A DNA stretch of 43,625 nt from Nitrospinota bacterium (GTDB lineage Bacteria > Nitrospinota > Nitrospinia > Nitrospinales > VA-1). A program made the translations under genes and the position numbers. Where the stretch lies: the NCBI GenBank assembly GCA_027619975.1, contig JAQCGX010000029.1, positions 1-43,625 on the forward strand, in the 5' to 3' direction. The notes below the pieces were generated by a model that saw nothing but the letters and a program-made list of their open reading frames with translations, was not told where the DNA came from and searched no databases. Shown here piece by piece: positions 1-43,625 of this stretch (the stretch's first letter is position 1; each line of letters opens with the position of its first letter).

Positions 1-948
1 AGATGTCCCGAGGATGTTGTCCTCGTCCTGGAAGTACAACGCGAAGTCGCGGTAGTTCTCAAGCTTGGCATTCTCAGGATACGACTTGTCGATGATCACG
101 TCCGCTTTCCAGGAGTTGCCCTGGGAGATGTCTTTCCCAGTCTCTGGATCCCGATACACCGATCCACGCGGACCGATGATGATGCCACCGAACAAACCAT
201 CCCGAACGTTGGTCGTCAAATTACCGAAGTCCCACAACAAGGCGCCATTGATGTTGTAATCAGTATGCGCATAGAAAGTGTAAACTTTGGACTTGCCGGG
301 TGCCAACGTCTGATCTCCAGGATTGTTCCCGACATTGATGCCCTGAGAATCCAGAGGATCGAACGCGAGGTTATTCGCGTGCAGAGAAGCGTTCCCTTCT
401 TTCAAACGGTTGGTCAGTTTGACCTTGATGCAGTCTCCGATGTTCGCACGAAGCGTCAACGGATGCGGCATCACGCCATCGTCCGACGCCTTGCTGACTT
501 CACCCTCAAGAGCGAAAATCTTGGCTTCGGCGTTGGCAAGGATGAGTTTTCGTTCGAAATCAACTTCAATCTCATCCTCGGTGTTGGGATTGAACTTCAG
601 CGCTTTGTTGATTGCTACCACACTGAAATTCTTAACCGGTGCACCTGTTGGGCAAAGAGTTTTCGCTGATTTTGCGATGTGCTCATTGCCCGGCAAGGTT
701 TGCAGGTCTTTTTGTACTTCATCCAAAACTCTCAAGATAGACCAACTACCTTCAGACAAATGAGAGGTTCGACCATCGTAAACCAGATAGTCTCCTGCCA
801 TCTGCTGATAACCTCCCGCAGTGGTCGCCAGATCATAACGCTCGGCGATCCCTACATGAAGGGCGTTAGTAACCCTGGAATCCCTGTCATAACGCTCCGG
901 GCGGTAACCGTGACCGGAAACCACGAAGGTATGGGTTTCATACATCAT
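1..948 (-). pseudogene. 5'-truncated second copy of the giant multicopper oxidase, running off the left edge
   Basis: The minus frame is open from an ATG at 948-946 to the window edge (316 codons, no stop) and aligns with residues 1149-1467 of the complete oxidase at 2020-6942. By hand alignment the first ~98 residues differ at about 20 positions and lack 3 residues. The last ~218 residues, from the CPTGAPVK motif on, differ at only about 10. Similarity ends around 955-972, just before an in-frame TAA at 973-975, and no Shine-Dalgarno is seen before the ATG. The piece covers only cupredoxin domains that have lost their copper ligands, so alone it could not be an oxidase. It is best read as the remnant of a tandem duplication whose first ~1148 codons are gone. 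It could instead be expressed as a short paralogue; its 3' end is outside the window. Confidence 0.7.
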
Positions 949-986
949 GCCGCTAATAATAAGGCCTGTACATTAATTTTTACGCC

Positions 987-1021
987 AAAAAAAAACGGCA
1001 CCGGGAGTTCTCCCGATGCCG
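987..1021 (-). terminator. Rho-independent terminator of the cupredoxin gene
   Basis: On the minus strand a 12-bp stem with one mismatch and a two-base loop (arms CGGCATCGGGAG and CTCCCGGTGCCG) is followed by nine T. It begins 24 bases after the stop of the gene at 1045-1845 and lies between that gene and the truncated oxidase copy. The copy would therefore receive little read-through transcription. Confidence 0.85.
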
Positions 1022-1044
1022 CAGTGTTCCAGACTCTTTACTAA

Positions 1045-1845
1045 TTACTTGCCAATTGTAAAGTCCGCTTTAGCTTCGCCAGCCGCTACCGTGATTTCCT
1101 GAGAGGACTCACCAGCGTAAGGATGCCACGCAGTTACCTTATATTTACCAGCAGGAATCCCGTCAATCTTGAAGGACCCATCAGCGCCACTGACTGCATA
1201 GTAAGGGTTCCATACAATTCGGCCATCGGCTTCCATGAAGTTGTGCTGATCGCACTGCAGGAAGAAATGCTGGTCCTTACCGGGCTTAAAACGTTTCATG
1301 GTTCCGGTAACGTCCGCAACATCGCCCTTGGAAGGCAGGGGCTTGTTGAACAACGTCTTGCGATTAGCGCCATTCACCGAGTACCCGTGTGGATTGTGCA
1401 GAATGTTATCATCCAGATTGGTAATGGTCAGCAATCCGTCTTTCATCCCTTTTGGAGTCTTTCGCGCTATGGAAACCTTGGGGAAAATATCGCAGGTTTT
1501 GAAATCAAATTTGATAGGGTCTGTGGACCACGCTTTGCCCTTTTCAATATCTTCGATGAACACAACCGTATCCTTCAGCTTGCCGCCATTGACCACAACT
1601 TTGGTCCGGGGGCGAATCCCACCTTCTTTGGTATCGGGATGGGTAACGCAAAACTCGACGTTTTTGCCTTTGTTCAAATTTTCCATTATCGGGGCGGGAG
1701 CGGTGCCTTTAAAATTAACCACTCCACTGATGGACCCGCCACCAGCCGCGCCTTCTTCATAATCCCCTTTTTTGGCAAAACTCGCGGAAGCGCTCAGAAC
1801 CAACGCGATTCCTACTACTGAAATTCCTAACATGACCTTTTTCAT
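1045..1845 (-). CDS. Periplasmic cupredoxin with C-terminal carboxypeptidase-regulatory-like domain
   Basis: This is a 266-residue exported protein. The start is the ATG at 1845, which has GGAGG about ten bases upstream; an in-frame start six codons earlier lacks such a site. Residues 1-24 form a signal peptide (MKKVML.. to SASFA). A type 1 copper site can be read in the cupredoxin-like part: His150 or His153 (ILHNPHGYS), then Cys198, His201 and Met204 (QCDQHNFM), the usual H...C-x2-H-x2-M order. Residues ~215-266 (GADGSFKIDGIPAGKYKVTAWHP) resemble the beta-sandwich regulatory domain of carboxypeptidases. It probably carries electrons in the periplasm. It has its own promoter and terminator and sits between two copies of a giant multicopper oxidase, so it is a plausible redox partner (inference). 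No enzymatic activity is evident. Confidence 0.75.
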   Translation of the reverse strand: MKKVMLGISVVGIALVLSASASFAKKGDYEEGAAGGGSISGVVNFKGTAPAPIMENLNKGKNVEFCVTHPDTKEGGIRPRTKVVVNGGKLKDTVVFIEDIEKGKAWSTDPIKFDFKTCDIFPKVSIARKTPKGMKDGLLTITNLDDNILHNPHGYSVNGANRKTLFNKPLPSKGDVADVTGTMKRFKPGKDQHFFLQCDQHNFMEADGRIVWNPYYAVSGADGSFKIDGIPAGKYKVTAWHPYAGESSQEITVAAGEAKADFTIGK

Positions 1846-1925
1846 TGCTATTAATCCCTCCATAGTTAAACAAAAAATTCACTACACCTAACAAATGTGT
1901 TTGGTTTTTGATTTATTGGCGGCCG

Positions 1926-1953
1926 ATTATATCACTAAACTCCAAAATTTCAA
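1926..1953 (-). promoter_or_regulatory. Sigma-70-type promoter of the cupredoxin gene
   Basis: On the minus strand TTGAAA (1953-1948) and TATAAT (1931-1926) are separated by 16 bases. Transcription would start near 1919, giving a leader of about 75 bases before the ATG at 1845. Confidence 0.6.
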
Positions 1954-1963
1954 AAAACTTAAT

Positions 1964-1996
1964 AAAAAAAAGGGGACCCGTCAAAAACAGGCCCCC
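1964..1996 (-). terminator. Rho-independent terminator of the giant oxidase gene
   Basis: Minus strand: GGGGGCCTG pairs with GACGGGTCCCC (with G-T wobbles) around a T-rich loop, followed by eight T. It starts 24 bases after the oxidase stop codon and separates that gene from the cupredoxin gene downstream. Confidence 0.8.
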
Positions 1997-2019
1997 TCAA
2001 TTTTAAGCATTTAACCAGA

Positions 2020-5000
2020 TCAGCGATTCATCGACAATCGGTCATCCTCAGGATTAGCAGCCGATTTCTCGCCCTTCGGGGTTGCATCTCCCAAAGGCAG
2101 GATCGACCTTTCACCCTGCGGCAGAACCTTGAAGTAACCCCATTGACCGGCCTGCTGGTACGGGGTCCTGGCGTTCAACCAGAGGTAGGTTCCGGGGTTT
2201 GAGTAAGTACCGCCCGCCCTTGTGAAGGCCTGGATGTACTCACCACCACCGAACTGCTCAACGTCGATCATATCAGAATTCTCCTGATTCAGATGACGCC
2301 TCCATTGATGTCCGTCGACATTGAACATCTGGTTCTGCTCGTTATGCGCTCCGAAGACATTGATCATAACCCGGTCTCCTGCATGAGCTTTCAATACAGG
2401 AGTTGCAGGGTCGCTGTCTGCGGCGACGCAAGGTGTGAAGATATTACCCAGCTCACAACCTTCGTCTTCACGATAGCTCCAGGGTTCCAGACGATAGTTC
2501 ACGCCCGTCAGACCCGCTACGTTCTGCAGGTAAGGCATGAAAGATGTCCCGAGGATGTTGTCCTCGTCCTGGAAGTACAACGCGAAGTCGCGGTAGTTCT
2601 CAAGCTTGGCGTTCTCAGGATACGACTTGTCGATAATCACGTCCGCTTTCCAGGAGTTGCCAAGAGAAATGTCTTTCCCCGTCTCCGGATCACGATACAC
2701 CGATCCTTTAGGACCGATGATGATTCCACCGTACAAACCATCCCGAACGTTGGTCGTCAAGTTACCAAAGTCCCACAGCAAGGCGCCATTGATATTGTAA
2801 TCTTTGGCCGCATAGAAAGTGTAAACTTTGGACTGGCCGGGTGCCACCGTCTGATCGCCAGGGTTGTTCCCGACATTGATCCCTTGAGAATCCAGAGGAT
2901 CGAACGCGATGTTATTCGCGTGCAGCGAAGCGTTGCCTGCTTTCAAACGGTTGGTCAGCTTGACCTTGATGCACTCTCCGATATTCGCACGAAGCGTCAA
3001 CGGATGCGGCATCACGCCATCATCCGACGCCTTGCTGACTTCCCCCTCAAGAGCGAAAATCTTGGCTTCGGCGTTGGCAAGGATGAGTTTGCGTTCGAAA
3101 TCAACTTCAATCTCATCCTCGGTGTTGGGATTGAACTTCAGTGCTTTGTTGATCGCGACCACACTGAAATTCTTAACCGGAGCGCCTGTTGGGCAAAGAG
3201 TCGTTCTAATTTTCTTCTTAAACTCTTTTTCCTCGTTGCCCGGAAGTTCTTTCAAGTCCTTCTGTAGCTTGTCATGAACCCGAATGATGCCCCAGGTTCC
3301 TTCAGACAGATGAGAGGTTCTACCGTCGTAGTAGAGGTAATCCCCCGCCATTCCCTGATAGCCACCAGCGGTGGTTGCCAGATCATAACGTTCCGCGATA
3401 CCAATGTGAATCGTATTGGTAACTCTGGAATCCTTGTCGTAACGCTCCGGGCGGTAACCGTGACCGGAAACAACAAAGGTATGGGTTTCATTCTGCATGC
3501 CATGGAGAAGACGAAACATGATGCTGTCACCTACGTAAGCGCGAAGCAACGGAGTCGAAGGATCTCCATGTACGGTACTACTGAACAGCCTGGAGACATC
3601 TTTGTTCGACTTGAGCCGCGCGGACAATGAAGTCGCGCGGAAGTTGAACCCGCCGCCTGTCGTATGCGTTCCGCCGTTCAAGTGAGGAAAGGCCACATCC
3701 AGCATCGTGTCAGGCATCTGAAAAGAGATGGACTGACCTGCCGCAATGGCATTTTCTCTGGACAATCCCGGAGGATTGCCATCGGTCACCAATTGAGCGG
3801 TGTGCGGAACCGTGTCATGCAACTGTGCTACCAACTCACGGAAACTACCGTTTCGCCCGTAAGCAAAAGGCTCGGTTCCATGAATGTCAGCCACCGGGCC
3901 ACTGCGGATCGGTTTCCCCGTTTTAGGATCATGATACGTCGATCCCCACGGTTCTACGATCGTGGACCCGATACCACCGTGTGGCCAGGTCGTAGCACCA
4001 AACGCATGGTCATGCCAGAAAACTAATCCGACATCGGCATCCACCCACCAGCGGTAACGAACATACTCGGTGGTAATGATCTGACCCGCCGCATGGGCAT
4101 GAGTCATCGGAGCGGTAAACGTGATTGTATATTTACCGTCCTTGGCCGGGTTCTTGTTAGGATCAGGATTGATCGACTTGATCCAGCGGGCGTCCTTCTT
4201 GTTGGGAACTTCGATACCAACAATGATATCTGCGCCCACATGGTAAGTGGTCGCCCCTTTTGCCATCTCGATCTCGATCGTGTCCGATCCGGGTTTTACA
4301 GCTTTCAGCAGTTTCGCGTTCATCGGAACGGGCATACCTACATGATGACCGTCCTTCATTTTCTTCGTGAACTGCTTGTAGGATCTCATCGACTGATCGT
4401 ATGAGAATCCAGTGATAACACCATCCGACGCCTGATTGTCGAACTGGAAGAAATGCGGATGAATGTTGACTTTAGACATTTGGAAATTGGTAAAGTCATC
4501 GTCATCCCATTCGCTGGACAAAAGAACGTCCACACAATCGTATACGTTTGCGCGGATAACCAGCGGATAAGCAATGGCCGGATCTTTTCTTACCGCTTCG
4601 ATTTCCTCATCGATCACGTAAATCAAACCGTACTTATCTATCATCGGCGGTGTTTTGCCAATGGCCGGAGAAAGTTGAACCGGTGTGTTGATAAAATGCA
4701 GGTTGTACTGCTTTCTACCAGCGCCACCAGGACACAAGCTCCAACGTCCCTGCTCACCCGGTTTCGCGGGTGCACTGCTCTCAACGTTGGGACCACTGCT
4801 ACCGTTACCCGACTCGGAAGCCAGGTTCTCGTTGTGAGTCGCTAAATGAAACGGCTCCAACCACGGAGCACCACCATGATGACGGGCGAAAGGAACTCGC
4901 TTGCCAAAATGCGGTGTCATATGCGGCCATGCCAGTTTACCGGTCAACGGCGAAAACTGAATCGGATGCCGTTTGCCGGGATGCGGCGATTTGTACTTCG

Positions 5001-6942
5001 GCCACTTGGTTGTGGGCTCACGCTCGGACATGACGGTTGAACTTTTCCAGCCATAATCCCACACCGACCCGTCGTAGGCCTTGATCTGCGCCACTTCATC
5101 ATCGGTATGACCCGGTTGACCCTGCGGCGGAAGCATGTATTTAACCCAGTCCTTGACATTAACAACAGGAACTTCACTGGTCCAGTCGCTACTTCCTTTG
5201 TCAACAACGTTAAACTTTTTCCCAAACCAGTCCATTGTTTTGCCGACCAGTTTGTCCGAGCTGACGCCATGCGGAATGCGGCCCGAACGGTCGGGAAGCT
5301 CTTTCAAAGGACGCATGACATCGGTACTGCCAAACGGATAGTTCCCGTCCTGCAATACGTTGTACACACGCCAGTATCCCCACATGCCGGCAACGTAATG
5401 ATGCGCCACGTGGCAATGAAACAGGAAGTCACCAGCCAGACGCTGACACAGACCGGAACCGCACTCGGTTTCCAGATCCACGGCTTCAGATGGACCGATA
5501 ACTTTAACGTCCACGCGATCAGATGTAGTGCGAACCACCGGATATTTCACCGGGCCGTTCCACGCTGCTGTGGTCAGATTCTCAAGATCGATTTGCCGTT
5601 TGGGAGAACGGGTCCAGCGAATGGTTCCGCCATGTGGATGATGCGAATGAAACACCTCGCCGCCGCCGTGAATCAAACGAAACTTGACGGGATCTCCCAG
5701 ATAAGAACGAGGGATCGTCGTTGGCGGATCACCGAACGTATAGGAACTGTACGCCAGCGACTCGTCTTCAAAGTGAAACTTTTTTTCCTGAACTGCCAGG
5801 TTGTTGATGCCAAAAGGCTCACTGCGATAATTCAAAGCCCTGGCAGAAGGACGATAGGCATCGGTCTGCGGATCGCGCTGAGGAATCATCTCCCCGTGGC
5901 GATTGAGCGGACGAAACGACTCGTCACCAACTTCGTGGTAGAACAACGCAAACTCACGAAAGTCTCTGGCGTCATTGTTAGCAATCATCGCCATCCAGCC
6001 GCTTTCCAGCGGTTCACCCGTCCACGGGTCCAGATAGGTGGAACCTACAGGCTCAACAACAAGCGTACCGATCAATCCTAATGAGGACGGATCGCGCCCT
6101 GCATGGCTCTGAATCAAATGAGCGCCTTCCTGCTCGTCGATCGGAATGTACCATTCAAAATCCTGAGTTCCTTCAGGTTTGATGATCGCCCCAGCAGACG
6201 CAGCACTGGCCGGAAGACCGGAAGAACTGATGATCATAGCGGAACCGTTTACCTGGAACCCTACATCCTCGTCTTCAACCGCGTTTGTTACTTTGACTCG
6301 CAAACAATCGCCTTGATTAGCTCGAATCAACAAAGGTTGAATGGCATCACCCTGCAAGCCATTGGTAACCATGCCCGGATCGAGTTCATCTTCTCTGGCC
6401 TTGGCGTTTGCTTCTTCTTCCGTACGGACCTTTTCAATGTTCTTGGTCAACACAAACATGTAACCAGGGTAGTAATCACCCCACTGGTTCAGTGTGACCT
6501 CAACGTTGATCGCCGAGATATCCAGGGCTTTGACCGGAGCGCCGCTCGGGCAATGAGCCCCCTTGAAAACCTTATCCGTGACTTCGGACGGTCCCAAAAG
6601 ATAGCTCTGTCCCAATTGGTGCGCCGCCCAGGAGTCATGGAAACCGCCGCCTGATGACGCCGGCGCCGCATGTTCCTTCAACTTGTCCTGGAGCTGGTCC
6701 ATGAGATTCATGAAGGTCTTGTCCAGTTTTTGCTGACTACCCTCCATGCCGCCCATCATGTCTTCATAGTCGAGCTGGGTTTCCAGCTTTTCCAGCCACG
6801 CGGGCCGGTCTACAGCATGATTTTCATGCTCTGCATGTTTTTTGCCCGGCTCGGCACTTGCAGATCCAACCCATCCCAGGGTAAGAACAGCAATCGCAAG
6901 CACGGCAAAATACTTCCATCCCTTTTTGACGCGAAAGTGCAT
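2020..6942 (-). CDS. Giant secreted multicopper oxidase with six predicted cupredoxin domains, MnxG-like
   Basis: This is a 1640-residue exported protein. The ATG has GGAGG seven bases upstream, and residues 1-30 are a signal peptide ending SASA. Three modules begin with a related CPxGAxxK motif (residues ~131, ~738, ~1250) and end with WGYxRV/WGIIRV/WGYFKV (~522, ~1217, ~1601), suggesting three two-domain units. The copper ligands sit in the first and second modules: HSHHPHG (432-438), HCHVAHHYVAGM (509-520, a complete type 1 site with Cys510, His515, Met520), HPHFFQ (828-833) and FWHDHAFG (975-982). Together these give the eight histidines of a trinuclear centre. The equivalent HCH positions in modules 2 and 3 read YDG and NAR, so those modules are probably structural. 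Size and layout resemble MnxG-type manganese oxidases, but the substrate cannot be read from sequence; nitrite, metals or phenolics are all possible. A partial second copy lies at 1-948. Confidence 0.85.
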   Translation of the reverse strand: MHFRVKKGWKYFAVLAIAVLTLGWVGSASAEPGKKHAEHENHAVDRPAWLEKLETQLDYEDMMGGMEGSQQKLDKTFMNLMDQLQDKLKEHAAPASSGGGFHDSWAAHQLGQSYLLGPSEVTDKVFKGAHCPSGAPVKALDISAINVEVTLNQWGDYYPGYMFVLTKNIEKVRTEEEANAKAREDELDPGMVTNGLQGDAIQPLLIRANQGDCLRVKVTNAVEDEDVGFQVNGSAMIISSSGLPASAASAGAIIKPEGTQDFEWYIPIDEQEGAHLIQSHAGRDPSSLGLIGTLVVEPVGSTYLDPWTGEPLESGWMAMIANNDARDFREFALFYHEVGDESFRPLNRHGEMIPQRDPQTDAYRPSARALNYRSEPFGINNLAVQEKKFHFEDESLAYSSYTFGDPPTTIPRSYLGDPVKFRLIHGGGEVFHSHHPHGGTIRWTRSPKRQIDLENLTTAAWNGPVKYPVVRTTSDRVDVKVIGPSEAVDLETECGSGLCQRLAGDFLFHCHVAHHYVAGMWGYWRVYNVLQDGNYPFGSTDVMRPLKELPDRSGRIPHGVSSDKLVGKTMDWFGKKFNVVDKGSSDWTSEVPVVNVKDWVKYMLPPQGQPGHTDDEVAQIKAYDGSVWDYGWKSSTVMSEREPTTKWPKYKSPHPGKRHPIQFSPLTGKLAWPHMTPHFGKRVPFARHHGGAPWLEPFHLATHNENLASESGNGSSGPNVESSAPAKPGEQGRWSLCPGGAGRKQYNLHFINTPVQLSPAIGKTPPMIDKYGLIYVIDEEIEAVRKDPAIAYPLVIRANVYDCVDVLLSSEWDDDDFTNFQMSKVNIHPHFFQFDNQASDGVITGFSYDQSMRSYKQFTKKMKDGHHVGMPVPMNAKLLKAVKPGSDTIEIEMAKGATTYHVGADIIVGIEVPNKKDARWIKSINPDPNKNPAKDGKYTITFTAPMTHAHAAGQIITTEYVRYRWWVDADVGLVFWHDHAFGATTWPHGGIGSTIVEPWGSTYHDPKTGKPIRSGPVADIHGTEPFAYGRNGSFRELVAQLHDTVPHTAQLVTDGNPPGLSRENAIAAGQSISFQMPDTMLDVAFPHLNGGTHTTGGGFNFRATSLSARLKSNKDVSRLFSSTVHGDPSTPLLRAYVGDSIMFRLLHGMQNETHTFVVSGHGYRPERYDKDSRVTNTIHIGIAERYDLATTAGGYQGMAGDYLYYDGRTSHLSEGTWGIIRVHDKLQKDLKELPGNEEKEFKKKIRTTLCPTGAPVKNFSVVAINKALKFNPNTEDEIEVDFERKLILANAEAKIFALEGEVSKASDDGVMPHPLTLRANIGECIKVKLTNRLKAGNASLHANNIAFDPLDSQGINVGNNPGDQTVAPGQSKVYTFYAAKDYNINGALLWDFGNLTTNVRDGLYGGIIIGPKGSVYRDPETGKDISLGNSWKADVIIDKSYPENAKLENYRDFALYFQDEDNILGTSFMPYLQNVAGLTGVNYRLEPWSYREDEGCELGNIFTPCVAADSDPATPVLKAHAGDRVMINVFGAHNEQNQMFNVDGHQWRRHLNQENSDMIDVEQFGGGEYIQAFTRAGGTYSNPGTYLWLNARTPYQQAGQWGYFKVLPQGERSILPLGDATPKGEKSAANPEDDRLSMNR

Positions 6943-6972
6943 TTCATATCCTCCAAATGAGATTACCTCCTG

Positions 6973-7062
6973 TCAGTTTTTTTTCGCATAGAAAAAACCA
7001 ACAGGCCCTATATAAAAAGACGCAGCTTGTCTCCCTAACAAGGTTACGTCCACTAAATACAT
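6973..7062 (-). CDS. Possible 29-codon leader peptide upstream of the giant oxidase
   Basis: A short minus-strand frame (ATG at 7062, TGA at 6975-6973) has AGGAG eight bases before the ATG. It ends just before a second purine-rich site (CAGGAGG) and the oxidase's own GGAGG. The peptide begins MYLVDVTLLGRQ, has a hydrophobic middle (ASFYIGPVGFFYA) and ends AKKN. It could be a translated leader that couples or tunes expression of the oxidase, or a small membrane protein. The evidence is only the ribosome-binding site, the position and the hydrophobic core; a chance frame is quite possible. Confidence 0.35.
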   Translation of the reverse strand: MYLVDVTLLGRQAASFYIGPVGFFYAKKN

Positions 7063-7160
7063 AAATTCAATCTCCTGATATTTCCTTTGTTTTTCCTCTC
7101 TTTAATTAGATGGATTTCGAGTATTGATTAATAAAAATAGAGGGCAGACCTTATCACATT

Positions 7161-8519
7161 TCAATTTTCCCGTACAAGGGTCAAATGAAACTTTTTATCA
7201 TTTCGAGATAATAGAAAAAATACAGGCTCCCCGTGGTAAATTTTGTCCAGAATATTTTGGTATTGCTTGGGGTTTGCTACGTCTTTGCCATTGACTGCTA
7301 AAATCCGGTCGCCGATTTCCAAGCCTTTTATATCCGCCGAACTGCCAACCACGATATCCTTGATAACCACACCAGCTTCCGTTTCACCCTGGGCCAGTTC
7401 CAGTTCTATCCCCAAGGGGGGGAAACCCCGTTGCGGGTCGGTCAACGTTGCCTGCACACTCTTTTTCTTTTGGTAATTGTCTAATTTAACAGGGATAACC
7501 TGCGGTTGACCGTTGCGAAGAATATCCAGACGAACGGTCTGCCCTGGGGAAATGACGCCGACAATGCGTATCATTCCGGTGGGGGAGTTCACGGCAACCC
7601 CGGCAATTTTTAATATGATGTCTCCCACTTTGAGCCCCGCCCGCTGGGCCGGGTCGCCTTCAAAAACGGAGTTGATCATGACCCCCGTGCCGCCAACCAG
7701 ATTTACCTTGGTCGCCAATTCCGGAGTCACGGGCTCGATCCCGACTCCCAGCCACCCTCTCTTGACTTCGCCGTTTTCAATCAGTTGAGCCGTGATCCTG
7801 TTCACAATATTGGAGGGAATAGAGAACCCTATGTTTTGTGCGTAATTAATGATCGCGGTATTGATGCCGATGACTTCGCCGTGGATATTCAGCAACGGCC
7901 CGCCGCTGTTACCGGGATTGATAGAAGCATCCGTTTGGATAAAATCCTCATATCGCGAAAGGTTGACGTTTTCGCGGTTCAAACCGCTGACGATGCCAAA
8001 GGTCATGGTGTCGCTCAATCCATAGGGGTTGCCCACCGCGACCACCATTTGCCCGACTTTCAATAGACTGGAATCGCCAAATTGTACCGAAGCATGGGCT
8101 GCATCTTCAGGAATTTTCACCACGGCCAGATCGGTATCGTCATCGGACCCCAGCACTTCGCCAACCAGCTCTTTTCCGCCAAACAACGTAACCTTTATCT
8201 TGTCCGAATTTCTGACCACATGACTGTTGGTGACGATGAATCCCCGCTTCGCATCAATAATCACGCCTGCGCCCGCATTATTGGGGCGGCCTTTATTCTC
8301 GGAATCCTGCTTGCGAATCGATGGGGACGGTGGAACGTAAGGAGAAAGACTCACAACGGCGGGTCGCACCTTCTCTGCCAGAGAAACAAAGGCGTTCTCC
8401 AATTCCTCGAGGAGGTTGAACCCCCGAGGCTCAGCGAACGAAGTCGCGGGAACTAAAAGAAGGCAAAGAATTGCGAAAACTGAAAAAGCTAACGGTTGCG
8501 TCTGAAATCGGGCATTCAT
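7161..8519 (-). CDS. degP: HtrA/Deg-family periplasmic serine protease with two PDZ domains
   Basis: Degrades or refolds damaged proteins in the cell envelope. The ATG at 8519 starts a clear signal peptide (core AFSVFAILCLLLV, ending TSFAE); a TTG nine codons upstream is less likely. The trypsin-like triad is intact: His100 (TNSHVV), Asp130 (DTDLAVVKI), Ser205 (NPGNSGGPLL), counted from this ATG. Two PDZ domains follow, roughly residues 255-345 and 365-445, the second with GLEIGDRILAVNG. At 452 residues it has the usual length of DegP/DegQ/MucD proteins. It is upstream of the copper oxidase on the same strand, separated by about 100 bases. It may be a partner in folding exported proteins (inference). 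Which member of the family it is (DegP, DegQ or MucD) cannot be decided. Confidence 0.9.
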   Translation of the reverse strand: MNARFQTQPLAFSVFAILCLLLVPATSFAEPRGFNLLEELENAFVSLAEKVRPAVVSLSPYVPPSPSIRKQDSENKGRPNNAGAGVIIDAKRGFIVTNSHVVRNSDKIKVTLFGGKELVGEVLGSDDDTDLAVVKIPEDAAHASVQFGDSSLLKVGQMVVAVGNPYGLSDTMTFGIVSGLNRENVNLSRYEDFIQTDASINPGNSGGPLLNIHGEVIGINTAIINYAQNIGFSIPSNIVNRITAQLIENGEVKRGWLGVGIEPVTPELATKVNLVGGTGVMINSVFEGDPAQRAGLKVGDIILKIAGVAVNSPTGMIRIVGVISPGQTVRLDILRNGQPQVIPVKLDNYQKKKSVQATLTDPQRGFPPLGIELELAQGETEAGVVIKDIVVGSSADIKGLEIGDRILAVNGKDVANPKQYQNILDKIYHGEPVFFLLSRNDKKFHLTLVREN

Positions 8520-8920
8520 TTTTTCCAAACCGCCTAAAAATAGCAAGATATAGAGATATTCTGAATGATTTGCTCAGGATACTACCATTAAATGAAGAGG
8601 TTTTAAATAAGATCACAGAAAAGACACAATAAACCCACATTTCTCTTTTCTAAAAGGGTTTCAATCAAACGCCCACATAATAAATTTTTTAACGGATACG
8701 AACAATCAGTAATTTTCTACTCCTTCATTTACAATAGCTTGCGTTCATTATTAGCAACAAAATCTGCACCCGCTATTAATATGGAACGTAGCGGGGGTAA
8801 AATCCATCTCAATTGTTTACAATGGAGACTCCCACCGCAAAAAGCAATTCGCTTGATTTCTTAAAAGGATCATGAAAAAGTAAAATGACTTTTTATTGAT
8901 AATAAACGATCAGGAATGCA
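8520..8920. other. Divergent intergenic region, no gene seen
   Basis: This AT-rich 400-base stretch lies between the divergently transcribed protease and APS reductase genes and must hold both promoters. I see no convincing open frame, repeat or strong consensus promoter in it. Confidence 0.5.
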
Positions 8921-9610
8921 ATGAATTTTAAAGATCTGGACAACAAAAGCGCAGAAGAAATCCTGCAATGGACCCAGGACACGTTTGGCAAGCGGGCGGG
9001 CATTGCCTCCAGCTTCGGGATGGAAGACATGGTCCTCATTGACATGGTATCCAAATTGGAGGGCGACATCACCATTTTCACCCTGGACACCGGGCGACTC
9101 CACGAGGAAACTTACGAAATCATGGAGAAAGTCCGCAGCCGCTATGGCGTGACCGTCCAGACTTATTTCCCCGACAAGGAGAAAGTGGAAGCGTTGGTTC
9201 GGGACAAAGGTTTTTTTTCATTCCGGGAAAGCGTGGACAACCGCAAGGAGTGTTGCTTCATTCGCAAGGTGGACCCCTTAAATCGCGCATTGGCCCAGTT
9301 GGACGCCTGGGTGACGGGACTGCGCCGCGAACAAAGCGTGACGCGCACGGAGGTTCCCAAAGTCGATAACGACAGCGACCACCCTCCCCTGGTCAAGATC
9401 AATCCGCTCGCCGATTGGACTCAGGAGCAGGTGGAAGCCTACATCGAAAAACATGCCGTTCCCGTCAACGCCCTGCACAAAAGAAATTTTCCCAGCATTG
9501 GCTGTGCGCCCTGCACACGGCCCATCACCGAGGGCGAGGATGTTCGCGCCGGACGCTGGTGGTGGGAAAACCCGGAGCATAAAGAGTGTGGGTTGCATAG
9601 ACCCACATAA
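8921..9610 (+). CDS. cysH: Adenylyl-sulfate (APS) reductase, assimilatory, CysH family
   Basis: A 229-residue cytosolic enzyme that reduces activated sulfate to sulfite for cysteine synthesis with thioredoxin-type electrons. Family motifs are in order: the PP-loop-like ASSFGMEDMVL (29-39), TLDTGRLHEET (54-64), GLRREQS (133-139) and the C-terminal ECGLH with the catalytic Cys223. The paired cysteines Cys111-Cys112 (KECCF) and Cys195-x2-Cys198 (GCAPC) are the [4Fe-4S] ligands that mark the APS-using branch rather than the cluster-free PAPS reductase of enteric bacteria. The ATG has AGGAA a few bases upstream. No other sulfate-assimilation gene lies in the window. Confidence 0.92.
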   Translation: MNFKDLDNKSAEEILQWTQDTFGKRAGIASSFGMEDMVLIDMVSKLEGDITIFTLDTGRLHEETYEIMEKVRSRYGVTVQTYFPDKEKVEALVRDKGFFSFRESVDNRKECCFIRKVDPLNRALAQLDAWVTGLRREQSVTRTEVPKVDNDSDHPPLVKINPLADWTQEQVEAYIEKHAVPVNALHKRNFPSIGCAPCTRPITEGEDVRAGRWWWENPEHKECGLHRPT

Positions 9611-9618
9611 ACAAATGG

Positions 9619-9663
9619 AGACCGGAGACGGGTAAAGGAATAAACCATTATTGTTTCCGGTCT
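9619..9663. terminator. Weak inverted repeat between convergent cysH and EcfT genes
   Basis: AGACCGGA (9619-9626) and TCCGGTCT (9656-9663) are perfect complements flanking a 29-base loop. They span the convergent gene ends and overlap the last codons of the EcfT gene. There is no T-run, so a terminator role is only possible. Confidence 0.3.
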
Positions 9664-10352
9664 GCCTCATCGTGCAACCGTTTTGAAAACTGTTCGGTGT
9701 TTTCGAATATCGATACCGTCAGCGGAACCAGCAATCCGGCCACCTGCCGGGCTTTTTGGAATAGATTGCCGCGCACAACATCTTTGCCGCTATTCAGTTC
9801 TACAGCCAGCCATTTTTCCACTTCGATGCAGAGTATCGGCAGGAGTTGAAACGCCATCAAACCCACCGTACCCGCTTCTCTGATGGAAACCCAAAGGCTG
9901 TGCCCGCCTCTATCCCCTGAATTGTTAAGCGCAAAAAGATCTTGAGGGGCTGTGGTGTGCATGAACAGCATGGAGACCAGAAACATCAGCATCAACCGGC
10001 AGGACGTGAGGGCTCCCGCTTCCAAACCTTCCCAGGTCACCCCTAACACCGATAAGGTTTCAACGGAAGTCCCCGGTGTAAAAAAAACCGGAAAGATTCC
10101 CAGAAAAAGAACGAACCAGACGAAAGTCCGCAATTTCCGCAAAACCATTTTAAAACCTGTTTTGGCTAAAATTATTCCTGACAGGCAGACTAAAACCACG
10201 AAGGCGATTCCCGTCCACTTTCCCCACGCGGTCAGGCAAAGGATTGCCAGACCGAGGAAAATTTTCCTGGATACGGACGTTCGGTGCAGAACGGAGTCGC
10301 CGGGGGTGTAAACTCCCGGCATCAGATGGTTGAATGAAAATCCTTTTTTCAT
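9648..10352 (-). CDS. EcfT/CbiQ-like transmembrane subunit of an energy-coupling-factor transporter
   Basis: A 234-residue membrane protein. The N-terminal PGDSVLHRTSVSRKI matches the conserved opening of CbiQ/EcfT proteins. Hydrophobic segments follow at about residues 32-62, 75-95 and 115-132, then RLMLMFLVSMLFMHTTAP, a region typical of the family just before the cytoplasmic coupling helices. In ECF importers this subunit links a vitamin- or metal-binding S component to two ABC ATPases. None of these partners is adjacent, so it either joins shared ATPases encoded elsewhere or is a leftover. The substrate (biotin, cobalt, nickel or other) cannot be inferred. Confidence 0.7.
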   Translation of the reverse strand: MKKGFSFNHLMPGVYTPGDSVLHRTSVSRKIFLGLAILCLTAWGKWTGIAFVVLVCLSGIILAKTGFKMVLRKLRTFVWFVLFLGIFPVFFTPGTSVETLSVLGVTWEGLEAGALTSCRLMLMFLVSMLFMHTTAPQDLFALNNSGDRGGHSLWVSIREAGTVGLMAFQLLPILCIEVEKWLAVELNSGKDVVRGNLFQKARQVAGLLVPLTVSIFENTEQFSKRLHDEADRKQ

Positions 10353-10461
10353 TTTATACAGGAACCTTTACTTAATATCCGCTGGCTCAGACTTTCGGGC
10401 CAATGCAAATTCAAAACCAATGGAACCACGGATGAATAAAGATAGGATGAACTAAAACCAT

Positions 10462-10644
10462 TTTCACCGCAAAGACGCAGAGGACGCAAAGAAACCCTAA
10501 AGAACCATTCAAGGGGAGAGGAAAAAACCTCTTCTCCCCTCTGGAGAGAAGGCTGGGATGAGGGGAAATACCCGTTTTTATCCTGTCAATCCTGTTTATC
10601 CTGTCAATTTTTTTCTTTGCGTCCTCTGCGTCTTTGCGGTGAAA
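10462..10644. repeat. Element bounded by perfect 33-bp inverted repeats
   Basis: Arm 10462-10494 (starting TTTCACCGCAAAGACGCAGA) is the exact reverse complement of arm 10612-10644; the spacer is 117 bases. The spacer holds a GGGGAGA...TCTCCCC hairpin (from about 10515) and a tandem tract with CCTGTCAAT / CCTGTTTAT units (10581-10608). A degraded single arm with the same CCTGTTCAT tract recurs at 16101-16168. No open frame inside is convincing. It looks like a short dispersed element between the EcfT and HD genes. Confidence 0.75.
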
Positions 10645-10750
10645 GCTTTCCTCTGTGCTTTCAAACATCTCCTCCACACTCGACAGGCCTAGCTTGAATG
10701 CCTGCCAAAATTATGGAATGATGTGCTTTTTATTTCTGAGTTTTAATTAT

Positions 10751-11407
10751 ATGACTTCCCCCGACAGGATCATAGAAGAAACCCGAAAGCACGTGAAAGC
10801 CCTGTTTGCCGATGACGGTTCGGGCCACGACTGGTGGCACATCTACCGGGTTTGGACCGTGGCGGGCAAGCTGGGCGAAACGGAAGGCGCGGATCGCACT
10901 GTGGTGGAACTGGGCGCTCTCTTGCACGACATCGCCGACTGGAAATTTCACGATGGCGATAACACCATCGGCCCAAAAAAAGCGCGGCAATGGCTGGAAA
11001 GTCAGGGAGCGGATGCGAACACCATCGGCCATGTGTGCGACATCGTAGCGACCATCTCCTACAAGGGAGCCGGAGTGTCCACCCCCATGCAGACGCTGGA
11101 GGGTAAAGTCGTGCAGGACGCCGACCGGTTGGATGCCATCGGCGCTCAGGGCATCGCCCGGACCTTTGCCTATGGCGGCAACAAGAACCGCTTGATCTAT
11201 CACCCCGATCAGAAGCCGGTTCTGCACCAGAGCTTCGAGGCCTACAAGAAAAACGACGGCCACACCATCAACCACTTTTACGAAAAACTTCTTCTGCTCA
11301 AGGACCGGATGAACACGGAGGCGGGACGAAAAATGGCAGAAGAAAGGCACCGCTTCATGGAACAGTTTCTCGACCAGTTTTTCAGGGAATGGCATGGAGA
11401 ATTCTGA
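10751..11407 (+). CDS. HD-domain phosphohydrolase, YpgQ/YedJ-like
   Basis: A 218-residue metal-dependent phosphohydrolase. The chosen ATG at 10751 puts the family motif GHDWWHIYRV at residues 25-34; longer in-frame starts add a stretch without similarity. Metal ligands are His30, His59-Asp60 (LLHDIADWKF) and Asp123 (VVQDADRLDAIGA). Relatives act on nucleotides or (d)NTP analogues; the true substrate is unknown. The stop overlaps the start of the sirtuin gene by 14 bases, so the two are probably translationally coupled. No good Shine-Dalgarno precedes the start, so the exact N-terminus is uncertain. Confidence 0.85.
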   Translation: MTSPDRIIEETRKHVKALFADDGSGHDWWHIYRVWTVAGKLGETEGADRTVVELGALLHDIADWKFHDGDNTIGPKKARQWLESQGADANTIGHVCDIVATISYKGAGVSTPMQTLEGKVVQDADRLDAIGAQGIARTFAYGGNKNRLIYHPDQKPVLHQSFEAYKKNDGHTINHFYEKLLLLKDRMNTEAGRKMAEERHRFMEQFLDQFFREWHGEF

Positions 11408-12230
11408 AATTCTAAAACAAGCGGCGGAGCTTCTGGCAAACTCCAGGCGGGTGTTGTTTCTGACCAGCGCCGGTATGAGCGCCGACTCCAACATCCCCAC
11501 TTTTCGAGACAAAGACGGCTACTGGCGAAACTTCCCGCCCTTCAAGGAAAAAAATCTGGAAGCGCAGGACCTTGCCAGTCCGTGGGCGTTTCGTAACGAA
11601 CTTCAGTACGCCTGGGCGTTTTATGAATGGCGGCGGAGAAACGCTCACGAAAATGAACCGCATAAGGGCTATCGCATCATCAACCGCTGGATGAGTGAAC
11701 AGTTTGATAGCGCGTTCATCCACACCACCAACACCGATGGCTATCATCTGCGCTCCGGCTCGCCATCCGAACTGGTAATGGAAGTGCATGGGTCCATGTG
11801 GCGGCTGCAATGCCTGGAGGTGTGCAGTCATAATTTTTGGGATGAGGATTCCGTTCCGCTTTGCGAGATGTCTTACGACACCATGAAAGCCTGGGACTAT
11901 CCTTTATGCCCTCACTGCAGGGCCATCGCCCGGCCACATATTTTAATGTTTGGCGACGGGGAGTATGTCGGGCATCCTCAACAGGAAAGAAACTTTCGCG
12001 ATTTTCTCGGTGAATCGATAGATCTGGCAATTCTGGTGGGCAGTTCCGGGGCGGTGCCAACCAATGATTATATCGCCCTTCATCTGCAGGACAGGGGGAC
12101 GAAAGTAATCAACATCAATCCCGATCCTTCCGCCAACGCCATCGTCCGCACGGAATATTTCCTGCCGATGACCAGCGAAGCCGCGTTCATCGCGCTGGAT
12201 GCAGCGACGTTTGGAAGGGCATCGTCTTAG
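11394..12230 (+). CDS. Sir2-family NAD-dependent protein deacylase (sirtuin)
   Basis: A 278-residue cytosolic protein. The NAD-binding and catalytic motifs are recognisable but divergent: TSAGMSADSNIPTFRD (24-39, for GAGxSxxSGIPxFR), TTNTDGYH (111-118, for TQNIDxLH), the catalytic His132 (EVHGS), RPHILMFGD (180-188), VGSSGAVPTN (215-224) and ININPD (240-245). Zinc ligands are Cys140-x3-Cys144 and Cys172-x2-Cys175. It removes acyl groups from lysines using NAD+. Its start overlaps the HD hydrolase gene, suggesting a shared transcript and perhaps a link to nucleotide or NAD turnover (inference). A role in phage defence is conceivable for some sirtuins, but nothing nearby supports it. Confidence 0.88.
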   Translation: MENSEILKQAAELLANSRRVLFLTSAGMSADSNIPTFRDKDGYWRNFPPFKEKNLEAQDLASPWAFRNELQYAWAFYEWRRRNAHENEPHKGYRIINRWMSEQFDSAFIHTTNTDGYHLRSGSPSELVMEVHGSMWRLQCLEVCSHNFWDEDSVPLCEMSYDTMKAWDYPLCPHCRAIARPHILMFGDGEYVGHPQQERNFRDFLGESIDLAILVGSSGAVPTNDYIALHLQDRGTKVININPDPSANAIVRTEYFLPMTSEAAFIALDAATFGRASS

Positions 12231-12455
12231 ATAGGGAACCCCGATTTTCTCATGATTTCACCGCCCTCCCCCCTTAAATCGCCTCCTAAACCCCCTATTT
12301 ATTCTAAACACCTAAAACCACATTTAATATTTGTATCCCCCACAAAATATAGTATTCTTTTCGGATACCCTCATGCCATGGTTTGGTAACCGGGAGTAAA
12401 GGTATTATGAAAGGGACTCGATTGATTTTTCAGGCTCCCCATAATTCCTGATAAT

Positions 12456-12617
12456 ATAAGGGTATCTCTAAAAATTGACTAAATGCTCCTAATCGTCAAC
12501 TTAAGGAGATGGCTTTGTTTTAGTGGAACGGGCTAGAAAGCCCGTGCCACCAATATAAGAAATCCTTGTACAGTGTTCGATTTCCTGTAATAAACTAATT
12601 TTTAGAGATGCCCATAA
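12456..12617. mobile_element. MITE copy 1 with its 4-bp target duplication
   Basis: The element proper is 12460-12613 (154 bp). It starts GGGTATCTCTAAAAATT and ends AATTTTTAGAGATGCCC, forming 17-bp terminal inverted repeats with one mismatch. ATAA flanks both sides (12456-12459 and 12614-12617), the mark of transposition. Related copies are at 33356-33488 and 39384-39605. Inside, at the AGTGG / CCACCAAT position, a palindrome (CGGGCTAGAAAGCCCG) is present that copy 2 lacks. It codes for nothing and would need a transposase supplied elsewhere. Its right end is 42 bases before the next gene. The rest of 12231-12655 shows no gene. Confidence 0.85.
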
Positions 12618-12655
12618 GAGTTTAATTTGCTATTTTCCCCTGGAGGACGTTGCCA

Positions 12656-13294
12656 ATGCGGGTTCTGATACTTGCGCTTGTTTTATTCTTTTCCAGTTCT
12701 CTTCCAGTTTTTGCCAAATGCACCAAGGATGAAGTATGTGCCATGGTTGGTAAAATGAACCACTTTGCCATTCTGGACGAATGTCCCGCCGCCGGCCCGC
12801 TTCTGACAGAATGCAGACAGGTTTCCAAAACAGTAATGGGAACCTTGCCCGAACCCAATTTTGTCGATAATGGCGATGGCACGATCACTGATACCGTCAA
12901 CAAATTACTGTGGATTAAAAAAGGTAAGTTCGACCAAAAATATAAGCTCAAAGATGCAAAAACCGTTGCCCTTACTGCGGAGGAAGCCGGGCGCACCGGA
13001 TGGAGGCTTCCCACCCTTCCGGAAATGAAAACCCTGCTCTACAAAGAAAGGGTCATCAATGCGAGCGGCAAAAAAGCCTGGATCAATCCCCTGTTCGATG
13101 ATGGATTGGGGCATTACTACTGGACGACGACGACATGCGACCAGGTTTCCGTAATCGAAGACCGCTACCAGGAAAAAATTTGTCAGGAAGGCGACAAAGC
13201 CGCATGGTTTCTCCATTTCAACATCGGAGCCGTTGCCTGGTTTCACACCAACCTGGAAAGACCCTTCGTCTGGCTGGTACAGGACGCAAAATAA
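12656..13294 (+). CDS. Exported DUF1566 (Lcl C-terminal-like) domain protein
   Basis: A 212-residue protein with signal peptide (residues 1-20, ending VFA). The start is the ATG at 12656, with GGAGG at 12642-12646; a TTG two codons earlier is too close to that site. The family signature is present: FVDNGDGTITDTVNKLLW, then GWRLPTLPEMKTLL, YYWTTT and a final FVWLV. DUF1566 domains resemble C-type-lectin or formylglycine-enzyme-like folds and often occur in surface or fibre proteins; the function is unknown. Cysteines near the N-terminus and at TTCDQ/EKICQ could form disulfides. Copy 1 of the MITE ends 42 bases upstream and may have replaced the native promoter. Confidence 0.75.
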   Translation: MRVLILALVLFFSSSLPVFAKCTKDEVCAMVGKMNHFAILDECPAAGPLLTECRQVSKTVMGTLPEPNFVDNGDGTITDTVNKLLWIKKGKFDQKYKLKDAKTVALTAEEAGRTGWRLPTLPEMKTLLYKERVINASGKKAWINPLFDDGLGHYYWTTTTCDQVSVIEDRYQEKICQEGDKAAWFLHFNIGAVAWFHTNLERPFVWLVQDAK

Positions 13295-13322
13295 TCCCTA
13301 GCAATTAATTCACTCACCACGC

Positions 13323-13341
13323 GCCTTCCTTCCGGGAAGGC
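13323..13341. terminator. Small hairpin after the DUF1566 gene
   Basis: GCCTTCC (13323-13329) pairs with GGAAGGC (13335-13341) across a five-base loop, 28 bases after the stop codon. No T-run follows, so termination would be weak. Confidence 0.35.
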
Positions 13342-13551
13342 CAGAAATCAACATTTATTCTTCCTCGAAAATGGCCCCGCGCCATTATATTTGCGGAAAA
13401 ATGAATCCTATAAGTCCTCAAAATCATCAACACCTGTAACAACGGCAAGGGTTGATATTTGAAGAAGCCGCCATCAACTCCAGCGCTCAGGAAACCATTC
13501 CCTATCTTGAGAACACATAATCAAAAACATTAATATTTTCATGGTAAGTAA

Positions 13552-15030
13552 TTGAATTTAATAAATGAATTAGACTTCACCAATACCTTCGTCAAAATGG
13601 GACCGGAGCTTTACCAGCTGAAGTCCCCGGACCCGGTCTCGGAACCTTATCTGGTCGATTTCAACCCGCAAGGGGCTGAACTCATCGGCCTGGACCCTGC
13701 GGAAGCAGAACGCCCGGAATTTGTCGAGTTCTGCGCTGGCAACAAACTTCCCGCCGGTGCGCAACCGCTGGCCATGGCTTATTCAGGCCATCAGTTCGGT
13801 TCTTACAACCCGCGGCTGGGCGATGGCAGGGGACTCCTGTTGGGAGAAGTGACCAACGGCAACGGGCAGAAATGGGACATCCATTTGAAGGGAGCCGGCC
13901 CCACCCGATTCGCACGCGGGTTTGACGGACGCGCCACCCTGCGGGCTACCATCCGCGAGTATCTGGCCGGGGAAGCCCTGCACGGACTGAATATTCCAAC
14001 CACCCGTTCCCTGGCCATCATCGGCATACGCGAACTCATTTACCGGCAAACGCCGGAATTGGCCGCAATACTGGTGCGCATCAGCGATTCACATATTCGC
14101 TTCGGAAGTTTTGAGTTGTTCCATTACACCAACAATCCGGCAAAAGTCACCGAGCTTGCCGATTATGTCATCCACAATCATCACCCGGACATCGAGCACG
14201 AGGCGGATAAATATCAACTGCTTTTCAGGCGGGTGATGACGGCCACCGCAAGTATGATTGCCAAATGGCAGGCGGCGGGGTTCGTCCACGGCGTGATGAA
14301 CACCGACAACATGTGCATCACCGGCGTCACCTTTGATTACGGCCCCTACGGGTTCATCGACCATTTCAACCCCAATTACACTCCCAATACGTCCGACCAC
14401 AGTGGGCGCTACTCCCTGGGAAAGCAGGCAGAAATCGGCTACTGGAATTTGAGCAAATGGGGGGAAACCCTCTGCAATCTGGTCGCCCCCGAAGATATTA
14501 TGGAGGAATTGTCGCAATACCAAACCACGTACAACAATTTCTACCGCGAACTCATGGGGCAAAAACTGGGGCTGGCCATTCTCGATGAGGAGTTCACCAC
14601 CCTGATCGGAAGTCTGTTTCAACTGCTCTACAAAAACCCGGTGGATTACACTAATTTTTTTCGCGCCTTATCGGACTATCCTGAAAGTAACGGGCTGATC
14701 CATGCCTTCAACACCCCCAAGGAAATTGAAGACTGGCTGGACCGCTATCGCAAGTTGATCGAGCGGGAAGATGCGGACTTCGAAGATCGCAAGGCAACGA
14801 TGGACAGCGTGAACCCTAAATTTATTCTGCGGCAATACCTGTTGCAACGGGCAATCGACAAGGCGTTGAAGGAGTCGGATTTTTCTGAAATCCAACGCTT
14901 GCGCGTACTATTAGAGGATCCGTTCAAAGACCGACCGGAGATTTTTAAGCAATATGATATCGACCCTGAATTTTATGCCGCCGACACCCCGGACTCGCAA
15001 CTGGGCATTCAACTCAGTTGTTCGGCTTGA
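13552..15030 (+). CDS. selO: SelO-family protein adenylyltransferase (YdiU)
   Basis: A 492-residue pseudokinase-fold enzyme that transfers AMP from ATP to protein Ser/Thr/Tyr hydroxyls. The start is a TTG at 13552; the preceding in-frame codon is TAA, and family similarity begins within seven residues, so little can be missing. Motifs include YSGHQFG (77-83), LGDGRG (89-94), HLKGAG with the lysine at 113, HGVMNTDNM with Asp252 and Asn253, and FDYGPYGF with metal-binding Asp262. The C-terminus reads LSCSA, keeping the cysteine that is selenocysteine in many eukaryotic SelO proteins. Family members help cells during oxidative stress. The small gene 57 bases downstream may share its transcript. 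Confidence 0.92.
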   Translation: MNLINELDFTNTFVKMGPELYQLKSPDPVSEPYLVDFNPQGAELIGLDPAEAERPEFVEFCAGNKLPAGAQPLAMAYSGHQFGSYNPRLGDGRGLLLGEVTNGNGQKWDIHLKGAGPTRFARGFDGRATLRATIREYLAGEALHGLNIPTTRSLAIIGIRELIYRQTPELAAILVRISDSHIRFGSFELFHYTNNPAKVTELADYVIHNHHPDIEHEADKYQLLFRRVMTATASMIAKWQAAGFVHGVMNTDNMCITGVTFDYGPYGFIDHFNPNYTPNTSDHSGRYSLGKQAEIGYWNLSKWGETLCNLVAPEDIMEELSQYQTTYNNFYRELMGQKLGLAILDEEFTTLIGSLFQLLYKNPVDYTNFFRALSDYPESNGLIHAFNTPKEIEDWLDRYRKLIEREDADFEDRKATMDSVNPKFILRQYLLQRAIDKALKESDFSEIQRLRVLLEDPFKDRPEIFKQYDIDPEFYAADTPDSQLGIQLSCSA

Positions 15031-15087
15031 GCCGATGGACAGGGCAAGCCAAAATTTATTTTTATATTATATAGGAAGGTAAATAAC

Positions 15088-15315
15088 ATGCTGCAAGTTG
15101 ACGGAGAAATCACTGAAATATCCTGCCCGCCCAACAAGGCGGATCAGTTCCGCGACGTCACCATCTGGCTACCGGAAACGGAAGAGCATGTGGAGATGAC
15201 CTTTGGACTGGAACCGTTTCAAAGCGCAGGATTTGTTGTGGGCGACAAAATTTCCATCAAGCTGGAAAAAAAGTTCGACATCGATTCTTTGACACGGGAT
15301 CTTATGAAAATGTGA
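15088..15315 (+). CDS. Small unrecognised protein downstream of selO
   Basis: A 75-residue acidic protein with no signal peptide or membrane segment. The ATG has AGGAAGG about eight bases upstream, which supports a real gene. The pattern of alternating hydrophobic residues (DVTIWLP, VEMTFGLE, GDKISIKLEKKF) suggests a small beta-barrel, perhaps OB-like. I do not recognise the family. It follows selO on the same strand and is followed by a palindromic repeat that may terminate the transcript. Confidence 0.6.
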   Translation: MLQVDGEITEISCPPNKADQFRDVTIWLPETEEHVEMTFGLEPFQSAGFVVGDKISIKLEKKFDIDSLTRDLMKM

Positions 15316-15331
15316 ATGTATGAATTTTGTA

Positions 15332-15393
15332 GCAGGACAGGCTTTCCAGCCTGTCCCGCTTGTTTGTCCACAGGCTGGAAAGCCTGTGCCACT
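15332..15393. repeat. Free-standing palindromic repeat (AGCCTGT type)
   Basis: Two near-palindromic units, ACAGGCTTTCCAGCCTGT (15337-15354) and its inverted partner ACAGGCTGGAAAGCCTGT (15370-15387), are separated by a short spacer. The unit ends TGCCACT. The same motif sits inside MITE copy 3 and, shorter, in MITE copy 1. Located just after the small gene at 15088, it may also act as a terminator. Confidence 0.65.
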
Positions 15394-15424
15394 ATAAACG
15401 CTGTCGGCTCGTTAAAAACCCTCA

Positions 15425-15853
15425 CTATTCCCCTGCTTTCCCCAGGTCTTTCAACAAACGGTCAAACGCTTTTTTATAATGAGAGTGCTGTTCCCATTTG
15501 GTGAAGTCGCCAATGTGACGGCTTCGGCGAATGTCGGCAGGCCAACCGGTCTTTATATCCATCACCGCATCATCCAGGCGGATGGGAAACAAAACCGTTT
15601 CTTTCCGTTCCCGCTCTTTCTCGAAAGCCGTCTCCACCTCTTTTTCCACCCACTCGCTGTTCACCGATTCCTCCGAAAGCACCAGCAACAGCTTGTCATG
15701 CACATGGATGACTTCATCAATGCGCGAGCGAATCTTATCGCCAATTTTCATGTCTTCAGGGGCAAACCAGCAACGCACATTATTGGCCTGCAAATCGGTG
15801 TGAAGCCGCCTCGCAAATTCACCATCCTTGCTGGAATAACTATGGTTTTTTTT
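15425..15853 (-). pseudogene. 5'-truncated TIR-domain gene remnant
   Basis: The minus frame encodes most of a TIR domain: YSSKDGEFARRLHTDLQ, then RCWFAPEDMKIGDKI, LLLVLSEESVNSEWVEKEV, VLFPIRLDD and RHIGDFTKW. The family normally begins with a strand such as KVFISYS; here the frame reads KKNHSYS directly after an in-frame TAG (15856-15854), with no ATG. The first usable start (TTG at 15793) is already inside the domain. The missing part may have included a pentapeptide-repeat or other N-terminal region, as in similar fusion proteins. TIR domains cleave NAD+ or signal in immunity; this copy has lost its start and probably its function. Confidence 0.7.
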
Positions 15854-15935
15854 CTAATAATGAGGAGTGGAATTTTCAGGCAGGTTTACCACAGAATATT
15901 GGAGGCTGGCCTTAGGGGATATTGGAAGATTCCAT

Positions 15936-16058
15936 ACGTCATCGCGAACCTCTGAAAGAGGTGCGGCCGTGATAATTTTCCAAAGCTCTCGTGCCCGGTA
16001 CGGGTAGACCCAGAATCTTTTTTTATTTCCTGGATTGCTTCGCAATGCTCGCAATGAC
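15936..16058. repeat. Dispersed REP-like repeat, copy 1
   Basis: The stretch from ACGTCATCGCGAACCTCTGA to GCTCGCAATGAC shares GCCGTGATAAT, CTCGTGCCC and the CTGGATTGCTTCGC region with the reverse complement of 39651-39770. It is non-coding. It lies in the gap between the TIR remnant and the TPR gene. Confidence 0.55.
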
Positions 16059-16100
16059 TGGCTATACAAAGCTCTCTTCAAAAAAGGATGGTTTTGGGTT

Positions 16101-16168
16101 TCCCATCCTGTTCATCCTGTCTCTTGGTTTTCGGTTTTCTCTGCGATCTTTGCGTCTTTGCGGTGAAA
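16101..16168. repeat. Single degraded arm of the 33-bp repeat family
   Basis: CCATCCTGTTCATCCTGTC followed within about 25 bases by TCTTTGCGTCTTTGCGGTGA matches the CCTGT tract and right arm of the element at 10462-10644. No second arm is seen here. Confidence 0.6.
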
Positions 16169-16219
16169 ATGGGTTTGTCCTGTCACCCTTCGATCGGCTC
16201 AGGATGACATGTCCTGCCC

Positions 16220-17587
16220 TTACTTCGAAGCGGATTGCGGATTTTGTTCCTTCAACTCGTTCAAGCGAGCGATCAGGGGTTCGGCCTTATCATTTTTTCC
16301 CATCTTGCGGTACAGGTTGGCCAGGTTGTTGAGCGACACTTGAATGTTGGGATGGTTCGGCCCCAGGGATTTTTGCCAGATTTCAAGTGACTTTTGGTAA
16401 AACGGTTCGGCTTTTTCATATTCTCCCTTGCCGTAATACAACCCCGCCAGGTTATTGAGCGCCGTGGCCACAGAAGGATGCTCCAGGCCATAGGCCTTCT
16501 TCTTGATCTCCAGAGACCGCTCCAGAAGCGGTTCCGCCTGGGAAAAATAGCTCATCTTCCGGTAGAGCTCCGCCAGGTTATTGAGAGTCTGGGCCACCTG
16601 CGGGTTATCGGGTCCCAATACTTTTTCCTTGATGCGGATCGCCCGCAAATAATAAAGCTCGGCGCGGGCATGATCTCCCGTACTGTAAAAAAGCCCGGCC
16701 AGGTTATTCAGGGAAGACGCGACCTTAGGGTGTTCCTTACCAAAAACGTCTTCCCTGATTTGCAAGGACCGTACATACAGGGGTTCGGCCTTTTCAAAAT
16801 CACCCTGTTTTCGATAAAATTCTGCCAGGTTATTCAGAGAATTGGCCACATTGGGATGGTACTCGCCCAGGGTCTTTTCATAGATAGCCAGCGACTTTTT
16901 ATATAAAGTCTCCACCTTGGAGTATTCGCCAATTTGATAGTAAAACAAAGCCAGGTTGTTCAGAGAATTGGCAACGGTGGGATGTTCGGGACCATGAGTA
17001 TCTTCCCAAATTTTCAATGACCTTTGATACAGGGGGTCCGCTTCCGCATAACGTCCGGTCTTTCTATACAACTCCGCCAGGTTATTGAGAGACTCCGCCA
17101 CCAAAGGAACGGATTCTCCCAGTTCATCCTCCCTGATTGTTATAGCGCGTCTATAAACAGGCTCCGCTTCTCGATAGTTCCCTATTTGGTAATACAATTG
17201 CCCCAGGCTGTTCAACGTTTCCGCAGTGTCCAGATGTTTCGGCCCCAGGGTTCTATTTCTAATTTTAAGGGTTCGATGCAACAGCGGCTCTGCCTTGGCA
17301 TAATTCCCGGTCTGGAGATAAATATTCGCCATGGTTTGGGTGATTTCGGCAACGTAGGGATCTTCCGGGCCGTAGGTTTGCTCTCGGTCATATAATAGTT
17401 GCTCGGCCAACAGCAACGCTTCCTGATGCGACCCCTGCCGGGAAAGGGAAGTGATATTTCTTGTTGTCTTCTCCTGAGCTTGACCTGACTCATATTCACC
17501 CTGCGCAAAAACGGCAGTGGAGCCACTGAAAAAGGCAAATATCAAAAGACCTGCAAAGGATTTTGTTATGAAGTGAAGATTTTGCAT
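16220..17587 (-). CDS. Exported kinesin-light-chain-type tetratricopeptide protein, nine 42-residue repeats
   Basis: A 455-residue protein. The start is the ATG at 17587; a TTG 17 codons upstream leads into polar sequence, whereas this ATG opens a signal peptide (FAGLLIFAFFSGSTAVFAQ). From residue ~73 to ~448 there are nine repeats of 42 residues of the form GPEHPxVAxSLNNLAxLYxxxGxYxxAEPLYxRSLxI. This spacing is the long TPR variant found in kinesin light chains and many bacterial TPR proteins; it binds peptides or assembles complexes. It stands alone, and no partner can be named. The regularity of the repeats also makes the gene prone to repeat-number change. Confidence 0.88.
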   Translation of the reverse strand: MQNLHFITKSFAGLLIFAFFSGSTAVFAQGEYESGQAQEKTTRNITSLSRQGSHQEALLLAEQLLYDREQTYGPEDPYVAEITQTMANIYLQTGNYAKAEPLLHRTLKIRNRTLGPKHLDTAETLNSLGQLYYQIGNYREAEPVYRRAITIREDELGESVPLVAESLNNLAELYRKTGRYAEADPLYQRSLKIWEDTHGPEHPTVANSLNNLALFYYQIGEYSKVETLYKKSLAIYEKTLGEYHPNVANSLNNLAEFYRKQGDFEKAEPLYVRSLQIREDVFGKEHPKVASSLNNLAGLFYSTGDHARAELYYLRAIRIKEKVLGPDNPQVAQTLNNLAELYRKMSYFSQAEPLLERSLEIKKKAYGLEHPSVATALNNLAGLYYGKGEYEKAEPFYQKSLEIWQKSLGPNHPNIQVSLNNLANLYRKMGKNDKAEPLIARLNELKEQNPQSASK

Positions 17588-18226
17588 ATTATTGTTCCAT
17601 GAAGTTGTAGCGGAAAAACCAAAATATCTGTTATTCAATGGTATGCTCTAGACTCTATCAAATAAAGTTTAGAATATATACTCTTGATTCTTTTATATAG
17701 GGGGTTCTGATTAAAGAAAACCACTCAATCGTGAGAAACGCAAGAAGGTTTCAACCCCGAACGCAGGAAACAGGATTTGACAGGAGCCCAAATTTTGACG
17801 CAACAAAACAGTAAAGACAACAATTTTTGTCGATGACACTGTCAATATTTTTGCTACTTTCAATCAGCATTCTGCCTGAAGTTTCGGGTCACTTTTCATC
17901 AAAAATCAAGCAACCCTTTTGAATTAAAGCACTTCAGGCACCATGACCACAAATAGCATTTTCCTCTACATTTGCGGCACACGCTTTGCATATAAATAGA
18001 TATAACTTCCAAAAAAACAATAGTTAACACTTGGTCCGTTGCGGGATGAATCGAAAGCAAGGCGCCAGAGGGGGGCGGGACTGCCACAAAGGTGGGCGGG
18101 CCAGGGATGGTTGGACGGATAAGTGTGCCCAGTTTTGGCCCCCACTCCTTCAAAATACTCTTTTGGGGGTATTTGATAAGGGATGATCAGGCTTTATAAT
18201 AATTAGAGTGAATCGATTTATCGACT

Positions 18227-18307
18227 CGGGTATCACCCTCTGGAAGCTGTAAAAAGCACCTGTCTCTCCAAAGACTTGTTCCTCCAAAGACTAGTGGGTG
18301 GTACCCG
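18227..18307. other. Inverted repeat enclosing a direct repeat, upstream of the ACT-domain gene
   Basis: CGGGTATCACCC (18227-18238) and GGGTGGTACCCG (18296-18307) pair with one G-T wobble. Between them CTCCAAAGACT occurs twice (18266-18276 and 18282-18292). The block lies 108 bases before the GTG of the double-ACT gene. It could be a structured leader RNA or a regulator site. The rest of 17588-18375 shows no gene; a GC-rich patch near 18055-18150 is unexplained. Confidence 0.4.
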
Positions 18308-18414
18308 AATTCGCTTTCATCCTCAAAATGTCAAAACCCTTCCCTAAGCAAGTGCATTGACCCCCATTTTAAAGTATGATCGAATCAGAGCGTTTAACTT
18401 ACGAAGGTTTAGCC

Positions 18415-18939
18415 GTGAATAATTGGTATATCCTCACTCTGGTGGGAAAAGACCAGCCTGGAATCGTTGCCAGATTGAGCACCGCCCTGTGTCAGGGGGG
18501 GTGCAATCTTGGGGATTCGTCCATGGCCCGGTTGGGAAATAATTTCACCATCATGATGATGGTCCAGTTCGAGGGAACCATTCAGGATCTGGAAAAAATA
18601 GTGGCTCCTGCCGCAGAGGCACTGGAACTCCGCAATCATGTAGATCCGGTGGAGGGGGGCCAGCATCACCTGATTCAACCCAACGTCCGCATCAGCGTTT
18701 ATTGTTCGGATCGTCCCGGAGTCATGGAAGAAGTCACCTCCGCTTTGACGGACGCCGGTCTCAATATTCTCAATCTGGATTCCAATATTGGGACCGAAGA
18801 AAACACTCCCAATTATTATATCCATATCGAAGGCAACGTCTCCGGCGGTATTGAACCTCTTTATGAGGCGCTCGATACTCTTTCCCATGAAAAGCAAATG
18901 CAAACTCAGTTGATCCCCATTGACACCCTTTTGGGCTGA
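18415..18939 (+). CDS. Double ACT-domain protein, GcvR-like
   Basis: A 174-residue protein made of two ACT domains: NNWYILTLVGKDQPGIVARL (first) and PNVRISVYCSDRPGVMEEV (second). ACT domains bind amino acids and control enzymes or regulators. In GcvR this arrangement represses the glycine-cleavage activator. I prefer the GTG at 18415, which has AAGG nine bases upstream and matches the usual family start; an ATG at 18376 would add 13 residues without a ribosome-binding site. No glycine-cleavage gene is nearby, so the GcvR role is only by analogy. Confidence 0.8.
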   Translation: MNNWYILTLVGKDQPGIVARLSTALCQGGCNLGDSSMARLGNNFTIMMMVQFEGTIQDLEKIVAPAAEALELRNHVDPVEGGQHHLIQPNVRISVYCSDRPGVMEEVTSALTDAGLNILNLDSNIGTEENTPNYYIHIEGNVSGGIEPLYEALDTLSHEKQMQTQLIPIDTLLG

Positions 18940-19068
18940 CCCTGCATTCTTCTAACCGTCCCTGAAGAAATGGGGCGGGAACATCAGCATTGCTGGTTTT
19001 TCCCCTCAGCCCCCTCCCTTTCAACAAAGTAAAAATTTCAAAATATGACAAGTTTTCTCAAACTGTAT

Positions 19069-19111
19069 GATTTTATGCAAATTAATCCTCAATCAAGCCC
19101 TGCATAAAATC
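19069..19111. promoter_or_regulatory. Possible activator-binding palindrome upstream of a sigma-54 promoter
   Basis: GATTTTATGCA (19069-19079) and TGCATAAAATC (19101-19111) are exact reverse complements. The centre is about 80 bases upstream of the transcription start predicted from the sigma-54 site at 19143, a usual distance for an enhancer-binding protein. Confidence 0.45.
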
Positions 19112-19142
19112 TATAATCAACAATTTTACAATGGTTTATATT

Positions 19143-19159
19143 TTGGCACGGGGAGTGCT
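19143..19159 (+). promoter_or_regulatory. Sigma-54-type promoter of the TPR lipoprotein gene
   Basis: TTGGCACGGGGAGTGCT has the invariant GG and GC separated by ten bases and matches the TGGCACG-N4-TTGCW consensus except one base. Transcription would start near 19170, about 70 bases before the ATG. Such promoters need RpoN and an ATP-driven activator. Confidence 0.7.
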
Positions 19160-19240
19160 AATGAATTGTATATAAGGAATAGCGAATTCCTCCGCATTCC
19201 GTACAGCTCTTCATCTATTTTTTGGAAATGAAAGATAAAA

Positions 19241-20824
19241 ATGAAAAAGATACTGCTTGCTATCATGTTGTTGAGCTTCCTGACATCAGGGTGCGCAGAA
19301 ATGTCTCAAAACATGAAATGGCCCCCGGAGTGGATGGAAACATCTTCAGAGAATCAAACCGAGGAAGACAGCGAGGAGTCTAGGAAACCTAAAAAGTCGC
19401 TTTCCTACTGGAAACAAATAAAAGGCTGGGCCACCAATGCAGGCTCCATGCTATCTTCCAAAGAGGAACCCGTAGGCGAGCAACCTGCCGAAAAGGATGT
19501 ATCCGATGATGAGATACAAATGGCGTCAAAGAAACCGACCGAATCAACGCCTAAAAATTCAAAGGATAAAAATACCGCTGAGAAACCGCCGCAAGTGAAT
19601 AAAGTTGAAAAAGCCGCCGAGAAAATCGTGGAAGCTAAAGTGCATTTCAACCTGGCAATGGAGTTTGTTTATTCCGAAAAATACCAGGAAGCGGTTTCAC
19701 CTCTGAAAAAAGCCGTCGATCTTCATCCTGATAACGCTGAGTTCCATTACAGCTATGGATTGGTATTTCAAAAGCTGGACAAACATAAAGAAGCCGCTCA
19801 AGAGTTTAAGCGCTCACTCGACTTGAATCCAGAGTTCTGGCAAGCCCATTACCGGTTGGGAATTGAGTTTCAGACACTCGGAAAAGAAAAAAACGCCCTG
19901 GAACACTTTGAAAAAACCGCAAAGCTCAATCCAAAATTTTCCGAGGTTCAATTCGATCTCGGCTCCATGTATGAAAAACGTAAAGAGTTCAAGAAAAGTA
20001 TCGATCATTTCCAAAAGGCGGCCCAGATCGATCCGAAAAACCCCAGTTTTACTTACCATTTAGCCCTGGTCAACTTGCAATCTCAAAAAATTGATCAGGC
20101 CATAAAATCATTTGAAAAAACCGCAAAAATTTTTCCAGATTATAAAGATATCGGTTTCAAGCTCGGAAAATTGTACTCAGAAACAGGGAAATACGATGCG
20201 GCCATTGAAAATTTAACACGGGCCATTAAGAAAGAACCTGCCGACAATGAGGCCTATTTTCTTTTGCACAATTCCTACTGGGAGAAAAAACAATATCCTG
20301 AAGCCATCAATATCCTGAAAAGCCTGATCCAGGCCCACCCTGAAAAACCGGAACCCTACTTTACCCTTGGGCAAGCTTATATGTTACTCAATCGGCATCA
20401 GGAGGCGATTGAACCCTTCCAGAGTCTTATAAAACTCAATCCCGATAACTTTAAAGCGCACAACAGTCTGGGACTGCTTTTCGAAAAAACCCGGAACCAC
20501 AAACTGGCACTTTCCCATTTTAAAGAAGCTGTAAGAATCGCCCCGGAAAACTATCTGGCTCATTTCAACCTCGGGCTGGCATACATGAACCAAAACAAAA
20601 CCACCTCTGCCATCAAGGAGTTCGAAGATGTGACGCGAATCAATCCGGATTTGGCCCAGGCCCACTGGAGTCTCGCCGTTTTGTACGACAAGGTAAACGA
20701 TGGAGGCAATGCCCTTTTCCATTCCAAAAGAGCCGAAAGTTTGTTTAAGGATAAATTTAAAACCAAAAAATCGGATCAGGCCAAACAGTACTCCCAGGCA
20801 TTGCTCCAAAAATACAGACGCTAA
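19241..20824 (+). CDS. TPR lipoprotein with eleven 34-residue repeats
   Basis: A 527-residue lipoprotein. The signal peptide ends in a lipobox (FLTSGC, lipidated Cys18). Residues ~30-130 are a charged, low-complexity linker rich in Lys, Glu and Ser. From ~132 to ~505 there are eleven consecutive TPR units (for example AHYRLGIEFQTLGKEKNALE, with NP at the repeat boundary), each 34 residues. Such proteins act as scaffolds at the outer or inner membrane, for example in outer membrane assembly, secretion or polysaccharide export; which one cannot be told. A sigma-54-type promoter and an upstream palindrome point to conditional expression. Confidence 0.88.
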   Translation: MKKILLAIMLLSFLTSGCAEMSQNMKWPPEWMETSSENQTEEDSEESRKPKKSLSYWKQIKGWATNAGSMLSSKEEPVGEQPAEKDVSDDEIQMASKKPTESTPKNSKDKNTAEKPPQVNKVEKAAEKIVEAKVHFNLAMEFVYSEKYQEAVSPLKKAVDLHPDNAEFHYSYGLVFQKLDKHKEAAQEFKRSLDLNPEFWQAHYRLGIEFQTLGKEKNALEHFEKTAKLNPKFSEVQFDLGSMYEKRKEFKKSIDHFQKAAQIDPKNPSFTYHLALVNLQSQKIDQAIKSFEKTAKIFPDYKDIGFKLGKLYSETGKYDAAIENLTRAIKKEPADNEAYFLLHNSYWEKKQYPEAINILKSLIQAHPEKPEPYFTLGQAYMLLNRHQEAIEPFQSLIKLNPDNFKAHNSLGLLFEKTRNHKLALSHFKEAVRIAPENYLAHFNLGLAYMNQNKTTSAIKEFEDVTRINPDLAQAHWSLAVLYDKVNDGGNALFHSKRAESLFKDKFKTKKSDQAKQYSQALLQKYRR

Positions 20825-20937
20825 GATCCAGTCAAAGTAAAATACCACTCTAAATAGGCAGGTTTTCTTGCCCTCCTCCTTCCCAACCTTTACAATTGAT
20901 GAACCTGCAACTAAACCAGCTTTGAAAGAGACACTGC

Positions 20938-21984
20938 GTGACGGATTTAAGAAAACTTGGAGAGTTTGGTTTAATAGACAGGTTCCGCTCCCGCCTTCAA
21001 TACCGCTCACCACGAATAAAAATTGGAATTGGGGACGATTGTGCCGTTTACGAAAGCAAGGCAGGAAATTACCAGATCATCACCACAGACGCCTTGATTG
21101 AAAACGTTCATTTCAAACTGTCCACGACATCCCCAAAGTTACTGGGCCGCAAAGCCCTGTCGGTCAATGTCAGCGATATCGCGGCTATGGGCGGAACCCC
21201 GCACCTGGCGTTCGTCTCTCTGGGCATTCCAAAATCAGTTCCAGTAAAATTTCTGGACGATCTGTATAAGGGAATCAATCAAGTCTGTATGGAACACAAA
21301 ATCGAACTTGCGGGAGGCGACACCACCGCTTCGCCGCGTCATCTGTTCATCAATATCACGATGGTAGGTGACGTGAATAAAGAGCATTTGCTCCTCCGTT
21401 CCGGAGCCCGGCCAGGGGATAAAATATTCGTGACCGGTACCCCCGGGCAGTCCGCACTGGGATTAAAACTACTCACTTCCCGGCGAAAAAATTGGCAGGG
21501 AAACCCGAAATTTCAAAAAAAGATGCTTCAAGCCCACCTCGACCCCGTTCCGCGGTTGTCAGAGGTTAAAAAACTGGTGAACTCCAGAATAAAGATCACC
21601 TCCATGATTGACGTCAGCGATGGGCTGGCACAGGATCTTTTTCATATCTGCGAGAACTCAGGCATCGGCGCGGTTTTAAGGGAAGAATGGCTGCCACAAA
21701 CGCCTGAGATGACGGCATTTTGTTCCTTAAATAGATTAAATTCGACGGACCTTATTTTATCTGGAGGGGAAGACTATGAATTACTATTTACTTTAAAGTC
21801 CGAAGATGTTAGAAAAATAGAAAAACTGTTTCACGATTCCAAAACGCCTGTAACTCAAATTGGAGAAGTGTCCGCCCAACCCGAGAAAATGGTTCTCGTA
21901 AAGAGTGACGGAACCATCAAACCTCTCCAGGAATTTATGGGATTCAATCATTTCAAATCTAAAGAGCCTCTCTTCCCACGTTGA
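20938..21984 (+). CDS. thiL: Thiamine-monophosphate kinase
   Basis: A 348-residue enzyme that phosphorylates thiamine monophosphate to the active cofactor thiamine diphosphate with ATP. Family motifs: LGEFGLIDR (7-15), IGDDCAVY (31-38), TTDALIENVHF (49-59), SVNVSDIAAMGG (74-85), AGGDTT (124-129) and IDVSDGLAQDL (about 223-233). These residues bind the metal ions and ATP in the AIR-synthase-like fold. The start is a GTG; similarity begins at once, so it is likely correct although the ribosome-binding site is weak. The two CNNM/CorC genes follow on the same strand after 94 bases. Confidence 0.93.
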   Translation: MTDLRKLGEFGLIDRFRSRLQYRSPRIKIGIGDDCAVYESKAGNYQIITTDALIENVHFKLSTTSPKLLGRKALSVNVSDIAAMGGTPHLAFVSLGIPKSVPVKFLDDLYKGINQVCMEHKIELAGGDTTASPRHLFINITMVGDVNKEHLLLRSGARPGDKIFVTGTPGQSALGLKLLTSRRKNWQGNPKFQKKMLQAHLDPVPRLSEVKKLVNSRIKITSMIDVSDGLAQDLFHICENSGIGAVLREEWLPQTPEMTAFCSLNRLNSTDLILSGGEDYELLFTLKSEDVRKIEKLFHDSKTPVTQIGEVSAQPEKMVLVKSDGTIKPLQEFMGFNHFKSKEPLFPR

Positions 21985-22078
21985 ATACGAAAAAACTGCC
22001 AAAAATATTTCATAGGTCCAATGCTTTTATGAAGTGGGTGCTACCGGCGCAGGCTTTTTGGAGGTCTGACTAGACACT

Positions 22079-23380
22079 TTGGACGACTCGATATTATCCC
22101 GCTCTCTGCTTCTTTTAGTTCTTTTTCTACTATCGGCTTTTTTCTCAGCCTGCGAAGCGGCTTTCTTTTCCCTCAATCCTCTCCAGTTGACCGAGATGAA
22201 AGAGAAGAAGGGCCTTTCGGGCGCCCTTGTGAACTCCCTCCTCTCCAAACCTCGTGAACTGCTCATCACAATTTATATTGGCAATGAACTTGTCAATATA
22301 ACGATATCTGTCCTCACCACTTCCATCGCAATCGGATTGTTTGGCAATATGGGCGTTGGAATCGCCATCGGTGTTGGCACGTTTTTACTTCTGATTTTTG
22401 GTGATATCGTTCCCAAAAGCATGTCCATCAAACTGGCTCAGTCTTATGCCCTGATGGCGGCCTATCCCCTGAAGTTGTTTTACAAAATTGTCCATCCACC
22501 TCAGCAACTCCTGACCGGCCTGGCGGAAACATTGATCCAGAAATTTGGCATCAGCTCCCTGTCCGAAATGGGGTCCGCCATTACAGACGCAGAATTCCGG
22601 GCGATGGTACAAACAGGAGTGGGTGAAGGCGAGATTGATCCCGAAGAAAAGGAAATGATCCATAACCTTATAAAGTTCAGCGATACCACCGTTGAAGAAG
22701 TCATGACGCCGAAAGTTGATATGGTCACCCTTAGTACCCAGGACAGTCTGGATGAAATTATTCCCAAGATCGTGAAAAATTTTTATTCCCGCGTCCCGGT
22801 ATACGGTGAAAACCAGGAAAACATCATTGGCATATTGCTGACAAAACGCCTGAACCAGATCAAGCATTTGCCGAAAGAAAATGTCAATATCAAAAGCATC
22901 CTTCACCCTTCCCTTTCCGTTCCAAAGTCAAAAAAAATCAAGGAAATGCTTGCCGACTTCAAGAAAATGAAACGGCACATGGCCATCGTCCTTGATGAAT
23001 ACGGAAGTGTCGCCGGGCTGGTTACCCTTGAAGATATTCTCGAAGAACTGGTGGGAGAAATCGACAGTGAAATGCGGATGGATCAGACGCCAGTCATTAA
23101 AGTGGACGATGAAAATTACAAACTCATGGGAGGCCATAGCCTGCATGATTTCAATCAATATTTTAAAAGTAACCTTCCTGAAGACCAATACAATACTATC
23201 GGGGGGCTGGTATTCGGAATCTTCGGCCGGGTGCCCCGGTCGGGAGAAGCGGCAACCTGTGAGAATTTTAAGTTCCAGATCGAAAAAATGAAGGGACCAA
23301 GAATTTTGCGGCTCCACCTCACCCTGCTTCATAACGCGGGTCTGGAAAACGGCAAGGAACATCGGGAAGCGACTGACTGA
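22079..23380 (+). CDS. CNNM/CorC (HlyC family) membrane transporter, first of a pair
   Basis: A 433-residue inner-membrane protein. The DUF21 membrane region covers residues ~1-185, with hydrophobic helices near the N-terminus and at ~65-130. Two CBS domains follow (~205-330; VMTPKVDMVTL starts the first, HMAIVLDEYGSVAGLVTLED the second) and then a CorC/HlyC C-terminal domain (~345-420). Relatives transport Mg2+, Co2+ or other divalent cations, with nucleotide binding by the CBS pair. The start is the TTG at 22079; a GGAGG lies 14 bases upstream, a long spacing. The stop overlaps the next gene by one base. Confidence 0.88.
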   Translation: MDDSILSRSLLLLVLFLLSAFFSACEAAFFSLNPLQLTEMKEKKGLSGALVNSLLSKPRELLITIYIGNELVNITISVLTTSIAIGLFGNMGVGIAIGVGTFLLLIFGDIVPKSMSIKLAQSYALMAAYPLKLFYKIVHPPQQLLTGLAETLIQKFGISSLSEMGSAITDAEFRAMVQTGVGEGEIDPEEKEMIHNLIKFSDTTVEEVMTPKVDMVTLSTQDSLDEIIPKIVKNFYSRVPVYGENQENIIGILLTKRLNQIKHLPKENVNIKSILHPSLSVPKSKKIKEMLADFKKMKRHMAIVLDEYGSVAGLVTLEDILEELVGEIDSEMRMDQTPVIKVDDENYKLMGGHSLHDFNQYFKSNLPEDQYNTIGGLVFGIFGRVPRSGEAATCENFKFQIEKMKGPRILRLHLTLLHNAGLENGKEHREATD

Positions 23381-24633
23381 TGGATTTCTCAACGACATTG
23401 ATTCTGGTATTTCTGGCTCTCCTTTTAGAGGCTTTTTTCTCCGGCTCTGAAATTGCCATGATTTCCATCAACCGCATCCGCATGCAGCAAAAAGCCGAGG
23501 AAGGAAACTCGGCCGCACAATCGGTATTGGATTTACTACAATCTCCTGAAAAACTCTTTTCCACGACTTCATTGGGAACCAATCTGGCGATGGTCACAAG
23601 CTCGGCAATTTTCACGGCTTTCATGGTTTCACAATTGGGCCACGCCGGGGAATGGGCCGCCGTCCTCGTTCTATCTCCAGTGATTTTATTTTTGGGAGAA
23701 ATTGTTCCCAAAATGATATTTCAGAATCGACCGAACGCCATCATGCTGGTAATGGTCAAACCGCTCAATTTCTTTTTCACTGTGTTTTCCCCAGCCATCA
23801 ACTTTTTTACCCATACGTCCTCCTTCATTACCAATATGATTATGGGGAAAAATGAGGAAACCGAAAAAACTTTGAGCCGCGATCAGATTCGCCGGGTATT
23901 GAGTCTCGACTCGCAGGCGGTTGAACTAGGCCCGGCAGAACGGAAAATGATTCACAAAATTTTCAATTTTGGTGAAATCAATGCGGAACAGTGCATGGTT
24001 CCCCTCATCCACATTACGGCCATCAAAGACACGGCAACCATAAAAGAGACACTTGAGATTGCCAACGAATCGGGCTTTTCCAGGCTCCCTGTATTTCATG
24101 ACAGGATGTACAACCTCATTGGGATTTTGAATACGTTTGATCTGATCGATAAACCCATTGACGAGTCTCCCATCTCGGATCTTGTGCGTCCCGCCCACTA
24201 CATTCCTCCCAATAAAAAAATCGACGACCTTCTGCGGGAACTTCAGCAGGGGGGATTACATATGGCCATCGTGGTTGACGAACATGGAGGATGCATCGGA
24301 ATCGTAACCATAGAAGACCTGCTGGAAGAAATTGTGGGAGAAATCGAGGACGAGTACGACAAGCCTGAAAAAGGTTACGAGCATTATGCCGATGGAGGTT
24401 ACCTTATCGAAGCGGATATGGAAATCAATGTCATCAATGACACTTTGAACATGGAGCTACCAACGGGAGATTATGAAACGCTGGCGGGACTGGCCATCCA
24501 CCATCTCGAAAAAGTTCCTCATCCGGGGGAACAGGTGGTGGTCAATGGGTATCGCCTCACCATTAAAGAAGCGAGTAAACGCAAAATCCAATCCATCATC
24601 GTGCGTAAGCTGTCGCCGCCAGCAAAACCCTGA
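23380..24633 (+). CDS. CNNM/CorC (HlyC family) membrane transporter, second of a pair
   Basis: A 417-residue paralogue of the preceding gene with the same order: DUF21 membrane region (~1-185), two CBS domains (~200-325, with [11 protein letters not shown] and [20 protein letters not shown]) and CorC C-terminal domain (~340-410). Start and upstream stop share a TGATG overlap, so the pair is translationally coupled. The two proteins may form a heteromeric divalent-cation transporter or have different ions. It ends convergently with the co-chaperone gene, 30 bases away. Confidence 0.9.
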
Positions 24634-24663
24634 ACCCCTCCCCTGCTGACCTTTCTCTCCCAA

Positions 24664-25386
24664 TCATATTTCATGAATCTTTTCCAGCTCCTCAAAGGCC
24701 GCCTGGATCTCAAGAAATTTCATATGCGCTTCCTCCCCTTCTTTTCCCCCAAGATGAGCCACGCGGTCGGGATGAAACTGTCCAACTTTATTCCGATACG
24801 CCTTTTTTATTTCCTCAGGCCTGGCGGAATAATCAACTCCCAGAATGGTGTAGGGGTTCTTCGTAGGCCCCAGGGAGTATTTTTGCCTGATCCGGTCATG
24901 CTCCGAATAGGATAAACCAAGCCTTTGAGCTACCTGGTCGATAAGTGCCTGAGTTTCTTTCGTCAATGAGCCGCCTGTCAAAGCCATCTGGTAGGACAGT
25001 GCCAGAAGAAGAAAATTGTAATGGTTTTTGGAAGCCGTTTTATACTTGTCGATAAAGGGAGTCAGCTCCGGATTCAGACGCAGAGTCTCCGCAATCGCCT
25101 TGTCGATGAATTTAAATTCCTCCGCTTCATAGTGGAGGTTTTTTTTTAAAAATTTGTGGACGACATGGATCTGACCAGGAGACAAATGTCCCCCATCCAT
25201 ACCGACTTTAGTCAATATCACCACCAGGCAGGTTACAAAGAGACCTTGATCCTCAATGCCGGGCAACCCCTGGTTGATTTTCTTTAAAACCTTTTTGCTA
25301 AAAAAATGTTGCGCGGTTCCTCCAATGATGGCCCCTAACGGCCCCCCTCGCAAAAACCCCACCCCTGCACCCCATAACCATGACAT
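24664..25386 (-). CDS. DjlA-like membrane-anchored co-chaperone (TerB-like plus J domain)
   Basis: A 240-residue protein. The ATG at 25386 is preceded by AGGA and starts the membrane-like, glycine-rich segment WGAGVGFLRGGPLGAIIGG seen in DjlA. The middle (~45-165) is a helical TerB-like domain. The C-terminal J domain starts at PYTILGVDYSARPEEIKKAY and has the HPD motif at residues 205-207, needed to stimulate the ATPase of DnaK. It probably recruits DnaK to the inner membrane. A longer in-frame start 20 codons upstream lacks a good ribosome-binding site. Confidence 0.85.
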   Translation of the reverse strand: MSWLWGAGVGFLRGGPLGAIIGGTAQHFFSKKVLKKINQGLPGIEDQGLFVTCLVVILTKVGMDGGHLSPGQIHVVHKFLKKNLHYEAEEFKFIDKAIAETLRLNPELTPFIDKYKTASKNHYNFLLLALSYQMALTGGSLTKETQALIDQVAQRLGLSYSEHDRIRQKYSLGPTKNPYTILGVDYSARPEEIKKAYRNKVGQFHPDRVAHLGGKEGEEAHMKFLEIQAAFEELEKIHEI

Positions 25387-25523
25387 CGACGAATTCCTGA
25401 AAATTGCCCCTTGGTTGACACAAACACGTAAATACAAATATAGCACATTGCACGCATGGCAAATATTCCTTCCAGATGATATCCTCCCCCAGTAATTTAT
25501 AAAAAATCACTCAGGAGATGCAA

Positions 25524-25814
25524 ATGATCAAACACATTGTCATGTTTAAATTGGCTGACAAAACCCCGGAAAATCTGAATCAGGTAATAAATGCCCTAAG
25601 AGGCATGGAAGGGAAAATTGAGACTCTCAGGTTCCTCGAAGCAGGGAAGGATTATTCCGAATCGGAGAGAAGCTACGATGTGGTTTTAACCACCCATTTT
25701 GACAACCAGGAAGGCTTGAATACCTATATCGGCCACGAAAACCACCTTCCTGTCGTCAAATTAATACGCTCGCTGTGCTCGGGATCTGTCGTGGTCGATT
25801 ACATAGTTGATTGA
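25524..25814 (+). CDS. Dabb-family (stress-responsive A/B barrel) protein
   Basis: A 96-residue protein starting MIKHIVMFKL, the classic opening of dimeric alpha/beta-barrel (Dabb) proteins. The rest (RSYDVVLTTHFDNQEGLNTY, then HLPVVKLIR) follows the family. AGGAG sits seven bases before this ATG; an ATG two codons earlier is too close to that site. The function of most members is unknown; some are enzymes or bind small ligands. It is monocistronic; a hairpin around 25849-25883 may mark its end. The stretch 25815-26066 holds no gene. Confidence 0.85.
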   Translation: MIKHIVMFKLADKTPENLNQVINALRGMEGKIETLRFLEAGKDYSESERSYDVVLTTHFDNQEGLNTYIGHENHLPVVKLIRSLCSGSVVVDYIVD

Positions 25815-26066
25815 TTTAAAATGAGTTGAATAGATCCAACCGTTTTTTTAAATTTAAGAGTCGCTTAGCGATTTTAAATTGGGATAGTGATAATCCTAAA
25901 ACTATCAAAGGATCCACGTGATTCCGGGATACAGAAAAGACTGGAAAATAATTTCTTGTGCTTTTTAATACCTAGTGCTATCATTCCCAGTTAAAATTTG
26001 TACAATTTACACTCAGTGTTATTTAAAAAATACCGTACGTATGTACAAATTAAATAAAGTCTCATA

Positions 26067-26095
26067 TTGACAGGACTTTGTTGATCCTATGTATT
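26067..26095 (+). promoter_or_regulatory. Possible sigma-70 promoter of the DksA-like gene
   Basis: TTGACA at 26067-26072 is a perfect -35. The -10 is less clear: TATGTA after 15 bases or TGTATT after 17. The GTG start of the gene is about 60 bases on. Confidence 0.4.
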
Positions 26096-26153
26096 CGCCT
26101 TGGATTTCGAGACATTTCCCAAAAATCGCCAAACCTTAAAGGAGGTTTCAGGG

Positions 26154-26948
26154 GTGGTTAAGAAAAAAAGTGCGGCCAAAAAAAAACCCGTAGGAAAAAA
26201 ATCTGTGACTACAAAAAAGAAGGTTGCCGTCAAAAATAAGGCGAAATCTGTAAAAAATAAAGCCCTGCCGAAGAAATCGGCTGTGAAAAAGGCGAAACCA
26301 CCCGCCAAGACCAAGGCCAAATCTCCAACTAAGACCAAGGAAAAAACTCCAATTAAAGCCAGGGTTAAATCTAAGACCAAGGCAAAAACTCCAGCCAAAC
26401 CAAATGCTAGAATAACGGTAAAGACCAAGGCCCCATTAAAGAATAGCACCCCAAAAAAGATAAAAACCGTTCAGAAAAAAGAAAAAAAGGCGGCTCCTAA
26501 AAAAGCGGTTCCAAAAAAGAAAAGCGTTACAGAGACCGTCTCCGAAGAATCCACACCAGTCGTCGAGAAGGCCAAGGTAGTTGTCAGGCAATCCTTTGAT
26601 AGCGCGGACCCGGTTGTCATCAAGATTCGGGAGAAGCTTATTGAGAATCGTGCCGAAGTTTTGAAAATGCTGGAATCCTCACAGGCACTGGAAAGAGACG
26701 TGGAGGGACTCACATTCAGTAATGAGATCGACCTGGCCTCCAGCCTGGAGGGAAGAGAAATGGTCTTTCAATTATCCAGCCGGGATCGAAGGGAATTGAA
26801 ACTGATTGATGATGCACTCATCAAAATTAAGGAAGGGTCTTATGGAATTTGCGAAAGTTGCGACAAAAAAATCAGCTCAAAACGCCTGCAAATTCTCCCG
26901 TTGACTACATTATGTATCGAATGCAAAGAGTCCGCTGAAAAACTTTGA
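26154..26948 (+). CDS. DksA/TraR-type zinc-finger protein with a histone-H1-like lysine-rich tail
   Basis: A 264-residue protein. The start is the GTG at 26154 with AAAGGAGG at 26138-26145; an upstream TTG lacks such a site. Residues ~1-125 are almost only Lys, Ala, Pro, Thr and Val, with PKK/AKTKAK/TPAKP repeats like histone H1 or AlgP tails, suited to DNA binding or compaction. Residues ~140-264 are a DksA-like part: a helical region, then a four-cysteine zinc finger Cys233-x2-Cys236-x17-Cys254-x2-Cys257. DksA proteins bind RNA polymerase and adjust transcription under starvation. The fusion may connect nucleoid binding with transcription control (inference). Only the C-terminal family is certain. 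Confidence 0.85.
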   Translation: MVKKKSAAKKKPVGKKSVTTKKKVAVKNKAKSVKNKALPKKSAVKKAKPPAKTKAKSPTKTKEKTPIKARVKSKTKAKTPAKPNARITVKTKAPLKNSTPKKIKTVQKKEKKAAPKKAVPKKKSVTETVSEESTPVVEKAKVVVRQSFDSADPVVIKIREKLIENRAEVLKMLESSQALERDVEGLTFSNEIDLASSLEGREMVFQLSSRDRRELKLIDDALIKIKEGSYGICESCDKKISSKRLQILPLTTLCIECKESAEKL

Positions 26949-26956
26949 TCCATTTC

Positions 26957-26993
26957 CGGCAAATCATTTGCCGTGGCATTTTTTATATTTTTT
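26957..26993. terminator. Terminator between convergent DksA-like and secA genes
   Basis: CGGCAA and TTGCCG (26957-26973) form a stem around ATCAT, followed by TGGCATTTTTTATATTTTTT on the plus strand. It lies nine bases after the DksA-like stop and overlaps the last codons of secA, so it serves the plus-strand gene. Confidence 0.65.
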
Positions 26994-29528
26994 CCCGCTT
27001 CCGCAAGGACACGGGTCATTTCTTCCGACCTTGTTTTCATCTCTGTGAACCGTTGCTGGTTTTGATTCCTCCTCAAGGGTCCCCCTATGCTCCACCATTT
27101 TAGGTTGGCGGTTAAAACTTTTTTCGGGAGGTAGCTCCGCCTCTTTCTCGATTCGGATTTTAAAAAGATATTCCGTCACCTCTTCCTGAATACGGTTCAT
27201 CATAGACCGGAACATCTCGAACCCTTCTTTTTTGTATTCCGTCAAAGGATTCTTTTGCGCGTATCCTCGCAACCCAATGCCTTCCTTGAGGTGATCCATA
27301 CCAAGCAGATGATCTTTCCAGAGATTATCCACGACTTGCAACATGACTGATTTTTCAACATGCCGCATGAAGCCAGGTTCGATGCCTTCAATTTTATGGT
27401 TGTAGGTTTCGGTCACGGTTTCCATGATCGCATCGTGAAGTTTTTCACGGTTGCAATGCTCCAGAGGAAGCCGCGTCTTACCATTGATTTCTATCTCTTC
27501 GTCGCTGATTTTTTCCACGCCTAAGGAAAACTGCCGTTCCAATATTTCATTGAGCGCAGAAATATCCCATTCTTCCGGATAAATTTTTTCATGAGCAATG
27601 GTACCTAGGGCGTTGTCAATCGATTCATCGGCCATATCAAGGAGGATTTCTTTTTGATTCTCTCCGGTGATGATATCTCGGCGTAACGCGTAAAACACCT
27701 CCCGTTGCCGGTTCATCACGTCGTCATATTCCAGAATATGCTTACGGATATCGAAATTGTGAGATTCCACCTTCCTCTGAGCGTTGGCCACCGCTTTACT
27801 GACCATGCTGTGTTCAATAGGTTGTCCATTCTCCATGCCCAATTTGGCCATGAGTCCTGACACCCGGTCCGAACCAAATATGCGTAGCAAATCATCCTCA
27901 AGGGATAAATAAAATCGGGAAGAGCCTTTATCTCCCTGCCTTCCTGACCGCCCGCGAAGCTGGTTATCGATGCGCCTGCTTTCGTGACGTTCCGTTCCCA
28001 GGATATGCAATCCTCCCAGCTCCGGAACACCCTCGCCCAGAACGATATCCGTTCCCCGGCCCGCCATGTTGGTGGCAATGGTCACCGCTCCCTTTTGACC
28101 GGCTTCGGCAATGATCTCCGCTTCCTTTGCATGATGTTTGGCATTGAGAACGTTGTGCTTGATACCGTATTTTTTCAGAAACCGGCTCAACCGTTCCGAT
28201 CGTTCAATGGAAATTGTGCCCACCAGAACCGGTCTCCCTTCGGCATTCAGTTCCCGAATCTCATCAATGATCGCCTCAAATTTTTCCTGTTCCGTCCGGT
28301 AAATGACATCGGGGTAATCTTCCCGGATCATCGGCTGGTTGGTGGGAACCACAACGACTTCCAGCTTGTAAATGGAACTGAATTCCTGCGCTTCCGTATC
28401 CGCCGTTCCGGTCATGCCCGATAGTTTTTCATACATGCGGAAATAATTCTGAAAAGTGATGCTGGCCAGGGTCTGATTCTCATTTTCTATTTTCACCCCT
28501 TCCTTGGCCTCAAGCGCCTGATGCAATCCATCACTGTAACGGCGACCGGTCATCATCCTTCCCGTAAATTCATCAATGATCACCACCTGACCGTCGTTAA
28601 CCACATAATCAACTTCATTTCTAAAAGCTGTATGGGCTTTCAAAGCTTGCTGGGCACAGTGGAGCATCTCTATATTTGCAGGATCATACAGGTTTTCTAT
28701 TTTCAGCAAACCTTCCAAATAGACGATACCCTCTTCGGTCAGAGTGGATGACTTGCTCTTCTCCTCCAACTGATAATGCTTATCCTTTTGCAACTTGGGA
28801 ATGACCTGATTCACTTCGTAATACTTTTCGGTGGACTCTTCCGCCGGGCCGGAAATTATCAGGGGAGTCCTGGACTCATCAATCAATATGCTGTCCACTT
28901 CATCGACAATGGCGAAGTAAAGAGGACGCTGAACAAACTGTTCTTCGGAAAATTTCATATTGTCCCGAAGATAATCGAAACCAAATTCGTTATTGGTGCC
29001 GTAGGTCACATCAGACTCATACGCCTGCTTGCGTTCGGCTTCCGGCATATCGTGATAAATGGTGCCCACCGAAAGACCGAGAAATTTGTAAACAGTCCCC
29101 ATCCACTCACAATCGCGCCTCGCGAGATAATCATTCACGGTGACGACATGAACGCCTTTACCCGATATGGCATTTAAATAAACAGGGAGCGTCGCCATGA
29201 GCGTCTTGCCTTCACCAGTCTTCATTTCGGCAATTTTACCTTCATGAAGGACCACTCCGCCTATCAACTGGACATCAAAATGGCGCATTCCCAGGGTTCT
29301 TTGACTGGCCTCCCGAACCACGGCAAAGGCTTCTGGAAGAATTTCATCAAGAGATACCCCTTGCTGGAATTTCTCCATGAACTCAGCAGTTTTAGCCTTT
29401 AGAGCGTCGTCAGCCAAAGCTTTGACCTGATCTTCCAAACCGTTGACCTGATCCACATATTTCTGGATCCGTTTCAGTTCGCGGTTATTTCTGGTGCCAA
29501 CAAGTTTTTGAATTAGATTAAAAACCAT
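26964..29528 (-). CDS. secA: Protein translocase motor subunit SecA
   Basis: An 854-residue ATPase that drives secreted proteins through SecYEG. The Walker A motif is MKTGEGKT (102-109); [17 protein letters not shown] follows as Walker B and the family signature, and later motifs include [10 protein letters not shown] and [13 protein letters not shown]. The C-terminus ends with the SecB/lipid-binding zinc motif [15 protein letters not shown]. Length and order are normal. The ATG has AGGAGAG upstream and a promoter is visible about 90-120 bases away. It exports the many signal-peptide proteins seen in this window. Confidence 0.97.
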
Positions 29529-29617
29529 ATACTAGATTAACTCTCCTAAAAGACCCAAGGCTCAAGCTGGAATTCATCCTGTCGCTCGCCAGCGCTACGT
29601 ATCACTAAACTGGGTAT

Positions 29618-29645
29618 CTTATAATGTTTTTTTTGGATGTCTCAA
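29618..29645 (-). promoter_or_regulatory. Sigma-70-type promoter of secA
   Basis: Minus strand: TTGAGA (29645-29640), a 16-base spacer, TATAAG (29623-29618). Transcription would start about 29611, leaving a leader of about 83 bases. The 29646-29792 stretch upstream has no gene; it holds a CCCGTACCTTCGGG hairpin near 29680-29695. Confidence 0.5.
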
Positions 29646-29792
29646 TGAGAAGTAAAACGGACTCAGGCAAGGTGAGGACCCGTACCTTCGGGTAGAATAC
29701 CACGAAAACCCGATTCCATCCAAGCTTAAGGAAACAGGTTTTTTGGGGTCGCCGGGAAAAATATCAAGGGAGGACAGGCCCGGCGAATTCAA

Positions 29793-30722
29793 TCATTCTT
29801 CAAAAATGTAGTTTTTTGGATTTACGGGAACGCCGTTCAGAAGGACCTCGTAATGGAGGTGAGGGCCTGTGCTTCGTCCAGTACTTCCAACCATACCAAT
29901 CAACGCTCCACGCTTCACCCGGTCTCCAACCTCTACAAGGTTCTTCGAGTTATGACCGTAACGCGTGGAAATTCCATATCCATGATCAATTTCTACCATT
30001 TTCCCGTATCCTGATTTTCTGCCAGCGACAACCACGACACCATCAGCGGTCGTTCTAATCTGCGATCCCATCCGGGCGCCGATGTCCCATCCCTCATGAG
30101 TTTCATTTAATCCGGTGAAGGGAGATTTTCTCATGCCAAACCCCGATGTCACCCAGCCTCTGGTAGGCCAGATAGACGGGGTGGAAGATAACAGGGATTT
30201 CTGGTTCTTAAAAAATTCATCCAATTGTTGAAAACTGACGACCTGCACCCTGGCCTGCTGATCCAACTGTTCCAAATTGCCAGCCAACCGCTCTACCATG
30301 GCAATCGCCTCCCGTTCCAGGGAAGTAGAAAAACTTTGAGTACTCAGCCCGTATGGCCCCCCAACTCCCCAGTCTTTCTCGACGGGTGCAGGAGATTCAC
30401 CAATGTCTGTAATCACCCTTAATTTATTCGCAAACCGTTCCAGGCGCGACATCTCAGTGGAAAACTCCTTAACCTGCTGACCCAGTTTATCCACCTGAAT
30501 TTTATGAATTTTAGACTCACGCCTCAGCTCTGAGACTTCCGCTCTTTCATCAACCAACTGGATATATTGTTTTGTAAAGTATATTGAGGACCCGGTGACC
30601 CCTAAAATCACGACCAGAGATAAAATTATCCCTAATCGAACAAATCGTTTCGACACGCTGATTTTTTTCGGAGATCCTGATGTGCCTGGAAATATCATCA
30701 GGGTAATATCTTCTTTTTTCAC
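29793..30722 (-). CDS. M23-family (LytM-type) peptidoglycan endopeptidase
   Basis: A 309-residue membrane-anchored protein. The start is a GTG with GAGGAGG five to six bases upstream. A single transmembrane helix (about 29-50) is followed by a coiled coil (~53-100), then the zinc peptidase domain. The metal ligands His209 and Asp213 (HEGWDIG) and the HLH motif at His288 and His290 (GPHLHYEV) are all present, so it should be active, cutting peptide crosslinks in peptidoglycan. The layout resembles MepM and NlpD-like enzymes. It lies between secA and a TPR protein gene, all on the minus strand. Confidence 0.9.
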   Translation of the reverse strand: MKKEDITLMIFPGTSGSPKKISVSKRFVRLGIILSLVVILGVTGSSIYFTKQYIQLVDERAEVSELRRESKIHKIQVDKLGQQVKEFSTEMSRLERFANKLRVITDIGESPAPVEKDWGVGGPYGLSTQSFSTSLEREAIAMVERLAGNLEQLDQQARVQVVSFQQLDEFFKNQKSLLSSTPSIWPTRGWVTSGFGMRKSPFTGLNETHEGWDIGARMGSQIRTTADGVVVVAGRKSGYGKMVEIDHGYGISTRYGHNSKNLVEVGDRVKRGALIGMVGSTGRSTGPHLHYEVLLNGVPVNPKNYIFEE

Positions 30723-30931
30723 CCCAGCCTCCTCTAGTGTCTCACAAAAAAGCCCACAACTATCTGAATCCTAACTTTGAACCCTTTTGTTGTCAACAGT
30801 TAATTATTTTCCAACTTCTTTTGAAAAAATTATAATTTAATATAAATTATTTAAAATTTCGTTATATTTTTTATAAAATTCAGGGCATTAAACCCATAAA
30901 ATCTCGAAAAATACCCTGTTAAACTTTTGAA

Positions 30932-31825
30932 TTATCTCACTTTCTGTCGAGCCTGAATATGATTCGGGTTGATTAACAAGACCTTTTGGAAATACTTTTG
31001 AGCCATTGCCATATCCCCGTTCTCTTCATAAAGTATACCAAGACCGAAATAAGTCGCAACCAAACCCGGTTGATGATCTATTTCCTTGTATATCTCTGAG
31101 GCTTCTGAAAACTTTTTAATGGTCCCATCGAAGTTTCCCTCGGAAAAATACTTGAATGCCGCCTGACGCAGGGTTTTAGCGATGACTCGGCCATAACCCT
31201 GCGCTACGAGTTTCGGTCCGTCCCTGACATATTCTCTGTAATCCGCAAAAAACAGGCCAGTTTCACCCATATCCCTATAAATTAGACTCAAGTTATTGTA
31301 AAACATAGAGTTAGATGGATCAAGCTGGATCGCCCGCTTCACCTTCTCCACTGCGAAAGTGTATGATTTTGTGCGCGATAGCGACGCTCCCAAGTTATTC
31401 CAGGCCAGGGCGTTTTTTTGATTTAACAGGATTGCCTTTTCGAAGTTCTCCTGAGCTTTGGGGTCATCCTCCTGAATATAGTAGTAATACCCCAACCCAT
31501 ACTGTCCCGCCGAGGAGCGGGGATGGCTGGACAAATAATCCATAATAAAGGCCTCCGCCTCCTTTATTCGCTGAGATCCTTCATAGGCCCTGACCAGCCC
31601 CCGAAATAGGTAACTATCATCACCACTCTCCCGCAGAAGCAATTGATAGGCGCTTAACGCCTCGTCAAATTGTTGACGATTGAGTAAAAACTCGGCTTTC
31701 TGTTTCGGAGAAAGAGAAAGCGTAGAAGGATGTGAAGAATTCTGTGCCGCCCCCATCTGGGAGGAAAAAAGAAAATAAACAGCGATAAAAATTGCAGCGC
31801 TTTTTTTCTCAATGACTCTATTCAC
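30932..31825 (-). CDS. Exported TPR-repeat protein upstream of the M23 peptidase gene
   Basis: A 297-residue protein with an N-terminal signal peptide (AAIFIAVYFLFSSQMGAAQ). TPR units run through most of the chain (e.g. SAGQYGLGYYYYIQEDDPKA, ALAWNNLGASLSRTKSYTFA, LVATYFGLGILYEENGDMAM). It starts with GTG and follows dnaB after 20 bases, so it is likely the distal gene of the ribosomal-protein operon. Its role is unknown. The AT-rich 30723-30931 stretch after it has no gene. Confidence 0.8.
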   Translation of the reverse strand: MNRVIEKKSAAIFIAVYFLFSSQMGAAQNSSHPSTLSLSPKQKAEFLLNRQQFDEALSAYQLLLRESGDDSYLFRGLVRAYEGSQRIKEAEAFIMDYLSSHPRSSAGQYGLGYYYYIQEDDPKAQENFEKAILLNQKNALAWNNLGASLSRTKSYTFAVEKVKRAIQLDPSNSMFYNNLSLIYRDMGETGLFFADYREYVRDGPKLVAQGYGRVIAKTLRQAAFKYFSEGNFDGTIKKFSEASEIYKEIDHQPGLVATYFGLGILYEENGDMAMAQKYFQKVLLINPNHIQARQKVR

Positions 31826-31845
31826 TTCTTTACCTGTTTACCCAT

Positions 31846-33225
31846 TCAAAACGGGGATTCTTCGTCAGACCCAGAAGAAGATTTCTGATCGGAAAAATTA
31901 TAAAAACGGGTATATTCATGCTCAAAATGCAGTTTGACTTCGCCTATGGGTCCGTTTCGTTGTTTGCGAATCAGTATTTCTGCGACTCCCGCATCGGCGC
32001 CATCAGGGTTATAGACCTCATCCCTGTAAATGAAGGCCACCACATCCGCATCCTGCTCGATGGCCCCGGATTCACGCAGGTCAGATAGCAAGGGCCGCTT
32101 ATCCGTCCGGCTTTCAACCGCCCGGCTCAACTGCGATAACGCTATAATAGGGACATTGATTTCCTTAGCCAGACCTTTGAGCCCGCGCGAGATTTCCGAA
32201 ACTTCCAATTGTCGACTCTCGGTTTTCCCGCGACCCTGCATCAATTGCAGGTAGTCGATAATGATCAACCCTATATCGTGTTCCGCCGCCAGACGACGCG
32301 TGCGGGTACGGACATCCAGGGAGCTCAGGGCGGGACTGTCATCAATAAACAATTTAGCTTCAGACAGCCGCCCAGCCGCCGCTGTCAGTTTTGGCCAGTC
32401 ACTTTTTGCGATGTATCCGGTGCGGAGCTTGGAGGAGTTGACCCTGGCCTCGGCACAGAGCATGCGCATACCCAACTGTTCTTTCGACATTTCCAGACTG
32501 AAAAAAGCGGTCGGCACTTTCCCATGCAACGCGGCAAAACGGGCGATGTCCAAAGCCAGACTGGTCTTTCCCATACTGGGACGCGCCGCAAGAATGATCA
32601 AATCGGAGGGCTGTAACCCGGCCGTCATGTTATCCAGGTCCGTGAATCCAGTCTCAACCCCCGTTACCATCCCCGGGGACTCAAACAACTTCTCTATGGA
32701 AACAAAGTTTTCTTTTACAACGTCCCTGAGACTGTGAAAATTCCTTTTTACTTTTCTTTCAGAAATTTGGAAAATTGCACTTTCGGCCCGGTCCAGAATG
32801 AGATCAACATCACCCCCCCCCCCGTAACTGCTGGTGACAATTTCGGTGGCGGTTTCAATCAGATCGCGGAGAATTTTTTTCTCGCGGACGATACCGGCGT
32901 GATGTATGGCCGCCTGAGCGGTGGGAACGAAACCTTCGATAAAATCCAGGGTATCAATGCCCCCGACAGCCTCCAGTTCATTTTTTTTCCGGAGTTTCTC
33001 TGCAACGGTCAGAACATCAATAGGCTCGTTGGCCTCAAACAAATCCTGTATTGCCAGATATATTTTCTGGTTACTGGATTTATAAAAGTCTTCCGCAGTC
33101 ACAACCTCCAGCGATTTGGCAACCGCTTCGACTGACTTGAGACAAGCCCCCAGGATGCTATGCTCTGCATCCAAATTATAAGGAGGCAGTTTGCTCAATG
33201 ATATATCTGTGACCGCTTGAGTCAT
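31846..33225 (-). CDS. dnaB: Replicative DNA helicase DnaB
   Basis: A 459-residue hexameric helicase that unwinds the replication fork. The N-terminal domain starts PPYNLDAEHSILGACL. The RecA-like domain has Walker A ARPSMGKTS (214-222), the Walker B region IGLIIIDYLQLMQGRG and the DnaB motif ISRGLKGLAKEINVP; ALSQLSRAVESR is typical. Length is normal. Within the N-terminal half a run of eleven G (C on the plus strand, 32813-32823) encodes four glycines (135-138), an unusual homopolymer for an essential gene. The rplI gene is upstream, but a MITE now separates the two. Confidence 0.97.
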   Translation of the reverse strand: MTQAVTDISLSKLPPYNLDAEHSILGACLKSVEAVAKSLEVVTAEDFYKSSNQKIYLAIQDLFEANEPIDVLTVAEKLRKKNELEAVGGIDTLDFIEGFVPTAQAAIHHAGIVREKKILRDLIETATEIVTSSYGGGGDVDLILDRAESAIFQISERKVKRNFHSLRDVVKENFVSIEKLFESPGMVTGVETGFTDLDNMTAGLQPSDLIILAARPSMGKTSLALDIARFAALHGKVPTAFFSLEMSKEQLGMRMLCAEARVNSSKLRTGYIAKSDWPKLTAAAGRLSEAKLFIDDSPALSSLDVRTRTRRLAAEHDIGLIIIDYLQLMQGRGKTESRQLEVSEISRGLKGLAKEINVPIIALSQLSRAVESRTDKRPLLSDLRESGAIEQDADVVAFIYRDEVYNPDGADAGVAEILIRKQRNGPIGEVKLHFEHEYTRFYNFSDQKSSSGSDEESPF

Positions 33226-33351
33226 AAACGGAGTTTCCGGGTTTGGAAGTGACTCAATGGAGTTTCATCAAAACACTTTGGAGCGGTTAGAATGAGACCA
33301 GACTCATTTAGAAGGATTTCCGATATCCATTGGTTTTTGTTTTTTTCATAC

Positions 33352-33492
33352 TTTAGGGCATCTCTAAAAATTGACTAAATGTTCTTATGTCGTCAATTCA
33401 AAGAGGTGTCTTTGTTATAGTGGCACTGATTTAAGAAACTCTTTACAATGTTCGATTCTCTTTTAAAAACTAATTTTTAGAGGTGCCCTTTA
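33352..33492. mobile_element. MITE copy 2 inserted at the rplI stop codon, with 4-bp duplication
   Basis: The element is 33356-33488 (133 bp), starting GGGCATCTCTAAAAATT and ending AATTTTTAGAGGTGCCC. TTTA flanks it on both sides (33352-33355 and 33489-33492). The right-hand TTTA includes the TAA stop codon of rplI (33492-33490, minus strand), so the insertion kept the stop. This copy is the shortest and lacks the central palindrome, reading AGTGGCACTGAT at that point. It separates rplI from dnaB. No other feature is seen in 33226-33351. Confidence 0.88.
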
Positions 33493-34002
33493 CGCTTCTT
33501 CCGTCTGCTCTTCCTGCTTCGCTTCTTCAGGCACTGCGGCTGCTTCTTTCGCCGGTTCCTTGTCCGGAATGACGGAAACCTTAATTTCGGCGGTTACTTC
33601 TGTATGCAGTTTGAGAGGCACCACAAAATCGCCAAGAGTTCGGATGGGCTCTGCAGGGTGAATTTTTCGTTTGTCCACTTCAATGCCATTTTTACGCAGG
33701 AACTCTGCAATCTCCTGATTGGTCACGGAACCGAAAAGTTTCCCTTGCTCTCCAACCTTCTTTTTAATGATGCAAGTCACTTTGGAAATTTGCTCGGCAA
33801 GAGCAGTAGCGGCGTTGACGATCTTCTTAACTTTCCCCTGCACAATCATCTTCTGATGGTTGAACTGTTTTAAATTTTTAGGGTTGGCTAAAATGGCCTT
33901 TCCCTGAGGAACCAGATAGTTTCGCCCATATCCATCGCGGACAGTCACTTCATCGCCGCAAAACCCAAGCCCTTCAACATCATCTTTTAATAGTAACTTC
34001 AT
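33490..34002 (-). CDS. rplI: 50S ribosomal protein bL9
   Basis: A 170-residue protein of the large ribosomal subunit. The start MKLLLKDDVEGLG and the signature GRNYLVPQGKAI are diagnostic; the C-terminal domain (residues ~60-150) has the usual length. An acidic, alanine-rich tail (~150-170) is an extension beyond the common form. It is in the conserved order rpsF-ssb-rpsR-DUF2232-rplI-dnaB. Its stop codon is part of the target site of MITE copy 2. Confidence 0.97.
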   Translation of the reverse strand: MKLLLKDDVEGLGFCGDEVTVRDGYGRNYLVPQGKAILANPKNLKQFNHQKMIVQGKVKKIVNAATALAEQISKVTCIIKKKVGEQGKLFGSVTNQEIAEFLRKNGIEVDKRKIHPAEPIRTLGDFVVPLKLHTEVTAEIKVSVIPDKEPAKEAAAVPEEAKQEEQTEEA

Positions 34003-34035
34003 GCTCTTCTTTTCACTCCCTTTATGAGAAACGAA

Positions 34036-34992
34036 TTATTGTTCTAAATGTTCGGTTTGTTTTTGTTTTATTTTTCGAAAATCCACCCAAATATCAAAAA
34101 TACCCAACCCAATCAATAGTCCCATCAAGATGGGTTGAATTATTATAATAAAAAATACCAGGCCCCATAGAAATTTAGGAACCCCTTTACTTTCCAGAAT
34201 ATGAACCAGAATCGCCAGGCCTTGAAACAGGTAAACCAGCATTGCCATGGCAAACAGGTTCATCCCCACCATACCTACGGGAGTCTCTATAAAGAAAAGA
34301 GACCCGGCTGACAGGATCAATCCCCATATCAGAAAATCCGGCAAAACCAGCTCGGACAACTTTTCCTTGCGAAACAAGGTGTCCCCGTAAAATTTCATCC
34401 ACACCATGCGAACCAGAAAATAATTAACGGTCGCAGTGATCAGGGAACCCACCATAATAAAGGCTGGATAGGCTGAGGCAAAGGTCCGTGATGATTGCTC
34501 AAAAAATTCTTTCATGGCATCCAGATCGACCTGCTTTTCACCCATGGACTTGAACGTTTCCATGGATTGATCAAAATGTTGCATGATCTGGACCTGGAAA
34601 AAATCTGTCAGCGAATTTTCCCGATCGGCAAATAGCACAAACATCAAAAAAGTAGCCAGCGTCATGGAACCCAGGGCACTTAGAAAGATGCACTTATCCA
34701 TCGTCAACTGGGCTTTAATGGTTTCCGCCATGATGGTCGCCATGACCACGTACTCAGCCACAAACAGTAAAGCTTGCCCGGCACCCAGCGTGGCAAAAAG
34801 GACCGCAAACACCAAGCCCATTAAAACCAACCCTACAACCTGCCCCCGTTGCAAATAGACAAACAGAAGCGGAGCGGGAGCCACCATTCCCACCAAAGCT
34901 GCCATGGGTGGGAAAATGAGTACCGCTAAAGTAACCCCAAAAACCAGAGCTGCAGGTAAAAGAAGCTCTTTGAGCTGGGAATTATCCAACAA
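34036..34992 (-). CDS. DUF2232 (YybS-like) multi-pass membrane protein
   Basis: A 318-residue integral membrane protein with about eight hydrophobic segments, e.g. AALVFGVTLAVLIFPPMAAL, VGLVLMGLVFAVLFATLGA and WGLVFFIIIIQPILMGLLI. This gene is typical between rpsR and rplI in many bacteria. Its function is unknown. The start is a TTG three bases after the rpsR stop, without a clear ribosome-binding site, so it probably depends on coupling to rpsR translation. Confidence 0.85.
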   Translation of the reverse strand: MLDNSQLKELLLPAALVFGVTLAVLIFPPMAALVGMVAPAPLLFVYLQRGQVVGLVLMGLVFAVLFATLGAGQALLFVAEYVVMATIMAETIKAQLTMDKCIFLSALGSMTLATFLMFVLFADRENSLTDFFQVQIMQHFDQSMETFKSMGEKQVDLDAMKEFFEQSSRTFASAYPAFIMVGSLITATVNYFLVRMVWMKFYGDTLFRKEKLSELVLPDFLIWGLILSAGSLFFIETPVGMVGMNLFAMAMLVYLFQGLAILVHILESKGVPKFLWGLVFFIIIIQPILMGLLIGLGIFDIWVDFRKIKQKQTEHLEQ

Positions 34993-34995
34993 GGT

Positions 34996-35244
34996 TTAAT
35001 ATTCTACAGCAAAGGGCAATAAGGCAATATTTCTTGCCCGCTTGATAGCTTTGGTCAATTGCCTCTGATGACCGGCACAGTTCCCGGAAATCCTTGAAGG
35101 GACGATTTTCCCTCTTTCGGATATCAACGGCTTCAAAGCCTTTATATCGTCAAAAGCAACGTATTCTGCCTTGTCCGCGCAAAACCGGCAGATCTTGTTA
35201 GAAAAAAAAGAACGTTTTCTTGTATTCGAACTTACAGTTGACAT
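34996..35244 (-). CDS. rpsR: 30S ribosomal protein bS18
   Basis: An 82-residue small-subunit protein that pairs with bS6. The motif [20 protein letters not shown] and the tail [14 protein letters not shown] are diagnostic. Two cysteines (CRFC) near the N-terminus suggest a zinc-binding form. It sits between ssb and DUF2232 in the usual order. Confidence 0.97.
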
Positions 35245-35376
35245 TATTATTCACTCGATTAAGAATTATATTAAAATTATATAAACGACCCCGGCGCAAG
35301 CGGACGGAAACTCCGACAAGAATTTTCTTTTTAAAAGCCGTAGCAGGCTATGGGGTATTAAACCCACTTGTGGGAT

Positions 35377-35781
35377 TTAAAACGGAATATCATCCCCGCC
35401 ACCTGAAGAGAATTGCTCCCCTCCCGATGCATCCGACCCGACACCCTTATCACCTGGACGGCCCAGGAATTGGATGGTACTTGCAACCACTTCCAGCTTG
35501 TTGCGTTTTTGCCCTGTATCGGATTCCCAGGATTGATAGTTGAGCCGCCCTTCCACAAATACCGGACTGCCTTTATGCAGGTACTCTGCACAGTTTTCCG
35601 CCTGCTTGGCCCACACCGTAATGTCCACAAAGCAGACTTCCTCTTTCCATTCGTCCCCGGCTTTGTATTTCCGGTTTACCGCCAGACCAAAACTGGCAAC
35701 CGCCGCCCCACTCGCGGTATAACGAAGCTCCGGGTCACGGGTCAAATTGCCCATGAGTAGCACTTTATTGAATGACGCCAT
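35377..35781 (-). CDS. ssb: Single-stranded DNA-binding protein
   Basis: A 134-residue protein with an N-terminal OB-fold (MASFNKVLLMGNLTRDPELR, then VDITVWAKQAE and EGRLNYQSWE) and a short Gly/Ser-rich linker ending in the acidic tip DDIPF, which recruits replication and repair partners. It is shorter than the E. coli protein because of the linker. It lies between rpsF and rpsR, as is typical. Confidence 0.97.
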   Translation of the reverse strand: MASFNKVLLMGNLTRDPELRYTASGAAVASFGLAVNRKYKAGDEWKEEVCFVDITVWAKQAENCAEYLHKGSPVFVEGRLNYQSWESDTGQKRNKLEVVASTIQFLGRPGDKGVGSDASGGEQFSSGGGDDIPF

Positions 35782-35823
35782 TTAAAACCCCGTTAGATAT
35801 TGGAATCGTGGACTGTAATCAAC

Positions 35824-36228
35824 TTAAGAATTTTCGGCTTCTTCCTGCTCCACTGATACATCATCGCTTTCATCCACAGCAATATCTGCATCACCGCCAT
35901 CTTCTGTTGGCACATCTTGTTTGATGGCCCGCTCCAATTCCTTATCGTCCAGGCGGAGCACCATAAATTTTATAATGGCATCGTAGAGCTTGTATTTTGC
36001 TTCAAGAGAGGACAGTTGCTCATTCTCACAGGTATGGTAAATATTGAGGTAATAGCCAAACCTGTTTTTCTTGACCTTATATGCCAAACGCTTTTTGCCC
36101 CATTTATCGACTTTCAGGACAGCGCCGCCATGACTTTCAATTAATCCGGTAATTTTTACGAGGGATTCGTCAATCTGAGGTTCATCAAAATCAGGTTTGA
36201 GTATTAGAACACTTTGGTAGGGACGCAA
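35824..36228 (-). CDS. rpsF: 30S ribosomal protein bS6
   Basis: A 134-residue small-subunit protein with RPYQSVLILKPDFDE at the start and VLRLDD near residue 100; the family core is ~95 residues and the rest is an acidic tail (EDGGDADIAVDESDD). It starts with TTG, seven bases after a strong GAGGAGG. First gene of the rpsF-ssb-rpsR operon; a hairpin lies in its leader. Confidence 0.96.
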   Translation of the reverse strand: MRPYQSVLILKPDFDEPQIDESLVKITGLIESHGGAVLKVDKWGKKRLAYKVKKNRFGYYLNIYHTCENEQLSSLEAKYKLYDAIIKFMVLRLDDKELERAIKQDVPTEDGGDADIAVDESDDVSVEQEEAENS

Positions 36229-36254
36229 GCTTACCTCCTCACGGGTAAATTCAG

Positions 36255-36276
36255 CCCTAACTTCGCAAAGTTAGAG
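36255..36276 (-). promoter_or_regulatory. Hairpin in the rpsF leader
   Basis: CTAACTT and AAGTTAG pair around a four-base loop, extended by two further pairs past a mismatch. It lies 27 bases before the rpsF start. In many bacteria the bS6-bS18 complex represses its own operon through a leader hairpin; whether this one carries the binding determinants cannot be seen. Confidence 0.35.
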
Positions 36277-36395
36277 CGAGGGGGTTAATAAATAAGAAAT
36301 TTTTGTAATTTTTACATAGGAACCCTGTAAAATCAAGGGAATTCATGAAAGGTGAACACTCACCCCAAAATGCGTTAAAATAGCGAGATAAATTG

Positions 36396-37550
36396 ATGCT
36401 CCCTGCTTTAAAAGAAAAGAACTGCTACTTGTGCCTTACCGGGTACTACTTGCTGATTTCCATTGCACTTGCAGGTTGCGATGTCAAACTGCCCTCCCCG
36501 CCTCCCGACTTTTTTTATAAATTCAATACGATTCCGGTGGGGCAAGGGCCCTCCCACCTGCTGACTCTGGACCTCAACCAGGACGGAGAAGCAGATATCG
36601 TCTCCGCCAATGCAAAAAACAGCACACTCTCCGTCCTTTTTGGAAAGGGGGACGGAACTTTCCGAGCCCCTCTAAATATCGCTGTTCCGATGGAACCAAC
36701 TTATCTCGCATCGGCAGATTTAAATAACGATGGGCTGCCCGACATTGTGGTCAATTCCAGACGGTCCGATCACTTTGTCACCATTTTAGGGAAAGGGAAC
36801 AGTTCTTTCCAGTTTCCACGCAAGCATTCTACGGGCCGCGTTCCACTGGCTTTGATTCCTGGTGATTTCAATAAAGATGGGCATGTTGACATTATTGTCA
36901 CCCTGACTTTTGACAAAATGGAAGTCCATCTGGGAAAGGGCAATGGTTACTTCCATAAAAAAGAAACCTATCCTACGGGATCGCGGTCGTTTTCCGGACT
37001 GACCCACGATTTTAACGGCGACGGCATTCCCGACATTGCACTTGCGGCCAGCAGTTCACAATCCAGCGCCATCCGAATCTTCTGGGGCAAAGGGGACGGC
37101 ACCTTCAGCAAACCGTTCCTTCTCGGTGAAGGCTTAATGCCTGTGGTCCTCATCAAAAAAGATATGAACAACGATGGCCTGGCGGACATTGTTTGCGCTT
37201 CCAGCAGGGGAGATAATATGTTTCTATTTTACTCCAACGGCGATGGGACATTTCAAAAAGAAATCACTTTCTCAGGTGGAGGGGGGCCCTTCTCTTTAGT
37301 GGCGGAGCATTTTAACGATGACGACTATGTAGATGTGGCAGTCGCTAATTCGCGGAGCAGCACCTTCTCCCTGATCATCCGCAACGCCAATGGACATTTC
37401 AAATTCCCGACCAGGGATTATGTCGTCGCCGGAGGAACTCCCCTGGCTATCACCAGCGGCGACTACAATGACGATGGCATGATGGACGTCGCCGTCGCCA
37501 GCAACGCCCAGAACACGGTTGAGATTTATTTACGGAGACGGATTTTTTAG
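36396..37550 (+). CDS. FG-GAP/VCBS repeat lipoprotein
   Basis: A 384-residue exported protein. The signal region ends in a lipobox (SIALAGC). Seven Asp-rich repeats follow, e.g. DLNQDGEADIV, DLNNDGLPDIV, DFNKDGHVDII, DFNGDGIPDIA, DYNDDGMMDVA, each with an LGKGNG/GKGDGTF strand pair. These make a seven-bladed beta-propeller with calcium-binding loops, as in integrin alpha chains. Such proteins bind other proteins or sugars at the cell surface; no enzymatic role is seen. The ATG at 36396 is preferred to the TTG one codon earlier. The gene is divergent from rpsF. Confidence 0.82.
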   Translation: MLPALKEKNCYLCLTGYYLLISIALAGCDVKLPSPPPDFFYKFNTIPVGQGPSHLLTLDLNQDGEADIVSANAKNSTLSVLFGKGDGTFRAPLNIAVPMEPTYLASADLNNDGLPDIVVNSRRSDHFVTILGKGNSSFQFPRKHSTGRVPLALIPGDFNKDGHVDIIVTLTFDKMEVHLGKGNGYFHKKETYPTGSRSFSGLTHDFNGDGIPDIALAASSSQSSAIRIFWGKGDGTFSKPFLLGEGLMPVVLIKKDMNNDGLADIVCASSRGDNMFLFYSNGDGTFQKEITFSGGGGPFSLVAEHFNDDDYVDVAVANSRSSTFSLIIRNANGHFKFPTRDYVVAGGTPLAITSGDYNDDGMMDVAVASNAQNTVEIYLRRRIF

Positions 37551-38144
37551 GGAAGGACATATATTAGCCGGCATCCGCTCTGACAGACAGTTTCAGACGT
37601 TCTCGCATCCCGAAAGACCGCTACCGCCGCCAAAGGCGATCATTCCTACTTCCGTAGTTAATTTGAACAACAAGTATGCCTCAAACGGGTACTAAAGTGC
37701 GGTATTACGAAATAGCACTTATATCGCCCCCTAATCCGTCGAAATATAAATCCTTTATAAGAAATTACTCTCCAAAAACATAAAGGAACACTGCGGGACT
37801 ATTGCAGGACTTTTTAAACGCACCCTGCCCTATTCGCAATTTATTCTCATCTCTGTAAGATATTAATCTCAGGTAGGTTAGCAGGTTATCCGCCCGATCT
37901 TGGACGGTTGTTGACGTGAGTTTTGCTGGCCTCTCACGTCGGCGTTATATTTTTGCATTTGTCTTCATGCCCCGTAGGGGTAACAACAGGGGTTTGATTC
38001 CCATTGGGTCTATTTAAAATCAACGAGTTAATAAACTCGACATTCTGCTTGTGTACCGTTTGCGTACCCTCGGTCGAATTTTAAGATCGCTTCTCTCCTC
38101 GTTTGATCCGTGAGATGCCCGTATCTTTTTAGAATGAGGGATTT
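37551..38144. other. Long intergenic region without a gene
   Basis: I see no supported open frame. It holds small repeats (GACGTGAG/CTCACGTC near 37914-37940) and, at 38048-38068, the left copy of a 21-bp direct repeat that recurs after the Rieske gene. Confidence 0.5.
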
Positions 38145-38487
38145 ATGACCGAGCATAATTTAGGGAAATGGCACCATGTTTACGATGGGCACGGCAAAAT
38201 ATTTACCATCAATGGGCAGAAAATAGCGATGTTTAGTATTGATGGTGAACTTTTTGCTTTTGACGATGCATGCCCGCACGTTGGAGCTTCTTTGGGAAGC
38301 GGCAAATTGAATGGAAAACTAGTGACCTGCCCCGCTCACGATTGGCAATTTGATGTCACCAGTGGAGAATGTATTTCTGTCGACAGGTGTGATGATGGGT
38401 GTTATGTAGACACTTATCCGGTAAAGATAGAAAACGACGCGATAATTTTAAGCTTGCCTTCTTAGCCTTGTGTTCCGTTTGTGTACC
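38048..38487. repeat. 21-bp imperfect direct repeats flanking the Rieske gene
   Basis: The left copy starts CTTGTGTACCGTTTGCGTAC (38048-38068) and the right copy CTTGTGTTCCGTTTGTGTAC (about 38467-38487), with 19 of 21 bases shared. They bracket one complete gene, 38145-38465. They could be attachment-site-like repeats of a small cassette. Confidence 0.55.
38145..38465 (+). CDS. Rieske-type [2Fe-2S] ferredoxin
   Basis: A 106-residue cytosolic electron carrier. The cluster ligands are Cys43 and His45 (CPHVGASLG) and Cys62 and His65 (CPAHDWQFD), the standard C-x-H...C-x2-H. Small soluble Rieske proteins serve aromatic dioxygenases or nitrite reductases (NirD-like), or act freely. The ATG has GAGGG upstream. 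No oxygenase or reductase gene is nearby, so its partner is unknown. The gene is bracketed by near-identical 21-bp direct repeats. Confidence 0.88.
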   Translation: MTEHNLGKWHHVYDGHGKIFTINGQKIAMFSIDGELFAFDDACPHVGASLGSGKLNGKLVTCPAHDWQFDVTSGECISVDRCDDGCYVDTYPVKIENDAIILSLPS

Positions 38488-38636
38488 TTTCAAACGTTAC
38501 ATATATTCAAACGAAAACGGAACAAAGTTGATCGGAGCTTATCTCTGATAATAAACCCACTATCAGATTTTTTCGGTCGGATTGAATATTCGACAGAATC
38601 AATTGATCGGTGTTGAATATAGGAGAAAACAGAACA

Positions 38637-39176
38637 ATGGGACTTAAACCAGACTATAAATTAAAAGTAAGCCACGTGGCTGTATATACAAATCTCGAGG
38701 TCAAGTTGAAATCGAGAACAACAAAGGAGGAAGCAAATAAAGAAGTCGAAAAAATGTTGGATAGTAAAAAATTGTTTGAAAGCTACGAGTGGAAAATCGA
38801 AGGATGCGCCGAAGGTGGCATCCATGATTTCAGTGAGAAACTACGTGATGACATCATAGAACGAATCGAGCAGGAAGAAACTCAGGAAAGTATTTTCTGG
38901 GATGGATTCAAAGCCCATTACGAATTGAACATCGCTCACATCTCTGTAGAAACAGATTTAGAAGTCCAATTAAAATCCTCAACCTTAGAAGAAGCAATCA
39001 ACGAAGTTAAAATATTGTGTGCAGGAAAAAATTTGTTTGCAGGCTATGAATGGAAAATATCAGGATGCTCTGAACAAGGAATCAATGTTTTTGACGATCA
39101 ATTACAAGAAGCAATAATTAATCGAATTAGCCAACAAGGAAAAATCGAAAATTCTATTGAAGAAAATTCAAACTAG
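38637..39176 (+). CDS. Unrecognised protein built from two copies of one ~75-residue domain
   Basis: A 179-residue soluble protein. The ATG at 38637 has AGGAGAA nine bases upstream. Two similar halves are visible: YKLKVSHVAVYTNLEVKLKS with YEWKIEGCAEGGIHDFSEKL, and YELNIAHISVETDLEVQLKS with YEWKISGCSEQGINVFDDQL. Each half is a beta-hairpin-like part, a helix (EEANKEVEKM / EEAINEVKIL), then a strand and a final helix ending in IIERI / IINRI. Each has one cysteine in an SG/EGC motif. I know no family with this pattern. The AT-rich composition differs from the neighbours, hinting at later acquisition. No signal peptide is seen. Confidence 0.7.
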   Translation: MGLKPDYKLKVSHVAVYTNLEVKLKSRTTKEEANKEVEKMLDSKKLFESYEWKIEGCAEGGIHDFSEKLRDDIIERIEQEETQESIFWDGFKAHYELNIAHISVETDLEVQLKSSTLEEAINEVKILCAGKNLFAGYEWKISGCSEQGINVFDDQLQEAIINRISQQGKIENSIEENSN

Positions 39177-39300
39177 AAAAATTCGGTTGTGATGTTCTCA
39201 AGTCCCGAGTGACCGCATTCGAAATCTGACAGTGGCTATCAGACAAAGTCCTGATTATTTTCAAATGATAGCTCCGAAAAACACGGAAAAAACTCAACAC

Positions 39301-39383
39301 CCACCCTCACCCAACCCTCTCCCTGAGGGAGAGGGCTAATGGCTTTCTCCGAAAGTCCCTCCCTCAAGGAGAGCTTTGCATAA
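39301..39383. repeat. Dispersed GC-rich hairpin repeat
   Basis: CCTCTCCC and GGGAGAGG form an eight-base stem around TGA (39316-39334), preceded by CCACCCTCACCCAACC. It is followed by GAGCTTTGCATAA, which recurs at 43604-43616. It abuts MITE copy 3. No coding frame is seen between 39177 and 39875. Confidence 0.55.
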
Positions 39384-39609
39384 AGGCATCTCTAAAAATT
39401 AGTTTATTACAGGAAATCGAACATTGTACAAGGATTTCTTGTATCAGTGGCATGGGCTTTCCAGCCCGTGCGGACAGGCTGGAAAGGCGGAATTAAATTC
39501 CGCACTTCCGTATAACCTTTAAGGGTAGGTCGCCTGTCCCACTAAAACAAAACCATCTCCTTAAATTGACGATTAGGAGCATTTAGTCAATTTTTAGAGG
39601 TGCCCATAA
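39380..39609. mobile_element. MITE copy 3 (inverted), with nested palindrome and 4-bp duplication
   Basis: The element is 39384-39605 (222 bp), in the orientation opposite to the other two. The left end reads AGGCATCTCTAAAAATT (first G changed to A), the right end AATTTTTAGAGGTGCCC. ATAA flanks both sides (39380-39383 and 39606-39609). It is longer than copies 1 and 2 because about 90 bp are inserted at the AGTGG / CACTGAT point, including GGGCTTTCCAGCCC and the ACAGGCTGGAAAG palindrome also found free at 15332-15393. Confidence 0.85.
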
Positions 39610-39650
39610 GTCAAAAAATCCTCATGGAGATTACCCTTAGCCTGTCCGAT

Positions 39651-39770
39651 ACGTCATCGCGAGTCGCAAAGCGGCGCGGCGATCCAGAGTCTCTGGATTT
39701 ACCCCTGCGGGGCACGAAAACTTAGGAATATTATCACGGCTTCGTCGCCGTTGGCTTCTCGCAAAGACGA
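39651..39770. repeat. Dispersed REP-like repeat, copy 2 (inverted)
   Basis: The stretch from ACGTCATCGCGAGTCGCAAA to CTTCTCGCAAAGACGA matches the reverse complement of 15936-16058 over TTATCACGGC, GGGCACGA and the GATCCAGA region. It is non-coding. Confidence 0.55.
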
Positions 39771-39875
39771 GTTACGATAAGGTCTCACCCCCAAGGGGGA
39801 AGGGAAGAATCTTTCTTTACGGCTCGGGAGCAAAGTGAACGTCTGCCGCACCACGCGGTCCAGGCCGGAGCCTGG

Positions 39876-42017
39876 TCACCCCGCCTCCGCGAACTGAGGC
39901 ACTTTTCCTAGTTTCTTCCACTTGTTAAAGTAATAATTGACCCTTCCATCCTTGGTCGGGTAAATTTTGGTGTATTTTTCCGACCCGTCGGGCTGGCGCT
40001 CCACAATGACGATTTTTTTGTCCAGCAACTGGGTGGATTTCGCCACGTATAGAAACGTGTACGGCTGGTCCTTAGCGATTTGCCGATGCAGTTCGTGGGC
40101 CATGCGTTTTTGCTTCGCCTTGTCGTATTCCTTGCGAATGCGAACGATCAACCGGTCCACGTCGGGGTTTTCATAGCCGACAAAATTGAGCTGTTTGGGC
40201 CCTGCCTGACTCGAGTGCCAGATCTGAAACAAGTCGGGATCGATCCCCATGCTCCACCCCAGAACCAGGGCATCGTATTTAAATGTGTTGACGAAATCCT
40301 TCAAGAACACCGCCCATTCAAAAAGCTGGGTGTTGCATTTGATTCCCAGTTTGCGCCAACTGTTCTGCGCGATGGTCAAAATATTCTTGCGGATGGGATT
40401 TCCCGAGTTGGTGATCAGGTTGAACTCGAAAATCTTGCCATCCTTCTCTAAAAATCCATCGTCGTTTTTGCGCCAGCCAAGGCCGTTTAGAATCTTCAAG
40501 GCGCCTTCCGGATCATAAGGCAGGGGTTGTATCGAAGGGTCGTACCAGTCGGTTATTTTTGGGTACGGTCCTGTAACGCGTTCGCCCTCTCCATAAAGGA
40601 CATATTTAATGATCTGCTCCACATCGATCGCCATCCCCAGGGCGCGGCGCACTTCCGCCGATTTAAAAAGCGGGTTTCTCTCGTTATAGCCAATATAGGA
40701 ATAAAAATAGCCGACACTGGAAAAACTCTGGTATTTTTCATCCGTTTTAAACCGGGCGACCTGATGTGGCTGAACAGAATAGTTATCCACCGCTCCGGCA
40801 TAAAATTCCATCTCTTGCGTCAAGGCATCGGGAACGACGCGCATCACATATTCGTGATATTCGGGAGGAGAATCCCAATACGTTTCATTCCGCACCACGC
40901 GGATCAATTCGTCGGATTGCCATTCTTTAAATATGAATGGCCCGGTTCCGATCGGATAGCGGTTGAATTGGCTGTCGCGGATGGTGAGGGATTCCAGCCC
41001 TCTTTCTTCCGCTTCTTTATTTAGTGCCGCATCATTCAGCAGATGCTCCGGCAGGATTCCCATGAACCAGGAGTTGATGGCCGGAGAAAACAGGCGTTTG
41101 TAAACGATCTTGACCTGATGCGGTCCTACAGGCTCGACCGATTTGATGGGCTCGTAGTCGGACGTCCGGGGAGAGACGTTTTTCGGATTCATGATCGCCT
41201 GATAGGTGAACAAAACATCCCCAGAATCAAATGTATGCCCATCATGAAACTGGGCACCCTTCCTGAGGTTGAATACAATGATCGGATTGTGCTCAGTCAG
41301 GGGAAGAATTTCAGCATAATTAGACGCTAGAGGCTTCCGCCCCGAGGGAGAAACAGCATGTATATAGTGTTCGTAAGGAAAGCTTTGAAAGTATTCCTCT
41401 CCCAACAATTTCTTTACTGGGGTAAAAAAATCCTGATCGATGCGGTACAGGGTGAATTTGATGCGATCCGGTTGTTGCAAATCATATTCCACTTTTTGAG
41501 TGGTGGGCTGGCCGTCCTTTATGAGTGGGCTCCCTGCGTCATCCAGAAGCGAAAGGCTGATTTGCCCCTTCACAGTTTTCCCCGGAACCATCTCCACAGA
41601 ACGCAGGTTTTGCGTCCATACATCATTGGACTTTAAAGATTCCTGAATCCACCGCCCCCACTCGTCCATGCCTGAGGGGGCTTTCAGGTCATTTTTTTTT
41701 GCATGTGAAGGGTCGATCACCAGATACGCTTCCTCATATTGCGTCCATGAGGAGGCAAGGCGCGGCCGGTATTCGAGCTTATCGTCCAGATCTATCAGCC
41801 CGTCGAACACCAGATCCGTGATAGAACTGCTGGTAGTATCGGCACTCAAAATGGGGTTCAGGATTTCCGCATCCGCGGCGGAACCGTGGATATATTTGAC
41901 CAGGCGATCCGGATTGCCCACAGCCTGTTTATCATAGGTAGGGACCCAGAAAAACGATTGCACCAGAAACAGGATCAATCCCAGTGGCAAATATATGAGA
42001 ATTCGTTTAATATTCAT
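39876..42017 (-). CDS. Large ABC-transporter peptide/oligopeptide-binding protein, orphan
   Basis: A 713-residue protein of solute-binding family 5. The N-terminal LPLGLILFLVQSFFWVP is an uncleaved-looking membrane anchor with no lipobox. Family motifs: NPILSADTTSSSITDLVFDGL, FNLRKGAQFHDGHTFDSGDV, and PIGTGPFIFKEW, NPLFKSAEVRRALGMAIDVE, QPLPYDPEGALKILNGLGW. It is about 150 residues longer than most members, with extra sequence at ~95-245 (including PSGMDEWGRWIQESLKSND). Members bind peptides, nickel or sugars. No permease or ATPase genes are adjacent, so the transporter is encoded elsewhere or the protein acts differently. Confidence 0.85.
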   Translation of the reverse strand: MNIKRILIYLPLGLILFLVQSFFWVPTYDKQAVGNPDRLVKYIHGSAADAEILNPILSADTTSSSITDLVFDGLIDLDDKLEYRPRLASSWTQYEEAYLVIDPSHAKKNDLKAPSGMDEWGRWIQESLKSNDVWTQNLRSVEMVPGKTVKGQISLSLLDDAGSPLIKDGQPTTQKVEYDLQQPDRIKFTLYRIDQDFFTPVKKLLGEEYFQSFPYEHYIHAVSPSGRKPLASNYAEILPLTEHNPIIVFNLRKGAQFHDGHTFDSGDVLFTYQAIMNPKNVSPRTSDYEPIKSVEPVGPHQVKIVYKRLFSPAINSWFMGILPEHLLNDAALNKEAEERGLESLTIRDSQFNRYPIGTGPFIFKEWQSDELIRVVRNETYWDSPPEYHEYVMRVVPDALTQEMEFYAGAVDNYSVQPHQVARFKTDEKYQSFSSVGYFYSYIGYNERNPLFKSAEVRRALGMAIDVEQIIKYVLYGEGERVTGPYPKITDWYDPSIQPLPYDPEGALKILNGLGWRKNDDGFLEKDGKIFEFNLITNSGNPIRKNILTIAQNSWRKLGIKCNTQLFEWAVFLKDFVNTFKYDALVLGWSMGIDPDLFQIWHSSQAGPKQLNFVGYENPDVDRLIVRIRKEYDKAKQKRMAHELHRQIAKDQPYTFLYVAKSTQLLDKKIVIVERQPDGSEKYTKIYPTKDGRVNYYFNKWKKLGKVPQFAEAG

Positions 42018-42171
42018 TCAGGAACAATAATAGCAAATTAAACCTGATAATTAACAGCGAATATCCACCCAATTCTTTTCTCTTATCCCATTGAAAATAG
42101 ACCCTAAAATAACGCCTTCCTTAGTATGGAAAATGAGCGGGGAAAACGAGGCCGGATATTTTAAAAATTTC

Positions 42172-42200
42172 TTGACTTGTAAATTATTTGCCTATATAGC
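42172..42200 (+). promoter_or_regulatory. Possible promoter of the ferredoxin gene
   Basis: TTGACT (42172-42177), a 17-base spacer, then TATAGC (42195-42200). About 160 bases lie between it and the ATG. No other strong promoter is seen in 42018-42362. Confidence 0.4.
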
Positions 42201-42362
42201 TTATGGTCTCGCTTGCAAAAGTGGGCGGGATCTATGGGAACTAGCAAGGACTTACGCCTATTTCCCATTCTGTTAAAAAAAAACATTTACAACCCAATAC
42301 GGTTTTAGTAAGGTTTTGTACCATTTTCTGGAATAACCATTTTAGAGAGAAGGAAAAGGAAC

Positions 42363-42689
42363 ATGGCAACATTAATCACTGAAGAATGTATCAACTGTGG
42401 CGTTTGTGAACCTGAGTGTCCCAATGGAGCCATCAGCGAGGGTGAGGATTTCTACGAAATCGAAGCAGACCTTTGCACAGAATGCGTTGGCTTTCATGGG
42501 GAAGAGGCTTGTCAGGAAGTTTGTCCCGTAGACTGCTGTATCCCTGATGAAGATAACCGGGAATCAGAAGAAGAACTGCTGGAGAAAGCCAAGAAAATTC
42601 ATCCAGACGATTCATTTCCAGGTTTGGAAGATCTGACCAATGAAACCTCATTGTTCAGAAATCCTGATCGCAAAAACGCTAATCTTTAA
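42363..42689 (+). CDS. 2[4Fe-4S] ferredoxin, YfhL-like
   Basis: A 108-residue cytosolic electron carrier. First cluster: Cys9, Cys12, Cys15 (CINCGVC) and Cys19-Pro. Second cluster: Cys38, Cys41 (CTEC), then an eight-residue insert, Cys50 and Cys54-Pro. That insert (VGFHGEEA) between the second and third cysteines is characteristic of the YfhL/Alvin-type ferredoxins, which have low-potential, well-separated clusters. The acidic C-terminal extension (~60-108) is usual. It has a purine-rich GGAAAAGGAAC ribosome-binding site, its own possible promoter and a terminator. Confidence 0.93.
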   Translation: MATLITEECINCGVCEPECPNGAISEGEDFYEIEADLCTECVGFHGEEACQEVCPVDCCIPDEDNRESEEELLEKAKKIHPDDSFPGLEDLTNETSLFRNPDRKNANL

Positions 42690-42701
42690 CTTTGACTTTA
42701 T

Positions 42702-42748
42702 AGCGGCTTGTGTGGCACAATAAACCATATAAGCCGCTTTTTATTTTA
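42702..42748 (+). terminator. Rho-independent terminator of the ferredoxin gene
   Basis: AGCGGCTT (42702-42709) pairs with AAGCCGCT (42731-42738), followed by TTTTTATTTT. It starts 13 bases after the stop codon. Confidence 0.8.
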
Positions 42749-42887
42749 GTTTTTATTGCCTGAAAGTGGCGAGTCCGCTTTTCCCCCCTGAGTTGTGCTC
42801 TCGATAGCCATATTCCCAGGAATGGTTTGGGAATCTCATCCAAGCTTTTAGTGTTTTCTTTTTAGATCACTTGGAAGGCAAGGTTGC

Positions 42888-42923
42888 TTGACAACGACCA
42901 TACTATTGTTATAATAGGTCGTT
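42888..42923 (+). promoter_or_regulatory. Consensus sigma-70 promoter of tRNA-fMet with overlapping palindrome
   Basis: TTGACA (42888-42893) and TATAAT (42910-42915) are perfect hexamers with a 16-base spacer; transcription would start near 42922. The palindrome arms AACGACC (42893-42899) and GGTCGTT (42917-42923) flank the spacer and -10 box, which is unusual for a tRNA promoter and looks like an operator. Confidence 0.75.
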
Positions 42924-42958
42924 CAGGCGTTTATTTTTTGCCAGTAATTAAAAAATGT

Positions 42959-43035
<77 letters not shown>

Positions 43036-43041
43036 AATAAA

Positions 43042-43078
43042 ACAAGGGGTTAGCCTGAAAAGGTTAACCCCTTGTTTC
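43042..43078 (+). terminator. Terminator of the initiator tRNA gene
   Basis: ACAAGGGGTTA (43042-43052) pairs with TAACCCCTTGT (43065-43075), then TTT. It starts six bases after the tRNA CCA. Confidence 0.8.
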
Positions 43079-43533
43079 GTTAAAGCCTCTGTTTGTCCCA
43101 CACCAGCCCCACCAATCCGAAAACCAATAAAAAACCAGAGCGTCCAAATGCAACCAGCCGCATCGCCGGTTAAGGCAGGAATCCCCACCTCAGCTTTTAA
43201 AACAAGGGCGCTCTGGCACCACCGGAGAACCACTACAAGTACACCCCAAAAACTATTTCCTACAATCAGTCTGTGCCCTCAATCTGAAGCTGTCAATATC
43301 TGCAACAAAAAAACGAGCCACGAAGTACCAGGCTTTCGATTTCCACTTTCCAGGAACCCTCCTGCTTATCCCTTGAAATTACTAGCGATTACAATAAACA
43401 AAGCTCCGACCGTAAAAACAGCAATAGAATTCATTCGGATTATTAGTGCATCATCTGTATTCTCCAATTCCCCATAACTACCTATCCGCTCATTCTTAGG
43501 GAAGGTCAAGTTCTCCGTACTCAAATAAATGAT

Positions 43534-43553
43534 CCCCGCCCCAAGGGGCGGGG
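43534..43553. repeat. Perfect GC-rich hairpin near the right edge
   Basis: CCCCGCCCC and GGGGCGGGG form a nine-base stem around AA. It may be a terminator for genes outside the window or a dispersed repeat. The rest of 43079-43625 shows no supported gene; CTTTGCATAA-type repeats lie at the extreme end. Confidence 0.5.
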
Positions 43554-43625
43554 TATTTAAAGGTAGTTTTTTTATAACCTCCCCTAACCCCTCCTTGCAA
43601 AGAAGAGCTTTGCATAAGTGGATAT

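Follow-up and report, generated by a model that had tools for sequence, protein, structure and literature searches.

A six-domain multicopper oxidase with an MnxG/Fox1-like copper-site arrangement in Nitrospinota

The oxidase gene and its surroundings

The window, by which we mean the whole stretch of 43,625 nucleotides analysed here (Nitrospinota bacterium, contig JAQCGX010000029.1 of assembly GCA_027619975.1), carries near one end a gene for a very large multicopper oxidase, a cupredoxin gene directly downstream of it, and part of a second oxidase gene:

2020..6942, minus strand: six-domain multicopper oxidase with an MnxG/Fox1-like copper-site arrangement, 1640 aa
1045..1863, minus strand: cupredoxin-like protein, 272 aa, directly downstream of the oxidase
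1..960, minus strand: 5'-truncated tandem oxidase copy, equivalent to about residues 1145-1467 and 89% identical, running off the contig

The reading frame of the oxidase is intact over its 1640 residues. It begins with a hydrophobic, signal-like segment that ends in SASA-E, which would place the protein outside the cytoplasm. The 272-residue neighbour shows the type 1 (T1) cupredoxin pattern, with H156, C204, H207 and M210 invariant in all 53 of 53 homologues, and its C-terminus is a carboxypeptidase-regulatory-like domain. A gene of this kind directly follows an oxidase copy at about 35 distinct loci in two phyla; beside some other oxidase copies, such as those at L034, L069 and L088, it was not found. 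The adjacent cupredoxin is a likely redox partner of the oxidase.

The truncated oxidase copy starts about 90 bp past the cupredoxin gene and lacks all of the copper ligands; a deletion and a misassembly at the contig end are both possible origins. In relatives (L023, L039 and L060), a full oxidase copy is found there instead, some 1.5-2 kb further on. At the end of contig C45 of genome G000 (L003/L098) stand the last 23 codons of another oxidase gene (14337-14405), and this contig probably abuts the window contig. Encoded at positions 9146-14142 of C45 (L098) are two further cupredoxins and two triheme proteins, one a cytochrome c and the other equipped with an ethylbenzene-dehydrogenase domain. 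At L028, L036, L038, L043, L044 and L066, cupredoxins and a triheme protein about 640 aa long form similar sets within a few kb of the oxidase. The C45 set also resembles the NXR-associated cluster described in the Nitrospina gracilis genome paper (PMC3578206). No NXR was recognised within 10 kb of the oxidase in the loci examined, and matches to the nitrite oxidoreductase model TIGR03478, when set against oxidase presence, were partial and mostly below cut-off, many draft genomes giving none. Other neighbours in the window include genes for a DegP-type protease, a PAPS reductase and CbiQ-like proteins.

Copper ligands and domain architecture

Putative copper ligands of the oxidase are contained in the following motifs:

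5632..5649, minus strand: HSHHPH (432-437), with T1 His432 and trinuclear His435 and His437
5383..5418, minus strand: HCHVAHHYVAGM (509-520), with trinuclear His509 and His511 and T1 Cys510, His515 and Met520
4453..4461, minus strand: HPH (828-830), putative trinuclear ligands
4006..4014, minus strand: HDH (977-979), putative trinuclear ligands

Following the standard multicopper oxidase pattern, we take His432, Cys510, His515 and Met520 to be the type 1 site, and the histidines at 435, 437, 509, 511, 828, 830, 977 and 979 to form the trinuclear site. An earlier note on this DNA had located the motifs at 432-520 and 828-979, exactly where they were found, and had described a giant oxidase with a single T1 site and a trinuclear site spread across its first two modules, a description that the ligand positions support. 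When full-length homologues from Nitrospinota and Nitrospirota loci were aligned, 51 distinct sequences in all, each of the 12 putative ligands proved invariant. The same 12 are kept in an MnxG-like protein of Priestia megaterium and in Streptomyces and haloarchaeal (Halalkalicoccus) proteins, plasmid-borne and 28-31% identical. Because the ligands are invariant both in the 51 homologues and in three distant ones from other phyla, the placement of the motifs is not a matter of chance.

To define the domains, the family alignment was split into six stretches and their profiles were compared pairwise. The segments of the oxidase are as follows:

6031..6570, minus strand: Domain 1 (D1), A-type cupredoxin, aa 125-304, with a vestigial trinuclear half (QSH, 278-280)
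5287..6030, minus strand: Domain 2 (D2), B-type cupredoxin, aa 305-552, carrying all of the type 1 site and one trinuclear half
4756..5286, minus strand: inter-module linker, aa 553-729, about 177 aa, in which His678 and His689 are invariant
3910..4755, minus strand: Domain 3 (D3), A-type cupredoxin, aa 730-1011, with the other trinuclear half, enlarged internally by about 100 residues (about 852-955)
3223..3909, minus strand: Domain 4 (D4), B-type, aa 1012-1240, T1 site lost (Cys replaced by Asp1206, Met by Thr1216), His1154 and His1211 kept
2671..3216, minus strand: Domain 5 (D5), A-type, aa 1243-1424, without a complete copper half-site, H1341 a vestige
2053..2670, minus strand: Domain 6 (D6), B-type, aa 1425-1630, T1 site lost, the Cys replaced by Asn1590

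The odd-numbered domains match one another (D1-D3, E 4e-14; D1-D5, 2e-26; D3-D5, 5e-17), as do the even-numbered ones (D2-D4, E 1e-14; D4-D6, 3e-20; D2-D6, 2e-6), and no odd-even pair gives a meaningful profile match, none exceeding 2% probability. A conserved Cys pair in the same context (131/213, 737/803 and 1250/1324) is common to the odd domains. As judged from these sequence relationships, the oxidase is built of three tandem A-B cupredoxin pairs, and the count of six domains expected in the earlier note is confirmed by the profile comparison and the domain alignments.

Only D2, which has the highest conservation of any domain (140 of 248 positions invariant), possesses a complete T1 site (H432/C510/H515/M520). 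By position in the sequence, the trinuclear histidines are split between D2 (435, 437, 509 and 511) and D3 (828, 830, 977 and 979). The loss of the type 1 Cys from the second and third modules, as the note had it, is seen in Asp1206 of D4 and Asn1590 of D6, and its copper-free C-terminal half corresponds to D4-D6, where vestiges are present and no complete site is. Two large family-specific insertions, the linker (4756-5286, minus strand) and residues from about 852 to 955, flank the D2/D3 site. They carry invariant His678, His689, His901, His950, Met852 and Met874, are unmatched in MnxG, and could possibly serve as substrate or copper-delivery elements.

Among solved structures, MnxG 9bxa comes closest and is alone in matching strongly (E 5.6e-91 when the oxidase sequence is used by itself, 9.7e-114 with a D1-D4 profile); Foldseek lists it as the Mnx H340A complex. 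Like the oxidase, this protein of Bacillus sp. PL-12 has six domains, with T1 in D2 and trinuclear histidines that align one-for-one in D2/D3, the HCH motif corresponding as well; its residue 340, Ala in the H340A mutant, aligns with T1 His515. The two nevertheless differ in length (about 1227 aa in MnxG, 1640 aa in the oxidase) and in the stretch between D2 and D3 (about 80 residues against a linker of about 177 aa), and MnxG lacks the large D3 insertion, where the oxidase has about 100 residues. MnxG is also complexed with MnxE/MnxF, whereas no such genes were recognised beside the oxidase among ORFs of at least 90 aa in the tiled loci, which were surveyed without a dedicated model. Identity as an MnxG orthologue was rejected on the equivalog model NF041487 (NCBIfam), to which the oxidase scores 123.2 bits against a curated cut-off of 3100 bits. 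Since this cut-off is missed and no MnxE/MnxF-like genes were seen, the function of MnxG is not simply transferable.

An AlphaFold model of D1-D4 was poor (pLDDT 58, pTM 0.46, with the D2 ligand regions below 50), so that the copper geometry rests on homology; from the homology to MnxG, the eight histidines of D2/D3 would meet around one site. The model of D3-D6 was better (pLDDT 71), its extent being such that it cannot show the D2/D3 site. Foldseek placed MnxG at the top for both models, followed by ceruloplasmin and coagulation factors, a result which for the poor D1-D4 model counts as family support only, sequence alone already giving MnxG.

Order of the copper sites

As the earlier note observed, and as the positions of the T1 and trinuclear motifs bear out, the linear order of the sites is the reverse of that in laccase. 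The note accounted for this order by circular permutation, that is, a rearranged gene in which the T1-bearing C-terminal part now comes first. Such an origin we regard as very improbable. The domains run A-B-A-B-A-B with a vestigial A domain in front, the identical order recurs in the bacterial family and in algal Fox proteins, and the leftover ligands in D1, D4 and D5 fit sites that were lost in place. A circularly permuted laccase was rejected as a candidate because D1 matches A-type D3 and D5 and never B-type D2, D4 or D6; as D1 resembles the other A-type domains only, the chain starts with an A-type domain and stands in the usual register.

Three A-B pairs closed into a ring offer three places for a trinuclear site: D2/D3, D4/D5 and D6/D1. 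If the D2/D3 interface is the one kept, the chain must run from the B-type half-site to the A-type one, and the order reversed with respect to laccase is accordingly read here, from the domain sequences, as the outcome of which interface was retained and not of permutation. Placement of the trinuclear histidines at D2/D3 has been described for all bacterial six-domain multicopper oxidases analysed, as well as for oxidases of Chlamydomonas and Dunaliella, the bacterial proteins having mononuclear sites confined to domain 2; the hypothetical ancestor had three of each copper site, the others being later lost (Vasin, Klotchenko, Puchkova 2013, PMC3600357). The D2/D3 order is therefore a published and normal trait of the MnxG family and is not unusual, and a headline of permutation adds little to what is already in print on copper-site order.

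By its three A-B pairs, D2/D3 site and T1 site in D2 only, the oxidase groups with the MnxG-like bacterial six-domain set of Vasin et al., which includes G. sulfurreducens GSU1252 (1652 aa) and Leptothrix multicopper oxidases (PMC3600357). Ceruloplasmin and hephaestin share the six-domain ring of three A-B pairs but have the trinuclear site at D1/D6 and T1 sites in D2, D4 and D6 (PMC3600357), unlike the D2/D3 site and single T1 domain of the oxidase. A ceruloplasmin-type D1/D6 site was also considered and rejected, since His280 is the only ligand remnant of D1 as far as aligned, and D6 keeps no ligand position when aligned to D2, D2-D6 being the weakest alignment. Chlamydomonas Fox1 has the D2/D3 trinuclear site in common with the oxidase but is a eukaryotic ferroxidase with further T1 domains (PMC3600357), a likeness drawn by description only. 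OmpB of Geobacter and MofA of Leptothrix, likewise compared by description, are large secreted bacterial multicopper oxidases clustered with cytochrome c; their mofB and SCO1-type partners were not seen beside the oxidase.

Taken together, the protein is very probably an extracytoplasmic six-domain oxidase of the MnxG/algal Fox1 type, which has lost its other interfaces in place, holds its site at D2/D3 only and reduces O2 by the standard mechanism. Going by what is known of multicopper oxidases as a family, single electrons would enter at the D2 type 1 copper (His432, Cys510, His515 and Met520). From there they would travel via Cys510 to its neighbours His509 and His511, and at the D2/D3 trinuclear centre O2 would be reduced to water by four of them. 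A structural role is probable for D1 and D4-D6. Mn(II) or another metal ion might supply the electrons, as might the T1 cupredoxin encoded directly downstream, which in these nitrite oxidizers adjoins c-type cytochromes and NXR-gamma-like proteins.

Distribution and possible role in nitrite oxidizers

The nearest named loci come from metagenome-derived genomes of Nitrospinaceae or Nitrospinota (90% and 87%), followed by Nitrospina (about 80%) and then by Nitrospira and other Nitrospirota (51-60%). Within the Nitrospinota, the oxidase occurs in 54 of 77 genomes and in 28 of the 31 of high quality, and the carriers, bar one partial match, all fall in the four families of the order to which the window belongs. 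Five contigs bear discordant taxon labels (L027, L053, L058, L068 and L082, labelled Poseidoniales, Acidobacteriota, Verrucomicrobiales, Opitutales and Nitrosomonas), and their oxidases are of Nitrospinota or Nitrospirota type (80-86% or about 54-55% identity); the labels are probably binning errors.

Several genomes contain two or three tandem oxidase copies, and the ligands are kept in every full-length copy aligned. In the tandem copies of L023/L032 and L060, DNA identity is 87-92% over D5-D6 versus 75-76% over D1, while in those of L039 the raised similarity is shown by D6 and not by D5. The D5-D6 similarity of tandem copies suggests gene conversion at the 3' end. Draft contigs often break in the D5-D6 region of the oxidase.

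A putative periplasmic multicopper oxidase, conserved in Nitrospina and Nitrospira and similar to the manganese oxidase MnxG of SG-1, was reported with the N. gracilis genome, where it clusters with NXR-related electron carriers, including cytochromes and cupredoxins, and was tentatively tied to Mn(III)-based defence against reactive oxygen species (Lücker et al. 2013, PMC3578206). The oxidase studied here is presumed orthologous to that of N. gracilis and Ca. Nitrospira defluvii, a correspondence drawn from phylum and description (PMC3578206) and not from comparison with a named sequence. In contrast to the N. gracilis description, the gene in the window sits at a contig end beside a truncated second copy.

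Three readings of the substrate, which may overlap, were weighed. That the protein is a Mn(II) oxidase like MnxG, producing Mn(III)/Mn(IV), perhaps against reactive oxygen as proposed for N. gracilis, is a tentative possibility. MnxG is the nearest solved relative, and the authors of the N. gracilis paper put forward Mn(III)-based protection with reference to the SG-1 similarity (PMC3578206); on the other hand, the score lies far under the MnxG equivalog cut-off, no MnxE/F-like partner was recognised beside the oxidase (tiled loci, at least 90 aa), and the large linker and D3 insertions have no match in MnxG. In the literature consulted, no data on Mn oxidation by this oxidase were found.

A soluble O2 reductase or electron sink, with no metal substrate and fed by the co-encoded cupredoxin and the cytochromes of nitrite oxidation, is a rather doubtful reading. 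It draws on the conserved set of oxidase, T1 cupredoxin, triheme cytochrome, triheme NxrC-like protein and further cupredoxins, and on the placement of the oxidase in the NXR gene region by Lücker et al. (PMC3578206). That the genes cluster does not, however, prove any transfer of electrons between their products, no NXR was recognised within 10 kb in the examined loci, and such a sink would waste energy unless it were regulatory or protective.

Many bacterial multicopper oxidases are cuprous oxidases, which speaks for a cuprous or ferrous oxidase acting in metal detoxification or uptake. The ferrous variant has a parallel in algal Fox1, a ferroxidase with equal site placement (PMC3600357). 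Beside the oxidase in the window, however, neither Cop/Cus genes nor genes for iron uptake were recognised, and this third reading seems unlikely.

The interest of the oxidase centres on its role in nitrite oxidizers and not on the order of its copper sites. It is present in nearly every well-sequenced genome of the window's order and in many Nitrospirota, tandem sets of two or three copies being frequent, and its gene often has as neighbours those of a conserved T1 cupredoxin and of the cytochromes from the region for electron transfer in nitrite oxidation. In nitrite oxidizers of the two phyla, the oxidase, cupredoxin and cytochromes/NxrC-like proteins might even constitute a periplasmic branch devoted to O2 reduction, one that would drain or sense the electrons of nitrite oxidation and oxidize no metal, a proposal that we consider speculative and improbable as it stands. 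At stake is either the production of Mn(III) by major marine nitrite oxidizers or an additional route of oxygen reduction in them.
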